From an uncultured Eubacteriales bacterium (GTDB lineage Bacteria > Bacillota > Clostridia > Oscillospirales > Oscillospiraceae): a stretch of 64,000 bases of DNA. This document shows positions 1 through 64,000 of the stretch, one piece after another. The stretch covers positions 1,054,001 to 1,118,000 of the forward strand of contig LT599017.1 in assembly GCA_900079765.1 (NCBI GenBank), written 5' to 3'. A program made the translations under genes and the position numbers. Within the stretch, counting starts at the first letter, position 1. Each line of letters opens with the position of its first letter. The notes beneath the pieces are model-generated. The model was given only the letters and a program-made list of their open reading frames with translations, made no database searches and was not told where the DNA came from.

Positions 1-1
1 C

Positions 2-550
2 AACAACGAGCACTATGAGCGGCTCCACCCCGGGGAGATGTCTCTTCGTAACCGCAAGGAGTGCCTCTTCACCCTCAAGGCGATCGGCTATCAGGTGGGG
101 TGCGGGTTTATGGTGGGCTCGCCCTGCCAGACCAATGAATGCCTTGCGGACGACCTGCTCTTCCTCAAGGAGCTTGACCCCCACATGGTGGGTATCGGCC
201 CCTTTATCCCGCACAGCCAAACGCCCTTTGCACAGGAAAGCGCGGGCAGTCTGGAGCTCACGCTGTTTTTGCTGGGTGTCATCCGGCTCATGCTGCCCCA
301 GGCGCTGCTGCCCGCGACGACCGCACTGGGGACCATCCATCCGCAGGGGAGGGAGCAGGGCATTTTGGCGGGTGCGAACGTGGTGATGCCCAATCTCTCC
401 CCCGTCGGCGTGCGCAGCAAATACATGCTCTATAACAACAAAATCTGTACCGGCGACGAGGCCGCGGAGTGCCGCTGGTGCATGAATAGCCGAATGGAGG
501 GTATCGGCTATCACCTGGCTGTCTCCAGGGGCGACTATAAAGCAGAATAA
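2..550 (+). CDS. hydE: [FeFe] hydrogenase maturase HydE, C-terminal part
   Basis: The gene enters from the left edge, so only the last 182 residues are present (family length about 350) and the radical SAM cysteines are outside the window. HydE is a radical SAM enzyme that helps build the diiron subcluster of the H-cluster. The visible part carries conserved HydE sequence (GSPCQTNECLADDL, GIGPFIPHSQTPF, ANVVMPNLSP) and a C-terminal Cys-x7-Cys-x2-Cys group in NKICTGDEAAECRWC. That group matches the auxiliary cluster site known in some HydE proteins. It is followed at 604 by hydG and at 2033 by hydF on the same strand, the usual maturation cluster. No hydrogenase structural gene lies in the window. 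Confidence 0.93.
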   Translation, partial: NNEHYERLHPGEMSLRNRKECLFTLKAIGYQVGCGFMVGSPCQTNECLADDLLFLKELDPHMVGIGPFIPHSQTPFAQESAGSLELTLFLLGVIRLMLPQALLPATTALGTIHPQGREQGILAGANVVMPNLSPVGVRSKYMLYNNKICTGDEAAECRWCMNSRMEGIGYHLAVSRGDYKAE

Positions 551-603
551 ACGCAATCAACTAACGGGGAAGAAGTTTCTGACCCAGAAGGAAGGAAAAA
601 ACA

Positions 604-2022
604 ATGTACGATCCCAGATCCCTGCAGGCGGAAGAGTTTATCTCCCATGAAGAGGTGCTTGAGACCCTTGCCTATGCCGAGGAGAACAAGCATAACGAGG
701 CCCTGATCGACGCCATCCTTACAAAGGCCAGGCAGCGCAAGGGCCTTACCCACAGGGAGAGCGCGGTCTTGCTCAACTGCGATCTCGAGGAAAAGAACCG
801 GGAGATCTATGCCCTGGCGGAGCAGATCAAAAAGGACTTTTACGGCAACCGCATCGTCATGTTTGCCCCTCTGTATTTGTCCAACTACTGTGTCAACGGC
901 TGCGTCTATTGCCCCTACCATCTCAAAAATCAGCATATCGCCAGAAAAAAGCTGACCCAGGAAGAGGTCGCCCTCGAAGTGACTGCGCTGCAGGACATGG
1001 GGCATAAACGGCTGGCCATCGAGGCCGGCGAGGATCCTGTGAACAGCCCCATCGAATACATTCTCGAATGTATCAACACAATCTACGGCGTCAAACATAA
1101 AAACGGGGCCATCCGCCGGGTCAACGTGAATATCGCGGCCACAACTGTGGAGAATTATCGTAAGCTCCACGACGCCGGGATCGGCACCTATATTCTCTTT
1201 CAGGAGACCTATCACAGGGAAAGCTATGAACGGCTCCATCCCACCGGCCCCAAGCATAACTACGCCTACCATACCGAGGCGATGGATCGGGCGATGCAGG
1301 GCGGCATCGACGATGTCGGTCTGGGCGTGCTGTTTGGGCTGGAGCGTTACCGCTACGAATTTGCCGCGCTGCTGATGCACGCCGAGCACCTGGAGGCCGC
1401 GCATGGCGTCGGCCCCCACACGATCAGCGTGCCCAGGATCCGCCGTGCCGACGATATCGACCCCAGCGCCTTCGACAACGGCATTGACGACGACACCTTT
1501 GCCAAGATCATTGCCTGCATCCGGATATCGGTCCCCTATACGGGCATGATCGTCTCCACCCGGGAGAGTCAGGCCTGCCGGGAAAAGGTGCTTCGCCTGG
1601 GCGTTTCCCAGATCAGCGGCGGGTCCCGCACCAGCGTGGGCGGATACTACGAACCCGAGCCGGAGGATGAAAAATCCGAGCAGTTCGACGTCAGCGACAG
1701 GAGGACCCTGGACGAAGTCGTGAAGTGGCTGATGGAGCTTGGGTATATCCCCAGTTTTTGCACCGCCTGCTACCGCGAGGGCAGGACGGGGGACCGGTTT
1801 ATGAGCCTGTGCAAGAGCGGGCAGATTCAAAACTGCTGCCATCCCAACGCGCTGATGACGCTGAAGGAATACCTGATGGACTACGCCTCTGACCGAACGA
1901 GAACCCTTGGTGAGGACCTGATCGAGGCAGAGATATGCAATATCCCAAAGGAAAAAGTGCGCCAGCTGGTCCGCGATAACCTCGCGCACATTGAGCATGG
2001 GCAGAGAGACTTCAGACTGTAG
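604..2022 (+). CDS. hydG: [FeFe] hydrogenase maturase HydG (tyrosine lyase)
   Basis: HydG is a radical SAM enzyme that cleaves tyrosine and supplies the CO and CN ligands of the H-cluster as an iron synthon. The 472-residue protein has the family length. The SAM cluster motif Cys-x3-Cys-x2-Cys is at residues 96-103 (NYCVNGCVYCPY). The second, auxiliary cluster motif Cys-x2-Cys-x22-Cys is seen at C386, C389 and C412. The start is preceded by GGAAGGAAAAAAC. It sits 53 bases after hydE and 10 bases before hydF, so the three are probably one operon. Confidence 0.97.
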   Translation: MYDPRSLQAEEFISHEEVLETLAYAEENKHNEALIDAILTKARQRKGLTHRESAVLLNCDLEEKNREIYALAEQIKKDFYGNRIVMFAPLYLSNYCVNGCVYCPYHLKNQHIARKKLTQEEVALEVTALQDMGHKRLAIEAGEDPVNSPIEYILECINTIYGVKHKNGAIRRVNVNIAATTVENYRKLHDAGIGTYILFQETYHRESYERLHPTGPKHNYAYHTEAMDRAMQGGIDDVGLGVLFGLERYRYEFAALLMHAEHLEAAHGVGPHTISVPRIRRADDIDPSAFDNGIDDDTFAKIIACIRISVPYTGMIVSTRESQACREKVLRLGVSQISGGSRTSVGGYYEPEPEDEKSEQFDVSDRRTLDEVVKWLMELGYIPSFCTACYREGRTGDRFMSLCKSGQIQNCCHPNALMTLKEYLMDYASDRTRTLGEDLIEAEICNIPKEKVRQLVRDNLAHIEHGQRDFRL

Positions 2023-2032
2023 GTGAAATGAG

Positions 2033-3232
2033 ATGGGACTGAATGATACGCCCAGCGCCAACCGGGTGCATATCGGGATTTTTGGAAGGCGCAATGCAGG
2101 CAAGTCCAGTGTGATCAACGCAATCACCGGACAGGATTTTGCCATCGTGTCCGACGTGAAGGGTACCACCACCGACCCGGTCTATAAGGCCATGGAGCTG
2201 CTGCCCATGGGGCCCGTCATGCTCATCGACACCCCCGGCATCGACGATGAAGGAGAGCTGGGCGCCCTGCGGGTCAAAAAAGCCAGACAGGTGCTCAATA
2301 AGACGGACGTCGCCGTTGTGGTTCTGGACGCCGCATCGGGGCAAACTAAGGAGGATATGGGCCTCATCCGTTTGATCGAGGAGAAAAATATTCCCTATGT
2401 TTTGGTCTATAATAAAAGCGACCTGCTGCGGGAGGAAAAGCCCGCTAGGGAAAACGAAATTTATATCAGCGCGAAAGAGAAGGTTCATATTGAGGCGCTG
2501 AAGGAGAAGATCGCCTCCCTTGCGGCGGCTGAGGGGCCGGAGCACAGAATCGTCGGCGACCTCATCGCTCCGTCGGATTTTGTGGTGCTCGTGACCCCCA
2601 TAGACACTGCGGCGCCGAAGGGAAGACTGATTCTGCCCCAGCAGCAGACCATCCGGGATGTTCTCGATTCAGGGGCAGTCGCCATTGTCGTAAAGGAGAC
2701 CGAGCTGCGGGAGACGCTGGAGAGCCTGGGGCGAAAGCCCAGCCTGGTGATCACCGACAGCCAGGTGTTTGAAAAGGTTTCCGCCATTGTGCCTAAGGAA
2801 ATCCCGCTCACGTCCTTCTCCATCCTCTTTGCGCGCTATAAGGGGCTGCTGGACGCCGCGGTGAAGGGAGCCGCGGCTTTGGATAAGCTCAAGGACGGGG
2901 ATAATGTCCTGATCTGCGAGGGGTGCACGCACCACCGGCAGTGCGACGACATCGGGACGGTAAAGCTGCCCAGGTGGATCAAAAACTATACGGGCAAGCA
3001 GCTGGAGTTTTCGTTCGTATCGGGAACGGAATTCCCTGACGATGTAAAAAAGTATCAGTTGATTATCCACTGCGGAGGCTGTATGCTAAATGAGAGAGAG
3101 GTGAAGTATCGGCAGAAATGCGCGGTTGACCAACAGGTGCCGATCACAAACTATGGCATCGCCATCGCGGCGATGCAGGGGATACTTCGGCGTAGCGTCG
3201 CTATGTTCCCTCACCTCATGGCTGAGTCGTAG
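2033..3232 (+). CDS. hydF: [FeFe] hydrogenase maturation GTPase/scaffold HydF
   Basis: HydF is the GTP-hydrolysing scaffold on which the diiron subcluster is assembled before transfer to the hydrogenase. Residues 18-25 are the P-loop (GRRNAGKS), followed by GTTTDP and DTPGIDD switch motifs and NKSD for guanine recognition. Near the C terminus, CEGCTHHRQC (about residues 296-305) and HCGGC (about 346-350) provide the iron-sulfur ligands. The length of 399 residues is normal. It starts 10 bases after hydG and ends 8 bases before a DUF2157 gene, which may be co-transcribed. Confidence 0.96.
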   Translation: MGLNDTPSANRVHIGIFGRRNAGKSSVINAITGQDFAIVSDVKGTTTDPVYKAMELLPMGPVMLIDTPGIDDEGELGALRVKKARQVLNKTDVAVVVLDAASGQTKEDMGLIRLIEEKNIPYVLVYNKSDLLREEKPARENEIYISAKEKVHIEALKEKIASLAAAEGPEHRIVGDLIAPSDFVVLVTPIDTAAPKGRLILPQQQTIRDVLDSGAVAIVVKETELRETLESLGRKPSLVITDSQVFEKVSAIVPKEIPLTSFSILFARYKGLLDAAVKGAAALDKLKDGDNVLICEGCTHHRQCDDIGTVKLPRWIKNYTGKQLEFSFVSGTEFPDDVKKYQLIIHCGGCMLNEREVKYRQKCAVDQQVPITNYGIAIAAMQGILRRSVAMFPHLMAES

Positions 3233-3240
3233 GAAAGGAG

Positions 3241-4464
3241 ATGAGTACAATCTTGAATAATATGGAATGGGTGCGAAAGGAAGCTGCTCATTGGGTTGCG
3301 GATGGAATCATCACGCCGGAGCAGCAGGAGCTGATTGAACGGAGGTATCCTGTCAGCAGGGAGGGGAATCCGCTTCTCTTGTTTTTTGCCATCCTCGGTT
3401 CTCTGCTGATCGGGGTGGGTATCGTCCTGATCTTTGCCACAAACTGGTGGAGGATTCCCATTGCATTTAAGATTGCACTGGCCTTCCTGCCCCTCCTCGC
3501 GGCACAGCTCCTCTGCCTTTATATCTTTCTGAGAAAATATCAATCCATCCCGTTCAGGGAGGGGGGCGCGATCTTTTTATGCCTCGCCATTTTTGCGGCG
3601 ACGGCGCTGATCGGGCAGGTATTTCATACCTCGAGCAGCCTTGAAGCATATGTGCTGATATGCATCCTTTTCTCCCTCCCGGGCGTGTACTTCTTCCGTG
3701 CGAAGGCGGCCATGGCAATTTATGTTGCCGGGGCAGTCTTTGCCGGCTGGTCCTGGCCGGTGTGGGTGCCCATCGTGCTGGCGGGTCTTGCTTTGCCCTT
3801 CTTCTGGATGGAGCTGGCGGATACCTCCCATAGGAGCGTGAGGAACTATCTCCTGTTCCTGCTCTCCGCCCTGGTGGCGGGCGCGGTGGCGCAATCCATG
3901 CGCCATGGGGTAAATGGGGTTGAGGTGGCGATGGCCTGCGGTCTTGCTCTGCTGCTCATAGACGCTCTGCTGCGCAGATTTGGCGGCGACTATTTCTTCA
4001 GCGCCGCAAAGCTTTTTGCAATTTTGTGCATTACGGCGACGTTGCTCATTACGTCGATCGACTTCTCCTATCGGGATTCCATGAGCAGAGTGGGAATTCT
4101 CGTCATTGTGGGCATCACGGCAGTCTATGCCGCCGTACGCTATACAGGGAAGTGGAAGCTCTTCTCGTCCGACCTCTTTGCCGCGGCCGCCCTGGTGCTG
4201 GTACTGGCTTTGCCGGCGGGGGGCGTGGTGGCAAATCTGCTCGTCATGGCGCTGGGTGTCTACTATATCGTTCAGGGCAGCCGGACGCTTGCCCTGGTCA
4301 AGCTGAATTATGGCATGGCGCTTATAATCCTGCTGATCGCGATCCGCTTTTTCGATTCCCAGCTGGATATGCTCGCCAGGGGAATCGTGGCCATCTTGCT
4401 TGGGGGCGCACTTCTTGGGATTAACGTGCATATCTCCCGCAAAAGAAGGGGGGAGTCAGAATGA
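3241..4464 (+). CDS. DUF2157 integral membrane protein
   Basis: A 407-residue protein with a soluble N-terminal segment of about 45 residues (WVRKEAAHWVADGIITPEQQELIERRYP), typical of DUF2157, and then about ten hydrophobic segments. GGIFL-like turns and FATNWWRIP after the first membrane span also fit this family. Function is unknown. It overlaps the following GDYXXLXY gene by four bases (ATGA), the usual pairing for these two families. The start is preceded by AGGAAAGGAG. There is no evidence that it acts in hydrogenase maturation beyond its position. Confidence 0.85.
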   Translation: MSTILNNMEWVRKEAAHWVADGIITPEQQELIERRYPVSREGNPLLLFFAILGSLLIGVGIVLIFATNWWRIPIAFKIALAFLPLLAAQLLCLYIFLRKYQSIPFREGGAIFLCLAIFAATALIGQVFHTSSSLEAYVLICILFSLPGVYFFRAKAAMAIYVAGAVFAGWSWPVWVPIVLAGLALPFFWMELADTSHRSVRNYLLFLLSALVAGAVAQSMRHGVNGVEVAMACGLALLLIDALLRRFGGDYFFSAAKLFAILCITATLLITSIDFSYRDSMSRVGILVIVGITAVYAAVRYTGKWKLFSSDLFAAAALVLVLALPAGGVVANLLVMALGVYYIVQGSRTLALVKLNYGMALIILLIAIRFFDSQLDMLARGIVAILLGGALLGINVHISRKRRGESE

Positions 4465-4958
4465 AAAAGCGCACGCTCTATCTTCTGATTGGTGTTTTCC
4501 TCCTGCAGCTTGCCGTTCCTGGGTACTTCGTTTACCGTCACTATGACACGCTGCGTACCGGGGAGAGCTATAAGTTTCAGGTGAGGCCTTACGACCCCTA
4601 CGACCCGTTCCGGGGGCGCTATGTAGCCCTGACGTCGACCCTTGATCTTGCCGGCAGGGAGGAAGAGTACGCCCTGCTGGAGAAGGATCCTGACGGATAC
4701 GCCGTGATTACCGGGTGGCAGGAAGAGAAGCCGGAGGACGGGCAGTACGTCAGGAATCTGCGGCTTGACCGCTACTATATGAACGAAAAAATGGCGCCCG
4801 AGGCTGAGCGTATCCAGAGAAATCTCGACCTGGAGAAAGACGTGCTCTATCTTGTGGTGAAGGTGAAGCGCGGCGATTATGTGATTCAGGGGCTCTATAT
4901 CAACGACATCCCCATTGAGGAGTATATCATGAGCGCGGCTTCCAGCCAGGGGCGCTGA
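4461..4958 (+). CDS. GDYXXLXY-domain membrane-anchored protein
   Basis: A 165-residue protein with one N-terminal hydrophobic segment (residues 5-24, LYLLIGVFLLQLAVPGYFVY) and an extracytoplasmic domain. The hallmark region reads DPYDPFRGRYVALTSTLDL, a slightly divergent form of the GDYxxLxY motif. A second GDYVIQGLYIND follows near the C terminus. It is translationally coupled to the DUF2157 gene by an ATGA overlap. Function is unknown. A transcription terminator lies only at about 5382 or 5479 downstream. Confidence 0.8.
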   Translation: MKKRTLYLLIGVFLLQLAVPGYFVYRHYDTLRTGESYKFQVRPYDPYDPFRGRYVALTSTLDLAGREEEYALLEKDPDGYAVITGWQEEKPEDGQYVRNLRLDRYYMNEKMAPEAERIQRNLDLEKDVLYLVVKVKRGDYVIQGLYINDIPIEEYIMSAASSQGR

Positions 4959-5036
4959 GAGGGACGGAAGACTGGCGTTGGCAGGAAGTCCACCGCCCCC
5001 TCGGCGGCATAGCGTTGGAAACATTGACGGGTAAAG

Positions 5037-5183
5037 TTATCGGTCTGTGTTCGGCCCGAGCGATACTTTCTTGGCGTTGTGTCCCTGATTCGGGTTTTGA
5101 TCCTTCAGTTCGTTCTTTCTCTCTGCCTGTTTAAAAGATTGGTCAATAGATTTTGCGCGGGAGCCTAAGCGGCGTTCTTTCAT
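5037..5183 (-). CDS. small basic hydrophilic protein, 48 residues, possible spore protein
   Basis: This short minus-strand gene starts at 5183 after a good ribosome site (AAGGAG, 8 bases upstream) and encodes 48 residues. The protein is highly charged, with no hydrophobic core and a Gly/Asn-rich tail (NQGHNAKKVSLGPNTDR). The composition and size resemble small acid-soluble spore proteins, and the upstream promoter looks like a forespore type. I cannot name the family with certainty, so the role as a spore or DNA-binding protein is inference only. No plus-strand gene overlaps it. Confidence 0.6.
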   Translation of the reverse strand: MKERRLGSRAKSIDQSFKQAERKNELKDQNPNQGHNAKKVSLGPNTDR

Positions 5184-5205
5184 GGCGGCATCTCCTTTCC
5201 GCCTT

Positions 5206-5234
5206 TAGTATTGACCGTGTTTACCTGCTTATTA
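5206..5234 (-). promoter_or_regulatory. possible sigma-G/F forespore promoter
   Basis: On the minus strand, TAATA (5230-5234) and AATACTA (5206-5212) are separated by 17 bases. This is close to the sigma-G consensus (GnATR, spacer of about 17-18, CATnnTA). It lies 23 bases upstream of the small gene's start. Inference from motif only. Confidence 0.35.
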
Positions 5235-5299
5235 CCCCACTGCCCGCCGTCCCAAACCTTGGCGTTTGCTCATTCGGGTCAAAGGATTCTCGGCGGCAC

Positions 5300-5419
5300 T
5301 TTGGCCCATGCGGGATGTGAACTGTCTGGGGAAACCGAGCGGGAGGTCAGGCCAAAGGGCTATCCGCATTTTAAAAAGGTCAAGAAAGCCGCTAAATCTT
5401 ATGATTTAGCGGCTTTCTT
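5300..5419 (+). ncRNA. possible small structured RNA ending in a terminator
   Basis: Two complementary pairs cross each other: TTTGGCC (5300-5306) with GGCCAAA (5350-5356), and ATGCGG (5308-5313) with CCGCAT (5364-5369). They suggest a pseudoknot or alternative folds. A 17-bp hairpin (AAGAAAGCCGCTAAATC at 5382-5398 with its complement at 5403-5419) closes the element as a terminator. No convincing promoter or known family was recognised. A 72-codon reading frame across it has no family features. Low confidence. Confidence 0.25.
5382..5419. terminator. strong hairpin terminator
   Basis: A perfect 17-bp stem with a four-base loop, rich in A on the left and T on the right, so it could act on either strand. 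It separates the hydrogenase/DUF2157 block from what follows. Confidence 0.75.
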
Positions 5420-5478
5420 ATGGACCTGATGAGTTTTAAACCCACACGACCTTGGGACGTGGATAGGAAATTGCCCTT

Positions 5479-5519
5479 AAGGGAACGCCTCCCGCTAGCG
5501 GGAGGCGTTCCCTTTTTTA
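5479..5519 (+). terminator. rho-independent terminator
   Basis: AAGGGAACGCCTCCCG and its complement form a 16-bp stem (5479-5494, 5497-5512) followed by TTTTTT. The T-run is on the plus-strand side, so it ends plus-strand transcripts arriving before the convergent lacI-type gene. Confidence 0.85.
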
Positions 5520-5563
5520 ATGACGTCTGAATGATGGGAGAAGATAGTATGGCTGAAGGGGCG

Positions 5564-6580
5564 TCAAGCCCGTGTCGTCTGCCGCTGGACGAGCCGGGGG
5601 AGGGCGGTGTAGGACTGGATGAGCATTGCGGGGTTTCTGATTTTCTTCAGGAGAGAATTACCGGCGTGGGTACCGAGGCTGTAGAGGTCGATGTCGATGA
5701 CCGTGGGAGCGGGCAGAATCATTGGGGAGAAAGGATAGTCGTCAAAGGCGATCAGGGAGACTTGGTCTGGGATGGCAAGCCCTTTTGCGTTGATGGCCCG
5801 CACGGTACCCACGGCCATGAGGCTGTTGGTGCAGATGATGCCGTCGGGTGGCTCGGGGAGCTCCAGCAGCCTGAGCGCAGACTGATAGATCGCCTCCACA
5901 TCGGGGGCGTTGTAGATCACGCACTCTTTCCTGACCTCCAGGCCGTTTTTCGCCATGGCGATCTGGAACCCCCGGAGCCGGTCCATAAAGATCTTGTCCC
6001 CCTCGCGCCCGCCCATAAAGGCGAGTCTCTTGCAGCCCCGTGAGACCAAGTGCTCCACGGCGATGTTGGAGGAGAGGGTGTGGTTGGTGTCGATCCATGA
6101 GAGGACGGTATCAAAGCTGGGCGCGCCAATGCAAATCTGCGGGAAGTCGTACCGCAGCATCAGTTTTTCTACCAGGGGCGTGACAAACTGGCCGCCAATA
6201 ATGATGCCGTCGGCCACATGGCTCAAAATGGCCTCCTCAAAGATCTCCTCCGGGTTCCTCGCGTCGGCGTCCAGGTTCAGGAGAGAGAGCCGGTAGCCCT
6301 TGCGGCTGAGCTCGTGGCTGACGCCGCAGATGATGTCGAACATATGGGGATTTTGATAGGGGAGCCCCTTGTAGAAACTGTCGGCGTAGAGGATGGCTTT
6401 GCTGGATCTCCGCGCCAGATTGGCGGCGGAGGCATTGGGGGCGTAGTTGAGCCGCTGCATGGTCTCAACGATCTTTTCTTTGGTGGCGGGAGCCACATAC
6501 AGCTTGTTATTCAGCACCTTGCTCACCGTGGCAACCGAGACGCCCGCTTCCCGGGCGATGTCCTTAATAGTAAGAGACAT
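5564..6580 (-). CDS. LacI-family transcriptional regulator of the maltodextrin genes
   Basis: A 338-residue repressor. The N terminus is a canonical LacI helix-turn-helix and hinge (TIKDIAREAGVSVATVSKVLNN, residues 4-25; then RLNYAPNASAANLARR). The rest is the periplasmic-binding-protein-like sensor domain with DGIIIGGQ, LVSRGCKRLAFMGG and DGIICTNSLMAVG. It is transcribed divergently from the maltodextrin importer, with 256 bases between them. Two similar CGGTTT-containing sites in that gap are candidate operators. By position it most likely represses the importer, neopullulanase and perhaps the amylase, with a maltose-type inducer. The ligand is inferred. Confidence 0.88.
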   Translation of the reverse strand: MSLTIKDIAREAGVSVATVSKVLNNKLYVAPATKEKIVETMQRLNYAPNASAANLARRSSKAILYADSFYKGLPYQNPHMFDIICGVSHELSRKGYRLSLLNLDADARNPEEIFEEAILSHVADGIIIGGQFVTPLVEKLMLRYDFPQICIGAPSFDTVLSWIDTNHTLSSNIAVEHLVSRGCKRLAFMGGREGDKIFMDRLRGFQIAMAKNGLEVRKECVIYNAPDVEAIYQSALRLLELPEPPDGIICTNSLMAVGTVRAINAKGLAIPDQVSLIAFDDYPFSPMILPAPTVIDIDLYSLGTHAGNSLLKKIRNPAMLIQSYTALPRLVQRQTTRA

Positions 6581-6597
6581 GAGTGTCCTCCTTATAG

Positions 6598-6608
6598 TAA
6601 ATCGGTTT
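6598..6608. promoter_or_regulatory. candidate LacI-type operator near the repressor gene
   Basis: TAAATCGGTTT sits just upstream of the repressor start. It shares the CGGTTT core with a second site at 6762-6772, as would be expected of a common operator. Prediction from similarity only. Confidence 0.35.
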
Positions 6609-6641
6609 CTTATTTTAGATAATTAGACGAAGCCTTTTATA

Positions 6642-6670
6642 TTGACACTTGTTAAGTAAAATGCTATATT
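6642..6670 (+). promoter_or_regulatory. sigma-A promoter for the maltodextrin operon
   Basis: TTGACA (6642-6647), a 17-base spacer and TATATT (6665-6670). This is a near-consensus promoter directed at the binding-protein gene, with a leader of about 160 bases. Confidence 0.75.
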
Positions 6671-6761
6671 CTAAACAGATTATACAATAAGTTTGAAAAA
6701 TAATCAACAGTGTTGTGAATAATGCAAAATAAAAATATGAGATACGGTGAAAAAATGAAAG

Positions 6762-6772
6762 AAAACGGTTTA
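6762..6772. promoter_or_regulatory. candidate LacI-type operator before the importer
   Basis: AAAACGGTTTA is a nearly symmetric sequence (AAAC-G-GTTT) in the leader between the promoter and the binding-protein gene. LacI-family members commonly bind such AACG-GTT palindromes. Confidence 0.4.
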
Positions 6773-6836
6773 CTATTTTGGTACTAAGGCAATGTGAATA
6801 CCTGACATACGCAATAGAAAGGAAGGAGACTTATAC

Positions 6837-8087
6837 ATGAAAAAGAGATTGGCGTCCCTGCTTGCAATGCTCCTCTGTTTCAATGCGCTCGCTGGGTGTG
6901 CGCCCACGACCGCTCCCGGCGATTCCCAGTCCCCCGCAGCTGCCCCCAGCGCAAGCGCGTTCGCTCCCAAGGAGCCCGTGACCATCACCATCTGGCACTC
7001 GGCAGACGCCACCATCGCCGACACCCTGCAGAAACAGGTGGACAGCCTCGCTCCCGACGTGGTGGTGAAGTTCGAGCGCAAGGAGAACATGGCCGAGGCC
7101 CTGAAGCTGGTGGGGAATGACCCCAACAGCGCCCCTGACATGTACTTCTGGGCCCACGACAAGGTGGGCGTCTTCGCCCAGATGGGGGTGCTCGCCCCCA
7201 TCACGGACATACTTAGCCAGGACGACCTGAAGGACTTTATCCCCATGACCCTGGAGGCAGGCACCTATAAGGGGGAGATGTATCAGCTCCCTGTCTATTA
7301 TGAGGCACTGCTCTTTATGTACAATAAGGCCCTCATTGATACGCCCCCCGCCACCACCGACGAGCTCCTCGCCAAAATGGAGGCTGAGACTACCGCCGAC
7401 CAGTATGTCTTTGTGGAGCAGCACTCCTCCTCCTATAACGCGGCGCCCTGGATCCAGGGCTTTGGCGGCTACATCATCAACTCCGACAAGCAGCCCGGTC
7501 TGGACCTGCCTGAGACCGTGGCGGCGATGGAGTACCACAAGCAGTTCGTGCCCTTTATGCCCGCCGACGGCGAGTACAACACTGTGACCACCCTCTTCAC
7601 AGAGGGGAAGTCCCAGTGTACCATTGGGGGTCCCTGGCTGGTGCCCAGCCTGAAGGCCGCCAACATCGACCTGGGCATCGCGCCTATGCCCACGCTGCCC
7701 AATGGCTCACCGCTCATGCCCTTCTCCGGCGTACAGGGCGTCCATGTCCTCAAGCACGCCGCCGAGAGCAAGAAGGACGCTGTCGCCGCCACCCTCCGTG
7801 CCCTCGCTAGGCCCGAGACCGGTATTGCCCTTGCAAACACGGCCAACTGTGCTCCCGCCAACAGCAAGGCTTATGACGACGCGGCGGTGGCAGGCAACGA
7901 GATGATCATGGCGCTGAAGGAAATGGCCGCCAGCGTGGTGCCCATGCCCAACGTGCCTGAGATGGACGTGATGTGGGCGGTCACCGACGGCCTGCTGGCC
8001 TCCGTCAACAAGAGCGGCGGCGACCCGGCAGGCGAGTGCGCCAAGTACCAGAAGGACGCGCTGGAGCAGATCGCGGCCATGCAGTGA
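6837..8087 (+). CDS. malE: maltose/maltodextrin ABC transporter substrate-binding lipoprotein
   Basis: A 416-residue family 1 solute-binding protein. It has a lipoprotein signal peptide with the lipobox LAGC (Cys21), followed by a Pro/Ser/Ala linker and then the binding domain (VTITIWHSADATI). Motifs such as MYQLPVYYEALLFMYNK and GGPWLVPSLK are typical of MalE-type proteins. The following genes are MalF- and MalG-type permeases, and then a GH13 enzyme acting on maltodextrins, which supports the substrate. The importer ATPase (MsmX/MalK type) is not in the window, so a shared ATPase from elsewhere is likely. Confidence 0.92.
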   Translation: MKKRLASLLAMLLCFNALAGCAPTTAPGDSQSPAAAPSASAFAPKEPVTITIWHSADATIADTLQKQVDSLAPDVVVKFERKENMAEALKLVGNDPNSAPDMYFWAHDKVGVFAQMGVLAPITDILSQDDLKDFIPMTLEAGTYKGEMYQLPVYYEALLFMYNKALIDTPPATTDELLAKMEAETTADQYVFVEQHSSSYNAAPWIQGFGGYIINSDKQPGLDLPETVAAMEYHKQFVPFMPADGEYNTVTTLFTEGKSQCTIGGPWLVPSLKAANIDLGIAPMPTLPNGSPLMPFSGVQGVHVLKHAAESKKDAVAATLRALARPETGIALANTANCAPANSKAYDDAAVAGNEMIMALKEMAASVVPMPNVPEMDVMWAVTDGLLASVNKSGGDPAGECAKYQKDALEQIAAMQ

Positions 8088-8157
8088 GCTTAGGTGTCGG
8101 GGAGCACGGCGTCTGCCTGTGCTCCCCTGCACAGTATCCGAGAGGGGGGGAGCATCT

Positions 8158-9048
8158 ATGAGGCGAAGAAATGGGAAGGCGTGGCTCTACTCCGCGCCGT
8201 TCCTCATCGCCGTGGTGCTGATCGTCGTGGTCCCACTGTTCTATACGGTGTATATTTCCTTCACCAACATGAGCATCTACCACTGGTTTGAGTACCAGGG
8301 CGCGGGCGTGGAGAATTATAAGAAAGCCCTGCTCGCCATTGACTCGGGATTTCTTCCCGCCCTGCTGCGCACTTTGCTGTGGACCGCGCTCAATATGGTC
8401 CTCCAGCTTTTCCTGGCCTTCCTTATCGCGCTGGGGCTGAACGCGCCGGGGCTGCGGCTGAAACGCCTCTACAAGACTCTGCTCATTTTCCCCTGGGCAA
8501 TGCCCGCCTACGTCTCCATCCTCCTGTGGCGCATGGGCATGTTCAATACCGAATTCGGTTTCTTAAATCAAATCTTAAGGACGATCGGACTCCAGCCCAT
8601 CAATTTCCTGTCCTCCAGCGTGGCGGCCTTTCTCAGCTGCCTGGTGGTCAACCTCTGGCTGGGTCTTCCCTATATGTTTACCATGATGGACGGGGCCATG
8701 CAGAGCGTCGACCGGGGCATTTATGAGAGCGCCCGGCTGGACGGCGCGGGCTTCTGGCGGCTCCACTTCAAGATCACCGCCCCCATGATCTCCCCCATCC
8801 TGGCTCCCGCTTTCATCATGACGGCCTTTACCACCTTCAAGCAGTTCGACATCGTCTACCTCATGACCATGCAGACCGGCGCCAGGACGGGCGCAGACAT
8901 CAACACGGTCATCACCTATGTCTATGAGAAGGCTTTCGTCACCAGCAACTACGGCTACTCCTCCGCAGTCTCCATCGTGGTGTTCTTCATCATCGTGGCC
9001 CTCTACCTGGCCCTGTTCAAATTCAACCGTTCCGACCTGCTGGACTGA
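8158..9048 (+). CDS. malF: maltodextrin ABC transporter permease MalF type
   Basis: A 296-residue membrane permease with six predicted spans. The cytoplasmic EAA-type loop is recognisable at ESARLDGAGFWRLHFKITAPMI. I chose the ATG at 8158 because GAGGGGGGG lies just upstream and MRRRNGKAWLYSAPFLI is a typical MalF start. An upstream in-frame ATG at 8119 would add 13 unlikely residues. It pairs with the MalG-type gene 14 bases downstream to form the import channel. Confidence 0.9.
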   Translation: MRRRNGKAWLYSAPFLIAVVLIVVVPLFYTVYISFTNMSIYHWFEYQGAGVENYKKALLAIDSGFLPALLRTLLWTALNMVLQLFLAFLIALGLNAPGLRLKRLYKTLLIFPWAMPAYVSILLWRMGMFNTEFGFLNQILRTIGLQPINFLSSSVAAFLSCLVVNLWLGLPYMFTMMDGAMQSVDRGIYESARLDGAGFWRLHFKITAPMISPILAPAFIMTAFTTFKQFDIVYLMTMQTGARTGADINTVITYVYEKAFVTSNYGYSSAVSIVVFFIIVALYLALFKFNRSDLLD

Positions 9049-9062
9049 GGGGGGGAGAGCTT

Positions 9063-9908
9063 ATGAGTATGAAGAAAATCAAGAAAGCCCTGCGGCTTCC
9101 GGCCCTCAACCTCGTCTTTATCCTGCTGTGCTTTGTGACGCTGCTGCCCATCCTCTATGCGCTCTCCGTGTCCCTCAACGCCAGCAACAGCCTCCTGACC
9201 ACCGAGCTGCGGCTTTTCCCCCGGGAGATGACCCTGCAAAACTACCAAACCGTCCTCTTTGATAAGCCCTTTTTGACTTGGATCAAAAATTCCGCCCTAC
9301 TGAGCGCCTGTACCGTCGCCCTCACCCTGGCGGTGGCGGTCCCCGCGGCCTACGCCTTCTCCCGTTTCCGCTTCGGGGGGCGGAGGGCGGCCATGAACAT
9401 CCTGCTCCTGCTCAACGCTTTTCCCGCTATTCTGTCTATGTTCGCCATCTACCGTATGATGAAGCTGATGAACCTGCTCAACAGCTACCTGGGGCTGGTG
9501 CTCATCTATACCGGCACTATGGCCATCTTTGCCCTGTGGAACATGAAGGGCTATTTCGACAGCATCCCCAAGGACATTGAGGAGGCCGCCAGGATCGACG
9601 GCGTCAGCGACTTCCAGCTGGTGACGCGCATCGTCCTGCCCCTGGCCCGGCCCAGCATCATCGTCACCGCCGTTCTGGTGCTCATCTATGTGTGGAACGA
9701 GTACATCTTCACCACGATCTTCCTCTCCGGGGCCGACAAGTACACCCTGGCGGTGGGACTCTACTCTCTCCAGGCCACCGAGTACACCCGGAATTGGCCG
9801 CTGTTCTCCGCTGCGAGCATCCTAACGTCCATCCCCGTGCTCATCATCTTTTTCCTGATCCAGAAGCACATGGTGTCCGGCCTCGCCGCGGGCGGCGTCA
9901 AGGGGTAA
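9063..9908 (+). CDS. malG: maltodextrin ABC transporter permease MalG type
   Basis: A 281-residue permease with six predicted membrane spans and the EAA loop EEAARIDGVSDFQLVTRIVLP, the site that docks the ATPase. PLARPSIIVTAVLVLIYVWNEYIF is typical of MalG. The start follows GGGGGGAGAGCTT. It sits between the MalF-type gene and the GH13 enzyme in a single operon. Confidence 0.91.
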   Translation: MSMKKIKKALRLPALNLVFILLCFVTLLPILYALSVSLNASNSLLTTELRLFPREMTLQNYQTVLFDKPFLTWIKNSALLSACTVALTLAVAVPAAYAFSRFRFGGRRAAMNILLLLNAFPAILSMFAIYRMMKLMNLLNSYLGLVLIYTGTMAIFALWNMKGYFDSIPKDIEEAARIDGVSDFQLVTRIVLPLARPSIIVTAVLVLIYVWNEYIFTTIFLSGADKYTLAVGLYSLQATEYTRNWPLFSAASILTSIPVLIIFFLIQKHMVSGLAAGGVKG

Positions 9909-9945
9909 GGCACTACCATAAATCTCTCGACGGAAGGGAATTCAT

Positions 9946-11676
9946 ATGATTTTATGTCAGGCCTTGACCCATATACCGCTGTCCCAGTATGCCTTCGCCA
10001 ACAGTGAGACCAACATGACCATCCGGCTCCGCGCTGCCAAGGACAATCTGACACGATGCGTCCTCTGGTACGGGGACCGCGTCCAGCCAAGCGAACCCAT
10101 CGTCTTTACTCCCGTGGAGATGGAAAAGGCCGCCTTTGACCTTGAATTTGACTACTACGACGCCACCTTCGACACGCCCTATACCCGGGTGTGTTACTAC
10201 TTCGAGCTCACGGATGCCGAGGAGTCGCTGTACCTGTACGCCGATCTCTTCTCGAAGAAGCTGCCGCTGGAGCGGAGTGAGTTTTACCAGTACCCCTTTA
10301 TCCGGCGGGAGGAGATCAGCACCGTGCCCGAGTGGCTTAAGAGAGCCGTGGTCTATAATATTTTTCCCGACAGCTTTGCCTCCGGAAAGCGGACGATCCG
10401 CGGCACGCCCTCCGAGATGGAGTGGGAACGGGGCATTGCCCTGAAATCCCGGCTGGGCGGCACGGTGAAGGGTATCACGGAGAACCTGGATTACATCGCG
10501 GACCAGGGGTTTAACTGCATCTATATCAACCCTATCTTCACCGCCGGTGAGTACCACAAATACGACCTGCTGGACTACTTTCACGTCTCCTCCAACATGG
10601 GTACCGACGAGGACTTCCGGGAGCTGGTGGACAGGGCCCATTCCATGGGACTCCGGGTGGTGATCGACGGCGTGTTCAACCACTGCAGCTGGCAGTTCTT
10701 CGCCTTTGACGACGTGGTGAAAAACGGGGAGAGCTCCCGCTACAGGGATTGGTTTTATGGCCTCCAATTCCCCGTCGTCCGGCCCGACCGCGAGGACGAG
10801 GCGCCCGCCTACAGCAGTTTTGCCTACGAGCGGAAGATGCCCAAGCTCAACTCCTCCAACCCGGAGGTCAGGGCCTATTTCATGGAGGTGTGCGCCCACT
10901 GGATCCGGGATTTCCACGTGGACGGCTGGAGGCTCGACGTGGCGAACGAGGTGGACCGGGACTTCTGGCGAGACTTCAAGCGGACCGGCCGCGCCCTTGA
11001 CCCGGAAAGCGTCATGATCGGCGAGATCTGGGAGAGCTCTGAGAGCTGGCTCCGGGGGGACATGTTCGACTCTACCATGAACTACGACTTCCGCAAGAAC
11101 TGCCGGGACTTTTTCGGTACGGAGCAGATCAATGCCGAAGAGTTCAACGCCCGGGTCACCCAGATGAATTTCCGCTACCCCACGGGTATTGTGCAGGGGC
11201 AGCTCAACCTGCTGGACAGCCATGACGTGAACCGTTTCTTTACCTATTGCCGGGGGGATTACCGCAGGCTCCGGCTGGCGGAGGTCTTTCTCTTCACCGC
11301 GCCGGGCGCGCCCTGCGTCTTCTACGGCGACGAGCTGGGGATGCCGGGCGACCGCGAGTTTTCCCTCCGGGGCCCAATGCCCTGGAACGACCCGCCCTCC
11401 GACGAGCGGGAGCTGTTCAAAGCCCTCATTGCCCTGCGCAAGCGCAATGACGCGCTGATTTGCGGCAAGTTCAAGGTCCTCGCCATGGACGACAAGGGCC
11501 TCTATGTCTTCGCGCGGGAGCTGAATGAAAAAATGGTCATCGTCGCCCTGAACGCGCGGGAGGGGACGGCGGAGCTGGGCGAATATGCCCCGAAAGGCGA
11601 GAGCGCGCTTTCCTACATGCTCGACGGCGAGATCCTCGGCGCGTTCGGTTACGCGGTGTGGGAACAAGCCGTATAA
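9946..11676 (+). CDS. GH13 neopullulanase/cyclomaltodextrinase-type glycosidase
   Basis: A 576-residue enzyme without signal peptide, so cytoplasmic. Residues 1-120 resemble the N-terminal starch-binding (CBM34-like) domain of neopullulanases. The catalytic barrel shows DGVFNHC, GWRLDVANE (nucleophile Asp about 331), GEIWE (acid/base Glu about 360) and LLDSHD (third Asp about 427), the GH13 set. NPIFTAGEYHKYDLLDYF is typical of the GH13_20 subfamily. It would hydrolyse imported maltodextrins, cyclodextrins or pullulan fragments. Its operon position directly after the importer supports this. The exact specificity cannot be read from sequence. Confidence 0.9.
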   Translation: MILCQALTHIPLSQYAFANSETNMTIRLRAAKDNLTRCVLWYGDRVQPSEPIVFTPVEMEKAAFDLEFDYYDATFDTPYTRVCYYFELTDAEESLYLYADLFSKKLPLERSEFYQYPFIRREEISTVPEWLKRAVVYNIFPDSFASGKRTIRGTPSEMEWERGIALKSRLGGTVKGITENLDYIADQGFNCIYINPIFTAGEYHKYDLLDYFHVSSNMGTDEDFRELVDRAHSMGLRVVIDGVFNHCSWQFFAFDDVVKNGESSRYRDWFYGLQFPVVRPDREDEAPAYSSFAYERKMPKLNSSNPEVRAYFMEVCAHWIRDFHVDGWRLDVANEVDRDFWRDFKRTGRALDPESVMIGEIWESSESWLRGDMFDSTMNYDFRKNCRDFFGTEQINAEEFNARVTQMNFRYPTGIVQGQLNLLDSHDVNRFFTYCRGDYRRLRLAEVFLFTAPGAPCVFYGDELGMPGDREFSLRGPMPWNDPPSDERELFKALIALRKRNDALICGKFKVLAMDDKGLYVFARELNEKMVIVALNAREGTAELGEYAPKGESALSYMLDGEILGAFGYAVWEQAV

Positions 11677-11784
11677 ACTGAACCATGGGTCAGTGAGCAA
11701 AAATGGTTGAAAGGAGGTAGAGCAAGATAATCATCAATGGTAGTATTGTGAGGATTGGACAAAACGAAAGGAGAGTTAAAAACC

Positions 11785-14097
11785 ATGAAGAAGCGTTCTG
11801 TAAAGCGGTTACTGTCGTTTGCTACGTGTGTTATCATGCTTTTTTCGCTCGTGCCGCAAGGAGTTTTGGCAACGGAAACTACCACCACAACCAGTACCCT
11901 GTCTCTACAGGGTGAGCGAATCTATCAGATCATGACGGACCGCTTTTATGACGGCGATTCGACGAACAATGCGACTGGCGAGGCCCTTCGCTACCAGGAG
12001 GTCACAGCGGAAGACATGCGGTACATGAAGGGCGGCGACTGGCAGGGCATCATTGACAAGCTGCCGTATATCAAGGGCATGGGATATACCGCCATCTGGA
12101 TCTCTCCCGTTATGGACCCTCAGCTTTGGAGTGTTCCGGATGATGCCGGTGTGCAGGGACCCACCGCGTATCACGGCTACCATATCTATGACCCCTACCG
12201 TGCCAGCCGCTATTTCGGCGCGGAGGATCCGCAGGACAGCAAGGAAAAATTAAAAGAGCTGGTTGACGCCTGCCATGAGGAAGGCATCAAGGTCATCTTC
12301 GACGTAGTTCCAAACCACGTCGGTGATTATCTGAAGGGTGTGGGCAGCAACGCGCAGTACTCTACGGCCACCAGCTATAAGGCGGGCACGCAGCTGCAGC
12401 CCGTGGCGCCATTCAATAATGTCAGCTGGTATCATAACCTGGGCCCCATCGACTGGGATAATGAGCACCCCCACAACGCTTGGAGTACGCAGATGCTGGA
12501 GGACCATGACCTGGGTGAGCTGGACGACATCGACTTTGATGTCCCTGCCGCAAAGCAGGCGGTGTTTGACTCCATAAAGTACTGGTATGACTATACCGGC
12601 GCCGATGCTGCCCGGGTGGATGCCGCCAAATGTATGTACCCCGAGGATATCCACGACCTTCAAAGCTATTTGAACGTCCCAACATTCGGCGAAAACTTTG
12701 ATATGCATACGGATTTTGTTTCCCAGTGGGTCGGCGACAACGGCGAAGTAGGGATGCTCGACTTCCCTCTTTTCCAGGCGATGGTAGACGCATTCGCCCA
12801 TGGAAGCGATTTTAATAACCAGAGTTTTTCAATTAAGAGCGTGTTGGATCAGGACTATCTGTATGGTGACAATGCCAATGAGATGGTCGTTTTCCTCGAT
12901 AACCATGACCGCAACCGGTTCCTTACTGAGGCGGGGGGAGATGTCGCAAAGCTTCAGAACGCGCTTACATTCCTCTTCACGGTACGCGGGGTCCCCGTGG
13001 TATTCCAGGGTACGGAGCAAAATCGCGGCAATATGTATGACGACCTCATGTATGGAATGGCCGATTCCTGGAATCGCTGGTCGATGGTAGAAAAGAGCGC
13101 CAACGGCACTGTGCTTCATGACTACTTTAATACCAGCACGGACAGTTACCAGCTTGTCGCGCAGCTCAACGGGCTGAAAGAGACGTACCCCGCGCTGAGC
13201 TATGGAACACAGCGCGAGATGTGGGCCTCTCCCAACCTCTATGCGTTCTCGCGCCGCATTGACAGCGGCACCAACGCCGGGGAGGAGCTCATCTGCGCGT
13301 TCAACAACTCTGCCGGGAAACAAAATGCATTTATGTCCATCCGTGCGGAGAGCTCTATCCAGCCCGGTACGGTCCTTGAAAATGTATTTGACGCCAGCGA
13401 CCGTATTACTGTTTCGCAGAGCCGCAAGATCGCGGTTTCACTCAACGGAAATTCCAATAAGATTTACAAGGTAAGCGCCAACCAGACAAAGACCACGGTG
13501 CCGGTCACATTCAATATCCAGAACGCGACTACCGCGTATGGGCAGAATATTTATATCGCCGGCAACGTCGCGGCGCTTGGAAACTGGGACACCAGCAAAG
13601 CCGCGGGTCCCGCAGCCTGTCCGGCATACCCCAACTGGAGCGTTACGGTCAATCTTCCTGTCGGCCAGGCGATTCAGTTCAAAGCAATTAAACGCGATGT
13701 CGGCGCGGTAGAATGGGAGAGTACAGGGAATCGTACCTATACGGTTCCTGCGAACGGAGGGGCGCTTTCGTTCAAGTGGTCTACAACAGGGGAGACGCAG
13801 CTTGTCCCCGTCCAGTTTACCGTGAAAAATGCGTCAACCCTATGGGGAGAGAACATCTACATTGCCGGCAACGTCGCAGAGCTGGGCAGCTGGAGCGCTG
13901 ATCTTGCGGCAGGACCCGCCCTTTGCCCCAACTACCCGGATTGGACGGTGTTCATTGACGTGCCCGCTGGCCAGGTCATAGAGTGGAAAGCGCTGAAAAA
14001 GGGGTCGAGTACAACGACGGTCTGGCAGTCCGGAGGCAATAACAGCTTTACCGCGCCAACCACTGGAGTCGGTACGGCGACGACCATGTGGTCATGA
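11785..14097 (+). CDS. secreted alpha-amylase (GH13) with two C-terminal CBM20 domains
   Basis: A 770-residue exported enzyme. The first 28 residues are a signal peptide (basic KKRSVKRLL, then a hydrophobic stretch ending VLA). The GH13 catalytic domain shows VVPNHVGDY, ADAARVDAAK (nucleophile Asp about 279), PTFGENFD (Glu about 303) and LDNHDRNRF (Asp about 375). Two tandem repeats of about 95 residues begin at about 573 and 674 (PVTFNIQNATTAYGQNIYIA; PVQFTVKNASTLWGENIYIA), both carrying the GNxxxLGxW core of CBM20 starch-binding domains. I chose the ATG at 11785, with GAAAGGAGAG upstream, over an in-frame ATG at 11755. It would degrade starch outside the cell to maltodextrins for the importer upstream. 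A terminator follows at 14131. Confidence 0.93.
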   Translation: MKKRSVKRLLSFATCVIMLFSLVPQGVLATETTTTTSTLSLQGERIYQIMTDRFYDGDSTNNATGEALRYQEVTAEDMRYMKGGDWQGIIDKLPYIKGMGYTAIWISPVMDPQLWSVPDDAGVQGPTAYHGYHIYDPYRASRYFGAEDPQDSKEKLKELVDACHEEGIKVIFDVVPNHVGDYLKGVGSNAQYSTATSYKAGTQLQPVAPFNNVSWYHNLGPIDWDNEHPHNAWSTQMLEDHDLGELDDIDFDVPAAKQAVFDSIKYWYDYTGADAARVDAAKCMYPEDIHDLQSYLNVPTFGENFDMHTDFVSQWVGDNGEVGMLDFPLFQAMVDAFAHGSDFNNQSFSIKSVLDQDYLYGDNANEMVVFLDNHDRNRFLTEAGGDVAKLQNALTFLFTVRGVPVVFQGTEQNRGNMYDDLMYGMADSWNRWSMVEKSANGTVLHDYFNTSTDSYQLVAQLNGLKETYPALSYGTQREMWASPNLYAFSRRIDSGTNAGEELICAFNNSAGKQNAFMSIRAESSIQPGTVLENVFDASDRITVSQSRKIAVSLNGNSNKIYKVSANQTKTTVPVTFNIQNATTAYGQNIYIAGNVAALGNWDTSKAAGPAACPAYPNWSVTVNLPVGQAIQFKAIKRDVGAVEWESTGNRTYTVPANGGALSFKWSTTGETQLVPVQFTVKNASTLWGENIYIAGNVAELGSWSADLAAGPALCPNYPDWTVFIDVPAGQVIEWKALKKGSSTTTVWQSGGNNSFTAPTTGVGTATTMWS

Positions 14098-14130
14098 CCT
14101 CCGTCTCAATCAGCTAAATGAGACACAGCA

Positions 14131-14169
14131 GGGAGGAGAGGCATATTTTTGCCTCTCCTCCCTTTATAT
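14131..14169 (+). terminator. terminator after the amylase gene
   Basis: GGGAGGAGAGGC (14131-14142) and GCCTCTCCTCCC (14151-14162) form a 12-bp stem followed by TTTATATT. Confidence 0.88.
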
Positions 14170-14245
14170 TGTGGACAAACGAAGTCCGTCAGCCGGAGCT
14201 GTCAAACTTGGATAAGCCAAAAAATATAAAAAGGAGAAATACCTA

Positions 14246-14274
14246 TTGACAAATAAAAGCGGGGGTGTTATTAT
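14246..14274 (+). promoter_or_regulatory. consensus sigma-A promoter of the sulfur/nitrogenase-like operon
   Basis: TTGACA (14246-14251), a 17-base spacer and TATTAT (14269-14274). It precedes two leader-peptide/terminator units and then the YezD-like gene. It is the only near-consensus promoter I see in front of the block running to 26868. Confidence 0.8.
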
Positions 14275-14329
14275 ACCTATAAACCAATTACTGTTATAGG
14301 TTTAAGAGCTGAGAGGAGGGTGAACACAA

Positions 14330-14449
14330 ATGAGAAACTATTTCCTTAATTTGCTGAGGAGTAATTTTCGATGTGGACGAATGCTGCCTTCCCGGACGAT
14401 CATATGGCCGGGTGCTTTATTGCGCCCATCGTTCACCTTCAATAAGTGA
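14330..14449 (+). CDS. leader peptide 1 (39 codons) of a transcription attenuator
   Basis: A short ORF about 55 bases after the -10 box, with GGAGG upstream, encoding 39 residues beginning MRNYFLNLLRSNFRCGRM. Its single Cys codon (TGT, 14372-14374) lies 15 bases before the segment TTCCCGGAC (14389-14397). That segment can pair with GTCCGGGAG (14472-14480), the left arm of the terminator just downstream. A ribosome stalled at the Cys codon would leave this antiterminator free, and a moving ribosome would cover it. The geometry matches that of leader 2, which is why I regard this as a regulatory ORF. Confidence 0.55.
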   Translation: MRNYFLNLLRSNFRCGRMLPSRTIIWPGALLRPSFTFNK

Positions 14450-14472
14450 AACGTAACATGGCCATTTGTCAG

Positions 14473-14506
14473 TCCGGGAGCTGTTAAAGCTGTCCCGGAT
14501 TTTTTG
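14473..14506 (+). terminator. attenuator terminator 1
   Basis: TCCGGGA (14473-14479) pairs with TCCCGGA (14493-14499), followed by a run of six T. It sits between leader ORF 1 and leader ORF 2, before any structural gene, as in transcription attenuation. Confidence 0.8.
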
Positions 14507-14599
14507 TTGCCCAAACAAACGATGAAGATGTACTGAAAAGCGTCTGCCGGCTCGGGAGAGCGGTATGGCTGCCGGATGGTGCGGGAAGGGAAAAGAACC

Positions 14600-14674
14600 A
14601 TGTGTATTTGCCGTATGATGTGTTGTTGTGAAAACCAAGCAATCCATGTCCCCTGCCCGCAGATGAGAAGATAA
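14600..14674 (+). CDS. cysteine-rich leader peptide 2 (24 codons)
   Basis: A 24-residue ORF starting MCICRMMCCC, with six Cys in all and three consecutive TGT codons at 14621-14629. GGGAAGGG lies upstream of the ATG. Cys clusters of this kind are the mark of leader peptides that sense charged tRNA-Cys. The segment CCATGTCCCC (14644-14653), 15 bases after the Cys run, can pair with GGGG and CATGG of the following terminator (14703-14716), so a stall would prevent termination. Full translation to the stop at 14674 would cover that segment and allow termination. The peptide itself probably has no function. Confidence 0.72.
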   Translation: MCICRMMCCCENQAIHVPCPQMRR

Positions 14675-14699
14675 TTGCGTCATTTGTGCGGAGTAAGAG

Positions 14700-14738
14700 A
14701 GCGGGGTGTACCATGGACTGTGGTCACCCCGCTTTATT
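14700..14738 (+). terminator. attenuator terminator 2 before the YezD-like gene
   Basis: AGCGGGGTG (14700-14708) pairs perfectly with CACCCCGCT (14725-14733), followed by TTATT. Its left arm is contested by a sequence inside the Cys-rich leader ORF. Between this and 14904 there is a further small hairpin (TCAGCAAA with TTTGCTGA, about 14833-14856) but no gene. Confidence 0.75.
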
Positions 14739-14903
14739 ATGCCTGACAGAGCGTGTAAACGGCGTGGCGTTTATTTCATAGGCTCAAATATCCTGTTTCA
14801 TCATAGTGCTGACTATATACAATGGAGGCGCTATCAGCAAAGGTATCTTTTTGCTGACAAGTACCTTTTATCATATAGGTCAATTCCTATGGGAGGGAAT
14901 ATT

Positions 14904-15077
14904 ATGGGAGAAGAGAAGAAAGGCGGGGGGCAGAAACAGGCTATCTCGCTCCAGCAGCTGCGACAGATCCAGGAACTTGCTGAGACCATCCGTTACGGCT
15001 CCATCACCTTGGTGTTTCAGGATGGTATCCTGATACAAATAGATAAGAGCGAGAAAATTCGTATTCCTAAAACATGA
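14904..15077 (+). CDS. YezD-like small protein (DUF2292)
   Basis: A 57-residue protein. Residues 25-55 match the DUF2292/YezD pattern (ETIRYGSITLVFQDGILIQI, then KSEKIRI). The family has no proven activity but is often found with sulfur-assimilation genes. The ATG at 14904 is chosen because GGGAGG lies 7 bases upstream; a longer frame from 14706 runs through the attenuator and is unlikely. It is the first structural gene after the two attenuators. Confidence 0.82.
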   Translation: MGEEKKGGGQKQAISLQQLRQIQELAETIRYGSITLVFQDGILIQIDKSEKIRIPKT

Positions 15078-15104
15078 AAATCGACTGGATAAACCGGAGG
15101 TTTT

Positions 15105-15608
15105 GTGTGCGGCGAGATGCCGTATGCAGGACTTCCGTTTTTTTATGATCTGCTGGCATGGCAAAGAGAGGGGAAGATAGGTACGAAAAACAAGAACAAC
15201 ATCGTTGGCGTTGCCCTTTTGGTATTGGGTCTGCTGTTGAGCGCCGGTACGGCGCGGCTGTTTCCTGTCTGCGGCCCCACAGAAAATGGGGCATGGATGA
15301 AGTGCCACTGGTCGAGCCAAGCGATCATCGGCGTTGGAGTGGTGCTGGTGGTGCTGGCCGCGGCCTATCTGCTGTCGCCGCGGCGACTGATCCGCGCGGG
15401 AATCAGCCTTGCGGTGCTGCCCATAGGCCTTTTGGCAGCGGCAATTCCGAATGGACTGATCGGCCTTTGCGGAAACGCTGAGATGCAGTGCCGCGCCACT
15501 ACCCAGCCCGCCGTCACCATCCTCAGTATCGCGGTTGCCGTTCTTGGCGCAGCCAATGCATTCTGGTTGTTGGGAGCGGAGTATAAAGGGAAGGCGTCAG
15601 ACCAATGA
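15105..15608 (+). CDS. DUF4418 membrane protein
   Basis: A membrane protein of 167 residues with four predicted spans and three conserved Cys-containing loops (FPVCGP, WMKCHWS, MQCRATTQP), the DUF4418 pattern. These proteins are regularly encoded with an FtsX-type permease and an ABC ATPase, as here. The best start is the GTG at 15105 after GGAGG, although the conserved part only begins about 25 residues later (NKNNIVGVALLVLG), so the N terminus is uncertain. It overlaps the next gene by four bases. Function is unknown; it may be a third component of the exporter. Confidence 0.78.
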   Translation: MCGEMPYAGLPFFYDLLAWQREGKIGTKNKNNIVGVALLVLGLLLSAGTARLFPVCGPTENGAWMKCHWSSQAIIGVGVVLVVLAAAYLLSPRRLIRAGISLAVLPIGLLAAAIPNGLIGLCGNAEMQCRATTQPAVTILSIAVAVLGAANAFWLLGAEYKGKASDQ

Positions 15609-16825
15609 ACTCGAAACAAACTGACAGATCTATTTTACGCCGTCTGCCGCGTCTCAATCTGCGAAACCGCCCCTACCGTACCGCCGGTTTGGTGCTGCTG
15701 GTCACATGCTTGGCCTTCGCGTTGTTTGGCGGATCGGTGCTTGCGGTGAGCTTGCAGCGGGGGCTGCGCAGCGTCGAAGCACGCTTTGGGGCCGATCTGA
15801 TCGCTGTTCCGCTGGGGTACGACACCGGGCTGGAGTCCATCCTGCTAAAAGGAGAGCCCAGCTATTTCTATTTGGATAAATCTTATCTGGAGGAGATAGC
15901 CCGGATCGAGGGGGTGGGACAGGTTTCGGCGCAGTTCTATCTGACCTCCACGGGGTCGGATTGCTGCGACCTGCCGGTTCAACTGATCGGCTTTGACCCA
16001 TCCACCGATTTTTCTGTCCAGCCGTGGATCCGGCAAAGCTATGACGGCGACTTGACCGCTGGCGCGGTGCTGGTGGGCGGCGACATCGAGGTTGAAAACG
16101 GAAAGTCTCTGACCTTCTTTGACCGGGAGTATCTTGTAGCCGCCCAACTGGAGAAGACCGGCACGGGCCTGGATAACGCCGTCTACGCCAACATGGATAC
16201 TCTGCGGGATCTGATGGAGGCCTCACAAGAGAAGGGCTTCTATTTTCTGGATGATTCAGACCCGGACAGCGTCATCTCTTCCGTGCTGATCAAAACGGCC
16301 GAGGGCTATGACGCCGAGACCGTTGCCCGCAACATCCGTTTCAAGCTGGATGGCTTGCAGCTGGTGAAAACACAGAGCATGATTTCCGGCATTGGGGAGA
16401 GCTTAAGCGCTTTCTCAAGCCTCCTGTATGTCTTCGTTGGGGTGTTCCTGCTGCTCTCGCTGGCGATGCTGACCGTCGTGTTTTCCGTCACCGCGAATGA
16501 GCGTAAGAGGGAGTTCGCCATCTTGCGGGTGCTGGGTGCGACCCGTAAGCGCCTTGCGTCCCTGCTGCTGGCAGAATCGCTGCTGGTCAGCGTCAGCGGG
16601 GGACTGCTGGGGACTGCGCTGGCGGCGCTGGTGGTATTCCCCTTCCATGTAGCCATAAGTCAGCGCTTGGGCTTGCCCTATCTGGCGCCCGGCGGGTTGA
16701 GCATTATCCGGCTGCTGTCAATGAGCCTTGCGGTAACCTTTGCGGCGGGACCGCTGGCGGCGGCATTTTCGGCCTGGCGTATCAGCCGTGCGGAAACCAG
16801 CCTGACGTTGCGGGAGGGGGAATGA
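15605..16825 (+). CDS. FtsX/MacB-type ABC transporter permease
   Basis: A 406-residue permease with one N-terminal span, a large extracytoplasmic domain (about residues 50-265) and three C-terminal spans. NERKREFAILRVLGATRKRLASLLLAES is the characteristic FtsX/MacB cytoplasmic segment (quoted in two parts of a continuous stretch starting near residue 298). It is coupled by ATGA overlaps to the DUF4418 gene before and the ATPase after. Relatives work as mechanotransmission systems, lipoprotein transporters or exporters. The substrate here is unknown. Confidence 0.85.
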   Translation: MNSKQTDRSILRRLPRLNLRNRPYRTAGLVLLVTCLAFALFGGSVLAVSLQRGLRSVEARFGADLIAVPLGYDTGLESILLKGEPSYFYLDKSYLEEIARIEGVGQVSAQFYLTSTGSDCCDLPVQLIGFDPSTDFSVQPWIRQSYDGDLTAGAVLVGGDIEVENGKSLTFFDREYLVAAQLEKTGTGLDNAVYANMDTLRDLMEASQEKGFYFLDDSDPDSVISSVLIKTAEGYDAETVARNIRFKLDGLQLVKTQSMISGIGESLSAFSSLLYVFVGVFLLLSLAMLTVVFSVTANERKREFAILRVLGATRKRLASLLLAESLLVSVSGGLLGTALAALVVFPFHVAISQRLGLPYLAPGGLSIIRLLSMSLAVTFAAGPLAAAFSAWRISRAETSLTLREGE

Positions 16826-17490
16826 ACATGCTGAAAGCCAATGGTGTAAGCAGGACCTTCCGGCGTGGAGCAGGTACGGTTTCGGCGGTGCAGGGCATCA
16901 CACTGGAGCTGCCATCCGGGCAGCTTACGGCAATCGTCGGCCGGTCGGGCAGTGGAAAGAGCACCCTGCTGAACCTGCTGGCCGGACTTCTGACTCCTAC
17001 GGAAGGGACCGTATTGCTGGATGGGCAGGAGCTGTACCGGCTGCCGGACGCAGAGCTATCCCGTCTGCGCAGCCAGAAGATCGGCGTGATTGCGCAGGGG
17101 CAGACGGCGCTGCAGAACCTTACCGTACTGGAAAACATTATACTGCCGTGCGCGTTGTACCCCGGGGTGAGCGACGCTGCCGGCCGGGCGCAGGCTCTGC
17201 TGGAGCGGGTGGGTATCTCACGGCTCGCAACAGCCAGACCGGCAAGCCTTTCAGGCGGCGAGCTGCGCCGCATGGCCGTTGCCCGCGCGCTGATCCGACA
17301 GCCCTCGGTTATTTTGGCGGACGAACCGACAAGCGATCTTGACGGCGAAAATACGGCGGCCGTTATCGCGCTGCTTCGTCAGGCCGCCGACCAGGGAAGT
17401 GCGGTATTGCTTGTCACCCACGAAACGGACTGCCTGAAAAGCGCTGATGAGGTCTACCGTATGGACGGCGGTATGTTAAGCAATATTTGA
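16822..17490 (+). CDS. ABC transporter ATPase partner of the FtsX-type permease
   Basis: A 222-residue ATPase with Walker A GRSGSGKST (about 38-46), signature LSGGELRR, Walker B VILADEPTSDLD and a switch His in LLVTHETD, as in the LolD/MacB group. It overlaps the permease gene by four bases. There is no strong terminator in the 166 bases after it, so transcription may continue into the importer genes. Confidence 0.9.
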   Translation: MNMLKANGVSRTFRRGAGTVSAVQGITLELPSGQLTAIVGRSGSGKSTLLNLLAGLLTPTEGTVLLDGQELYRLPDAELSRLRSQKIGVIAQGQTALQNLTVLENIILPCALYPGVSDAAGRAQALLERVGISRLATARPASLSGGELRRMAVARALIRQPSVILADEPTSDLDGENTAAVIALLRQAADQGSAVLLVTHETDCLKSADEVYRMDGGMLSNI

Positions 17491-17656
17491 TATTTTCTGC
17501 CCACGAATTTCCCGGGCAGTCAATATAAGTGACATTACGGAAAGAGGGTTGTTGATTATCTTATAAAATACGAGAGAGGGTTCGGCCTACAGAGCGTTTT
17601 ATTACCATGCAACTCAAGAGACCAAACAATCAAAAATTTTTAAGGAGTGAAAGCAA

Positions 17657-18715
17657 TTGAAACGGAAAACTTTACTTACGGCTGTCGCAGGTGTGCTGGC
17701 GCTGTCCACTCTGCTTTCGGCCTGCGGAAACGGCGCCGCCCAAAGCTCGGGCAGTCCGGCCCCCGGCGGGAGTGACGCTAGCACCCCCGCCTCCAAGATC
17801 AAATGGCAGATCACGATCCCCGGTAAGAGCGGCTCTCTCTGCAACGCGCCGACGTACATTGCCTATGAAAAGGGGTTCTTTGCCGAGGAGGGTATTGACG
17901 TTGAACTGATTACCGCCGACTTTGAGGCCAAAAAGGTTGGCCTGGCCAACGGCACCATTGCCACAATCAACGGAGACTTCCAGTATTTCCCCTCTATCGA
18001 GGCCGGTGTGGAGATGACCGTTGTTGAGGGCCTGCATCAGGGCTGCATCAAGCTCAATGTGCTGCCGGACTCCGACATTCAGGGGGTGGAGGACCTGGTC
18101 GGCGCGACCATCGCCGTTGATGAGATCGGCGGGACTCCCTATCAGGTCGCCCTTCTCTGGCTAGCGCAGAATGGTATCTCCGCGGACCAGGTGACCTTCC
18201 TGCCCTTCAACGATGGCGCTTTGGAGCTGGAGGCCCTCTATAAAGGTGACGTCGACGTCGCCGCGCTGTGGGATCCGCTCGCGACCACCTCAGTGGAAGA
18301 GGGGCGCGTCCGTACCATTCTGGACATCTCCAAGGATGAGCCGTTTGCCGGACATTACTGCTGCTTCCTGTACGCCTCCAACAAGGTTCTGAAGGAGGAC
18401 CCGGAGCTGATCGCCGCTGAACTGCGCGCCTACCATAAGGCCCAGAACTGGATTTATGAGAATCCCGAAGAGGCCGTTGAGCTTGTGACGGAGAAACAGT
18501 ATGTGTCCATCGAGGACCACGATCTGGCGGTCTCTCTGGTCAAGTCCTATGGCTATCCCTCCACCGAGGACTATGAGAAAAACGCGGTTGACGTTGCGGC
18601 AGACGTCGAGTACTTCGCGCAGGCACTGTATGACATCGGTTTCCTGACCACCAAGCCCGAGGAATATGTCAAGTCGGCTTACACCGAAGTTGACCTGACG
18701 CTTGGGCAAAAGTAG
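17657..18715 (+). CDS. ssuA: SsuA/TauA-type ABC transporter substrate-binding lipoprotein
   Basis: A 352-residue NMT1/SsuA-like binding protein with a lipoprotein signal peptide (lipobox LSAC, Cys23) and a Gly/Ser-rich linker. The domain motifs NAPTYIAYEKGFFAEEGIDV and VGATIAVDEIGGTPYQ are typical of proteins binding sulfonates, taurine, nitrate or similar small anions and heterocycles. The start is a TTG at 17657 with AAGGAGTG upstream. The partner permease and ATPase follow. Because the next genes encode a nitrogenase-like enzyme and CysK, I infer the ligand to be a sulfur compound reduced inside the cell; this is not shown by the sequence. Confidence 0.82.
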   Translation: MKRKTLLTAVAGVLALSTLLSACGNGAAQSSGSPAPGGSDASTPASKIKWQITIPGKSGSLCNAPTYIAYEKGFFAEEGIDVELITADFEAKKVGLANGTIATINGDFQYFPSIEAGVEMTVVEGLHQGCIKLNVLPDSDIQGVEDLVGATIAVDEIGGTPYQVALLWLAQNGISADQVTFLPFNDGALELEALYKGDVDVAALWDPLATTSVEEGRVRTILDISKDEPFAGHYCCFLYASNKVLKEDPELIAAELRAYHKAQNWIYENPEEAVELVTEKQYVSIEDHDLAVSLVKSYGYPSTEDYEKNAVDVAADVEYFAQALYDIGFLTTKPEEYVKSAYTEVDLTLGQK

Positions 18716-18726
18716 CTTTCCGTTTC

Positions 18727-18840
18727 GGGATGGCCGGGCCATTGTGCAGGAAGAGATCCTGTTTCCCTCCTGCTGCCGCGCGCCCATTTGTCCACATTAA
18801 AAATGGACCGGGGGCGGCGCCGAAAATGGCCGGCCATCCC
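18727..18840 (+). other. structured intergenic segment between binding protein and permease genes
   Basis: GGGATGGCCGG (18727-18737) and CCGGCCATCCC (18830-18840) are perfectly complementary and enclose a further GTCCA/TGGAC hairpin (18790-18808). No T-run follows, so it is not a simple terminator. Such stem-loops after binding-protein genes often protect the upstream message and lower expression of the permease genes; that role is inferred. Confidence 0.5.
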
Positions 18841-18883
18841 CCCAATATTGACCTGCTCTGTGGTCAGAAAGCGAGGGATTCTC

Positions 18884-19957
18884 TTGAGTAAAACACTTGT
18901 AAACGAAGCAACAGAGTTAACTGCCGAACTGGCCATAGAGCAAGCGAACTGGCGGCGTGAGCAGACGGTAGCCACGCCGAAGTTACTGCGCTCCATCCTG
19001 TTTACCACAGGCGGATTTGCCATCGCAATCCTATTCAACCTGCTGTTTCCTCAAATCGCAGAGGGCCTGAAAGACGCGCGGTATGCGTTCGGGCCCCTGA
19101 CGCTCGACCGTAACGGTTTCTATCATCTGGTGCTGCTGGCCATTATCCTGATTTATATACTGCTGGGCGTGCAAGCTTACTTTACCCCTCATAAGCGGTC
19201 TCGCTATGTCAAGCAAGCGGCTTTTCGTTTCGCTCTGGGCATTGCGCTGGCCTTGTTCGACCTGGTGGGCACGAAACTTAAGCTCACACCCCAGCCGTTT
19301 TTCCCCGGCCCGTCCCAGATCTTGGAGTCCTTTCTGATAGAAGGTCCTTATATCGGGACAAATATTCTCTACTCCCTGCGGCTGTTCGGCACCGGCTTTC
19401 TGCTGGGGGTTTTGCTGGGCGTGACCACCGGAGTTCTGATCGGCTGGTTCCCCAAGATCTATTACTGGGTCTATCCGGTGCTGAAAATCACCGGCGTGAT
19501 TCCGGCTGTGGCCTGGATGCCGTTTGCGCTCACCCTGTTTCCTACGCCGTTTGCGGCGGCTTCGTTCCTCATTGTAATCTGCTCCTGGTTTCCGGTGGCC
19601 TCTCAGACCTCTTTCGGGATCCAGACTACCCCCAGGGCACAGTTTGAGGCGGCGCGCACCTTGGGAGGCAACACAGGGTATCTTGTGTTTCATGTGGCGG
19701 TTCCGCATGCCATGCCGCAGATTTTCTCCGGCATCACCACCGCCTGCGCGGGCTCCTTCACCTGCCTGGTCATCGCCGAGATGATGGGTCAGCCCGGCGG
19801 CCTGGGCTATTACATCAATGTCGCCAAGGTGTGGGCCGCTTACTATAAAATATTTGCCGCCATTCTGATCATGGCAATTCTCTTCAGCCTGATTCTGGCG
19901 GTCCTGGGCGCGATCCGCGACTATGTGCTTCGCTGGCAAAGGGGGCAGTTCAAATGA
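18884..19957 (+). CDS. ssuC: SsuC-type ABC transporter permease
   Basis: A permease of about 357 residues. The N-terminal region (residues 1-110) has extra membrane segments not found in short SsuC proteins. The C-terminal 250 residues are the typical domain with the EAA loop (FEAARTLGGNTGYLVFHVAVPHAMP) and FTCLVIAEMMGQPGGLGYYI. I chose the TTG at 18884, which follows GAGGG; a TTG at 18788 would extend it into the hairpin region and is less likely. It overlaps the ATPase gene by four bases. Confidence 0.83.
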   Translation: MSKTLVNEATELTAELAIEQANWRREQTVATPKLLRSILFTTGGFAIAILFNLLFPQIAEGLKDARYAFGPLTLDRNGFYHLVLLAIILIYILLGVQAYFTPHKRSRYVKQAAFRFALGIALALFDLVGTKLKLTPQPFFPGPSQILESFLIEGPYIGTNILYSLRLFGTGFLLGVLLGVTTGVLIGWFPKIYYWVYPVLKITGVIPAVAWMPFALTLFPTPFAAASFLIVICSWFPVASQTSFGIQTTPRAQFEAARTLGGNTGYLVFHVAVPHAMPQIFSGITTACAGSFTCLVIAEMMGQPGGLGYYINVAKVWAAYYKIFAAILIMAILFSLILAVLGAIRDYVLRWQRGQFK

Positions 19958-20748
19958 GCGATACCATCCTTGCGCTAAAGGACGTAAACCGCACTTACAT
20001 TGATGGCGACGACCCCGCCGAAGCAAGCGTTGTAGAGGCGCTGAGAAACATCAATCTGGAAGTCAGACGCGGTGAATTTATCACGATCATCGGCTCCTCC
20101 GGCTGCGGGAAGACCACCCTGCTTCGCCTGATCGGCGGGCTGGATCAACCTCAGGGCGGGCAGGTGCTGCTGGACGATACCCCGATCACCGGCCCCGACC
20201 CGCAGCGGGGGTATGTGTTTCAGCAGGGAAGTCTGTTTCCGTGGCTGACGGTGGAGCAGAACATCGCCGCCGGTCTTAAGGCCCGCCGCGTATATCATGA
20301 ACAGAAGGATAAGGTGTCCTACTACATCCATTTGATCGGATTAGACGGCTTTGAGAAGGCCTACCCCCATCAAATCAGCGGGGGTATGGCGCAGCGTGTG
20401 GCAATTGCCCGCGCCCTCATCAACGACCCGGCGGTGCTGCTGATGGATGAGCCAATGGGGGCGCTGGATTCCTTTACCCGTGCCGATTTGCAGGATAAGC
20501 TGCTGGAGATCCGTGCGGGGAATGACGCAACTATGGTTCTGGTCACACACGATGTGGATGAGGCCATCTATCTCTCCGACCGTATCGTCATCATGACGCC
20601 CCGCCCCGGTAAGATCAGCGAGGTGTTGGAGGTTGCGCTGCCCCACCCGCGGGACCGCGGCGGCATTCAGTTTCTCAACCTCCGCCGGGATATCATGGAC
20701 CGTTTCCATTTGGCCAGCGCCGAGCCTCAGCCCGAATATTTCATATAA
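19954..20748 (+). CDS. ssuB: SsuB/TauB-type ABC transporter ATPase
   Basis: A 264-residue ATPase with Walker [10 protein letters not shown] (about 46-54), Q-loop [11 protein letters not shown], signature ISGGMAQR, Walker [13 protein letters not shown] and H-loop [11 protein letters not shown]. The FPWLTV and MGALDSFTR features are shared by SsuB, TauB and NrtD. It energises the importer formed with the two preceding genes and is separated by 29 bases from the nifB-like gene. Confidence 0.9.
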
Positions 20749-20777
20749 GCTTTGTCCAACCCGAGGAGGGGTTTTTT

Positions 20778-21683
20778 ATGTCTGAAGTAAACGAGAGCGT
20801 TGAGGCCGCGACGTGTGACCCTTTGGCCCATGTGGCAAACCGCCACCCCTGCTTTGGAGGCGGCTCCAATATAAACAGGGGCAGGGTGCACCTCCCCGTC
20901 AGCCCGGCTTGCAATATCCAATGCGCGTTTTGTAACCGCACCCGGAATGAGACGGAGCAGCGGCCGGGCGTGACCTCGCAGCTCCTTTCACCGGAAGAGG
21001 CGGCGGACATTGTGGAGCGCGCGCTTGCGCTCTGTCCGGAGATCACGGTCGCGGGTATCGCCGGACCGGGAGATACGCTTGCGACCCACCATGCGATCGA
21101 CACATTTCTGCTGATCCAGGAGCGGCATCCCGAGCTCATCAACTGCCTGAGCACAAACGGGCTGCTGCTGGAGCAGTACGCGGAGGAGCTGATCGCGGCG
21201 GGAGTCAAAACGATCACAGTGACCGTCAATGCCGTCGATCCGGAGATTTTAAAGCACATCTGTCTCTGGGTCGTGAAGGACGGCAAGAAATATGAGGGCG
21301 GGGAGGGGGCGTCCATCCTGATTGAGGCGCAGAAGAGGGGCATTGCCAAAATCTCCGCGTTGGGCGCGCTGGTAAAGATCAATATGGTCCTCGTGCCCGG
21401 CGTCAACGACGGCCATGTCGAGGAGGTCGCGCACACGGTGAAGGAGCTGGGCGCCAACTTCATCAACATCATACCGCTCATTCCGCAGTACAAACTCTCG
21501 CACCTCCGGGAACCCGGCTGTGAAGAGCTGCACCGGGCGCGCGAAAAAGCGGAGGCCTATCTCCCCGTTTTCCGGCACTGCCAGCGCTGCCGCGCCGACG
21601 CCTGCGGCATCCCCGGTAAGGTCGATGTGGCCGACAAGCTCTATGCGATCCGGCAGGCGGCGACCACATTCTCACACGGATAA
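20778..21683 (+). CDS. NifB-like radical SAM cofactor-assembly protein
   Basis: A 301-residue radical SAM protein matching the NifB core. HPCF (23-26) corresponds to the N-terminal cluster ligand region. PACNIQCAFCNR holds the SAM-cluster cysteines C45, C49 and C52. CQRCRADACG near the C terminus (C268, C271) matches the CxxCRADA element of NifB. NifB joins two [4Fe-4S] clusters with a carbide to make NifB-co, the 8Fe core of nitrogenase-type cofactors. The NifX-like domain that is fused in many NifB proteins is a separate gene here. With no NifEN in the window, the product may be used directly by the NifDK-like enzyme; this is inference. Confidence 0.87.
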   Translation: MSEVNESVEAATCDPLAHVANRHPCFGGGSNINRGRVHLPVSPACNIQCAFCNRTRNETEQRPGVTSQLLSPEEAADIVERALALCPEITVAGIAGPGDTLATHHAIDTFLLIQERHPELINCLSTNGLLLEQYAEELIAAGVKTITVTVNAVDPEILKHICLWVVKDGKKYEGGEGASILIEAQKRGIAKISALGALVKINMVLVPGVNDGHVEEVAHTVKELGANFINIIPLIPQYKLSHLREPGCEELHRAREKAEAYLPVFRHCQRCRADACGIPGKVDVADKLYAIRQAATTFSHG

Positions 21684-21697
21684 CGGGGGGAGATCCA

Positions 21698-22917
<1,220 letters not shown>

Positions 22918-22928
22918 GGAGGGCAAGT

Positions 22929-23867
<939 letters not shown>

Positions 23868-23879
23868 GGAGGAAAGCAG

Positions 23880-24011
23880 ATGAGCATCTCCAAAATACTG
23901 ACGCAGCTTACCCGCCCGTGCTTTGAGACGGCGGCGGAGAGCGGCCTGCCGCAAGCCGGACCGGCGAGTTCCAGTGGAGCCGGCTTTGAGCGGGGAGGGT
24001 GTGAGCTATGA
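23880..24011 (+). CDS. unrecognised 43-residue protein coupled to the nifK-like gene
   Basis: This short ORF has a near-perfect ribosome site (AAGGAGGAAAG, 5 bases before the ATG) and overlaps the nifK-like gene by ATGA, so it is very likely translated. The peptide begins MSISKILTQLTRPCFETAAE and ends in a Gly/Ser/Ala-rich stretch with a second Cys (GGCEL). I recognise no family. It could be a small accessory subunit, or the remnant of an N-terminal extension whose main job is now translational coupling. Confidence 0.6.
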   Translation: MSISKILTQLTRPCFETAAESGLPQAGPASSSGAGFERGGCEL

Positions 24012-25348
24012 GTAAATTTGTGGACCGGCCCCGGTATGGGTGCGCCATGTCCGGCGCGCTGGCTCTCCTGCGGGCCATTCCGAGAACCATTCCCATCATT
24101 CACTCCTCCACCGGCTGCGGCTTCAACTGCTATAACGGAACCAACGCAGGCTCCGGCTACCTGGGCGGCGGATACTGTGGCGGCGCGGCGACACCCAGCA
24201 GCAATGTGGTGGAGCGCCACGTTGTCTTCGGCGGCGAGGAGCGGCTGCGGGAACAGATCGAATCGACCCTTGAGGTGATGGACGGCGATTTGTATGTCGT
24301 GGTCACCGGCTGTATGGTCGAGATGATCGGCGACGACGTGCAGTCGGTGGCGCAGGAATTCAAGGACGAGGGCAGGCCGGTCATAGCGGTCAACACGCCC
24401 AGCTTTCAGGGGAATTCCTATCATGGCTACGAGCTGCTGTTCTCCGCGCTGGCGCGTGAGGTCGTACGGAAGGCGGAGGCGGTCAACCCGAAAAAAGTCA
24501 ACGTGCTCGGCCTTGTTCCCGGCGGGGATGTGTTTTATAAGGGGAACCTCCGGGAGATCAAGCGCCTCCTCTCGCTCCTCGGGCTGGAGGTCAATACCTT
24601 CATCGGAGAGGGAGAAACTCTGGACGACTTTAAAAACGCCGGGGATGCGGCGCTGAACCTTGTGTTGTCGGACATCCACGGCGTGAAGACCGCGCAGGAG
24701 TTCCAGCGGGTTCATAAAACCCCCTACATCACCACCGGCCTTCCCATCGGATATCTCCAGACGGCAGAATTTCTCCACCAGGTGGCGAAGCACCTCCAAA
24801 TCTCCGCTGAAACGGTGGAAACGGTGTTACAGCGGGAGCGCACGGTCTATTTTGACTACTTCGAGCGCCTGGCCGATATTTACAATGATATTGATCTGCA
24901 GCGGTATGTCGTGGTGGTTGCTGACTCCAATTACGCGCCGTCGCTGGCCCGTTTTTCCGCCGACGAGCTGGGCTGGCTGCCGGAGCTGACGGTCATCACG
25001 GACTTCCTGGAGGAGCACCATAAGGCCGCGCTGGAGAAACGCTTTCGTGGATGGGAATCCGGCCTGCGGCCTGCCGTAAAATTCGATACCGACGCCGCCT
25101 CGGTGCGGCACTATCTGAAGGAGGTCTGGCCCCGGGACCGCAACGCCCGCTATTTTGACGCGCTGGGTCCCGGCTACATTCTGGGCAGCGTCATCGAAAA
25201 GGAGCTGGCGGACGAATTCCAGTTTGATCTTCTGCCTGTGGCGTTCCCGGTGACCAACCGTATTGTCTTCAACAGGGGCTATGCGGGGATCCGCGGCGGG
25301 CTCACCCTGGCTGAAGATATCCTGGGAACCCTGGTAGCCGGCAGATAA
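24008..25348 (+). CDS. NifK-like (beta) subunit of a nitrogenase-like reductase
   Basis: A 446-residue subunit. Cys12 (RPRYGCAMSG), Cys37 (HSSTGCGFN) and Cys102 (VTGCMVEMIGDD) align by motif with the three P-cluster cysteines of NifK. SNVVERHVVFGGEERL matches the NifK TEDAAVFGG region, and PGYILGSVIEKELADEF matches its C-terminal region. Additional cysteines occur at 41 and 57. It is shorter than NifK (about 520) because the N-terminal extension is absent. The gene order K before D is the reverse of the classical operon. Substrate unknown; it is assigned beta by alignment of motifs, not by a computed tree. Confidence 0.85.
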   Translation: MSKFVDRPRYGCAMSGALALLRAIPRTIPIIHSSTGCGFNCYNGTNAGSGYLGGGYCGGAATPSSNVVERHVVFGGEERLREQIESTLEVMDGDLYVVVTGCMVEMIGDDVQSVAQEFKDEGRPVIAVNTPSFQGNSYHGYELLFSALAREVVRKAEAVNPKKVNVLGLVPGGDVFYKGNLREIKRLLSLLGLEVNTFIGEGETLDDFKNAGDAALNLVLSDIHGVKTAQEFQRVHKTPYITTGLPIGYLQTAEFLHQVAKHLQISAETVETVLQRERTVYFDYFERLADIYNDIDLQRYVVVVADSNYAPSLARFSADELGWLPELTVITDFLEEHHKAALEKRFRGWESGLRPAVKFDTDAASVRHYLKEVWPRDRNARYFDALGPGYILGSVIEKELADEFQFDLLPVAFPVTNRIVFNRGYAGIRGGLTLAEDILGTLVAGR

Positions 25349-25362
25349 GGAGGAGATAGCTC

Positions 25363-26868
25363 ATGAAACAAAATGTGGAAACCTCCGCTCCCGCGCGGGA
25401 GGAGCGGCTGCACGCCGGGATCGCCTTTGGAGGAACCTGCGGAGAGCTGCGGTGCAGTTTAAATAAGGGCGGCACCTGTCTAAGCACGCCCAACCGAGCC
25501 TTTTCAGAGACCTACGGCTGTCAGTTTACCCTGAGCCTCGGCATCATCAACACCCTCCGCAACGCCGTGGTCATCATGCACGGCCCCATCGGCTGCGGAT
25601 ACTGCTCCACTGCCACAACGGGAACGGGCAAGACATATAAGCGCCTGCGGGACCCCGGGTCCAGCGGGACCATCTGGCTCAGCTCCAACCTGGATGAGAG
25701 CGACGTCATTGGCGGCGGCGAAGAAAAGCTGAAGGAGGCCGTCCTGTTCGCCGACCGGGAATATCGTCCGGAAATCATCGTTGTGGTCAGCTCCTGCGTA
25801 CCGGCGCTGGTTGGAGACGACGTGGACGCTATTCTGGAAAACCTCCAGAGCGACACCGCCGCCAGGCTGATTGCCTGTAACTGCGAGGGATTTAAGACCA
25901 AAATCATGGCTACCGCCTATGACGCGGCCTACAACGGCATCATGAAAGGCATCACGGAGCCATACAGAGAGTGGCGGCCGCTGACGGAAAGCGACCAGGA
26001 CAGGGCGGAGCGCGAATTTCGCATCAGCCGCACCGTCAATGTGTTTAACGTCGGCTCCATGAGCCGCACCGATGAGCTGGAGCTGGAGCGCCTGCTGAAC
26101 GCCGTGGGCCTGAACGTGAACTTCCTCCCGTGCTACGCCGAGCCGGACGATTTCCAGACCAGTCTGGAGGCCGCGCTGAACGTCTCCGTCTGCGGAACGC
26201 ATGACGACTATTATCTCAAGTACCTCCGGGAGTCGTTTGGGATCCCATACCTCATCGATACCATCCCAATCGGCAAGAAGAACGTGGCCCGCTGGCTGCG
26301 GAAAATCGCGGAGTTTTTCCATCTGGAGAAGGAGACCGAGGATTTGATCGCCCTGGAAGAGGCCGCGCTTGAGGAGGGCCTTGCCCCGTTCCGGGAGAAG
26401 CTTCGCGGCAAGCGGGTCTATATTGGCGGGGGCGAGGTGCGGATTCTGGCGACCGCGTCCATCGCGCAGGACCTGGGCATGGAGATCGTTGGCCTGAAGG
26501 GGCACCATGTGGATGAATTCCTTCTGCCGCTTTTTGAGACGCTGGACAACGCGGAGGAGATCCCAATCAACATCGCCACCCAGCATCCCTTTGAGCAGGC
26601 CAATGTCATTGAGCGCGTCAAGCCGGATGTCATCATCATCCATACCGGCGGCAACAGCATCTCCGCCAAACACGGCCTGCCGCTCCTGCCTCTGTTCAGC
26701 CCGTCCATCAACTATCTGGGGTACTCCGGCGAATATGAGATGGCGCGGCGCCTGAGCCGCATCATCCGCAACCCGTCGCTCAACCGCCACCTAAGCCGGT
26801 TCTGCCCCAAGCCGTTCAAACAGAGCTGGTATCAGGAAAACCCGTTCAAATACATTAGAGACAAGTAA
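25363..26868 (+). CDS. NifD-like (alpha) subunit of a nitrogenase-like reductase
   Basis: A 501-residue subunit. The P-cluster cysteines are at Cys53 (TYGCQF), Cys78 (GPIGCGYC) and Cys145 (SSCVPALVGDD). Cys277, in ALNVSVCGTHDDYYLKYLRE, lies where NifD has the FeMo-co ligand Cys275 (LNLVHCYRSMNYI). The NifD His442 region (MHSWDYSGPYHG) reads SINYLGYSGEYE here, with Asn450 at the His position. The N terminus adds GGTCGELRCSLNKGGTC (C26, C31, C39). CNCEGFKTKI matches the VRCEGFRG of NifD. So it probably binds a NifB-co-like cluster through one Cys but is not a dinitrogen-fixing MoFe protein. The terminator at 26903 ends the operon. Confidence 0.86.
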   Translation: MKQNVETSAPAREERLHAGIAFGGTCGELRCSLNKGGTCLSTPNRAFSETYGCQFTLSLGIINTLRNAVVIMHGPIGCGYCSTATTGTGKTYKRLRDPGSSGTIWLSSNLDESDVIGGGEEKLKEAVLFADREYRPEIIVVVSSCVPALVGDDVDAILENLQSDTAARLIACNCEGFKTKIMATAYDAAYNGIMKGITEPYREWRPLTESDQDRAEREFRISRTVNVFNVGSMSRTDELELERLLNAVGLNVNFLPCYAEPDDFQTSLEAALNVSVCGTHDDYYLKYLRESFGIPYLIDTIPIGKKNVARWLRKIAEFFHLEKETEDLIALEEAALEEGLAPFREKLRGKRVYIGGGEVRILATASIAQDLGMEIVGLKGHHVDEFLLPLFETLDNAEEIPINIATQHPFEQANVIERVKPDVIIIHTGGNSISAKHGLPLLPLFSPSINYLGYSGEYEMARRLSRIIRNPSLNRHLSRFCPKPFKQSWYQENPFKYIRDK

Positions 26869-26902
26869 TGCGGATAGATACGTAGTGTAATTCGTAAAGA
26901 AT

Positions 26903-26988
26903 AAAAAGAGACATAGTTTGCTGTCTGTTTTCAGAATGGTGCGATTTCATTCTGAAAGAGAGCTGCAAGCCGTGTCTCTTTTTAATTT
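26903..26988 (+). terminator. terminator of the nitrogenase-like operon
   Basis: AAAAAGAGACA (26903-26913) pairs with TGTCTCTTTTT (26973-26983), enclosing an inner stem (TTCAGAAT with ATTCTGAA). The T-run forms the 3' side. Confidence 0.7.
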
Positions 26989-27036
26989 ATTTTGAATAGG
27001 TATAAGAATCAGGCCAGGGTTGATAGTCAGATATCC

Positions 27037-27723
27037 TCATGATAATTTCCGGCAGCAAAAGCTGGCCATGGATCCCGTCGTTTCCAACTCTACGTCTTCG
27101 TACAGGGTGTCCAGCCGCTTTTGCAGGCTGTCCTTTGTTTCAAAGGGCGGAGTGAAGAAACCGGCTTTAACATACAGGTTTTGGATGAACCAGTCGGTCC
27201 GCCGGTGCTCTCCCGCTACATAGAAACAGCCGCAGAACATCCCGCCGGGTCTCAGTACCCGAAAGGTCTCACGCCAGGCTGCCTCCTTGTCCGGGAATGC
27301 GTGAAAGCCGTTGAGGGAGAGCACCAGGTCAAAGGTCTCATCCTGAAAGGGCAGCGCACCCACATCGCCCTGCCGGAATTGGACGTGACCCAGAGACGAC
27401 TGCTCCGCCCGACGCCGGGCCCGGGCCATCATATCCGGGGAATAGTCCAGACAGGTGATCTGGGCCAAACTCAATTTTGCGTACACCGGCATGGTCAGGA
27501 TACCGGTACCCACCGGGACCTCCAGCAGCCTGCCGGAGAAATTTGCCGGGATACCGGACAGAGCCCGCTCCAGATAGCGGTCATTTTCCGCCTTTCCCAT
27601 GTTCCAAACGAGCCGGCACACCGCTTTGCCTGGTATGGTGGAGCAGGTGATCATGCCGTCGTAAAAGGTGTGGTCGCCGCCGGTGGTCTGATAGGCGCGC
27701 TGAATCTCACGATCTCTGTTCAT
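27037..27723 (-). CDS. SAM-dependent class I methyltransferase
   Basis: A 228-residue methyltransferase. LLEVPVGTGIL is the SAM-binding motif I, followed by LDYSPDMMARA, GDVGALPFQDETFDLVLSLNGFH and RVLRPGGMF, the UbiE/type 11 methyltransferase pattern. I chose the ATG at 27723 because AAGGAGAG lies 5 bases upstream. It follows the DtxR/MntR-type gene by 10 bases on the same strand and is probably co-transcribed with it. The substrate is unknown. Confidence 0.83.
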   Translation of the reverse strand: MNRDREIQRAYQTTGGDHTFYDGMITCSTIPGKAVCRLVWNMGKAENDRYLERALSGIPANFSGRLLEVPVGTGILTMPVYAKLSLAQITCLDYSPDMMARARRRAEQSSLGHVQFRQGDVGALPFQDETFDLVLSLNGFHAFPDKEAAWRETFRVLRPGGMFCGCFYVAGEHRRTDWFIQNLYVKAGFFTPPFETKDSLQKRLDTLYEDVELETTGSMASFCCRKLS

Positions 27724-27733
27724 AACGCTCTCC

Positions 27734-28132
27734 TTATTTTTCTGCGGCATCGGGTTTTGCGCTCTCTACATGGCGGCATATCGCCTGAAAGGTCTTTTCG
27801 CTGATGTCGTGCTCTATCTTGCAGGCATCCTCGCGGGCGGTCTCGGCATCCACGCCCAGTCGGATGATAAACTCCATCAACAGCTTGTGGCGCGTGTACG
27901 TCTTGTCTGCAATCTCCATGCCGGATTCGGTCAGCGTGATCAGACCGCCCTTATCCATGGTGATGTACCCGTTTTCCCGCAGGCGCTTGGTGGAATAGGT
28001 AACGCTGGGCTTTGTAACGCCCAGCTGCTCCGCTATGTTGATAGAGCGGATATAGCCATGCTTTTCTTTCATCATCAGCATGGCCTCCAGATAATCCTCG
28101 GATGCCTTTTGTATCTTCATGGCATTCTGCAC
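27734..28132 (-). CDS. DtxR/MntR-family metal-dependent repressor
   Basis: A 132-residue protein of the short MntR type, without an SH3-like domain. The winged helix is INIAEQLGVTKPSVTYSTKRLRENGYI (residues about 31-57, motif quoted in part), and the dimerisation/metal domain has MEFIIRLGV and ACKIEHDISE, where Glu and His residues of MntR bind metal. The start is a GTG at 28132 after GGAGAAAG. A palindrome TTAGAGnnnnTTAA lies upstream of its own gene, and three related copies occur before other metal genes in the window. That makes it the likely local iron or manganese regulator. Which metal it senses cannot be decided from sequence alone. Confidence 0.87.
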   Translation of the reverse strand: MQNAMKIQKASEDYLEAMLMMKEKHGYIRSINIAEQLGVTKPSVTYSTKRLRENGYITMDKGGLITLTESGMEIADKTYTRHKLLMEFIIRLGVDAETAREDACKIEHDISEKTFQAICRHVESAKPDAAEK

Positions 28133-28157
28133 CAGCTTTCTCCGTAGGTTGAGTATA

Positions 28158-28175
28158 GGTTAACACGCTCTAACC
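28158..28175. promoter_or_regulatory. metalloregulator operator site A (autoregulatory)
   Basis: GGTTAACACGCTCTAACC, or on the other strand GGTTAGAGCGTGTTAACC. It lies 26 bases upstream of the repressor start. It shares TTAGAGnnnnYTAA with sites at 32998 and 37281 and, less exactly, with the one at 28247. Confidence 0.6.
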
Positions 28176-28210
28176 AAAAATTCAAGGACCTGAAAATCTT
28201 CGGCGCTCTA

Positions 28211-28264
28211 TTGACAAGCGCGGTTTACAGAATTAAACTAAAAAGTAGTTAGGCGAGACTAACT
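28211..28264 (+). promoter_or_regulatory. promoter with operator site B before the PanE-like gene
   Basis: TTGACA (28211-28216), a 17-base spacer and TAAACT (28234-28239) are followed at once by the palindrome AGTTAGGCGAGACTAACT (28247-28264). The operator lies across the expected transcription start, a repressing position. Confidence 0.6.
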
Positions 28265-28306
28265 TATTGTCTTGAAAGAATAGATAAATGCAGAGGGGCT
28301 GAGGAT

Positions 28307-29281
28307 ATGAGAATTCTCGTTTACGGCGCGGGCGTCATCGGCTGTGAGCTGGCGCACATGCTCGTCAAGGCCGGAAATGATGTGACGCTGCTGGCCCGCG
28401 GGGCATGGAAAAATACGCTGGAGCAAAATGGCCTCGTAATACGGCACTACGCGCAGCTTTGTACCACCACTGACCGGGTACGAGTCATCGACGCTCTCCC
28501 GCCCCATTACCTATATGACCTCATCTTTATCGTCATGCAGTACGGTCAGCTGCCGGACGTACTGCCCGCCGTCGCCCAAAACCGCAGCCGGTATGTGGTG
28601 CTGGTGGGCAACAACCCGGATGCCGAAACCGCGCTCGAGGTCTTGACGGTGCATGACTCCGGCCGGGAGGTGGCCTTTGGGTTCCAGGGCACCGCCGGCC
28701 GGCGGGAAAACGGGAAAGTCATCAGCATCCATGCCGGCGTGGGGATGACCGTCGGCGCGTTTCAGGGGCGCCTCAGCTCCGCGTTTCAGGAGAGGCTTGA
28801 AAGGGCGTTCGATGGCGTAAAATACCGCCTGAGCTGGGAAGAGAACATGGACGCCTGGCTTAAATGTCATCTGGCGCTGATACTTCCTGTCTCCTATGTG
28901 TGCTACGCTGTGGATTGCCGCCTTTCAAAAGCCAGCCGGGCACAAAGGAAGGCCATACTGGACGCTGCGCTGGAGGGCTGCGTGATGCTTCGCGGCCTGG
29001 GCGTGCCAATCAGGACGCAGGACAGCGAAGATTACTTCCGGCCGGGAAAGAAGCGCCGGAAAATGGCCGCGGTGCTGTATATCATGGCCAAAACTCCCTT
29101 GGGCCGCCTGGCCGCCAGCGACCACTGCCGCCATGCGGCGTTGGAGATGAGAGCGCTGGACGCCGCATTCGAAAAATTGCGGCAAAAAGCCGGCGTCCCC
29201 ATGCCCGTATGGGAGCAACTCAGAACCCAGCCGGGGGTAATAGGCGCGTTCACGTCAGCGGCGGAGGGTCGGAAGTCATGA
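28307..29281 (+). CDS. ketopantoate reductase-like (PanE/ApbA family) oxidoreductase
   Basis: A 324-residue NAD(P)-dependent dehydrogenase. RILVYGAGVIGCELAHML is the Rossmann motif (residues 2-19) and VVLVGNNPDAETALE and the C-terminal helical domain fit the PanE/ApbA group. PanE reduces 2-dehydropantoate in coenzyme A synthesis. However, no pan genes are nearby, the gene is preceded by a metalloregulator operator, and it is coupled by ATGA overlap to an AraC-type regulator. It may therefore act on another 2-oxo or opine-type substrate. I do not assign a specific reaction. Confidence 0.72.
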   Translation: MRILVYGAGVIGCELAHMLVKAGNDVTLLARGAWKNTLEQNGLVIRHYAQLCTTTDRVRVIDALPPHYLYDLIFIVMQYGQLPDVLPAVAQNRSRYVVLVGNNPDAETALEVLTVHDSGREVAFGFQGTAGRRENGKVISIHAGVGMTVGAFQGRLSSAFQERLERAFDGVKYRLSWEENMDAWLKCHLALILPVSYVCYAVDCRLSKASRAQRKAILDAALEGCVMLRGLGVPIRTQDSEDYFRPGKKRRKMAAVLYIMAKTPLGRLAASDHCRHAALEMRALDAAFEKLRQKAGVPMPVWEQLRTQPGVIGAFTSAAEGRKS

Positions 29282-30294
29282 CGGCGACGCAGCGAGAAAA
29301 GCAAATCCATGGAGAAGGGGTCGAGGTTCTCGGGCGGGATGAGGATTGCACCATTTATCGTCTCTCCGATGACACAGGCGATGTAGTGATGACCAGCTAC
29401 CACGTCTTCCCTGGTATCGACCTCATATATAACGACGTACATATGCGCTCCTGCACCATCGGCAGAGCGCCCTTGGGAGACATGATTGAGATCAACCACT
29501 GCCGGGAGGGGCGTATCGAATGTGAATTGCGGGACGAGTTCTTTTATCTGTCTCAGGGAGACCTGGCCATCAGCCGAAAAGACGACGCTGGTCATGCCTC
29601 TTATTTTCCGCTCAGCCATTACCATGGCATCACGATTATGATAGACCTGGAGCGGACGCCTTGCTGCTTGGAATGTTTCCTGAAAGATGTGGATGTATGT
29701 CCGTCCTCGCTTGCGGATAAGTTTTGCGGCGGCTCGGATTGTTTCGTGATGCGGGCGAGACCCTGCATGGAGCACATCTTTTCGGAGCTGTATTCTGTTC
29801 CCGACTGTATTAGAAAGGGCTATTTCAAGGTTAAAATTCTTGAAATCCTGCTGTTTTTGAGCGGCATGGAATCGGATAAAAACACTTTGGAGCGGTGCTG
29901 CTATCCTGCCGCACAGGTCGCGCTTGCCAAGGAGGTGTGCCGATATCTATCCGAGCACATGGACTGTCGGGTGACCATCTCTCAGCTCGCGGAGCGTTTC
30001 AAGGTATCACAAACCTTGCTGAAAGACAGCTTTCGCGGCGTCTATGGCGTTTCTGTGTACGCCTGGATTCGGACGCAGAAGATGCGCTCGGCGGCGCTCA
30101 TGCTGCTCAAGACCGACAAGCGGATATTGGATATTGCGGGAAGACACGGCTATGACAACGGCAGTAAATTTGCCAAGGCGTTTCAGGATGTGATGGGCAT
30201 GACACCAAATGCGTATAGGTGCTCCGTCAGAGCGGACGGCATCAGAGCCGCCGCTGCCGAAAACGATGGGGGGCCAACGCCAAATTTTCTCTGA
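29278..30294 (+). CDS. AraC-family transcriptional regulator
   Basis: A 338-residue regulator. The last 105 residues form the AraC double helix-turn-helix (VTISQLAERFKVSQTLLKDS; then ILDIAGRHGYDNGSKFAKAF and MTPNAYR). The N-terminal 220 residues are a sensor domain related to those of YbtA/PchR-like siderophore regulators, with several Cys residues (CCLECFLKD, CPSS, CGGSDC). I chose the ATG at 29278, overlapping the previous stop by ATGA; a longer frame from 28864 lies within the upstream gene. Because of the metal-regulated location it could respond to a metallophore. That is inference. Confidence 0.84.
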   Translation: MTATQREKQIHGEGVEVLGRDEDCTIYRLSDDTGDVVMTSYHVFPGIDLIYNDVHMRSCTIGRAPLGDMIEINHCREGRIECELRDEFFYLSQGDLAISRKDDAGHASYFPLSHYHGITIMIDLERTPCCLECFLKDVDVCPSSLADKFCGGSDCFVMRARPCMEHIFSELYSVPDCIRKGYFKVKILEILLFLSGMESDKNTLERCCYPAAQVALAKEVCRYLSEHMDCRVTISQLAERFKVSQTLLKDSFRGVYGVSVYAWIRTQKMRSAALMLLKTDKRILDIAGRHGYDNGSKFAKAFQDVMGMTPNAYRCSVRADGIRAAAAENDGGPTPNFL

Positions 30295-30338
30295 AAAAGT
30301 CCGAATGGAGGCCTCTCGGTCCTGCCATGGATAGCGGC

Positions 30339-30389
30339 TTGACACAAGGCATCCAGGCGGGTAATATGTACATATACCCCTAATGGTAT
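30339..30389 (+). promoter_or_regulatory. promoter and CsoR-type operator of the repressor gene
   Basis: TTGACA (30339-30344), a 17-base spacer and TAATAT (30362-30367), then ATACCCCTAATGGTAT (30374-30389). The last element matches the known CsoR/RcnR-type operators with C-rich centres flanked by ATA/TAT. Confidence 0.75.
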
Positions 30390-30402
30390 TGGAGGCGAGA
30401 AA

Positions 30403-30678
30403 ATGAGACAGTGTATGGATACGGAAAACCTGCACCGCAGACTGAAAAAGATTATAGGCCAAGTACAGGCCATCGACCGCATGGTGGACGAGGACGTGCC
30501 CTGTGAAGACGTGCTGGCGCAGATCAACGCCGCCAAATCCGCGCTGCATAAGGTCGGACAGGTGGTGCTGGAGGGACATATCAACCACTGCGTCCGCGAC
30601 GGCCTTGAGCACGGCGACGCCGACCAGACCATTGCCAGTTTCACCAAAGCTATGGAGCGATTTGCGAATATGACTTGA
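30403..30678 (+). CDS. CsoR/RcnR-family metal-sensing repressor
   Basis: A 91-residue all-helical DUF156 protein. Cys34, His59 and Cys63 (VPCEDVL; EGHINHC) reproduce the Cys-His-Cys metal site of copper-sensing CsoR. It precedes a heavy-metal ATPase with a duplicated operator, so it should release DNA when metal is bound and switch on export. The Cys-His-Cys pattern favours Cu(I), but the pump does not look like a classical Cu(I) ATPase, so the metal is left open. Confidence 0.9.
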   Translation: MRQCMDTENLHRRLKKIIGQVQAIDRMVDEDVPCEDVLAQINAAKSALHKVGQVVLEGHINHCVRDGLEHGDADQTIASFTKAMERFANMT

Positions 30679-30691
30679 CATACGCAAGGGG

Positions 30692-30726
30692 AGCCAGCCG
30701 AAAACTTCGGGTGGCTTTCTTTTTTG
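30692..30726 (+). terminator. terminator after the CsoR-type gene
   Basis: AGCCAGCCG (30692-30700) pairs with CGGGTGGCT (30708-30716), followed by TTCTTTTTT. Confidence 0.8.
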
Positions 30727-30731
30727 CACCC

Positions 30732-30780
30732 TTGACAACCCATACCCCTATAGGTATAATAAACCTATAGGGGTATGGGT
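30732..30780 (+). promoter_or_regulatory. consensus promoter with duplicated CsoR-type operator
   Basis: TTGACA (30732-30737), a 17-base spacer and TATAAT (30755-30760). The arms ACCCATACCCCTATAGGT (30738-30755) and ACCTATAGGGGTATGGGT (30763-30780) form a perfect 18-bp inverted repeat. Each arm carries its own CsoR-like half-palindrome, and together they cover the spacer, the -10 box and the start point. Confidence 0.85.
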
Positions 30781-30794
30781 AAAGGGGCGATGCC

Positions 30795-32666
30795 ATGAAA
30801 GCAATTGAAACGTTTATAGCATGGGGCGGCTTGAAGAAGGACCTGATAAGCCTGGCGGTATCAGCCGTGGCGCTGGTCGTCAGCATTTTTGACTTTCTGC
30901 CGCTGCCATTTGACGCCGCGTGGATCGCCATCATCCTCTGCGGCGTCCCCATTGTTCTGGAGGCCGTTGTCGGCCTGGTGACGGCGTTCGACATCAAGGC
31001 GGATGTGCTGGTCTCCCTCGCTCTCATCGCCTCGGTGTGTATCGGCGAGGTCTTTGCCGCCGGTGAGGTGGCCTTCATCATGCAGCTCGGCGCGCTGCTG
31101 GAGGAGCTGACTGTGGCGAAAGCGCGGGCGGGCATCGAGAAGCTGGTGCGTCTGACGCCGCGCACCGCGAGGATCATCACCGGAGCGGAGGAGGATATCA
31201 TCCCCGCCGAAGAGGTTAAAATCGGTGATTTGCTCCGGGTGCTGCCCGGGGAGACGGTCCCCGTGGACGGCGTCATCACAGACGGTCAAACCGCCATTGA
31301 TCAGGCGGTTATGACCGGCGAATCCCTGCCGGTGGACAAGAGCGTTGGCGACCAGGTCTCCAGCGGCACCGTCAACCAATTCGGATCTTTCGACATGAGG
31401 GCCGCGAAGGTCGGCGAGGACAGCTCCATCCAGCGGATGATCCGCCTCGTGCAGTCGGCGGACGCGGGAAAGGCCAAAATTGTGGGGCTTATGGATCGAT
31501 GGGCCACGTGGATCGTGGTCATAGCCCTCTCCGCCGCGGCTTTGACGGGCCTCGTCACAGGGGAGATCATCCGCGCCGTTACCATATTGGTCGTCTTCTG
31601 CCCCTGTGCGCTGGTGCTGGCCACACCCACGGCCATCATGGCGGCCATCGGCAACGCCACGAAACACGGCTTTCTCATACGGGAGGGCGACGCGCTGGAG
31701 CGGCTGGCCTCGGTCTCCAAATTTGCCTTTGATAAGACCGGGACGCTGACCTATGGAACGCCGCGGGTGGTGGCGGTCAAAAGCTTCCTGCATGACATCC
31801 CGGACAGCGCCCTCTATGCCTACGCCGCCGGTGCGGAGCTGCGCTCGGAGCATCCGCTGGGCAGAGCGGTCGTAAGCTGCTACCTGGAAGAGCATGGGAA
31901 GGAGTATCCGGCGGAGGAGGGATTCCGGATGCTGCCGGGCCGGGGCGTTGAGGCCACGGTCGGCGGTCGGGAGATTGCCGCCGGAAACGCGCGGCTGCTG
32001 GACGAGCGGCGCATCCCCCTCGACGCGCGGATCCACAGCGCGGCGGCGGAGCACCTGAACAACGGCTGCACCGTAATCTATCTTGCTGTGGACGGGTGCC
32101 TGGCGGGTTATGTCGCCCTGGCGGACACGCTCCGGCCGGAGGCCGCGGGCATGACTGCGCAGCTCAAAGCGGCGGGCGTAGAACCCGTTCTTCTGACCGG
32201 GGACCATGGGAGTGCGGCAAAGCACATCGCGGCGCAGCTCTCCATCGATGAGGTGCGCGCCGGCTGCCTGCCGGAGGGCAAGCTAAATTATATCGACGAG
32301 TGCCAGAAGAATAATAAACAGGTGTGTATGATCGGTGACGGCATCAACGACGCTCCGGCGCTGAAGAAGGCCTGCGTGGGCATTGCTATGGGCGGCATCG
32401 GCAGCGACATCGCGGTAGACGCCGCCGACATTGCCCTCACGAATGACGACCTCAAGGAGATACCCCACCTTCTGCGTCTGGCAAAGCGCATGATGCTGAT
32501 CATCAAATACAACCTGACCTTTTCCATGGCGCTGAATTTTGCAGCCGTCATTCTGGCCATGACAGGCATTCTTGGCCCAGTGGTGGGCGCGCTGGTACAT
32601 AACGCAGGCTCCGTCTTTGTCATTATCAACTCGGCATTTTTATTGAAGTGGAGGGAGAAATCATGA
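30795..32666 (+). CDS. heavy-metal-translocating P1B-type ATPase
   Basis: A 623-residue pump. GEIVP-type loop VLPGETVPVDG, actuator MTGESLPV, transmembrane CPC in FCPCALVLATPTA (about 269-271), phosphorylation site DKTGTLT (about Asp313), HP motif in RSEHPLGRAV and hinge GDGINDAPAL are all present. No N-terminal heavy-metal-binding domain with CxxC exists; the protein starts directly with membrane helices. The last helix pair reads HNAGSVFVIINSAF, closer to the Zn/Cd/Pb-type P1B pumps than to Cu(I) pumps. It is overlapped by a small membrane protein gene. It probably exports a soft or transition metal. Confidence 0.9.
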   Translation: MKAIETFIAWGGLKKDLISLAVSAVALVVSIFDFLPLPFDAAWIAIILCGVPIVLEAVVGLVTAFDIKADVLVSLALIASVCIGEVFAAGEVAFIMQLGALLEELTVAKARAGIEKLVRLTPRTARIITGAEEDIIPAEEVKIGDLLRVLPGETVPVDGVITDGQTAIDQAVMTGESLPVDKSVGDQVSSGTVNQFGSFDMRAAKVGEDSSIQRMIRLVQSADAGKAKIVGLMDRWATWIVVIALSAAALTGLVTGEIIRAVTILVVFCPCALVLATPTAIMAAIGNATKHGFLIREGDALERLASVSKFAFDKTGTLTYGTPRVVAVKSFLHDIPDSALYAYAAGAELRSEHPLGRAVVSCYLEEHGKEYPAEEGFRMLPGRGVEATVGGREIAAGNARLLDERRIPLDARIHSAAAEHLNNGCTVIYLAVDGCLAGYVALADTLRPEAAGMTAQLKAAGVEPVLLTGDHGSAAKHIAAQLSIDEVRAGCLPEGKLNYIDECQKNNKQVCMIGDGINDAPALKKACVGIAMGGIGSDIAVDAADIALTNDDLKEIPHLLRLAKRMMLIIKYNLTFSMALNFAAVILAMTGILGPVVGALVHNAGSVFVIINSAFLLKWREKS

Positions 32667-32839
32667 TCATCACTATTTTCGCGCTGGTTGCCGGAATTGC
32701 AATTCTCGGCGGCGGCCTGTACTACCTTGTGAAGGACAAGGAGGACCGGGAATCCCGCAAAATCTACCTGATCACCGCCCTGGTGGGCGCGGCCATTACG
32801 ATCGGCGCTGTGATGAAGGCTGCCGTGTTTGGGTTGTGA
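32663..32839 (+). CDS. small two-helix membrane protein after the metal ATPase
   Basis: A 58-residue protein with two hydrophobic segments (MIITIFALVAGIAILGGGLY and ITALVGAAITIGAVMKAAVF) joined by a charged loop (KDKEDRESRK). The ATG at 32663 overlaps the ATPase stop by four bases and follows GAGGGAG. No family recognised; by its place it may be a small regulatory partner of the pump. Confidence 0.7.
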   Translation: MIITIFALVAGIAILGGGLYYLVKDKEDRESRKIYLITALVGAAITIGAVMKAAVFGL

Positions 32840-32893
32840 GGGCGGGGGCCTGATCGCTGGCATGACCAATTTTCTTGCGTGAGCTGTCCTTTT

Positions 32894-32937
32894 GGAGCCT
32901 TTTTCTTTCCTTTTGGAGTGGAGGAGGCTCCTTTTTT
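32894..32937 (+). terminator. terminator after the metal ATPase operon
   Basis: GGAGCCT (32894-32900) pairs with AGGCTCC (32925-32931), followed by TTTTTT. Confidence 0.72.
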
Positions 32938-32995
32938 CCTGCATAATAATTGATAAGTCAGAGAGGCGCCGTCAGGCGCTGATTTTTGATGCATC

Positions 32996-33013
32996 GGTTA
33001 AGGTACTCTAACT
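32996..33013. promoter_or_regulatory. metalloregulator operator site C
   Basis: GGTTAAGGTACTCTAACT, on the other strand AGTTAGAGTACCTTAACC, with the core TTAGAGnnnnTTAA. It lies 20 bases before the DUF2325 start and shares seven fixed bases with sites A and D. Confidence 0.6.
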
Positions 33014-33032
33014 GAAGAAAGGAGTTGGACAA

Positions 33033-33323
33033 TTGAGCGTTGTCATTTTGGGCGGCAACGAGCGCATGGAGCGCCAATATAAAGATCTCTGTGAAGAATA
33101 CCGATGTGAGGCAAAGGTGTTCACCAAGCCGGCGGGCGGACTCAAAAATAAGCTGGGGAACCCGAGGCTGATGATTTTTTTCACCAGCACCATGTCCCAC
33201 AAAATGGTGCGTGGCGCTCTCAGCGAAGTAAAGGGATTGGATACGGTGATCGAGCGGTGCCACACCAGTTCCATGTCGGCACTGCGCGGGATTCTTGAAA
33301 AGCATGCGGTGCGGGAGGCGTAA
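33033..33323 (+). CDS. DUF2325 small protein
   Basis: A 96-residue protein starting with TTG after AAAGGAG. The start VVILGGNERMERQYKDLCEE and the later FFTSTMSHKMVRGAL and CHTSSMSALRGIL segments are the DUF2325 pattern, a Rossmann-like fold of unknown function found in metal-regulated clusters. It is followed directly by DUF3793 and a flavodoxin. Confidence 0.82.
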   Translation: MSVVILGGNERMERQYKDLCEEYRCEAKVFTKPAGGLKNKLGNPRLMIFFTSTMSHKMVRGALSEVKGLDTVIERCHTSSMSALRGILEKHAVREA

Positions 33324-33875
33324 ATGCCGGAGGAGTTGATTATAAAGTTCTGTGCGCCCACGTTGGCCGGCATCAAGACGGGAAATATGTTCTCCTGTCC
33401 TTGTGAAACCAAAGAGGCGCTGCGCGCCGACGTCCGCACGTTTAATCGCGCTTTGGTGCCAAAGGGGCTGTGCCTCCTGCCGCTTCGGTACTCAGAGGGC
33501 CGCGCGCTTCTCTATTTGTTTCGACCGGCGGAGCTCAGGCGCGATCTTTCCCATGCCGAAGCCGCTCTCCTGCTGGAGGACGCCGGGTATCGGAGCATAA
33601 AGGCGGAGCATTGCATCCGGGAGCTGATCCGCAGGCTTAATATCAAAGACGGGTTTCCCCACGAAATCGGCTTGTTCCTCAGCTATCCGCCGGAGGATGT
33701 GCGCGGCTTTATCGACCACAACGCCGGAAACTGCAAATGTGTCGGCTATTGGAAGGTGTACGGCGACGTGGAGAAGGCGCAAAGGCTCTTTGAAAAGTAC
33801 AGGAAATGCACGGAGTGCTATTACAGACAGTGGTGCAAGGGCATATCCATCGAGCGGCTTTTGGTAGCTGCTTGA
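33324..33875 (+). CDS. DUF3793 protein
   Basis: A 183-residue soluble protein with family features HEIGLFLSYPPEDVRGFI, CKCVGYWKVYGD and CTECYYRQWCKG. Conserved Cys pairs suggest a metal or iron-sulfur site, but none is proved. It abuts the DUF2325 gene without gap and precedes a flavodoxin, the usual arrangement in Clostridia. Known examples are linked with iron limitation. Confidence 0.85.
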   Translation: MPEELIIKFCAPTLAGIKTGNMFSCPCETKEALRADVRTFNRALVPKGLCLLPLRYSEGRALLYLFRPAELRRDLSHAEAALLLEDAGYRSIKAEHCIRELIRRLNIKDGFPHEIGLFLSYPPEDVRGFIDHNAGNCKCVGYWKVYGDVEKAQRLFEKYRKCTECYYRQWCKGISIERLLVAA

Positions 33876-33913
33876 GATATCAATATCTTTTTTAGAAAGG
33901 TTGGAAACAACAC

Positions 33914-34339
33914 ATGAAGAAAATTGCGGTGATTTATTGGAGCGGCACCGGCAATACCGAGGCGATGGCCTCTGCCGTCCTGGAGGGAGCGAAGGCGGCA
34001 GGCGCCGATGCGGTTATGCTGACGCCCTCAGAATTTAACGATTCTATGATTGAAACGCTGGACGCCGTTGCGTTCGGCTGCCCTGCCATGGGCGCCGAGG
34101 TCTTGGAGGAAAGCGAGTTTGAGCCCTTGTTCTCCTCCTGCAAGCCGAAGCTTTCCGGTAAGAGCATCGCCCTGTTCGGCTCCTATGGCTGGGGTGACGG
34201 CGAGTGGATGCGCACTTGGGAGACTGACTGCGATGACGCGGGGGCAACGCTGGTTTGCGACAGCGTGATATGCAACGAAGCGCCGGACGAAGGGGCGCTT
34301 GCGTCCTGCAAGGCGCTGGGCGCGGCGCTGGCGAAATAA
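33914..34339 (+). CDS. short-chain flavodoxin
   Basis: A 141-residue FMN protein. WSGTGNTEAMA (residues 10-20) is the phosphate-binding loop, and FGCPAMGAE and FGSYGWGDGEWM are the FMN-flanking loops. It is a low-potential electron carrier that replaces ferredoxin when iron is scarce. Its place after a metal-regulated operator fits that use. It might also feed electrons to other reductases in the cell, such as the NifH-like protein, but nothing in the sequence shows that. Confidence 0.92.
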   Translation: MKKIAVIYWSGTGNTEAMASAVLEGAKAAGADAVMLTPSEFNDSMIETLDAVAFGCPAMGAEVLEESEFEPLFSSCKPKLSGKSIALFGSYGWGDGEWMRTWETDCDDAGATLVCDSVICNEAPDEGALASCKALGAALAK

Positions 34340-34395
34340 GAGAGAGATACACCGTGCGGAAAATCTGTGCGAACCAGGAATAGGAGATTGAGCTG

Positions 34396-34974
34396 ATGAA
34401 CGAAAAGCTGAAAGGTAAAGACCTCATCAACATAGGCATCTTTACCGCGATTTATTTTGTGATTGTCTTTGCTGTTGCCATGCTTGGCTATATTCCCATC
34501 CTCATGCCGCTTCTCTGCGTAATTGTCCCGATCATTGGCGGCGTGCCGTTTATGCTGTTTCTGACAAAGGTCAAAAAGTTCGGCATGATCCTCATCATGA
34601 GCGTCATCATGGGAATTTTGATGCTGCTGACCGGCATGGGCTACTACTCGATTATAGTAGGCGCTGTTTCCGGCCTCGCCGCAGAGCTGATTTACAAGAG
34701 CGGCCGCTATAAAAGCGCCGGAAAGGCTGTTTTGACCACCGGCGTATTCAACATTTGGATATGGGGTAACTATATCCCGCTGTTCACCAACATCGAGGGC
34801 TACTTCTCAACAAGGCAGAGCTTTGGCCAGGAATATATCGACGCGCTGACCAGCCTGATGCCGATGTGGATGTTCCCGACCCTTTTGATTTGCTGTTTCG
34901 TCTGCGGCCTCATCGGTGGAGTGCTGGGCAGGGTCCTTTTGAAAAAGCACTTCATCAGAGCGGGAATCGTGTGA
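34396..34974 (+). CDS. ECF transporter substrate-binding S component (MptD/Trep_Strep family)
   Basis: A 192-residue membrane protein with about six hydrophobic segments and the family hallmarks LINIGIFTAIYFVIVF and GKAVLTTGVFNIWIWGNYIP. It overlaps the EcfT-type gene by one base. Substrates of this S-component family are not established. Here its link with YbtPQ-like proteins and a metalloregulator suggests a metal chelate. Confidence 0.85.
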   Translation: MNEKLKGKDLINIGIFTAIYFVIVFAVAMLGYIPILMPLLCVIVPIIGGVPFMLFLTKVKKFGMILIMSVIMGILMLLTGMGYYSIIVGAVSGLAAELIYKSGRYKSAGKAVLTTGVFNIWIWGNYIPLFTNIEGYFSTRQSFGQEYIDALTSLMPMWMFPTLLICCFVCGLIGGVLGRVLLKKHFIRAGIV

Positions 34975-35711
34975 TGAGAAACGGGATTCTACAGGCCGAC
35001 ATTGAAAACCGCGGACTGGCACTGGACCCACGGACAAAAATACTGTTACTTATCACCATGACGACCTTTGTACTGGGCGGCGCAGGGGGGGAGGAACTTT
35101 GGTTCCTCACTCCCTGCCTTTGCGCACTGCCGCTGCTGCTTTTGTTGACATCCAAACGGTTTACTGCGGCGGCAATCTACACGGTGGTGTATGCGGCGGC
35201 ATACGTGTCCTTTATGCTCCTCGGCCACAAAACGGCCGGAATCGCAAATTATCTCCTGTTGGGCACGGCGGGTATCATCACAAGGTTCCTGCCAAGTCTG
35301 ATGCTGGGCGTCTATGTGGTGTCCACCACGACCGTCAGTGAGTTTACCGCCGCCATGCTGCGGCTGCGCCTGAGTGAAAAGCTCATCATTCCGCTGTCTG
35401 TCATGTTTCGATTTTTCCCTACGGTGGGCGACGAGTTTTCTTCCATCAACGCCGCCATGCGGATGCGGGACATCCGTTTCGGCGGGAGAAACGCCTCCAA
35501 GATGCTGGAGTACCGGCTGATTCCATTGTTGAGCTGCTCCGTGAAAATCGGCGACGAGTTATCCGCCGCGGCCCTGACCCGGGGCCTTGGCGGCTCTGCA
35601 CGGCGTACCAATGTATGTGAGATCGGATTTCATATACAGGATATCGTCTTGCTGCTGCTGTGCGGGGCGGCATTCGCGTGCCTTATTTTGTCGTTATTCG
35701 GTGTTTTGTGA
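34974..35711 (+). CDS. ECF transporter transmembrane component EcfT
   Basis: A 245-residue membrane protein. It contains the coupling motifs AAMRMRDI and ALTRGLGG, which match the Ala-Arg-Gly signatures of EcfT that contact the ATPases. The start at 34974 overlaps the S-component stop, and the ATPase gene follows 9 bases after its stop. Confidence 0.87.
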   Translation: MRNGILQADIENRGLALDPRTKILLLITMTTFVLGGAGGEELWFLTPCLCALPLLLLLTSKRFTAAAIYTVVYAAAYVSFMLLGHKTAGIANYLLLGTAGIITRFLPSLMLGVYVVSTTTVSEFTAAMLRLRLSEKLIIPLSVMFRFFPTVGDEFSSINAAMRMRDIRFGGRNASKMLEYRLIPLLSCSVKIGDELSAAALTRGLGGSARRTNVCEIGFHIQDIVLLLLCGAAFACLILSLFGVL

Positions 35712-35719
35712 GGTATGAA

Positions 35720-37201
35720 ATGATCGAAATCAATCATGTGAGCTTTGGATATGCCAATTCTGAAACAGAAACGCTGAAAGACGTTTCCCTCCGGATCGGG
35801 CGCGGAGAGTGTGTCCTTCTCTGTGGCGAGTCCGGCTGCGGAAAGACCACCGTGACACGTCTCATCAACGGCCTCATCCCGCATTACTACGAAGGAGAGC
35901 TCTCCGGCGGCATAACGGTGGGCGGCCTTGACGTATCCGAGTCAGAGCTCTATGAGACGGCCCGCGTGGTGGGGAGCGTCTTTCAAAATCCCCGCAGCCA
36001 GTTCTTCTGTGTGGACACGACCAGCGAGATCGCTTTTGGCTGCGAAAACATGGGGCTGCCGGTGGAAAAGATCAAGACGCGGATCGGGAAAGCCGCGCAG
36101 GAGCTCGGCATCTTGAACCTGTTGGGAAGAAATATCTTCAATCTGTCCGGCGGAGAAAAGCAGAAGGTCGCCTGCGCCTCGATATCCGCCATGCAGCCGG
36201 AGGTGTTTGTGCTGGACGAGCCGACTTCAAATCTCGATATTGACGCGATTGAGGAGCTTAAAAAGACGCTTCTGCATTGGAAAGGCCAGGGGAAGACCAT
36301 TGTAATCGCGGAGCACAGGCTGTCCTGGCTCAGAGATGTCTGCGACCGCGCAATCTATATGAGAGAGGGGCAGATTGAGCTTGATATCCCTATGGGCGAG
36401 CTGCGCGCCTTCCCGTCAAAGCGCATTTCTGAGCTGGGTCTTCGGAGCCTCTCGTCGGAGCCCACGGCGCCGACCATGCAGCCGTATTACGAAAAGAGTA
36501 CGCTGGAGCTCGTAAACTATCGTTTTTCTTACGGTGAAGCGCCAGCGCTGAATATCCCGTCGCTCTCCCTGCCGGTTGGCGGCATGGTCGCGGTCATAGG
36601 ACACAATGGCGCGGGGAAATCCACGCTGTCCAAATGCCTTTGCGGGATTGAAAAAAGATTCCGCGGCAGGGCGGTTTTTCACGGTGCGGAATATGGGCGG
36701 AAGCAGATGCTGAAAAAGAGCTACATGGTCATGCAGGATGTGAATCATCAGCTTTTCTGCGAAACCGTAGAGGATGAAGTGCGCCTTGGTATGAGTGAGG
36801 ACAATCAGTCGGACGTGCGGGTGGTTCTTGACGAATTGGATCTTGGGGCGTTTTCCCCGCGGCATCCCATGTCCCTTTCCGGGGGACAGAAACAGCGGGT
36901 CGCCATTGCCTCGGCCATTTTGGCAAACAAGGAGCTGCTGATTTTCGACGAGCCGACCAGCGGCCTTGATTTCAGGCGGATGGAGCAGACGGCGGAGCTC
37001 CTCTCGTCTCTGCGCGGCCGGAAGACCGCACTCATCATCACACACGACCCCGAGCTCATCATGCGGTGCTGCACCCACGTCTTGCATCTGGAGCGTGGTG
37101 CTGTCGCTGCTTTTTATCCTCTCACGCAGGAAAATCTCCCCTCCTTTTATGCGTTCTTCTCTCCGCAAAACAGTGACCGAATGGAGCCGAAGCCTGTATG
37201 A
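35720..37201 (+). CDS. ECF transporter ATPase with two fused ABC domains
   Basis: A 493-residue protein containing both ECF ATPase domains in one chain. The first has [17 protein letters not shown] and VFVLDEPTSNLD (residues about 1-220). The second has GHNGAGKST, LSGGQKQR and LLIFDEPTSGLD (about 270-480). Most ECF systems use two separate ATPases, although fused versions are known. I chose the ATG at 35720 (MIEINHVSFGY). It completes an importer with the two preceding genes. Confidence 0.9.
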   Translation: MIEINHVSFGYANSETETLKDVSLRIGRGECVLLCGESGCGKTTVTRLINGLIPHYYEGELSGGITVGGLDVSESELYETARVVGSVFQNPRSQFFCVDTTSEIAFGCENMGLPVEKIKTRIGKAAQELGILNLLGRNIFNLSGGEKQKVACASISAMQPEVFVLDEPTSNLDIDAIEELKKTLLHWKGQGKTIVIAEHRLSWLRDVCDRAIYMREGQIELDIPMGELRAFPSKRISELGLRSLSSEPTAPTMQPYYEKSTLELVNYRFSYGEAPALNIPSLSLPVGGMVAVIGHNGAGKSTLSKCLCGIEKRFRGRAVFHGAEYGRKQMLKKSYMVMQDVNHQLFCETVEDEVRLGMSEDNQSDVRVVLDELDLGAFSPRHPMSLSGGQKQRVAIASAILANKELLIFDEPTSGLDFRRMEQTAELLSSLRGRKTALIITHDPELIMRCCTHVLHLERGAVAAFYPLTQENLPSFYAFFSPQNSDRMEPKPV

Positions 37202-37280
37202 ACGGAGCGGAAACAAAGATTCGGTCGCGTTATAATAAGTGAGGAAGGGCGTCGGAAGACGCCTTAAATCTGGTTTGAAG

Positions 37281-37299
37281 TTAGATTGCTCTAATCTAA
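37281..37299. promoter_or_regulatory. metalloregulator operator site D before the ABC exporter-fold pair
   Basis: TTAGATTGCTCTAATCTAA is a perfect 7+7 palindrome around five bases and contains TTAGAGCAATCTAA on the other strand. It sits just upstream of the ribosome site of the first gene. Confidence 0.65.
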
Positions 37300-37316
37300 G
37301 TAAGGAGGAAAATCGG

Positions 37317-39101
37317 TTGAAGAAACAGTCAGACCTATCAAAGCTCTTTGCCTATGCCGGCTCATTCAAGGTTTTGACAATCGCCTCATGGATATTGTCG
37401 GCCGTCAGCGCGCTGGTAGCGCTTGCGCCGTTTGTATTCATCTGGGGAATTATCAAAGAGGCGCTGGAGGTTGCGCCGGATTTCAGCCGGGCGCAGAACC
37501 TTGCGCATAACGGTTGGATGGCGGTGCTGTTTGCCGTCGTCTCTATGCTCGTCTATATCGGCGCGCTGATGTGCTCCCATATTGCGGCCTTCCGCGTACA
37601 GGCCAATATCCGCTCCCAGGCCATGCATCACATCACCACGCTGCCGTTAGGCTTTATGGACGCCTTCGGCAGCGGAAAAATGCGCAAAATCGTCAACGAA
37701 TCCAGCGCCGCCACGGAAACCTACCTGGCGCACCAGCTCCCGGATTGGTTCGGGGCCGTCGCCACGCCTGTGGGGCTCTTGGCGCTGCTGCTGATTTTCG
37801 ACTGGCGGCTGGGACTCCTGAGCCTGATTCCGGTGGTTGCGGCATTTATGCTCATGTCCGTGATGACCGGGGCAAGGATGAAGCAGAAGATGGCGGAGTA
37901 CCAGAACGCCTTGGATCAGATGTCCAACGAGGCCGTGGAATACGTTCGCGGCATCCCGGTGGTCAAGACCTTCGGCCAGTCCGTGTTCTCCTTCAAGAAA
38001 TTCAAGGCGGCCATCGATAATTATGAGAAGTGGGTCATTGCCTACACAAAGGATCTGCGCCTGCCCATGACGTTTTATACCACGGCAATCAACGCCGTAT
38101 TTGCAATGCTGATCGCGGCGGCGCTGGCGATGACGAGCGGCGCCGTTTCCAGCGCGTTCCTGCTGAATCTTCTCTTTTACGTTATCATTACGCCCATCAT
38201 CACCGTGACGCTGAATAAAATTATGTTTGCCAGCGAAAACAAGCTCATCGTGGCCGACGCCATCAGCCGGATCGACAGCGTTATGAGCTTGAAACCCCTG
38301 CCCGAGCCCTCCAGGCCCCAGCACCCGGCTGACAACTCGGTCACGCTCCGCGACGTGTCCTTCCACTATCATGACGCAAAGCATAACGCGCTTGATCGTA
38401 TCGGCCTGACGATACGCCCCGGCGAACGCGTGGCCTTTGTGGGGCCCTCCGGCGGCGGCAAAACCACGCTGGCCAGCGTCATTGCCCGGTTCTGGGATGT
38501 GGACAGCGGAGAGGTGCGGATCGGCGGCGTCGATGTGCGTACCATCGCCAAGGAGGAGCTGATGAACACGGTGTCCTTTGTGTTTCAGGACAGCAAGCTG
38601 CTCAAAGCCTCTGTTTTTGAGAACGTGCGCATGGCAAAGCCAGACGCCACCCGTGACGAGGTGCTGCGGGTCCTCCATGCGTCCCAGTGCGACGACATTC
38701 TTGTAAAGCTTCCCAATGGCATCGACACGGTAATCGGGGCCAAGGGCATCTACCTCTCCGGCGGCGAGCAGCAGCGCATCGCCATTGCCCGCGTGATGCT
38801 GAAAAATGCACCCATTCTAATCCTGGACGAGGCCACGGCCTTTGCCGACCCGGACAACGAGCAGCGGGTACAGGCCGCCTTTGCGGAGCTGTCGAAGGGC
38901 AAGACCGTTCTGACCATTGCCCACAGGCTCTCCACCGTTACAAACGTGGACCGGATCTTCGTCCTTAGAGATGGCGTGGTCGTGGAACACGGAAACCACG
39001 GCGAGCTGCTCGCCAAAGGCGGCACGTACGCCTCCATGTGGGAGGAATATCAGCGCTCCGTTACATGGAAGGTCCAGAAGGAGGCGAGCGTCAATGCTTA
39101 A
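37317..39101 (+). CDS. ABC transporter, exporter fold with fused ATPase (YbtP/YbtQ-like), first subunit
   Basis: A 594-residue protein with six N-terminal membrane spans (about 15-310) and a C-terminal ATPase (GPSGGGKTT, LSGGEQQR, ILILDEATAFADP). I chose the TTG at 37317 after AAGGAGG. The second half-transporter overlaps its end by 8 bases, so the two form a heterodimer. By family they could be exporters, but the pairing with an ECF importer and a metal-regulated operator recalls YbtP/YbtQ, exporter-fold proteins that import ferric siderophore. Confidence 0.87.
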   Translation: MKKQSDLSKLFAYAGSFKVLTIASWILSAVSALVALAPFVFIWGIIKEALEVAPDFSRAQNLAHNGWMAVLFAVVSMLVYIGALMCSHIAAFRVQANIRSQAMHHITTLPLGFMDAFGSGKMRKIVNESSAATETYLAHQLPDWFGAVATPVGLLALLLIFDWRLGLLSLIPVVAAFMLMSVMTGARMKQKMAEYQNALDQMSNEAVEYVRGIPVVKTFGQSVFSFKKFKAAIDNYEKWVIAYTKDLRLPMTFYTTAINAVFAMLIAAALAMTSGAVSSAFLLNLLFYVIITPIITVTLNKIMFASENKLIVADAISRIDSVMSLKPLPEPSRPQHPADNSVTLRDVSFHYHDAKHNALDRIGLTIRPGERVAFVGPSGGGKTTLASVIARFWDVDSGEVRIGGVDVRTIAKEELMNTVSFVFQDSKLLKASVFENVRMAKPDATRDEVLRVLHASQCDDILVKLPNGIDTVIGAKGIYLSGGEQQRIAIARVMLKNAPILILDEATAFADPDNEQRVQAAFAELSKGKTVLTIAHRLSTVTNVDRIFVLRDGVVVEHGNHGELLAKGGTYASMWEEYQRSVTWKVQKEASVNA

Positions 39102-40809
39102 CTACCTCAAACACAAATACGCGCTCTCTGAAAAGGGGGCGTGGGATATGATAAAGGCTTTCGCGGCCTGCACGCTGTCTTACCTCGTTTTGATGCTGCC
39201 GGTCAGCCTGCTGTATTTTCTGGTTGGAGATTTGCTGAGCGGCGGCGTCCCGGACGGGCGGACGGCGTTCTATGTCGCCGGCATCGTGGTGTGCCTTGTG
39301 CTCATCGCGCTGACGACCTATCTCCAGTATAACGCCACTTACCTCGCCACCTATGTGGAGAGCGGCGTGCGGCGTGTGACGCTGGCGGAAAAGCTGCGCA
39401 AGCTGCCGCTCTCTTTCTTCGGGAGGAAGGACCTTGCCGACCTTACCAGCGTCGTCATGGCGGACTGCGCCACGCTGGAGACGGCCTCTTCCCACTGGAT
39501 ACCGGAGCTCATGGGCTCTCTTCTCTCCACGGCGCTCACCGCGGCAGCCCTGTTTTTCTTCGATTGGCGCATGGCGCTGGCCGCGCTATGGGTGCTGCCG
39601 GTGTCTTTTCTGGTCGTCGTTTTTTCCTCCAAGGTGCAGATTGCTCTGGGCAAAAAGCAGATGGCTTTGAAAATGGCCTGCGCGGACGGTATCCAGGAGT
39701 GCTTGGAGTCTGTGCGCGATTTGAAGGCGAACAACGCGGAGCAGCGGTATATGGAGGGGCTTGACCGGAAAATCAGGGCAGTGGAAAAGCGGGCCATCAT
39801 TACGGAGCTGGGCACGGCGGTGTTCGTGGCCTCCGCCCAGATGATCCTCAAGCTGGGCATTGCCACCGTCGCTTTGGTCGGCGGCGTCCTGCTGGCGGAC
39901 GGGTCGTTGGATTTGCTGACGTTCTTTATGTTCCTGCTGGTGATATCGCGCGTGTACGATCCCATGCAGATGTCCCTACAAAATCTGGCGGCCATCATCG
40001 CCACCAGCATCCAGTGCGAGCGCATGAACGAGATTTTGGAGCACCCGATACAGACCGGCGCGGAAGTCCTCACCAACGAGGGCTGTGATATCGTGTTCGA
40101 CCATGTGGGCTTTGCCTATAACAGCGGGGAGACCGTCCTGCGGGATGTATCCTTTACGGCGAAACAGGGCGAGGTCACGGCGCTCATCGGCCCCTCGGGC
40201 GGCGGTAAGACCACCGTTTCCCGGCTGGCCGCCCGATTCTGGGACGCCGCCTCAGGCACAATCAATGTGGGCGGCATGGATGTGACGAAGGTCGACCCGG
40301 AGACGCTGATGGGCCTCTATTCCATCGTGTTTCAGGACGTGACCCTGTTTAATAACAGCGTCTTAGAGAACATCCGCGTAGGCAAAAAAGACGCCACAGA
40401 TGAGGAAGTGCTGCACGCCGCCAGGATGGCAAACTGCGATGAGTTCGCGCAGCGGCTGCCGGAGGGCTGGCATACTCAGATCGGAGAGAATGGCTCAGAG
40501 CTCTCCGGGGGCGAGCGCCAGCGCATCTCCATAGCCCGCGCTTTCCTGAAAAACGCCTCTATCATTTTGCTGGATGAGGCCACGGCCTCTCTGGATGTGG
40601 AAAACGAGACGAGAATCCAACAGGCGCTCTCCCGGCTTATCCGCGGCAAAACTGTTCTGCTCATCGCCCACCGGATGCGCACCGTCTCCGGCGCGGATAA
40701 AATCGTCGTTTTGGAGGACGGTGTGGTCAGCGAGTGCGGCTCGCCGGAAGAGCTCTACGCCCAAAACGGCGTCTACCGCCGTATGGTGCAGCTGCAGATG
40801 GAAGCCTGA
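39094..40809 (+). CDS. ABC transporter, exporter fold with fused ATPase (YbtP/YbtQ-like), second subunit
   Basis: A 571-residue half-transporter with six membrane spans and an ATPase domain (GPSGGGKTT, LSGGERQR, SIILLDEATASLDVEN, IAHRM). The ATG at 39094 is used because it overlaps the upstream stop, and a longer frame would run inside the first gene. Both ATPase sites of the heterodimer look complete, so neither subunit is obviously degenerate. Confidence 0.88.
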   Translation: MLNYLKHKYALSEKGAWDMIKAFAACTLSYLVLMLPVSLLYFLVGDLLSGGVPDGRTAFYVAGIVVCLVLIALTTYLQYNATYLATYVESGVRRVTLAEKLRKLPLSFFGRKDLADLTSVVMADCATLETASSHWIPELMGSLLSTALTAAALFFFDWRMALAALWVLPVSFLVVVFSSKVQIALGKKQMALKMACADGIQECLESVRDLKANNAEQRYMEGLDRKIRAVEKRAIITELGTAVFVASAQMILKLGIATVALVGGVLLADGSLDLLTFFMFLLVISRVYDPMQMSLQNLAAIIATSIQCERMNEILEHPIQTGAEVLTNEGCDIVFDHVGFAYNSGETVLRDVSFTAKQGEVTALIGPSGGGKTTVSRLAARFWDAASGTINVGGMDVTKVDPETLMGLYSIVFQDVTLFNNSVLENIRVGKKDATDEEVLHAARMANCDEFAQRLPEGWHTQIGENGSELSGGERQRISIARAFLKNASIILLDEATASLDVENETRIQQALSRLIRGKTVLLIAHRMRTVSGADKIVVLEDGVVSECGSPEELYAQNGVYRRMVQLQMEA

Positions 40810-40867
40810 TCGACTCCGGGGGCTTACCTTGCGGTAAAGCATTAAAAAGGACCGCCATAAAAAACGC

Positions 40868-40915
40868 TTGACAATTACTCAGCGCTGACTATAATTATAG
40901 TCAGCGCTGAGTAAT
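40868..40915 (+). promoter_or_regulatory. PadR-type promoter/operator with perfect 42-bp palindrome
   Basis: TTGACA (40868-40873), a 16-base spacer and TATAAT (40890-40895). Positions 40874-40915 are a perfect palindrome of 42 bases whose half begins ATTACTCAGCGCTGAC and whose centre is the -10 box. This is a likely autoregulatory site for the PadR-type gene that follows. Confidence 0.82.
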
Positions 40916-40938
40916 TTATATTGAGGGGAGCATCTATC

Positions 40939-41481
40939 ATGATTCCGCTGTATATTCTGGGCTTTTTGCTGCGGTACGGTCCCCAGCACGGATACCAGCT
41001 GAAAAAGCTGCTGGCGGAGCAGATGGCGGACTTTACCGACATCAAGCTGCCTACGATCTATTATCATCTGGAAAAAATGGAGGCCGCCGGTCTCATCACC
41101 GCCCGGGAGGACCGGGAGGGGGCCCGGCCGGAGAAACGGATTTACGCCGTCGGCCCCGCCGGAGAGGAGCGATTTCGGGCTCTGCTGGCCCAGACCCTGG
41201 AGCTTGAGTATCGCCCCACCTTTGCCGTGGACGGAGCGCTGTATTTTTCCGACCACGTGGAGCCGTTGGATTTTCTCGCGGCACTGCGCAGCCACGCCGC
41301 CAATCTGAGAGAATCCCTGACCCATATCCGCGAACACCGGAACCAGTCCTTGACCTATATTCCCGATGAGATGCAGGGCCCGGCGGAGTTGATTTTCGAC
41401 CATCATGAGCTGCACTACCAGGCGGAGCTGGATTGGGCGGAGCGGGCCATTCAAAAATTGGAAAGCGAGGGACAGAGATGA
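40939..41481 (+). CDS. PadR-family transcriptional regulator
   Basis: A 180-residue regulator. Residues 1-85 are the PadR winged helix (ILGFLLRYGPQHGYQLKKLL; PTIYYHLEKMEAAGLI), and the C-terminal part is a long helical dimerisation domain of the Vir_act_alpha_C type. The ATG at 40939 follows GAGGGGAG. It is coupled by ATGA overlap to a methyltransferase gene. PadR proteins usually repress a transporter or detoxification gene in response to a small ligand; the ABC pair upstream or the methyltransferase could be the target. Confidence 0.88.
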   Translation: MIPLYILGFLLRYGPQHGYQLKKLLAEQMADFTDIKLPTIYYHLEKMEAAGLITAREDREGARPEKRIYAVGPAGEERFRALLAQTLELEYRPTFAVDGALYFSDHVEPLDFLAALRSHAANLRESLTHIREHRNQSLTYIPDEMQGPAELIFDHHELHYQAELDWAERAIQKLESEGQR

Positions 41482-42131
41482 CCAAAGCGCGGGTAATTGA
41501 GACCAACGAGGGCATTCAGAGCGAGGTTACCGCAGCGTCCTTTGACGTGTTTGCACGCTGGATGCGGGATAAGGGCTGGAATGGCGTGGAGGACATGATC
41601 GCCTCCGGCATCCGCCCCGGCGAGCTCCTGGAGATCGGGCCCGGCCCGGGCTATGTGGGACTGGAACTTGCGAAAAAGCTTGGCGTGCGGACGCTGACCG
41701 CCTGCGAGATCAGCCCGGCTATGATCGCTCTGGCAGAGAAGAACGCGGCGGAGTACGGTATTCCCGCCAGATACGTTCAGGGCAACGCCATGGAAATGCC
41801 CTTTGCCGACGGCAGCTTTGACTGTGTGGTCTCCAACGGCTCCCTCCACGAGTGGGAGGACCCCGTGCTGGTGTTCGATGAGATTCACAGGGCGCTGCGG
41901 CCCGGCGGGCGGTACTGCGTCACCGATATGCGCAGAGATGTGGCGGCGTGGAAGACCTGGCTTATCTATGCCGGCACAAGACCCAAGGAGATGCGGCCGG
42001 GGTTTTTATCCTCCCTCCACGCGGCCTATACTGCGCCCGAAATCTCCGAAATCCTGCGGCGCTCCCGCCTGCGGGGCGCGGAAGTGAAGGCAGACTTTTT
42101 TGGGCTGTGCATCTCCGGGACAAAGGCATAA
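41478..42131 (+). CDS. SAM-dependent class I methyltransferase
   Basis: A 217-residue methyltransferase with LLEIGPGPGYVGLELA (SAM motif I), CEISPAMIALAEKNA, GNAMEMPFADGSFDCVVSNG and ALRPGGRYCVTDM. It belongs to the type 11 methyltransferases, and the substrate is not evident. It is co-transcribed with the PadR-type regulator and ends in a strong terminator. Confidence 0.85.
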   Translation: MTKARVIETNEGIQSEVTAASFDVFARWMRDKGWNGVEDMIASGIRPGELLEIGPGPGYVGLELAKKLGVRTLTACEISPAMIALAEKNAAEYGIPARYVQGNAMEMPFADGSFDCVVSNGSLHEWEDPVLVFDEIHRALRPGGRYCVTDMRRDVAAWKTWLIYAGTRPKEMRPGFLSSLHAAYTAPEISEILRRSRLRGAEVKADFFGLCISGTKA

Positions 42132-42139
42132 AAAATTAC

Positions 42140-42176
42140 AAAAAGGCCTGTAAGCATAACGCTTACAGGCCTTTTT
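42140..42176 (+). terminator. terminator after the PadR/methyltransferase operon
   Basis: AAAAAGGCCTGTAAGC (42140-42155) and its exact complement (42161-42176) with a five-base loop; the T-run is part of the stem. Confidence 0.9.
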
Positions 42177-42227
42177 GGGTAGACTTCCAATTCCAGGGTA
42201 AGCGCGGCACCCAGTAATAATGTCTGC

Positions 42228-42256
42228 TTGTGTATAAGTTTACCGGGTGATATAAT
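42228..42256 (+). promoter_or_regulatory. sigma-A promoter of the glycosidase operon
   Basis: TTGTGT (42228-42233), a 17-base spacer and TATAAT (42251-42256), 31 bases before the GH1 start. No clear operator was seen. Confidence 0.65.
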
Positions 42257-42286
42257 GAAAATAAGTTTAAATTTGGAGGAATTCAC

Positions 42287-43558
42287 ATGGACGCTTTTCG
42301 CTTTCCGGAGAACTTTTCTCTTGGGGTCGCTTCCGCGGCGACGCAGGTAGACGGGGACTGCAAAAACAGCAACTGGTATGACTGGTATCAAAAGGGCCAT
42401 ATCAAGGACGGCTTTGACCCGGACGTCGCGACCATGCACCGCAAATTCCTCCGCGAGGATACCGGGCTGATGGCCTCCCTGGGGATCGGGCATTACCGTT
42501 TCGGTCTGGAGTGGGCGAGAATTGAGCCGCGTGAGGGTGTGTTTTCCGACGAGGAGTTTGATAAAATCCGGGAGGAGATCCTGCTGCTCCGGGAAAAGGG
42601 CATTTCCGTTCTGGTCACCATACACCACTTCTCAAACCCCATCTGGTTTGAGGAGAAGGGCGGCTTTTTATGCCCGGAAAGCCTTCAGATTTTTCTTCGC
42701 TTGACCGAAAAGGTGGTGGAAAAACTGGGGGATCTCATAAGCGAGTACATCACCATCAACGAGCCGAACGTCTACGCAGTCAGCGGATATATGGGCGGTG
42801 ATTTCCCCCCCGGGGAAAATAATCTTGCAAAGACGCTCAAGGTCATAAAAAACATGGGCGTATGCCACCGCCGCGCCTATGAAAGGATTCACGCGCTCCG
42901 TAAGAAAATGGGCTATACCGACACAAAGGTTGGCTTTGCCCATCACATGAGGGCCTTTGCGCCGTATCACGCTAAAAACCCCTGGTACCGCCTGTGCTCG
43001 GATGCCTCGGAGTACCTGTTCCAGGGCCAGATCAGCAAAAGCTATCTGTTGGGCGCTGCCGGGGACAAGGGCCGCTACGCGGATTTTCTGGGCCTGAACT
43101 ACTATTCACGCACCGCATCAAAGGGCTTTGCGGACAGCACGTTCCCGGGCGTCCCCGTGAACGATCTCGGCTGGGAGAGCTATCCCCAGGGCATCGTGGA
43201 CTGCTGCCGAAAGCTCCATGCCATCCTGCCCGACCTGCCCATCTACATAACCGAAAACGGCACGGCGGACAACAGCGACGCCTTCCGCACCCGCTTTCTC
43301 TACGAGCACGTCAAAGCCCTGTGCGAGAGCGGCCTGCCCGTCACGCGCTACTACCACTGGTGCTTTGTCGATAACTTTGAATGGCTTGAGGGCTTTACGG
43401 CGCGTTTCGGCATTGTGGAGCTCAATACCGAGACCATGGAGCGGACCGTCAAAAAGAGCGGCAGGTTTTATCAGAAGATGATCGAAAACAGGGGCGTGAC
43501 CGCGGAAATGGCTGCCGCCGCGATGGAGGAGGCGTATCCGATTGGGGCAAATCACTGA
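42287..43558 (+). CDS. GH1 family beta-glycosidase
   Basis: A 423-residue cytoplasmic enzyme of glycoside hydrolase family 1. FPENFSLGVASAATQVDG is the N-terminal signature. TINEPNVY holds the acid/base Glu (about 159) and YITENGTAD the nucleophile Glu (about 323). YHWCFVDNFEWLEGFTARFG is the conserved C-terminal loop. It is somewhat shorter than typical GH1 enzymes (about 450). It could cleave beta-glucosides or beta-galactosides. The ribosome site is GGAGG. It is followed, with a 17-base overlap, by an alpha-galactosidase. Confidence 0.92.
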   Translation: MDAFRFPENFSLGVASAATQVDGDCKNSNWYDWYQKGHIKDGFDPDVATMHRKFLREDTGLMASLGIGHYRFGLEWARIEPREGVFSDEEFDKIREEILLLREKGISVLVTIHHFSNPIWFEEKGGFLCPESLQIFLRLTEKVVEKLGDLISEYITINEPNVYAVSGYMGGDFPPGENNLAKTLKVIKNMGVCHRRAYERIHALRKKMGYTDTKVGFAHHMRAFAPYHAKNPWYRLCSDASEYLFQGQISKSYLLGAAGDKGRYADFLGLNYYSRTASKGFADSTFPGVPVNDLGWESYPQGIVDCCRKLHAILPDLPIYITENGTADNSDAFRTRFLYEHVKALCESGLPVTRYYHWCFVDNFEWLEGFTARFGIVELNTETMERTVKKSGRFYQKMIENRGVTAEMAAAAMEEAYPIGANH

Positions 43559-45914
43559 AAAGGACGGCGTCTTCCTCCTCAACACGGAGAGCAGCTCTTA
43601 TCTCGTCATGGTCAACGAGTACGGCCATGTTGAGCAGCTCCACTACGGGGCGCCCGTTCAGATCGGCGACGCGCAGGCGCTGCGCTATAAGCGCACGATG
43701 CCCTATGGCTCCGAGGTCATGTATATGCAAGGCGACGAAAGCTACTGCCTCGATAACGTACCGCTGAACTGGTCGGGCATCGGTAAGGGTGATTTTCGTG
43801 TGACCCCGCTTGAAATGCTTATGCCCGACGGCTCGTACACCGCGGACTTCGTCTTTGAGCGCTTTGAGCTGCGTGAGGGCGCGTATCCGGCAGTATCCCT
43901 TCCCTGCGCCTACGTGGAGGACCGGAAGGACGCCGAGACGCTGATTCTGTACCTGCGCGACAAGGTCTGTCACATCGGTCTTGCGCTTGTCTACACGGTA
44001 TACTGGAAGGAAAACGTCATTACCCGCAGGGCGGTGCTGACTAACGACGAGGAGCAGCCTCTCTTGCTCCGGCGGATGATGAGTATGCTCATCGACCTGC
44101 CGAACCGGGGTTTCAAGCTGGTCACGCTGGACGGCGACTGGATCGCCGAGGCGAACCGCCATGACCGCGCCCTCATGCCCGGCTGCTTTGTCAACGAGAG
44201 CACCACGGGCAGTTCCTCCAACCGCCACAACCCCGGCGTCATCCTGGCCGGGGAGCGGGCAAGCGAGGACAGCGGCGAGGTCTACGGCTTTAACCTTGTG
44301 TACAGCGGCAACCACTACACCGCTGTGGAGCTCTCCTCCCGCGACATGGTGCGCGTGATCTCCGGGATCAACCCCCTGTGCTTTTCGTGGACGCTCGTAA
44401 AGGGGGAGCAGTTTGAAACGCCCGAGGCGGTCCTTACCTTTTCAAGCCAGGGCTTTAACGGCATGAGCCGCAATTTCCACAACTTCGTAAACCGGCGCAT
44501 CGTCCGCGGCGACTGGAAGGGGAAAGAGCGCCCCGTTCTTCTGAACAACTGGGAAGCCCATTTTTTTAAGTTTACCCGCCGCAAGCTTTTACGTCTGGCG
44601 CGGCGGGCTGTAAAATTGGGCGTAGAGCTGTTCGTGCTGGACGACGGCTGGTTTGGTTTGCGCAACGACGACAAAGCGGGGCTTGGAGATTACGGCGTAA
44701 ACCGAAAAAAGCTCCCCGGTGGGATGGAAGGGCTGGCGAAGGGGATCACGGCGATGGGGCTGCGCTTCGGACTGTGGTTTGAGCCCGAGTCCGTGAACCC
44801 GGACAGCGACCTCTACCGGGCGCACCCTGACTATGCCGTCAGGCTGCCGAGCCGGGAGCCGTCTTTGGGGCGCAACCAGCTGCTGCTGGATTTGACCAAC
44901 CCGGCGGTACGAGATTACATCGTGGGAGAGGTCTCCGGGGTACTCGATAGCGCGGAGATCAGCTATGTCAAGTGGGACATGAACCGGCACATGAGCGACT
45001 GTTTCTCCAAGCACTGCGCGTCCGGCGAGTTTTACCACCGATACATATTGGGGCTCTACGAGGTGCTGGAGCGCATCTTCCGCCCCCGGCCGCACATTCT
45101 CTTGGAAAGCTGTTCCTCCGGCGGCAACCGCTTTGACTTGGGGATGCTCTGCTATTCACCCCAGATCTGGGCCTCGGACGATACCGACCCCATCGAGCGC
45201 CTGAGGATCCAAAGGGGCTTGTCCTATTTCTATCCGCTCTCCGCCATGGGCGCGCACGTCTCTCAAGCACCCCATCAGCAGACCCTGCGCGCCACGCCCC
45301 TCTCCACGCGCTTTAACGTCGCGGCCTTCGGCGCTTTTGGCTATGAGCTCGACCTGGGCGAGCTGTCGCCCGTGGAAAAAAAGCAGGTAAAAGAGCAGAT
45401 CGCGTTTTATAAAAAGCACCGACCTACGTTCCAGTTCGGCGACTTTTACCGCTATGACGCGACCAACGGCAGCAAGGAGACCTTCCTCAGCGTCAGCCCC
45501 GATAAAAGCGAGGCCGTCCTGGCCTTTGTACAGACGCTGGCAAGGGCCGGAGACAGTAATGACCTGCTCTCCATAAAGGGGCTGGACGAAAGCCGGACGT
45601 ATGCGCTCGAGACCGTCCCCCAGAAGGTGGCCGTCTCCCGGTTCGGGGGGTTACTTAAGCACATATCGCCCGTGAAGCTCAGGCCTGACGGCGTTCTCCT
45701 CCGCGCGGTGAACCGGCACTACGCCCTGACCGATGGGGCGCTGTCCTTCGCCGCCAGCGGCGCGGCGCTGCGAAGCGGCGTCGGCCTCAATAACCAGTTT
45801 ATCGGTACGGGCTACCACAGCGACCTGAGGCTCTGGGGAGATTTCGGCTCCCAGATGTATACGGTCAGGCTTTTGGATCATCAAGTCAAAGAAGAAAAGA
45901 GGAACGCGGAATGA
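43542..45914 (+). CDS. GH36 alpha-galactosidase
   Basis: A 790-residue enzyme for raffinose-family or other alpha-galactosides. The N-terminal beta-sandwich is followed by the catalytic barrel with FVLDDGWFG, KWDMNRH (nucleophile Asp about 479) and SDDTDPIERL (acid/base Asp about 549). CSSGGNRFDLGML is typical of GH36. The start is a TTG at 43542 after GGAGGAGG, inside the end of the GH1 gene. It overlaps the sugar transporter gene by four bases. Confidence 0.93.
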   Translation: MGQITEKDGVFLLNTESSSYLVMVNEYGHVEQLHYGAPVQIGDAQALRYKRTMPYGSEVMYMQGDESYCLDNVPLNWSGIGKGDFRVTPLEMLMPDGSYTADFVFERFELREGAYPAVSLPCAYVEDRKDAETLILYLRDKVCHIGLALVYTVYWKENVITRRAVLTNDEEQPLLLRRMMSMLIDLPNRGFKLVTLDGDWIAEANRHDRALMPGCFVNESTTGSSSNRHNPGVILAGERASEDSGEVYGFNLVYSGNHYTAVELSSRDMVRVISGINPLCFSWTLVKGEQFETPEAVLTFSSQGFNGMSRNFHNFVNRRIVRGDWKGKERPVLLNNWEAHFFKFTRRKLLRLARRAVKLGVELFVLDDGWFGLRNDDKAGLGDYGVNRKKLPGGMEGLAKGITAMGLRFGLWFEPESVNPDSDLYRAHPDYAVRLPSREPSLGRNQLLLDLTNPAVRDYIVGEVSGVLDSAEISYVKWDMNRHMSDCFSKHCASGEFYHRYILGLYEVLERIFRPRPHILLESCSSGGNRFDLGMLCYSPQIWASDDTDPIERLRIQRGLSYFYPLSAMGAHVSQAPHQQTLRATPLSTRFNVAAFGAFGYELDLGELSPVEKKQVKEQIAFYKKHRPTFQFGDFYRYDATNGSKETFLSVSPDKSEAVLAFVQTLARAGDSNDLLSIKGLDESRTYALETVPQKVAVSRFGGLLKHISPVKLRPDGVLLRAVNRHYALTDGALSFAASGAALRSGVGLNNQFIGTGYHSDLRLWGDFGSQMYTVRLLDHQVKEEKRNAE

Positions 45915-47287
45915 ACAAGCTGGACAGACGCAATATGGTTTTCTTCGGCCTCGGCACCGTCGGACGCGATGCATTTTACGCCCTTGAGGCAAACGCGCTG
46001 ATCTATTACCTTTCAAACGTACTGCAGCTTCCCATCGGCGTGTTTGTGGCGACAAGCCTCGTCTTCACCGTCCTTCGTGTTTTTGACGCGCTGAACGACC
46101 CGTTGATGGGCCTGGTCGTCGACAACACACGCTCAAAGCACGGAAAATTCAAGCCGCCCATGCTGCTCGGCGCCCTTGCCGGCGCGATCTGCTACATGGT
46201 GCTCTTTACGGACTTCGGGCTGAGAGACTACTGGTTCGTGGTGATTTTTGCCGTTGCCTATCTCCTATGGGATATCTTCTATGGCCTTAACGACATTGCC
46301 TACTGGTCGATGCTCCCTTCGCTGACCGTCGAGCAGAAGGTCAGGGAAAAGATGGGCGCCTTTGCCAGAATCTGCGCCAACGTGGGCATGTTCGCCATCA
46401 TGATCGGCTGGGAGCCGATTACCAGCGGCATGGGCAACACGCCCAGGGCCTGGTTTATCGTCGCCGCGTCTGTGACGGTACTGATGCTGCTCTTTCAGCT
46501 TTTCACCATTTTTGGCGTCAAGGAAAAAAATTATATGTTCAAGCAGGAGGAGAAGACCAGCCTGCGCGGTATGTGGCAGGTGCTCACCAAGAATGACCAG
46601 CTTTTGTGGACGACGCTGGCCATGTCCATGTTCACCATTGGCTATATGACAACCACCACGATTTCCATCTACTATATGCAGTACGTGTTCGGCGACAAGA
46701 ATATGTACGCCGTTCTTGCGGCGGTCGTCGGCGTGGCCCAGCTCTCGGCCCTCATCATTTTCCCCCTGGTTTCCAAGCACTTTTCCAGAGAGCGGTTCTA
46801 TCTGCTGGCGACGATACTGGTGGTTTTCGGCTATGCCATATTCTTCTTCGCCGACAGGAGCCTGCCGCTGATTGTGGTCGCGGCCCTGCTGCTGTTTGTA
46901 GGCGAGGCCTTTATTCAGCTGCTGATGCTCATGTTTTTGGAGGATACCATCGAATACGGCCAGTGGAAGCTCGGCAAGCGCAATGAGAGCATTACGCTCT
47001 CCGTGCAGCCACTCATCAACAAGATAGGCGGGGCGGTTTCCATGGGGCTTGTCAGCCTCTCGCTCGTCTGGTCGGGTATCAAGACCGGGGAAGTGGCCGC
47101 GCAGAGCATTGACGATGCGGGCAAGCTGATCGTAAAACTGGTGATGCTTTTGATCCCGATCATTTTTATCGTCTCGGGTTATCTGGTTTACCGTTTCAAG
47201 TTTAAGATCAACAAGGAGACCTATGACAAGATCATCAGCGAGCTCCACGCGAGGGGTGAGCTGAATTTAGAAGGAGAGCTCAAGTAA
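45911..47287 (+). CDS. GPH family sugar:cation symporter
   Basis: A 458-residue transporter with about twelve membrane spans. The MelB/GPH features are visible: FDALNDPLMGLVVDNTRSKHGKFKP (Asp-rich first loop, part quoted), YWSMLPSLT and EYGQWKLGKRNES. It overlaps the alpha-galactosidase gene and would import the galactoside or glucoside that the two enzymes cleave. A strong terminator follows. Confidence 0.92.
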   Translation: MNKLDRRNMVFFGLGTVGRDAFYALEANALIYYLSNVLQLPIGVFVATSLVFTVLRVFDALNDPLMGLVVDNTRSKHGKFKPPMLLGALAGAICYMVLFTDFGLRDYWFVVIFAVAYLLWDIFYGLNDIAYWSMLPSLTVEQKVREKMGAFARICANVGMFAIMIGWEPITSGMGNTPRAWFIVAASVTVLMLLFQLFTIFGVKEKNYMFKQEEKTSLRGMWQVLTKNDQLLWTTLAMSMFTIGYMTTTTISIYYMQYVFGDKNMYAVLAAVVGVAQLSALIIFPLVSKHFSRERFYLLATILVVFGYAIFFFADRSLPLIVVAALLLFVGEAFIQLLMLMFLEDTIEYGQWKLGKRNESITLSVQPLINKIGGAVSMGLVSLSLVWSGIKTGEVAAQSIDDAGKLIVKLVMLLIPIIFIVSGYLVYRFKFKINKETYDKIISELHARGELNLEGELK

Positions 47288-47292
47288 AAGAC

Positions 47293-47339
47293 GCGGATAT
47301 CGTTCCGGTTTTAAACCGGAACGATATCCGCTGTTTTTT
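47293..47339 (+). terminator. terminator of the glycosidase operon
   Basis: A 19-bp perfect stem beginning GCGGATATCGTTCCGG (47293-47311, 47313-47331) followed by TGTTTTTT. Confidence 0.93.
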
Positions 47340-47432
47340 ATGAGATTTTGCGCCGTTCAATTTTATGGATACCATATCTGCTTCAAAAGACGGATTCCTT
47401 CATGTATCTGGGTAGCATCCAATAGGCTGTAG

Positions 47433-47861
47433 CCTGCAAAAAGGATATTTGGGGGACATGCGTTTGGATCGCTTCAGAACGGTTTTGCCGACTATCCGTA
47501 CGTAATTGCCATGCACTTTGTATACTACAATGAAAACATCTATATGCACGGGCTGCCTAAGGGACAGAAAATTTACAATATAAATAGTAGCTCGAAGGCT
47601 TGCTTTGAGGTGGATGAGTTATTGGGACTTGAGCCGGGCGAAAAAAATGCATGCGATACAGAGGCCATCTACAACAGCGTAGTCCTGACCGGCGCTGCCC
47701 AAATTCTAACAGATATTGAATATAAACGCGAAGTGTTAAATAGGATGGTGGAAAAATATACGCCGCACTTTACTGGCAGAGAACTCCCGGAAAATATGGT
47801 GAAGGGTACGGCGGTGATTGAAATAAAAGTTGAAAAATGTACAGGGAAGTATCATAAATAG
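47433..47861 (+). pseudogene. 5'-truncated pyridoxamine 5'-phosphate oxidase-like flavin-binding protein
   Basis: The visible protein fits the PPOX/NimA-type flavin-binding family (PYVIAMHFVYYNENIYMHG, then GLPKGQKIYNINSSSKACFEV, then VEKYTPHFTGREL). The first ATG in frame (47511) lies inside the conserved core. Upstream the same frame continues to encode family-like sequence (FGSLQNGFADYPYVIAM) back to a TAG at 47430, with no start codon or ribosome site. The first 30 or so residues of the family are missing. The stretch is AT-richer than its neighbours, which suggests a decayed, acquired gene. An intact gene with an unusual start cannot be fully excluded. Confidence 0.65.
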
Positions 47862-48017
47862 TCACGAGTGGCGCTTAATAATACTATATTTTTTGCGTTC
47901 ACTTTCGTTTGACATAGTTGCTTTATTCTGTTAGGGTAATGTTAAAGTAATTGCTTACAATTGCTCTATATTTCCATATGTAGGTTTCATGGTGTACTAA
48001 AAAAAGGAGGAGGTAAA

Positions 48018-48413
48018 ATGACGATTATTCGATACCAGGACGGACAAAATGAAATTTACAACGAGGCCGGGCGACAGGTTCACGGCAGCATGACTGCCGG
48101 GCTGGAAGGGCTGAACCCCAAGGAACTGCTGGAGGCGTCCCTGGGACTTTGCGTCTCTATCACCCTAACTAAGCTGCTGGAGCGGGACGGCATCCCCGTG
48201 GGGCCGGGAGGGATGGATATTGAAGTTACTGCTTCCAAGGCGGAGGGCATTACCAACCGGTTTACCGATTTTAAGGTATCTGTGGATTTCCCCCATCTTG
48301 AGCCTGAGTATAAAGAAAAGGCCATGACCATCGTTGAGCGGGGCTGTACCATCAGCAACACACTGCGGCATACCGCCAATGTTGTGCTGGTGGATTCCAA
48401 GGAGCAAGAATAA
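48018..48413 (+). CDS. OsmC-family peroxide/thiol-reactive protein
   Basis: A 131-residue OsmC/Ohr-like protein with two reactive cysteines, Cys45 (LGLCVSITL) and a second in ERGCTISNTL. These proteins reduce organic peroxides or bind thiol-reactive compounds. The ATG at 48018 follows AGGAGGAGG; an upstream frame start at 47961 has no ribosome site. A weak promoter (TTGACA at 47909, 17-base spacer, TAGGGT) may serve it. It is monocistronic with its own terminator. Confidence 0.87.
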   Translation: MTIIRYQDGQNEIYNEAGRQVHGSMTAGLEGLNPKELLEASLGLCVSITLTKLLERDGIPVGPGGMDIEVTASKAEGITNRFTDFKVSVDFPHLEPEYKEKAMTIVERGCTISNTLRHTANVVLVDSKEQE

Positions 48414-48462
48414 ATAGGAAGGGGCTGTAGCAATTCCTTTGCTACAGCCCCTTCCTATTTAT
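48413..48462 (+). terminator. terminator after the OsmC gene
   Basis: AATAGGAAGGGGCTGTAGC (48413-48431) pairs with GCTACAGCCCCTTCCTATT (48441-48459). Its AT flanks allow action on both strands, and it also lies beyond the end of the convergent pilus operon. Confidence 0.88.
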
Positions 48463-48570
48463 TGCTATGTCGAGGATCAGTGGTTTCGCCCTTGCCGCGA
48501 TTGGAAAAATCTTGAGAGACTATGACGACCCGCGGACGCTGTTGCAGGGGGGGGCGTCCTTATCCCGGCC

Positions 48571-49362
48571 CTACGCAGGCAGGACGGTCTCGTCCGCAGC
48601 TTGTGCGGGCAGGCAGGACAGATGGGCCGCGGGCTCCTCCAGTCGGGAGAGGAGAGCCTCGTTTTCCGAAAAGGAGGCGGTGATCAAGTCGGCGGTCTCC
48701 CGCAGGCGGGCGGCGGTCTCCACGCCAAGCTGGTGGGAGCGGGCCTTGACGCGGGCCAAAGCGCGGTCCAGCGCTAACTGGCTGGACTGCTGCCGGGCCC
48801 GCTCCTCCTCAAGGGCGGTGGAGACGCTCTCGTATTCGTTGGACAGAGCGTCCAGGCGGCCCTTGAGCTGTTTTATTTCCTGCCGGGCGGCAGTGAGCTG
48901 GACCGTGCTCTCACTGCTCTCCCGGGTGGCGGCGATGAGTTGGGCGCGCATCCGTTCGAGATGCCGCAGCTCCACCGACTCCCGCAGGCGGGCAAGCTGC
49001 TCGGCCTCATGCTGCAGCTCGGTGCGGGCGGTCTCCACCTCTTGGGTGGTCTCGTCCAGCTTCTGCTGCGTCTCCTCCAGCCGGGTGCCCCGCGCCTCAC
49101 ATGTCTGGCGCAGCTGGGCGAGATCGGCCGACTGAGCGGCAGACCGGGCCTCTGCCTCGCCGCGGTACACCTCCGCCTCCTGCAGGGCCTGAACCAGCTC
49201 GGCCTGAAGCTGTGAGATGAATTCCTTCTGAGATTTGAGAAGCCCGTTCACTTGCTGGGGGTCAAAGCCCATCAGAACCTTTTTAAAGCGGGCTTCCGCA
49301 TCCAACTGCTCCCGTAGCTCGGCCATCGCGCCGCCCAGCACAGGGGTTTCGCTTTTGCTCAT
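48571..49362 (-). CDS. DivIVA-like coiled-coil protein at the end of the pilus operon
   Basis: A 263-residue protein. FKKVLMGFDPQQVNGLLKSQ (residues 26-45) resembles the N-terminal membrane-targeting domain of DivIVA/GpsB. The next 170 residues are a continuous, Glu/Gln/Arg/Leu-rich coiled coil, and the C terminus is an acidic-to-neutral tail. It overlaps the DUF192 gene by ATGA, which itself follows tadC, so it belongs to the Tad operon. DivIVA-type proteins mark curved membranes at poles and septa. A role in positioning the pilus machine is an attractive inference. Confidence 0.72.
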   Translation of the reverse strand: MSKSETPVLGGAMAELREQLDAEARFKKVLMGFDPQQVNGLLKSQKEFISQLQAELVQALQEAEVYRGEAEARSAAQSADLAQLRQTCEARGTRLEETQQKLDETTQEVETARTELQHEAEQLARLRESVELRHLERMRAQLIAATRESSESTVQLTAARQEIKQLKGRLDALSNEYESVSTALEEERARQQSSQLALDRALARVKARSHQLGVETAARLRETADLITASFSENEALLSRLEEPAAHLSCLPAQAADETVLPA

Positions 49363-49706
49363 AATGTTCCTCCTATGGCTAAAATCTGCCCGGGTGCGAG
49401 GCCCAGCCTTTGGGCGTCGCCGGGGTAGAGCTCAAGCACCCGCGCCGCTCCTTTTACGGCCTTGCCCACAGTCCCGGGTGCCATAGAGGCGGTGAGGGCC
49501 AAAATCTCTCCCGACGGTGCGAGATAGACCGCGTCGATGGCGCTTTTCATAAAAAAGCAGTGGATCTGATTGCAGGGGGAGAGGAGCAGCGCGTCCCGCT
49601 GTACGAGATTCTTTCCCATAAGACCGAGAAAACGGGGTAAAAAGGTATCCGCCAGAGATGCGGAAAAGGGAGGACCGGCGGGGGGAGTGATCAAAACGGA
49701 GCGCAT
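49359..49706 (-). CDS. DUF192 protein in the Tad operon
   Basis: A 115-residue DUF192 protein with the family features FLPRFLGLMGK, LLLSPCNQIHCFFMKSAIDAVYL (motif quoted in part) and ELYPGDAQRLGLAPGQIL. Relatives are often exported, but no signal peptide is seen here. It sits 10 bases after tadC and is coupled to the DivIVA-like gene. DUF192 genes occur in many Tad loci, but their function is unknown. Confidence 0.82.
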   Translation of the reverse strand: MRSVLITPPAGPPFSASLADTFLPRFLGLMGKNLVQRDALLLSPCNQIHCFFMKSAIDAVYLAPSGEILALTASMAPGTVGKAVKGAARVLELYPGDAQRLGLAPGQILAIGGTL

Positions 49707-49716
49707 GGCGCACCTC

Positions 49717-50634
49717 CTAAAATGTTTCCATAAAGCGCATAATGGCGGGGGCCAGCAGAATGATAAACATGACGGGGAAGATGAATGCGACGGTGGGTAT
49801 CATCATCTTGACCGGCGCCTTCATTGCCTTGGCCTCTACCCGCTGCTTATGGGCGGTACGCAGCTGGTCGGCTTGGGAGATCAGCACGCTCTTGATGGAC
49901 ACGCCAAGCTGCTCAGCCTGGATCAGGGAGGAGGCCATGGTGCGCAGCTCGGCGATGCCGCTTGCTTCCCCCATCTCCTTCAGCGCGTCCCGGCGGGAGA
50001 GGCCCATCTGGACGTTGCGGATGGGCACAATCAGCTCCTGCATAAGAGGAGTTTTGCGTTTCTCGTAGAGCTGGCTGATGGCGGCGTCCATGCCAAGGCC
50101 TGCCTCCATGCTGACCACCAGCAGATCCATCACCGACGGAAGCTCGTTCAAGATGGTCTTCTGGCGGCTGGTGACCTTGCTCTTGAGAAGATAGTTTGGG
50201 GCCAGCACCGCCAAAAGGAGCCCTAGGGCGGCTACCATCAGCCGATTCTGCCCATCTATAGGGAGGCGGATAGACAGAAAGACGGCGATGGCCACCATGG
50301 CGAGCTGAGCCAGGCTTTTCGCCACGGTATAGTCCTGGGCGGAGAGGGAAAAGCCCGCCATACGCAGTTGGCGCTGAAGTTTTTCGAGGCGCTTATTTTC
50401 ACCCGGACGCAGCAGGGAGAAGAGGGAGAAGGCCGCCAGCAGCTTTTTGAATAGGGGCTTGACAAAGCGCTGGGAGAAGGGCTCGTGGAGCTCCTCGTTG
50501 ATAAATTCCTTTGCCGGAGGAAAGAGGTCGCGCAGCCTCTTTGTTTTCCGCTCCATATGCTTCCCCAGCGGGTAGAGCAGCGCTGAGAAGAGGAAAAAGG
50601 CCGTCACCATAGCGCATAAGACCAGTACTCTCAT
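49717..50634 (-). CDS. tadC: Tad pilus inner-membrane platform protein TadC
   Basis: A 305-residue type II secretion F-domain protein. Membrane spans are at the N terminus (about 1-20), in the middle and at the C terminus (MMIPTVAFIFPVMFIILLAP). The cytoplasmic F domain reads NELPSVMDLLVVSMEAGLGMDAAI and QADQLRTAHKQRVEAKAMKAP (quoted in part). With TadB it forms the platform driven by the CpaF ATPase to assemble Flp pilins. It lies 22 bases after tadB. Confidence 0.9.
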   Translation of the reverse strand: MRVLVLCAMVTAFFLFSALLYPLGKHMERKTKRLRDLFPPAKEFINEELHEPFSQRFVKPLFKKLLAAFSLFSLLRPGENKRLEKLQRQLRMAGFSLSAQDYTVAKSLAQLAMVAIAVFLSIRLPIDGQNRLMVAALGLLLAVLAPNYLLKSKVTSRQKTILNELPSVMDLLVVSMEAGLGMDAAISQLYEKRKTPLMQELIVPIRNVQMGLSRRDALKEMGEASGIAELRTMASSLIQAEQLGVSIKSVLISQADQLRTAHKQRVEAKAMKAPVKMMIPTVAFIFPVMFIILLAPAIMRFMETF

Positions 50635-50656
50635 AGTGCGCCTCCCCCTTGGAATT

Positions 50657-51619
50657 TTAGAATTTGACGTTGACGATCTTGCGGACGAAGAAGAAACCGA
50701 TTGCCTCCATTACCGCGGAGAGGAGGAGAAGAAGCTTGCCGATCTCCGTGGTGAAGAACATCTCCACGTGGCTGGGGTTTAAAATCATCAGCATGACCAG
50801 CATGATGACCGGCATGGCGCCGATGACATAGCCCGACATGGTGCCCGAGGCGGTCATGGTCTTAATGTCGCCCCGGAGCTTGATGCGGCTGCGGATGGTG
50901 CCCGAGATATTGTCCAGCACTTGGGCCAGATTTCCGCCTACCTGCCGCTGGATGACGACGGCGGAGACGATGAGCTCCAGATCCTCGCTCCCGCTCCGGC
51001 GGACGAGCCCGCCCAGGCTCTCCTCCAGGGGCATTCCCAGGTGGCACTCCCGGCTCACCCGGCGAAATTCCCGGGAGATGGGGTCGGGCAGCTCGGCGGC
51101 AATGTTGTCCATAGCAGTCTGAAAGGAGAAACCGGCCCGCAGGGAGTTGCAGATGATGGTGAGGGCGTCCACCAACTGAGCGTCGAAGGCCCGCTGGCTC
51201 TTGGCCTTGCTCAGTTTGACGAGCACAATGGGCAGGGACGAGCCCAGGATGACCACACCCATCACCACCATGAGGCGCACGTCCAGAATGCGGAGAATGA
51301 TGGGGAGGACGATGCCGCAGCACACCCATAGGAGGAGAAATTCTTCCGCCTTGAGCGCAATGCCAGAGAGATAGAGCTCGTCGGCCAGCCGGTTGAGCCG
51401 CCCGGAGCTCCCCTTAGGGAAGATGCGGGCGAGCAGGGAGGGGCGGCGGGGCTTGGGGATGCCACTCCGGCTTTCCGGCGTGTCGGCCTCCCGGAGGGCT
51501 GAGAACCGGCGCGAGGCCGCAAGCCGGTCTTTCCAAAGCAGGGACAAAATGCCGTAAGTGAGGAAAAAGACCACCCCACAGGCTGCCAGCAGGGAAAAAT
51601 AGAGCAGCAAAGGCCTCAC
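50657..51619 (-). CDS. tadB: Tad pilus inner-membrane platform protein TadB
   Basis: A 320-residue F-domain protein with the typical core QLVDALTIICNSLRAGFSFQ and IVSAVVIQRQVGGNLAQVLD and two C-terminal membrane spans. The frame begins with a GTG at 51619, immediately after AAGGA. A TTG at 51610 would have better spacing to that ribosome site, so the first three residues are uncertain. It follows cpaF by 3 bases. Confidence 0.9.
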   Translation of the reverse strand: MRPLLLYFSLLAACGVVFFLTYGILSLLWKDRLAASRRFSALREADTPESRSGIPKPRRPSLLARIFPKGSSGRLNRLADELYLSGIALKAEEFLLLWVCCGIVLPIILRILDVRLMVVMGVVILGSSLPIVLVKLSKAKSQRAFDAQLVDALTIICNSLRAGFSFQTAMDNIAAELPDPISREFRRVSRECHLGMPLEESLGGLVRRSGSEDLELIVSAVVIQRQVGGNLAQVLDNISGTIRSRIKLRGDIKTMTASGTMSGYVIGAMPVIMLVMLMILNPSHVEMFFTTEIGKLLLLLSAVMEAIGFFFVRKIVNVKF

Positions 51620-51622
51620 TCC

Positions 51623-52927
51623 TTAGTTAGAGAACCACTCCTCCGACACGATTATTCCGTTGTCCCGGAGCTTTTCAATGCATTTGGGCCGAATCCCGGT
51701 GGCACGGAAACGCCCGCCCTTCATCCCGTGCTCAAAGGTGAAGATGTCCTGGGTGGTAATGATGTCTCCTTCCATACCCAATACCTCACAGACGGAAGTG
51801 ACTTTACGTGAGCCGTCCCGCATACGGGACTGCTGCACCACCAGGTCGACGGCGGAGGAGACCTGTTCCCGGATTGCCCGGATGGGCAGCTCCATACCTG
51901 CCATGAGCACCATAGTCTCCAGACGGGAGAGAAGGTCCCGGGGCGTGTTGGCGTGGGCGGTGGTGAGAGAACCGTCATGGCCGGTGTTCATAGCCTGGAG
52001 CATATCCAGGGTCTCGCCGCCGCGCACCTCACCCACGATGATGCGGTCGGGGCGCATACGCAGAGCGTTGCGCACCAGGTCGCGGATGGTAACTGCCCCC
52101 TTGCCCTCCAGGTTGGGAGGACGGCTCTCCAGGGTGAGAACGTGGGCCTGACAGAGCTGCAGCTCTGCCGCGTCCTCGATGGTGACAATACGCTCGTCCT
52201 CGGGGATAAAGGCAGAGAGCACGTTGAGCAGGGTGGTTTTGCCGCTGCCCGTGCCGCCCGATACCACGATGTTCAGCCGCCCCTTGACGCAGGCCTCCAG
52301 GAAGGAGGCCATCTGCACGGACAGGGAGCCAAAGGTGATGAGATCCTGTATCTTCAAAGGGCTCTTGGAAAACTTTCGGATGGTGATTACCGCCCCTTTG
52401 AGAGACAGGGGAGGGATAATGGCGTTGACGCGGGAGCCGTCGGGCAGGCGGGCGTCCACCATTGGGTTTGCCTCATCGATGTGGCGGCCCAGCGGGGAGA
52501 CGATGCGGTCAATAATGCTTCGGACGTGCTCCTCATCCCGGAAAGTCACGCTGGAGAGGGAGAGGCGGCCGGCGCGCTCTACATAGACCTGCCGGTGGCC
52601 GTTTACCATGATCTCACTGACCGCGCTGTCGGCCAGCAGGGGTTCCAAAGGGCCGAAACCGCAGATTTCGTCATAGAGCTCCCGGGCGATGCGGTTCTTC
52701 TCCGGGCGTGGTACCGCCGGGCCGTACACCTCCAGGGCCGAGTCCAGCATGGGGCGGATCTCGTCCGGGCCCGTGTTCTGCCCGTCCTTTGCCACCCGGC
52801 GGTTAATGAGATCTACCACCTCGCGGTGAACGGTCTCACGCAGGTCCTTATATTCGTCGGTAGGCGCCGTGGGGGCGTCCTGTTTAGGCTGGACGCGGTT
52901 TTTATCCATGCGTTCCAGCAGACCCAT
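51623..52927 (-). CDS. cpaF: Tad pilus assembly ATPase CpaF/TadA
   Basis: A 434-residue secretion ATPase. Walker A is GGTGSGKTT (about 225-233), the Asp box [10 protein letters not shown] follows, and [16 protein letters not shown] is the Walker B/His region of CpaF. The N-terminal 100 residues form the usual helical domain. It drives pilin extrusion with TadB and TadC. It lies directly after cpaE with 3 bases between. Confidence 0.95.
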
Positions 52928-52930
52928 GGC

Positions 52931-54076
52931 TTAACGCCTGCCTTTCTTGGCAATGTTCTCTCCTGCCAGCAGTTTGCTGGCGTATGCGGTGATGATCTTA
53001 CCCATCTGGTTGCGGCGGCTGTCCAGAACGAGGGGTACGCCGCTGTTCACCGCCCGGAGGGCGCATACCTGATCGTTGGGGATGATCAGTTCCAGAGGCC
53101 GTTCCAGAATACGCCCAATGTCGTTGCTCTTGATGGAGGAGCCGCCGTTTTTGTTGAGCACCAGTTTTACCCGGTCACTAAGGCCCAGAGAGTCCAGCAC
53201 GCCCAAGCTCACCCTGGCGTTATGCAGGGTGGAGATATCGGGATTGAGAAGGAAGTAGATCTCGCCGCTCTCCTCCAGACCCGCGATGGAGTTGTCGTGA
53301 AAGGAGGGGGGCATGTCCAGCAGCACAAAGTCGAAGTTGGGGCGCAGGCTGCGCACGGTTTTTTTGACGTGCTCTGGTGTGACCACCTCTGCGTACTCGG
53401 GGCTGGGCGGGGCGCACAGGCCCATCAGGCCGCTCCGGTGCGTGAAGAGGTAGCTTTTAAGGGCGGAGTAGTCAAAGGCGCTTTCCTCCGCCACGTCGGC
53501 AATGGAGTCGGACTTGGCGATGTCTAGAAGAATGCCCACGTCGCCGAACTGGAGGTCCAGATCAACCAGAGCCACCCGCTGGCCGAGGCGGGCCAGAGCG
53601 ACGGCAAGATTCACCGATAACATGGTCTTGCCCGTACCGCCCTTGGTGCCGAACACCGAGATGACCCGGGAGGCCCGTGCTCCCGTGTCCTCGACGCCCG
53701 CCAAGCGGCTGCGCTCCCGGCTGACGACGTGGCTCACCACCTTTGCCAGCTCTCCCTCCGCCTCGGCGGGCGAGAGAACCCGGGAAACACCGCAGGAGAG
53801 CGCCCGGGAGAGGAGGGCGGCGTCCGGCTCATCGGCCACCAGGACGAGGGAGAGGCAGGCCTTGCTGACGTAAATGCGCTCACACAGGGCCAGCTCACGC
53901 TCTGAGCCATCGTACCAGAGAACCACGGCGTCGGGCGAGAGGGCGGCGAGACGGGCGAGCGTGTCGGCGGTGGGGGAGAGGCTCTCCACCACCTCGATAT
54001 CTCCTTGGGCCGCTGCGGAGAGGGCGGTACGCTGCTGGGCCGTATCGGCCAGAATGACTAGGCGAAAATTGCTCAT
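52931..54076 (-). CDS. cpaE: CpaE/TadZ-like pilus localisation ATPase
   Basis: A 381-residue protein with an N-terminal receiver-like domain (about 1-125) lacking an obvious phosphorylation motif and a C-terminal ParA/MinD-type ATPase (GTKGGTGKT at about 143-151; LVDLDLQFGDVGILLD; LLDMPPSF). TadZ/CpaE proteins place the Tad machine at the pole. The ATG at 54076 overlaps the cpaB stop by ATGA, so it is preferred to one 51 bases upstream. Confidence 0.9.
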   Translation of the reverse strand: MSNFRLVILADTAQQRTALSAAAQGDIEVVESLSPTADTLARLAALSPDAVVLWYDGSERELALCERIYVSKACLSLVLVADEPDAALLSRALSCGVSRVLSPAEAEGELAKVVSHVVSRERSRLAGVEDTGARASRVISVFGTKGGTGKTMLSVNLAVALARLGQRVALVDLDLQFGDVGILLDIAKSDSIADVAEESAFDYSALKSYLFTHRSGLMGLCAPPSPEYAEVVTPEHVKKTVRSLRPNFDFVLLDMPPSFHDNSIAGLEESGEIYFLLNPDISTLHNARVSLGVLDSLGLSDRVKLVLNKNGGSSIKSNDIGRILERPLELIIPNDQVCALRAVNSGVPLVLDSRRNQMGKIITAYASKLLAGENIAKKGRR

Positions 54077-54789
54077 GGCGTGACCACACTCCTCCAGGCG
54101 CCTTCGGGAAGCAAAGTGCTGTTCCACGCGTATTTCGGATCGGTGGTGCCGTGGTCGCCCACGCCGCGCAGCACGAGGACGAAACGCTCGCTGGTCAGGG
54201 CAAAGGACATGGCCTGCTCAGGCTTTACCATGAGGGTGACCGTCTGAGGAGTTTCCCCCTCCTCGGAAGAGGCTCGCCCCATTGCCAAGATGCGCACGTC
54301 CTCGACGACCAGATAGGCGGCGGTTCGGTCACGGCTGTTCGGGTCGGGAAGGGGGTCGCTGACGACCGAGAGTACGTCTACATAGTCGCCCGGCTTGGGG
54401 TAGTAGGCTACCCCCGTATCCTCCGCGATCAGTATGCTCACGGCCCGGTAACCCGGCTCGATGGCGAAGGTGAGCCCGTCCTCGATGTTGCCCGGGGTTT
54501 TGAGCTTGGAGGGGATCATCTGTTCCCCGGTCAGGATGTGGTCGTCGGTCACCAGACCGATTACCTCTTCAACGCTGTGGGCCGCCGCGGGGTGCCTGCC
54601 GCCCAGTGGGACCTGTGTCAGGCTCACCATGTCGGCGGTTATGGTGGTGAGAGGGGGCATGTCGACCGCTGCCACTACCACCGACTCGTATTCCGCCTCC
54701 GCCCCCTGATCCAGGGAGCGGAGATAAGAAAAAAAGAGGCCGCCGGTCAACAGCGAGAAAACGAGTGCCAAGAGAAAGATTTTTTTCAT
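54073..54789 (-). CDS. cpaB: Flp pilus assembly protein CpaB (SAF domain)
   Basis: A 238-residue protein with one N-terminal membrane span (KKIFLLALVFSLLTGGLFFS) and a SAF/RcpC domain (VVVAAVDMPPLTTITADMVS; EQMIPSKLK; AVSILIAEDTG). CpaB acts outside the membrane in pilus assembly. The ATG at 54789 follows AGAGG. A frame extending to a GTG at 54813 is less likely. A 218-base GC-rich spacer with direct repeats separates it from tadG. Confidence 0.87.
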   Translation of the reverse strand: MKKIFLLALVFSLLTGGLFFSYLRSLDQGAEAEYESVVVAAVDMPPLTTITADMVSLTQVPLGGRHPAAAHSVEEVIGLVTDDHILTGEQMIPSKLKTPGNIEDGLTFAIEPGYRAVSILIAEDTGVAYYPKPGDYVDVLSVVSDPLPDPNSRDRTAAYLVVEDVRILAMGRASSEEGETPQTVTLMVKPEQAMSFALTSERFVLVLRGVGDHGTTDPKYAWNSTLLPEGAWRSVVTP

Positions 54790-54852
54790 TGGGTACCTCT
54801 TATTTGTGCGCACTGCACCCTTTGTGACGCTCCGGCGTTATCCGCCTGCTCC

Positions 54853-55013
54853 CGGGTGCTCTGCGCTTCTATTTTGTCACGCGCCGCACGCCTCGCGGGC
54901 GGGTCGCTTTCCCTGCGACTCCGGGCAAACCCGGCGCCGCCTGCGGCGCCCCCTGGGCTTTGCCCGTCGCTCCGGTCCAAGCTCCCCTGCTCGGGTGCTC
55001 TGCGCTTCTATTT
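54853..55013. repeat. direct repeat pair and GC-rich hairpins between tadG and cpaB
   Basis: The 22-base sequence starting CGGGTGCTCTGCGCTTCTAT occurs at 54853-54874 and again at 54992-55013. The second copy covers the end of tadG. Between them are strong GC hairpins (for example GGCGCC with GGCGCC around 54932-54950). The spacer of about 220 bases holds no gene on either strand that I can support. Confidence 0.7.
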
Positions 55014-56009
55014 GCTCAACATCAGACTGTACACCCCAAAATTTTCGGAGTCCCCGGAGGTGTCGCCTCCGGCAGAGCCGAGGGTCACCATGTCCACATA
55101 GGAGCCGGTGATGGCGTCCGTCATGCCGGCGGGCTGGCCCTCCAGCACAAAAGCGGCAAAGCCTACGACACGGACTGTTTTTGTGCCCTCGTAGTCCACT
55201 ACCGGTACCTTGATGACCCGGGGGCAGGAGGCCACATAGTGCTCCGAGGTGCAGCCCCCCTGCCCGGGGAAGTGAGTGCACTGGTTATAGCGGCTCGTGA
55301 AAGCCTGACTCGTGGGCCCCGCCATGTTGCCCGACTCTACCGGGAGGAGGATCCCGGTGGTGAGCTGGCCGGAATAGCCGTTGGCGAGCCAGTTCCGATA
55401 GTCGTTTGCCCCGCCGCCCTTCACGCCGTCCAGGTCGATGGCCCCGAAGTTGCCGCTGGGGAGGGTGCTATCCCCTTTGGCGCCGTACTTGAGGGTGATG
55501 TGCTCCCGGATGCCTGCGGCCAGGCAGGCCGAGAGCTTGTCGCGCGCCACACTGAGGGGGACAACATCGCTGAGGCGTACGCATACCGCGGTCTGCACCT
55601 CGGCGGTTTTGGTATAGGAGAGGGAGTACACGCCGATGACCGGGGCGAAGGTGGTGGGAACCGAACCTTTGATCTTCACGCCAAAGGTGGTAAGGCGTCC
55701 GTTCACCGGTTCGCCAAAGTAGAACTCGTAATCGTCGGCAGAACCGATGCCGTTTTTTTCTAAATATTGGATTGCGGTGTCGGTGACGCGCCTCTTGGCG
55801 GCGTAGGTATCGGCGATGGGGAGCAGACGCCCGGCGGACAGCGCGGCAGAGTCTGCCGCCGTCTGCACCTGGCCGCCCCGGACATAGACGCAGCCCAAAT
55901 CTACTGCGAGCGCACACAGAACCAAAGCGGCGGTCATAAATCCGGCCACCAGCACCAGAACGGCGCCACTTTCCTCATGGTGAAGCCGGCGCAGTAAAGA
56001 AACTATCAT
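55008..56009 (-). CDS. tadG: TadG-like pilus-associated protein
   Basis: A 333-residue protein. It has an N-terminal TadE/G-type membrane segment (ESGAVLVLVAGFMTAALVLC) and then the motif AVDLGCVYVRGGQVQTAADSAALSA of TadG proteins (quoted in part), followed by an extracellular domain of about 260 residues with Cys near the middle and end. It is 4 bases after tadE. TadG proteins are pseudopilin-like or anchoring components. Confidence 0.84.
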   Translation of the reverse strand: MIVSLLRRLHHEESGAVLVLVAGFMTAALVLCALAVDLGCVYVRGGQVQTAADSAALSAGRLLPIADTYAAKRRVTDTAIQYLEKNGIGSADDYEFYFGEPVNGRLTTFGVKIKGSVPTTFAPVIGVYSLSYTKTAEVQTAVCVRLSDVVPLSVARDKLSACLAAGIREHITLKYGAKGDSTLPSGNFGAIDLDGVKGGGANDYRNWLANGYSGQLTTGILLPVESGNMAGPTSQAFTSRYNQCTHFPGQGGCTSEHYVASCPRVIKVPVVDYEGTKTVRVVGFAAFVLEGQPAGMTDAITGSYVDMVTLGSAGGDTSGDSENFGVYSLMLSK

Positions 56010-56013
56010 CGTA

Positions 56014-56442
56014 TCACCCCATCTTCATGCTGCAGGTGGATTTGAGCGGGATACTATTCCCAGAGAAGATGCCCAGCAAGGGAGTAAGGGTGGGCAGATT
56101 ATAGCTGAGTGTGACGGTCAGATCACCCGCGCGGTAGTCGGAGGCGTCGGAATAGGTCACGTCGATGGTAAGGCCGGTTTTCAGATTGTCGGTGGCAAGC
56201 GCCACCGCCCGGTTCTTGACCATAGCCTGGTTTTCGGCGTTGCTGGCGGCATAGGTGATGCCATAGCGGGTGCTCTCCCGACAGATGTTGTCAAGCTGCA
56301 GCTTATTGGCGCAAATCCAGCCCAGCTCCAGCATCCCGCAGAGCAGGGCCAGCACCAGAGGAAGGGTCAGCGCCAGCTCTACGATGCCCTGCCCACCTTC
56401 ATGGCGGCCAAGTGCACACAGACGTTTCCAAAGGCTTTTCAC
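56014..56442 (-). CDS. tadE: TadE-like pseudopilin
   Basis: A 142-residue protein with an EGGQGIVELALTLPLVLALL N-terminal segment, where the pseudopilin cleavage/Glu motif (GxxxxE) and membrane helix are clear. It starts with GTG at 56442 after GGGAGGG. TadE pseudopilins are processed by the TadV-type peptidase encoded upstream. Confidence 0.87.
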   Translation of the reverse strand: MKSLWKRLCALGRHEGGQGIVELALTLPLVLALLCGMLELGWICANKLQLDNICRESTRYGITYAASNAENQAMVKNRAVALATDNLKTGLTIDVTYSDASDYRAGDLTVTLSYNLPTLTPLLGIFSGNSIPLKSTCSMKMG

Positions 56443-56471
56443 GCTATCCCTCCCAATTTGTGCGGAATCTG

Positions 56472-56669
56472 TTAGGATGCTGCGGGCGTGACATGCTTCT
56501 CCATCTCATTTTTGATATCACCGAACATACTGTCAATGATGCCGCCCATCTTGCTGAGGGCAACGATCACCACAAAAGCCACCAAGGTGATGATGAGACT
56601 ATACTCCACCAGGCCCTGGCCACTCTCATGGCTGACAAGGGTGCACAGGTTTTCCCCAAGGCTTTTCAC
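56472..56669 (-). CDS. flp2: second Flp-type prepilin
   Basis: A 65-residue prepilin: short basic leader, then HESGQGLVEYSLIITLVAFV with the cleavage site after Gly and the conserved Glu-Tyr pair, and one hydrophobic helix. The GTG at 56669 follows GGAGGGGG; a longer frame from 56750 has no ribosome site. It could be a minor pilin beside the first Flp gene. Confidence 0.83.
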   Translation of the reverse strand: MKSLGENLCTLVSHESGQGLVEYSLIITLVAFVVIVALSKMGGIIDSMFGDIKNEMEKHVTPAAS

Positions 56670-56766
56670 GCGTCCCCCTCCTTGCAATTTTTGCGCGGAG
56701 CATATCCACAGACTTCCCTGGGGGAAAATCCATGGGTATACCTCGCCCATGCTTGATGATGCTTGA

Positions 56767-56787
56767 GGCGGGGGGATTCCCCCCGCC
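56767..56787 (-). other. GC-rich hairpin after the major pilin gene
   Basis: GGCGGGGGG (56767-56775) and CCCCCCGCC (56779-56787) form a 9-bp stem with a three-base loop. No T-run follows on the minus strand. It probably stabilises the pilin message or partly reduces downstream transcription, giving more pilin than machinery. The role is inferred. Confidence 0.6.
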
Positions 56788-56803
56788 CCAGAGCAAATTG
56801 TAT

Positions 56804-56986
56804 TTAGCTTGCGGCCTTGGGGGAGGGGGTTAATGCATTTTTGATACCGTCAAACTTATCGCTGAGGTTCGTACCCACGGCAGTTAGGGCGACAACCACC
56901 ACCAGAGCCACAACCGCGATAATGAGACCGTACTCCACCATGCCCTGGCCGCTCTCGTCCTTGAACAGATTGATCAGATTCTTCAT
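56804..56986 (-). CDS. flp1: Flp-type major prepilin
   Basis: A 60-residue prepilin with leader MKNLINLFKDESGQG and mature start MVEYGLIIAVVALVVVVALT, the classic Flp motif with Glu5/Tyr6. AGGAGGAAAAC precedes the start. It lies directly after the prepilin peptidase gene and before a stable hairpin, both consistent with high expression. Confidence 0.92.
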   Translation of the reverse strand: MKNLINLFKDESGQGMVEYGLIIAVVALVVVVALTAVGTNLSDKFDGIKNALTPSPKAAS

Positions 56987-57017
56987 TTTGTTTTCCTCCT
57001 CAAAATTTTTGGTTTAT

Positions 57018-57641
57018 TTATCGTATCAGCAGCAGAAAATACGCCGCTGTTACAAACGGACCCATGGGAATAAACTGGTGCAGAAAGGAGAGGAAGGTGC
57101 TCTTTTGTACGAAGGTGTAGAGCAAAATAAGCATGCCCATGATGACGATGCAGAGCAGGGCGTTCTGGAGCCCGGCGCACAGGCCGATGGCCGCCGCCAG
57201 CTTGACGTCGCCGCCGCCCACCTTTTTGCCGAAGAGAAAGGGGACTACAAAGAGGACACCGCACACCAAAAAGCCCTCCAGGGAGCTTATAATATCCGCC
57301 CCGGTGAAGCCCAGCAGGGAAGAGACAGCAGCTGTTGCCAGCAGGATGAGGATGAGCTCGTTGGGGATAATGCGGTAGCGCAGGTCGAACATGGTGGCGA
57401 CCCAGCACAAGGAGAGGGAAATAAGCCGAAAGGCGAGCTGACCCGGGTTGGCGGCGGTGAGGAAGGCCATCAGAAAAACGGCGGCGCAGCCCAGCGCGGA
57501 GAACACGCGGACAGTGGTGCTTCTCGGTTTGACCTCCAGGCCCCTGGCCGCTGCCAGACGCTCCTCCAGGAAGTTTAAAATGCTCTCGGCTGCCGCGCCC
57601 AGCACGGGCGGGAGCAGGGAGGTGATGACGATCGGCAGCAT
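57018..57641 (-). CDS. cpaA: type IV prepilin peptidase TadV/CpaA (A24 family)
   Basis: A 207-residue membrane peptidase. The catalytic aspartates are in MFDLRYRIIPNEL and KVGGGDVKLAAAIGL (GxGD). It cleaves the Flp and TadE-type prepilins. It is the first gene of the pilus operon and starts after GAAAGGAG, only about 23 bases after the riboswitch terminator. Confidence 0.9.
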   Translation of the reverse strand: MLPIVITSLLPPVLGAAAESILNFLEERLAAARGLEVKPRSTTVRVFSALGCAAVFLMAFLTAANPGQLAFRLISLSLCWVATMFDLRYRIIPNELILILLATAAVSSLLGFTGADIISSLEGFLVCGVLFVVPFLFGKKVGGGDVKLAAAIGLCAGLQNALLCIVIMGMLILLYTFVQKSTFLSFLHQFIPMGPFVTAAYFLLLIR

Positions 57642-57664
57642 AGGGGGTTGACTCCTTTCGGGGA

Positions 57665-57701
57665 CAAAAAAAGACTGTATCCGGTACTACCGAATACAGT
57701 C
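57665..57701 (-). terminator. terminator controlled by the c-di-GMP riboswitch before the Tad operon
   Basis: On the minus strand GACTGTAT-CGGT pairs with ACCG-ATACAGTC (57673-57701), followed by seven or more T. It lies between the riboswitch and the first pilus gene. Another GC hairpin (GGTGCGCA with TGCGCACC, about 57747-57766) lies in between. Confidence 0.88.
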
Positions 57702-57797
57702 GACTTTTTTCCGGCGCAAAGGTATAACACCCACACGTCCCGCGGTGCGCAAAATGCGCACCGTGCGTGACGGGGCTCCTCATCCGGTCAAAAGTGC

Positions 57798-57898
57798 GTC
57801 TTCAATCGGTAGCTGGCGATCATAGGAAAATTCCCTTAGACCCTGTAGCTTCGCGTCCCGCGCTTTCACGCGGTTTGCCGTTTTACATGTGGGAAGAC
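57798..57898 (-). promoter_or_regulatory. c-di-GMP-I riboswitch (GEMM) upstream of the Tad operon
   Basis: Read on the minus strand: closing stem GTCTTC (57893-57898) with GAAGAC (57798-57803), then GGCAAACC, GAAA loop, GGGACGCGAAGCTAC and GGGTCTAAGG, and TATGATCGCCAGCTACCG near the 3' end. These are the conserved aptamer elements of c-di-GMP-I, including the tetraloop and its receptor; the one deviation I notice is GCGAAGC for GCAAAGC. The terminator downstream makes it a transcription switch for pilus genes. Whether c-di-GMP turns them on or off cannot be seen by eye. Confidence 0.85.
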
Positions 57899-57936
57899 TT
57901 GGGCACTTTTTATTTAATTATGGGGGAACGCAGAAA

Positions 57937-58407
57937 TCAGCGCTGGGTTAATTCCTCAATGTCTACGGTCTCCGGCATGGGCTGGAGGGAGCGGAGCCAT
58001 TCGAGCTGGGCCAGGGTGCGCTGGAAGAGGTCCCGGGCCAGGGCGCCATCGATAAAGCGGCTGGTGATCTTCTTGTAGGAGAACGGGTAGTCGGACATGT
58101 AGAAAAACATGACCTCGGTGAGGAAATCTTCGCAGGAATCCTTGTTCGCCTCCAGAAGGGAGGGGGAGACGCCGCTCTGAAACTGAGGCTCAGCACAGAT
58201 CTTTTCAAAGAGGAAGCCCAGGTTGTGCGCCTTGGGCGCCTCTTTTCCCACATGGTAAACGTACATGCCCTTGAGCTGGCGCTCCAGGGCTTGCTGGCAC
58301 ATGTAGGCCACATAGACCCAGCGCTCGCCGTCAATGAGGACGCGGGCGGTGTCGATGTCGTACTGGGAGAGCATCGCCCAGTATTTGTACTTATCGGCAG
58401 CGTTCAT
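57937..58407 (-). CDS. HEPN-domain protein
   Basis: A 156-residue helical HEPN protein (YDIDTARVLIDGERWVYVAY; CQQALERQLKGMYVYH; APKAHNLGFLFEKI). The Arg-x4-6-His motif of ribonuclease HEPN toxins is not evident. HEPN proteins usually pair with an adjacent MNT nucleotidyltransferase; here the MNT gene is two genes upstream, with an HD-GYP gene in between. It overlaps the HD-GYP gene by ATGA. Toxin-antitoxin activity is possible but not shown. Confidence 0.82.
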   Translation of the reverse strand: MNAADKYKYWAMLSQYDIDTARVLIDGERWVYVAYMCQQALERQLKGMYVYHVGKEAPKAHNLGFLFEKICAEPQFQSGVSPSLLEANKDSCEDFLTEVMFFYMSDYPFSYKKITSRFIDGALARDLFQRTLAQLEWLRSLQPMPETVDIEELTQR

Positions 58408-59324
58408 ATGTGATCCTCCTTAGGAGCCAGTTCGCCCGAGGAAACCAGGGCGCGCAGAAGGGCGGCGATCTTCTGATCGTATAGCTTGGGCAGGGAGTAA
58501 ATCTCCTCCGCCGCGTCCGAGAAACTGCGCGGCGCGGCAGTGTATACCCGCTTGGTGGTCATGGCGTCAAAGGAGTCCGCAATTGCGATGATACGGCCCT
58601 CCAGGGAGATGTCGTTCCCAGAGAGGCCGAAGGGGTAGCCGCTGCCGTCCAGCCGCTCGTGGTGGCTGCGGGCGATCTCAGCCACCCGCTTTCCAAACCT
58701 GGGGGTGAGGAGCCGGGCAGAGTCCAGCGGGTGTTTCATGATCACGCGGAACTCGCCCGGGGTCAGGCGGTCCGGTTTCTTTAAAATCTCGTCCGGAACG
58801 TAGCATTTCCCTACGTCGTGGAACAGGGCCGCGTTGATCAGGTCGTCCATCCGCTGCTGGTCGGGGAAGAGGCGGCGCATGAGCATGACCGAATACTCCA
58901 TGACGTTGTGGCTATGGCTGTAGGTGTAGTTGTCTTTCTCGTCCACCTTGGTCATCAGCTCGTTCAGGTTGCCCTGATAGCCGAATACATTGTCAAAAAG
59001 CGGCTTATTGGTGACGTAGAGGAGCTTCGTGTCCTCATCTGTCTGGAGGTAGACCTCCCGCTTCAGGCCGTCCACGTGGAAACAGCCGCCGACGGGGATG
59101 GTGATGGGCGTGGACTCCAGCATCAGGTCTACGTGACCGGAGAGCACGTAAAAGAACTCCATGGTGTCCTCGTCCTCAGCGGGGACGATCCAAACCGTCG
59201 CGTGGGCATAGAGCATCTGCACCATGACCTCCATATCCTGGCGCTTGGCCAGAAGGGTCAGGTGTGCCTGTTCCAGTCCCAGACTGAGTTGGGAGCCGTC
59301 TCCGTTGATGAAAAGTCCTTCCAT
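58404..59324 (-). CDS. cupin-HD-GYP cyclic-di-GMP phosphodiesterase-type protein
   Basis: A 306-residue protein. Residues about 35-110 form a cupin-like sensor (EFFYVLSGHVDLMLEST; VGGCFHVDG). Residues 130-300 are an HD-GYP domain with HD at 169-170 (ALFHDVGK), KHP (198-200), HHERLDGSGYP (221-231) and IADSFDAMT (247-255). The residues for metal binding look complete. It should hydrolyse c-di-GMP, the ligand of the two riboswitches that flank this operon and the pilus operon. It is coupled to the HEPN gene and follows the MNT gene by 14 bases. Confidence 0.9.
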   Translation of the reverse strand: MEGLFINGDGSQLSLGLEQAHLTLLAKRQDMEVMVQMLYAHATVWIVPAEDEDTMEFFYVLSGHVDLMLESTPITIPVGGCFHVDGLKREVYLQTDEDTKLLYVTNKPLFDNVFGYQGNLNELMTKVDEKDNYTYSHSHNVMEYSVMLMRRLFPDQQRMDDLINAALFHDVGKCYVPDEILKKPDRLTPGEFRVIMKHPLDSARLLTPRFGKRVAEIARSHHERLDGSGYPFGLSGNDISLEGRIIAIADSFDAMTTKRVYTAAPRSFSDAAEEIYSLPKLYDQKIAALLRALVSSGELAPKEDHI

Positions 59325-59338
59325 GTTCTATGCCTCAT

Positions 59339-59674
59339 TTATAAAAGGTCCAGACCGGCGAGGTCCACACCGTAAGCCACAACCTCCTCCACAATACCGC
59401 AGGGCTGCTCCAGCTCGTCCGCCGAAAAAACCTGAATTTCGACATCATAATCGGCAGAACGGCACAGACGGGAGAGGGTGACATACTGCTCAAGACCGCA
59501 GGGCGTGCCGCAGCTCAGGAACACAGCCAGATCGATGTCGCTGTCCTCTCTCCAGTTCCCCTTGGCGAAGGAGCCGTACAGGACGACCCGATCTACCCAG
59601 GGAAAGGCGAGGAGCGTGCCTCTCAGTCTGTGCAGCAGCGCGGCAACCGGGGCGGGAACAGAAAACGCCGACAC
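59339..59674 (-). CDS. MNT-type minimal nucleotidyltransferase
   Basis: A protein of about 111 residues with the motif VVLYGSFAKGNWREDSDIDLAVF, the GS-x10-DxD signature of minimal nucleotidyltransferases (quoted in full over 23 positions only as GSFAKG and DSDIDL key parts). The start is uncertain: a GTG at 59674 seems best, because the longer frame overlaps the upstream gene; no good ribosome site is seen. MNT proteins act as antitoxins that modify HEPN partners, and a HEPN gene is in the same operon. Confidence 0.75.
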   Translation of the reverse strand: MSAFSVPAPVAALLHRLRGTLLAFPWVDRVVLYGSFAKGNWREDSDIDLAVFLSCGTPCGLEQYVTLSRLCRSADYDVEIQVFSADELEQPCGIVEEVVAYGVDLAGLDLL

Positions 59675-59685
59675 CGGGGCTTGCT

Positions 59686-60099
59686 TCAGCGGGGCTGGAT
59701 GACCCGGAGGGGGTCGATGAGAATGGTCTGGCCGTCCACCACATATTCGGTGTAGGTGCACTCTACCTCATAGCCCAGCTTGGCAACCTGCTTTCTAGTC
59801 TTTTCCACCAGCTTGTCCACCTGGTCGAGGAGCTTGGCCACATCGTCCTTCTTGGTGCTCTGGGCGTGGGCCACCAGATCCTCGATCTTCTCATTGGCCT
59901 GGGCGACGATGCGCTCAGCCTTGGCGAGATTCTTCGCGTCCTTGGCCGCGGAAACGATCTCCTCGCGGCTGCAGGTGACCTGGATCTGGCCGTAGACTTG
60001 CCTGGAAACTGAGGGGTTGCATGCGGCCATGGCAGGCGAGGCAGCAGCGAGGGTGAGCGTCAGGGACAGGAAGAGCGCAGCGATTTTCATCTTTTTCAT
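59686..60099 (-). CDS. small secreted protein controlled by a c-di-GMP riboswitch
   Basis: A 137-residue protein with a clear signal peptide (KKMKIAALFLSLTLTLAAAS ending AMA). The mature part begins CNPSVSRQVYGQIQVTC and continues with a charged helical region (AKDAKNLAKAERIVAQANEK) and a C-terminal beta-rich tail. I recognise no family. The start at 60099 follows GGGGGT. It is the first gene after the second riboswitch, so it is likely a surface or biofilm-related factor; that is inference. Confidence 0.72.
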   Translation of the reverse strand: MKKMKIAALFLSLTLTLAAASPAMAACNPSVSRQVYGQIQVTCSREEIVSAAKDAKNLAKAERIVAQANEKIEDLVAHAQSTKKDDVAKLLDQVDKLVEKTRKQVAKLGYEVECTYTEYVVDGQTILIDPLRVIQPR

Positions 60100-60132
60100 T
60101 TGTTTTACCCCCTTAACATACACCGCCGGCAA

Positions 60133-60163
60133 ATAAAAAGCAGCCGGCATAATTACCAGCTGC
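60133..60163 (-). terminator. terminator downstream of the second c-di-GMP riboswitch
   Basis: On the minus strand GCAGCTGG pairs with CCGGCTGC around AATTATG, followed by TTTTTATTT. It lies 34 bases before the secreted-protein start, the expected place for a riboswitch expression platform. Confidence 0.8.
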
Positions 60164-60230
60164 GACCATTTCGATACGCAAACAAAAAGCAGGCTTCCTC
60201 ATTAAAGGAGTCTGACCCTGTTTACAATCT

Positions 60231-60320
60231 CAAAAGTACGGCAACTGGCTGCCATAGACTTTCGTCCGTAGGCCCTTTAGCTTTGCGCCCCCGCCTTTCG
60301 GCGGGTTTGCCTTTTTCGTG
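60231..60320 (-). promoter_or_regulatory. c-di-GMP-I riboswitch (GEMM) upstream of the secreted-protein/MNT/HD-GYP/HEPN operon
   Basis: Read on the minus strand: GGCAAACC, the GAAA loop in CCGCCGAAAGGCGG, GGCGCAAAGCTA, GGGCCTACGG, and CTATGGCAGCCAGTTGCC at the 3' end. The core is close to the c-di-GMP-I consensus, including the tetraloop and receptor. A terminator follows at 60163. The AT-rich stretch 60340-60500 beyond it should hold divergent promoters for this unit and for the peptide importer, but I could not fix them. Confidence 0.88.
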
Positions 60321-60515
60321 GGGATAGATTTCTATCCGCAATTATATTAGCACGGAAATATTTCACTGTCAACCAAGATTTATATAGAAATTTATATATA
60401 TTTTTCAAAAGGGGAGTGAAAAAATCGAAACCGCACAGTTCTCTTTTGGCGAATTTTATGTTATGCTGTTAGCTATTGAAGAAAACTGCGTCGGTGTATG
60501 AGTGGAGGATGCTTT

Positions 60516-62168
60516 ATGAGAAAGCGGACTGGAACGATATTGCTGTCTGCGTTGCTGTGCCTTGCGCTGCTGAGCGGCTGCTCGCCCAAGGGACAGGTAC
60601 CCGCGGCCGCAGTGCTGCGGTCCGCCGCGCCCGGCGGAGCGCCGGCGGACACGGTGCGCGTGGGCGTCGCGGAGCTGAGCGGCATCTACGATCCCTTCTG
60701 GTACTCCACGGTGGAAGAAAGCCGCGTCCAGGAACTGCTTTTCGATTACCTCATCGGGTTTGACGCAGAGGGGCAGCCGGTGCCCGAGATGGCCGACTGG
60801 ACGGTGTCGGAGGATGGACTGGTGTACACGTTCACCTTAAAGGAGGGGCTGAAGTACTCCGACGGAAGCCCCGTCGTCTCCTCCGACTTCGCCTTCGCAC
60901 TGGAGGTCTACGACGATCCCAGCTACGACGGTTACTCCGACTACTCCACGGTGGGCATACGTGGCTACGACGACTACCGAAACGGCGAGGCCGAGACCAT
61001 CTCCGGCGTGACCACCCCGGACGAGCGCACTTTGGTCATCACACTCGAGAAACCCAGCCTGAACGCCATCTACTCCATGGATCTGCCCGCCGTGAGCCGG
61101 ACCTATTACGGCGCGGACTATGTCAAGGGCGATCTGGACGGCGTGCGGGAGAAAGCAAAGCTACCCCTGGGTAGCGGGCAATATGTCTATGAAAGCGCTG
61201 TGGAGGGCCAAAGCCTCACCCTCAAGGCAAATCCCCTCCACTATCGGGGCGAGCCCGGGATCGGCACCTGCATCTTTACCGTCACCCCCGCGGGGATGGA
61301 GCTGGAGCGGCTCATCCTGGGAGAGACAGATCTGGAGTGCTCCTACCCCGAGCCCGACTACTTGAGCCGGGCCGCCGAGTATGACTTCATCCAGAGCTAC
61401 CTCTATCCCTCGGCCTTCTTCAGCTATCTGGGCCTCAACGACTCACTGCCCATGTTTTCCGACGCCCTCACCCGGCAGGCTCTGGCCTGTGCCATAGACC
61501 GCGCTGGCGTAACCGCCATGACATATGGGGAAAATGCCTGGCTCTTGACGGCTCCCGTCTCACATGATTCCTGGGCCAACAAGACCGAGGGCCTGGACCT
61601 CTACGACTACGACCTGGAGCGGGCCGCGGCCCTCCTCAGCCAGGCGGGATGGAAAAAGAACGGCGCGGGGCTCCTGGAGCGGGATGGGAAGCCTTTCGCT
61701 ATCCAATACACCATTGACGCGGGCAATACCTTCAGTGAGGCCATGGCGGTAGCCATGGCCGACAGTCTGAGCCGGCTTGGCATCACCTTCACCACCGAGA
61801 CGGTGGAGTTCAACGCCATGTACGATAAGATCATGAACGGCGATATAGAGATGTGGTTTGGCACCGTGGGTCTTTTGCCGGACCCGGGGGTCACCTCCCT
61901 CTACCACACCGACGGGTTCCAGAACTTCGGCCAATACTCCGACGCAGAGAGCGACGCCCTGATGGAGGCGGTGGACTCTGCCTCCGACACCGGGGAGCGT
62001 GAGGCGCTGTATGGTGAGCTCTGGCAGAGGCTCAACCGCGAAGTACCCGCCATCTGGTGTTATCAACGCAATGAGTTCTGGGTGGCCAATCGCGCTCTGG
62101 TGGGCTTGAAGTGCGATAGCTACAACGAATTCTTCCACAATTTCTATCAGGTTTCCATCAAGGAATAG
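60516..62168 (+). CDS. peptide/nickel-type ABC transporter substrate-binding lipoprotein
   Basis: A 550-residue family 5 solute-binding protein with a lipoprotein signal peptide (lipobox LSGC, Cys22). GLVYTFTLKEGLKYSDGSPV is the family signature, and RQALACAIDRAG and LLSQAGWKKNGAG are further marks. The ATG at 60516 follows GGAGG. Two permeases follow, and their ATPases are presumably beyond the window. Substrate may be peptides; nickel or other ligands cannot be excluded. Confidence 0.92.
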   Translation: MRKRTGTILLSALLCLALLSGCSPKGQVPAAAVLRSAAPGGAPADTVRVGVAELSGIYDPFWYSTVEESRVQELLFDYLIGFDAEGQPVPEMADWTVSEDGLVYTFTLKEGLKYSDGSPVVSSDFAFALEVYDDPSYDGYSDYSTVGIRGYDDYRNGEAETISGVTTPDERTLVITLEKPSLNAIYSMDLPAVSRTYYGADYVKGDLDGVREKAKLPLGSGQYVYESAVEGQSLTLKANPLHYRGEPGIGTCIFTVTPAGMELERLILGETDLECSYPEPDYLSRAAEYDFIQSYLYPSAFFSYLGLNDSLPMFSDALTRQALACAIDRAGVTAMTYGENAWLLTAPVSHDSWANKTEGLDLYDYDLERAAALLSQAGWKKNGAGLLERDGKPFAIQYTIDAGNTFSEAMAVAMADSLSRLGITFTTETVEFNAMYDKIMNGDIEMWFGTVGLLPDPGVTSLYHTDGFQNFGQYSDAESDALMEAVDSASDTGEREALYGELWQRLNREVPAIWCYQRNEFWVANRALVGLKCDSYNEFFHNFYQVSIKE

Positions 62169-62206
62169 GTTCGGCCTGAAACGGCGCAGAGTACTGGGGG
62201 GGTTGG

Positions 62207-63178
62207 ATGGCGCGTTCCGTACTGCGGCGGCTGGGGTATGCTCTGGCCGTGCTGCTGCTGGTGTCCCTGCTGGTGTTTTCCCTCATGGCGCTCCTCCCCG
62301 GGGACTATGTCCGCGCCGCCCTGGCGGGCAGCCGGGTGTCCCCAGCCTTCGCCGAGGGGCTGCGCCGGGTGTATGGGCTTGACATTCCCGCCTGGCGGCG
62401 GTATCTCCACTGGCTTTCCGCCGCTGTCCGGGGCGACCTGGGATATTCCTTCTCCCATGGGCGGGGCGTTCTCTCGGTGATCGCCTCGACCCTGCCGGTG
62501 ACGGTGCTGGTGGGGGGGCTCTCCTTCGCGCTGGAGCTGCTGCTGGGCATCTGCCTGGGGTGTGCCTCCGCCTGGAGGGCGGGCCGAACGGTGGACAGGC
62601 TTGGGGTGGCCTTTTCCCTGCTCACCGTGTCCTTGCCCCCCTTTGTGTTGGCTCTCTTTTTGCAAAAATGGCTGGTGCTGGACCTTCGGCTCTTTCCTCT
62701 GTCGGGCCTCTCAACGCCCGGCACGCCGACGACGGTGCTTGACGTGCTGTCCCACCTGGTCCTCCCATGCCTTACTTTGGCCCTCCTGGAGGCGGGGCGG
62801 CTCTCCCGTTATGTCCGCGCCTCCATGCTGGAGGTCCTCGCCTCCGAGTACATTCGCGCCGCGAGGGCAGGCGGTATCGATTTTTTTCATATTTTGGGGC
62901 GTTACGCCCTGCGCAATGCCCTCCTGCCGGTGGTGACTTATCTGGGGCTCTCTCTGCCCGTCCTCTTTGGCGGGGCGCTGGTCATCGAGACGGTATTCTC
63001 CCTGCCCGGGCTGGGCTTGGCGGCCTATAACGCCGTTCTGACCCGGGATTACCCGCTGGTCATGGGTATCACCATGCTCCTGTGCCTTGTGACGGTGGCC
63101 GGCAATCTCCTGGCAGACCTTTTATACCGCGCCGCCGATCCCCGGGTGCGGGTGGGGAAGGGGGCGCAGTGGACTTGA
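62207..63178 (+). CDS. DppB/OppB-type ABC transporter permease
   Basis: A 323-residue permease with six predicted spans. Family marks are LPGDYVRAALAG, GYSFSHGRGV and the EAA loop EYIRAARAGGIDFFHILGRYALRNALLP (quoted in part). It starts 38 bases after the binding protein gene and overlaps the next permease by one base. Confidence 0.92.
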   Translation: MARSVLRRLGYALAVLLLVSLLVFSLMALLPGDYVRAALAGSRVSPAFAEGLRRVYGLDIPAWRRYLHWLSAAVRGDLGYSFSHGRGVLSVIASTLPVTVLVGGLSFALELLLGICLGCASAWRAGRTVDRLGVAFSLLTVSLPPFVLALFLQKWLVLDLRLFPLSGLSTPGTPTTVLDVLSHLVLPCLTLALLEAGRLSRYVRASMLEVLASEYIRAARAGGIDFFHILGRYALRNALLPVVTYLGLSLPVLFGGALVIETVFSLPGLGLAAYNAVLTRDYPLVMGITMLLCLVTVAGNLLADLLYRAADPRVRVGKGAQWT

Positions 63179-64000
63179 TGTGGATGAAAAAGCGCACGGC
63201 CCGCCACGCTGCTCTGCGGCGGAAGCGCTTGGGGCTCCTGCTGCTGGGGGCGCTGGTCCTCTTCGCCGCCGCAGGGCCGCTGCTCTCGCCCTTTTCCCTG
63301 CAGCGCACCGACCTGGCGGGCGCCTACCTGCCGCCCCTGACGGGCGGGCATCTGCTGGGCACCGACCTGGTGGGGCGGGACGTGCTGACTCTGCTTATGA
63401 GCGCCCTCGGCGTGTCCCTGACGGTGGCCCTGTGCGCGGTGACGGTGCAGGTGCTGCTGGGGGTGCTGCTGGGCCTCGCCTCGGGCTGCCTGGGCAGAGC
63501 CATAGACCGCTGCATCATGGCGGCGGTGGACACGGTGCTCAGCCTACCCACTCTGCTTGTACTGCTGATGGCCTCCGCCCTTTTGGGAAAGCTGGAGCTG
63601 GGGACGTTCGTCCGCACAGGGCTGGTGGCGGCGGTCATCGGACTGCTGTCCTGGCCAGCCTGTGCCCGGCTGGTGCGGGGGGAGACCCTGCGCCTGCGGG
63701 AGCAGGGCTTTATTACCGCCGCGGCTGCGGGCGGCGTGGCCCCGGGAAGAATTTTGGCCTGCTATCTGCTGCCGAATCTCATGCCCCAGGTGGCGGTCAC
63801 CGCAACACTGGGCATCGGGGACGCCATCATTGCTGAGTCTGTGCTCTCCTTTTTGGGGCTGGGGGTCAGTCCGCCGCTGGTCTCTCTTGGGGGCATGATC
63901 CGCTCTATGGCGCGGCTTGCCGACCTGCGCAGCCGGCCCTGGCTCTGGCTTGGGGCGGGGATCCTGGTGATTTTGTGCGTCGCAGCCTTCCATCTGATAG
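63178..64000 (+). CDS. DppC/OppC-type ABC transporter permease, cut by the window end
   Basis: The frame starts at the ATG at 63178 (or ATG 63184) and is open to the end of the window, giving about 274 residues. LLGTDLVGRDVLTLLMSALG and EQGFITAAAAGGVAPGRIL (EAA loop) are typical of OppC/DppC. It pairs with the preceding permease. Only a few C-terminal residues are likely to be missing. Confidence 0.9.
   Translation, partial: MWMKKRTARHAALRRKRLGLLLLGALVLFAAAGPLLSPFSLQRTDLAGAYLPPLTGGHLLGTDLVGRDVLTLLMSALGVSLTVALCAVTVQVLLGVLLGLASGCLGRAIDRCIMAAVDTVLSLPTLLVLLMASALLGKLELGTFVRTGLVAAVIGLLSWPACARLVRGETLRLREQGFITAAAAGGVAPGRILACYLLPNLMPQVAVTATLGIGDAIIAESVLSFLGLGVSPPLVSLGGMIRSMARLADLRSRPWLWLGAGILVILCVAAFHLI

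Follow-up and report, generated by a model that had tools for sequence, protein, structure and literature searches.

The genome of an uncultured, gut-type Eubacteriales bacterium of the Oscillospiraceae (GCA_900079765.1, a single-contig genome of 3.67 Mb) carries a likely sulfur-scavenging operon whose upstream region, located within a 64,000-nucleotide stretch of contig LT599017.1 (positions 1,054,001 to 1,118,000, referred to below as the window), contains two short leader ORFs in series, each followed by a terminator hairpin, with no structural gene between them. The promoter, inverted repeat, leaders, terminators, and operon genes described below are on the + strand of the window. A σ70-type promoter (TTGACA, 17-nt spacer, TATTAT; 11 of 12 consensus bases) at positions 14246 to 14274 is the only + strand promoter-like site in the interval from 14100 to 15000. 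Just downstream of its −10 box, at the expected transcription start, is an inverted repeat (ACCTATAA/TTATAGGT; positions 14275 to 14301), which could be a transcription factor operator; AT-rich repeats are also found upstream of several homologous operons. Leader 1 (MRNYFLNLLRSNFRCGRMLPSRTIIWPGALLRPSFTFNK; 39 aa; positions 14330 to 14449) is preceded by GGAGG at 14315 to 14319 and has a single Cys codon, Cys15 (TGT; 14372 to 14374), followed by Arg17 (CGA) and Met18 at 14378 to 14383. It is followed by a GC-rich hairpin with a T-rich tail (14471 to 14507). Leader 2 (MCICRMMCCCENQAIHVPCPQMRR; 24 aa; positions 14600 to 14674) contains six Cys residues, including the Cys8-Cys9-Cys10 run encoded by TGT TGT TGT at 14621 to 14629, and is followed by the second hairpin (AGCGGGGTGTACC/GGTCACCCCGCT; positions 14700 to 14733), which has a weak T tail (TTATTA). 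Another stem (TCAGCAAA/TTTGCTGA; 14834 to 14857), without a T run, precedes the first structural gene.

That gene (14904 to 15077) encodes a small DUF2292 (YezD/OscA-like) protein. The rest of the likely operon (15105 to 26868, same strand) encodes DUF4418, FtsX, and ABC proteins, a sulfonate-type transporter with SsuA-like, permease, and SsuB-like components, NifB-like, NifX-like, and NifH proteins, the cysteine synthase CysK, and two NifD/NifK-like subunits. In the 22060 to 26868 segment, with its embedded cysK, NifH and CysK pass their NCBIfam cut-offs, whereas the D/K-like proteins score far below those of nitrogenase; the operon resembles sulfur-scavenging nitrogenase-like systems, such as methylthio-alkane reductase, but this name rests on resemblance only. 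A small hairpin (CTGG-loop-CCGG or CCAG-AAAA-CTGG) directly followed by a longer hairpin and a T run, possibly another regulatory element, is shared by three sulfur loci: it is found in the window (15083 to 15150), in L002, a unit 1 locus preceding a flavoprotein gene (at about 1850 to 1915), and upstream of the NifH-like gene in L130, a related operon described below (here and elsewhere, L followed by a number designates a locus). In L002, the sequence between unit 1 and the flavoprotein gene (about position 1840) resembles the 3′ end of the DUF2292 gene of the window, suggesting a decayed duplicate of the leader region. Elsewhere in the window, two c-di-GMP-I riboswitches are found 2.4 kb apart on the − strand (57805 to 57889 and 60237 to 60321).

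The tandem arrangement noted in a previous sequence-only reading is confirmed, with some corrections. That reading described a consensus promoter followed by two leader-plus-terminator units and proposed that, in both units, a segment located 15 bases after the last Cys codon could pair with the left arm of the terminator. In unit 1, TTCCCGGAC (14389 to 14397) and GTCCGGGAG (14472 to 14480) form a 9-bp match. In unit 2, the segment 14643 to 14653 (TCCATGTCCCC) pairs with the region of the left terminator arm in the RNA made before the right arm. However, the last Cys codon of leader 2 is codon 19 (14654 to 14656), which lies after the pairing segment, so the proposed common geometry holds only for the Cys-Cys-Cys run. 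A generic terminator scan, limited to loops of 3 to 8 nt, listed neither hairpin, as their loops are longer, and found only a strong terminator-like hairpin of 14 pairs (14130 to 14163) at the end of the upstream amylase-type gene, just before the promoter. The arrangement is more than would be expected by chance: of 329 ORFs of 12 to 45 codons preceded by Shine-Dalgarno sequences on both strands of the window, leader 2 is the only one with six or more Cys residues, and unit 1 has homologs elsewhere. There was no Rfam match in the leader region of the window at gathering scores and none in six related loci at E values up to 1, which leaves no match to known riboswitches, T-boxes, or leaders. 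Neither leader peptide matched NCBIfam.

Unit 1 belongs to a family of leaders. A DNA search of the same genome identified two more copies, before metY and before a flavoprotein gene, and the genome has three framework leaders in all at this pattern. A degenerate pattern for NFRCGRM matched 5 of 197 genomes of the order and at least 80 stretches in a species collection, so the size of the family is a lower bound. Four loci were left out as copies of the loci in the same genome, 26 pattern matches were set aside because they lacked a start codon 33 nt upstream or lay inside a long ORF, and 2 were dropped as duplicates. This left 61 loci, including the window, nearly all of them labeled as Clostridia; as L005/L071, L026/L057, and L028/L053/L070 share their first 70 nt, these represent 57 different leader sequences. 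Of 55 loci with a readable downstream gene, 32 were classified by sequence pattern as metY, 10 as metN, and 13 as other; leader L073, of the cultured relative Flavonifractor plautii, precedes metY. Of the latter, L080 reads as metY, L050 reads as metN, one is the window, and ten were scanned against protein families. These ten, most of them sulfur-type genes, comprise three M20 amidohydrolases (that of L074 being only a fragment below the cut-off), a cystathionine synthase/lyase-like enzyme, a cystine-type binding protein, an SsuA-like protein, a YeiH-type transporter, a URO-D protein, a flavoprotein, and one protein without a family. A full-text search for the conserved motif found no paper in the library searched. 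A pattern with the NFR segment left free gave mostly unrelated matches.

Conservation in this family is at the level of the peptide, MxxxFxxLLRxN(F/Y)RxGRM. Arg10, which was not demanded by the search, is invariant in all 61 leaders while using all six Arg codons, and Leu9 (56 of 61), Leu8 (55 of 61), and Phe5 (50 of 61) are conserved with synonymous codons. Residues N12 to M18 were demanded by the search, so their identity in this set is not evidence, but the choice of codons is: although six Arg codons were allowed at position 17, all 61 leaders use CGA, which makes up 3.6 percent of Arg codons in 20 genes of the window. The fixed start likewise is not independent evidence, as it served as a filter; in a search with codon 15 relaxed, 40 of 40 leaders had it, but that start was taken wherever present, and in L151 to L153 the start, by reading, is 14 codons before Asn. 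The Arg tRNAs found in the genome (48 distinct tRNA sequences were read against 51 Rfam matches) have anticodons acg, ccg, tct, and cct, so CGA should be read by tRNA-Arg(ACG), presumably by inosine wobble.

Codons 20 to 24 of leader 1 (segment a, the left arm of the antiterminator) are complementary to the left arm of the terminator (segment c, 14471 to 14480), which alternatively pairs with the right arm (segment d, 14493 to 14507, including the T-rich tail). Nine or more contiguous a:c pairs are found in 43 of 59 sequences that have at least 200 nt and a detected hairpin. After removal by hand of four of these (L007, L009, L022, and L090), 476 of 585 cells pair in 39 deduplicated sequences (0.814, against a permuted mean of 0.732), and none of 1,000 permutations reaches this value, although permutation does not remove relatedness; ORF nucleotides 69 and 70 use T-A, A-T, G-C, and other pairs. 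For folding, L026 and L057 were removed as well, leaving 53 sequences. When RNA was folded beyond a ribosome edge placed 12 nt after the first base of the A-site codon, the antiterminator exceeded 0.5 in 52, 51, 47, 10, and 0 of 53 sequences for A-site codons 15, 16, 17, 18, and 19, respectively, and in none for later codons. In a test on the RNA made before the right terminator arm exists, with edges of +10, +12, and +14 nt, the a:c helix was kept in 52, 50, and 40 of 53 sequences at codon 17, in 48, 30, and 0 at codon 18, and in 17, 3, and 3 at codon 19, so the boundary falls between codons 17 and 19. In the window copy, the terminator probability is 0.06 at codon 17 and 0.89 at codon 18. 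The 5′ end of the conserved helix (nt 60 of the ORF) lies within a base of the edge of a ribosome with CGA17 in the A site. Without any ribosome, unit 1 of the window folds into the antiterminator, as do 40 of 53 sequences (10 fold into the terminator), unlike trp, so the default without translation would be read-through.

A pattern with codon 15 left free, applied to 230 genomes of the family, gave 44 places in 39 genomes, with no match for the reversed control pattern. Residue 15 is Cys in 15 of these leaders, Phe in 21, Asn in 5, Tyr in 2, and His in 1, and all 44 have CGA at codon 17. Of the 29 leaders without Cys15, 25 precede metY (by reading of the downstream sequence, one confirmed by HMM), one precedes a gene for a MetQ-type lipoprotein, two an amino acid ABC permease, and one an SsuA-like protein; twelve of the 29 contain no Cys at all, and seven end directly after Met18. 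Given the predominance of metY behind Phe, Asn, Tyr, and His leaders, residue 15 was rejected as a T-box-like specifier of the regulated amino acid. However, a hairpin-plus-T scan of the gaps behind these 29 leaders gave a clear terminator-like site in only 3 (L215, L260, and L264) and a doubtful one in 2 (L223 and L240), so in most of them the peptide and CGA persist without the RNA switch. L215 has Phe15 with a full attenuator before metY and the same switch, although it has Cys codons further on. L260, with Asn15 before metY, has by reading a different possible antiterminator (GGAGCCAT/ATGGCTCC) and is perhaps an independently built attenuator on the same peptide. In L234, the Phe15 leader runs in frame into the metY coding sequence, fusing the leader to the enzyme. 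In L217 and L265, the framework core is followed by a run of Cys codons (NFRFGRMCCCCC) before metY, with no terminator-like hairpin found in the gap, and three leaders of another genus in the class carry Cys-rich tails (NFRCGRMCCSCS, NFRCGRMCNSCS) before metY, with at most a weak hairpin in the gap.

For unit 2, equilibrium folding proved to be an unsuitable test: the terminator wins at about 0.9 whatever the position of the ribosome, but this is also the case for the Escherichia coli trp, thr, and leu leaders. In the pre-terminator test, segment c is held by upstream pairing at about 0.6 while the ribosome is at codons 2 to 12, at 0.4 at codons 13 and 14, and is free at codon 15; sequestration then rises again to 0.4 to 0.5 at codons 18 to 23 and is 0.24 at the stop codon. 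In thrL, trpL, and leuL, it drops in the same way after the regulatory codons. The contrast between codons 9 and 15 was reached by 2 of 300 shuffles (controls: trp, 2; leu, 3; thr, 0), but codon 15 was chosen after the profile had been seen, and the contrast between codon 9 and the stop codon was reached by 115 of 300, so support for this unit is moderate. A DNA search for unit 2 in 60 relatives found only the window. Related operons were examined in the order (8 of 345 genomes) and in the class (8 of 341 genomes): MMMCCCMMMMKTQYARRPMAVLP heads L135, MKSITMHNTYICMRMHGGFMSMCLMDNISAV heads L130, and a weaker one heads L136, each followed by a hairpin, with contrasts reached by 42, 3, and 13 of 300 shuffles, respectively. 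Most nitrogenase-like operons examined show no Cys/Met-rich leader at the threshold used: among 17 such stretches (240 kb; some may not reach the operon head) and the window, 3 of 18 (the window, L130, and L135) carry such an ORF at the operon head. The same scan gave 2 hits elsewhere on the operon strand, 2 on the other strand of those stretches, and 2 more in the window.

The tandem arrangement recurs. A scan of the gaps behind unit 1 showed that in L074 (Agathobaculum sp.) it is followed by MMCMCCMMCCENRIFGVPCLCLMR, a homolog of leader 2 (none of 5,000 residue shuffles scores as high) that keeps the Cys/Met codons, the pairing, and a similar terminator, before the M20 amidohydrolase fragment. 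Numbered from its second Met, sequestration of c is 0.97 at Cys8-Cys9, 0.54 at codon 13, 0.00 at codon 21, and 0.35 at the stop codon, a loss after the Cys run similar to that in leader 2. In L044 and L065, unit 1 is followed by a second leader of its own framework with CGA at position 17 and Cys in place of Met18 (CGA-TGT), again before an M20 amidohydrolase.

Taken together, these data favor, somewhat more likely than not, two transcription attenuators acting in series, so that RNA polymerase must pass both to reach the sulfur operon. In this view, the conserved peptide of leader 1, together with the rare CGA codon, would hold the leading ribosome with codon 17 or 18 at the decoding site when the methionine/sulfur supply, to which unit 1 is tied through its target genes, is poor, leaving segment a free to pair with c so that transcription continues; a ribosome that moves past codon 18 would cover a, allowing c to pair with d and stop transcription. 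Unit 2 would be a classical attenuator, in which scarcity of charged tRNA-Cys (and perhaps tRNA-Met) stalls the ribosome at Cys2 to Cys10. The computations establish the family and its gene context, the a:c helix, the position of the switch, the fixed peptide and CGA codon, and the recurrence of the tandem, whereas the pause at codons 17 and 18 itself, the direction of the signal (including any rise in read-through when the amino acid is scarce), and the ligand or tRNA sensed are inferred from sequence alone. The interpretation offered in the sequence-only reading is partly supported: two attenuators before a sulfur operon and, strongly, the antiterminator of unit 1 are upheld, attenuation at the Cys run of leader 2 is plausible with moderate support, and stalling at the Cys codon as the signal in leader 1 is not supported.

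Among the alternatives, it is possible, though unlikely, that codon 18 is the read-out codon, with unit 1 sensing charged tRNA-Met at AUG18, the peptide plus CGA17 making one codon enough, and the second leaders with Cys18 sensing Cys. Where it was not demanded, Met18 is kept in 16 of 17 leader-like matches (18 places less the chance match L096), the exception being the truncated L108; seven leaders end right after Met18, and the targets are mostly metY and metN. On the other hand, folding at codon 18 is ambiguous, as seen in the dependence on the ribosome edge, Met shortage would also reduce leader initiation, and there are only two Cys18 cases. The most novel possibility, also unlikely, is a one-codon translational sensor, in which an 18-residue nascent peptide plus an inosine-decoded CGA turns codon 18 (Met in most leaders, Cys in the second leaders of L044 and L065) into an interchangeable read-out of sulfur amino acid supply that can be plugged into a transcription antiterminator or used without one, and stacked in series with a Cys/Met-rich attenuator as a two-input gate. 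Classical attenuation by charged tRNA-Cys in both leaders, as originally proposed, appears doubtful for leader 1. A ribosome with codon 15 in the A site does give antitermination (52 of 53 sequences; 53 of 53 in the pre-terminator test with each edge tried), and Cys15 is kept in 9 of 10 attenuator-type members among the 40 relaxed-search leaders read, so a role for Cys in that subclass is not excluded. However, hairpins kept by relatives without the Cys codons had been named beforehand as evidence against this reading, and L215 keeps the ORF, antiterminator, terminator, and metY with Phe15; moreover, a single Cys codon does not explain the invariant peptide and CGA17. Sensing of tRNA-Arg(ICG) thiolation is very unlikely: s2C32 tRNA-Arg(ICG) is stated to be unable to wobble to CGA (PMC5372741), the tRNA-Arg(ACG) has C32, and a TtcA-like protein is present (191 bits, below the 272 cut-off), but the sign is wrong for the attenuator class, as plentiful sulfur would mean a stall and expression, and peptide conservation is left unexplained. 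That leader 1 is a functional small protein is equally improbable, as, despite strong amino acid conservation with synonymous codon change, conservation stops after about residue 22 while the tail varies in length and sequence, the ORF contains the antiterminator arm in the attenuator class, and the leaders stand ahead of sulfur genes.

Compared with the E. coli trp, thr, leu, and phe leaders, both units have a short ORF with a ribosome-binding site ahead of an intrinsic terminator, and an antiterminator exclusive with the terminator and gated by ribosome position, although for unit 2 the gating appears only in the pre-terminator test, with mixed shuffle support. Unit 2 also has a run of regulatory codons (six Cys and Met-Met), but unit 1 has none and instead has a conserved peptide, an invariant CGA codon, and a ribosome-free fold into the antiterminator; moreover, two different attenuators stand in series. 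The uORFC-8-2 motif upstream of cysS in Rhodobacterales (PMC8632094) likewise combines an intrinsic terminator with a leader ORF containing conserved Cys codons, but it belongs to another phylum and has two tandem Cys codons, usually 14 and 15, and a single target, cysS, which the leaders studied here do not match; no LLRxNFRxGRM peptide appears in the sections of that paper searched. The Cys-run leader peptides before cys operons of Mycobacterium and other Actinobacteria (PMC1262725) resemble leader 2 but are reported to lack conserved terminator hairpins, whereas unit 2 has a hairpin. Peptide-set pauses that control the downstream gene have precedents in SecM (PMC10951299) and the copper leader CruR/DUF2946 (PMC9426467). 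SecM stalls with Gly in the P site and Arg two residues before it, as leader 1 would with codon 17 in the A site, and leader 1 shows the conservation expected of a nascent chain; however, both precedents depend on Pro-ending motifs (RAGP, RAPP), with Pro in the A site, whereas the leaders read have RxGR(CGA)M, so this is a likeness in working rather than membership.

If this interpretation is correct, many gut Clostridia control methionine and cysteine genes by a leader peptide for which no description was found, in a place where riboswitches or T-boxes would be expected. A fixed nascent peptide with an invariant rare codon at the computed switch point would be a directly testable case of peptide- and codon-programmed stalling, and recurrent tandem pairs would be two-input sulfur gates. 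The family also provides a sequence signature for finding sulfur-regulated genes in gut genomes.
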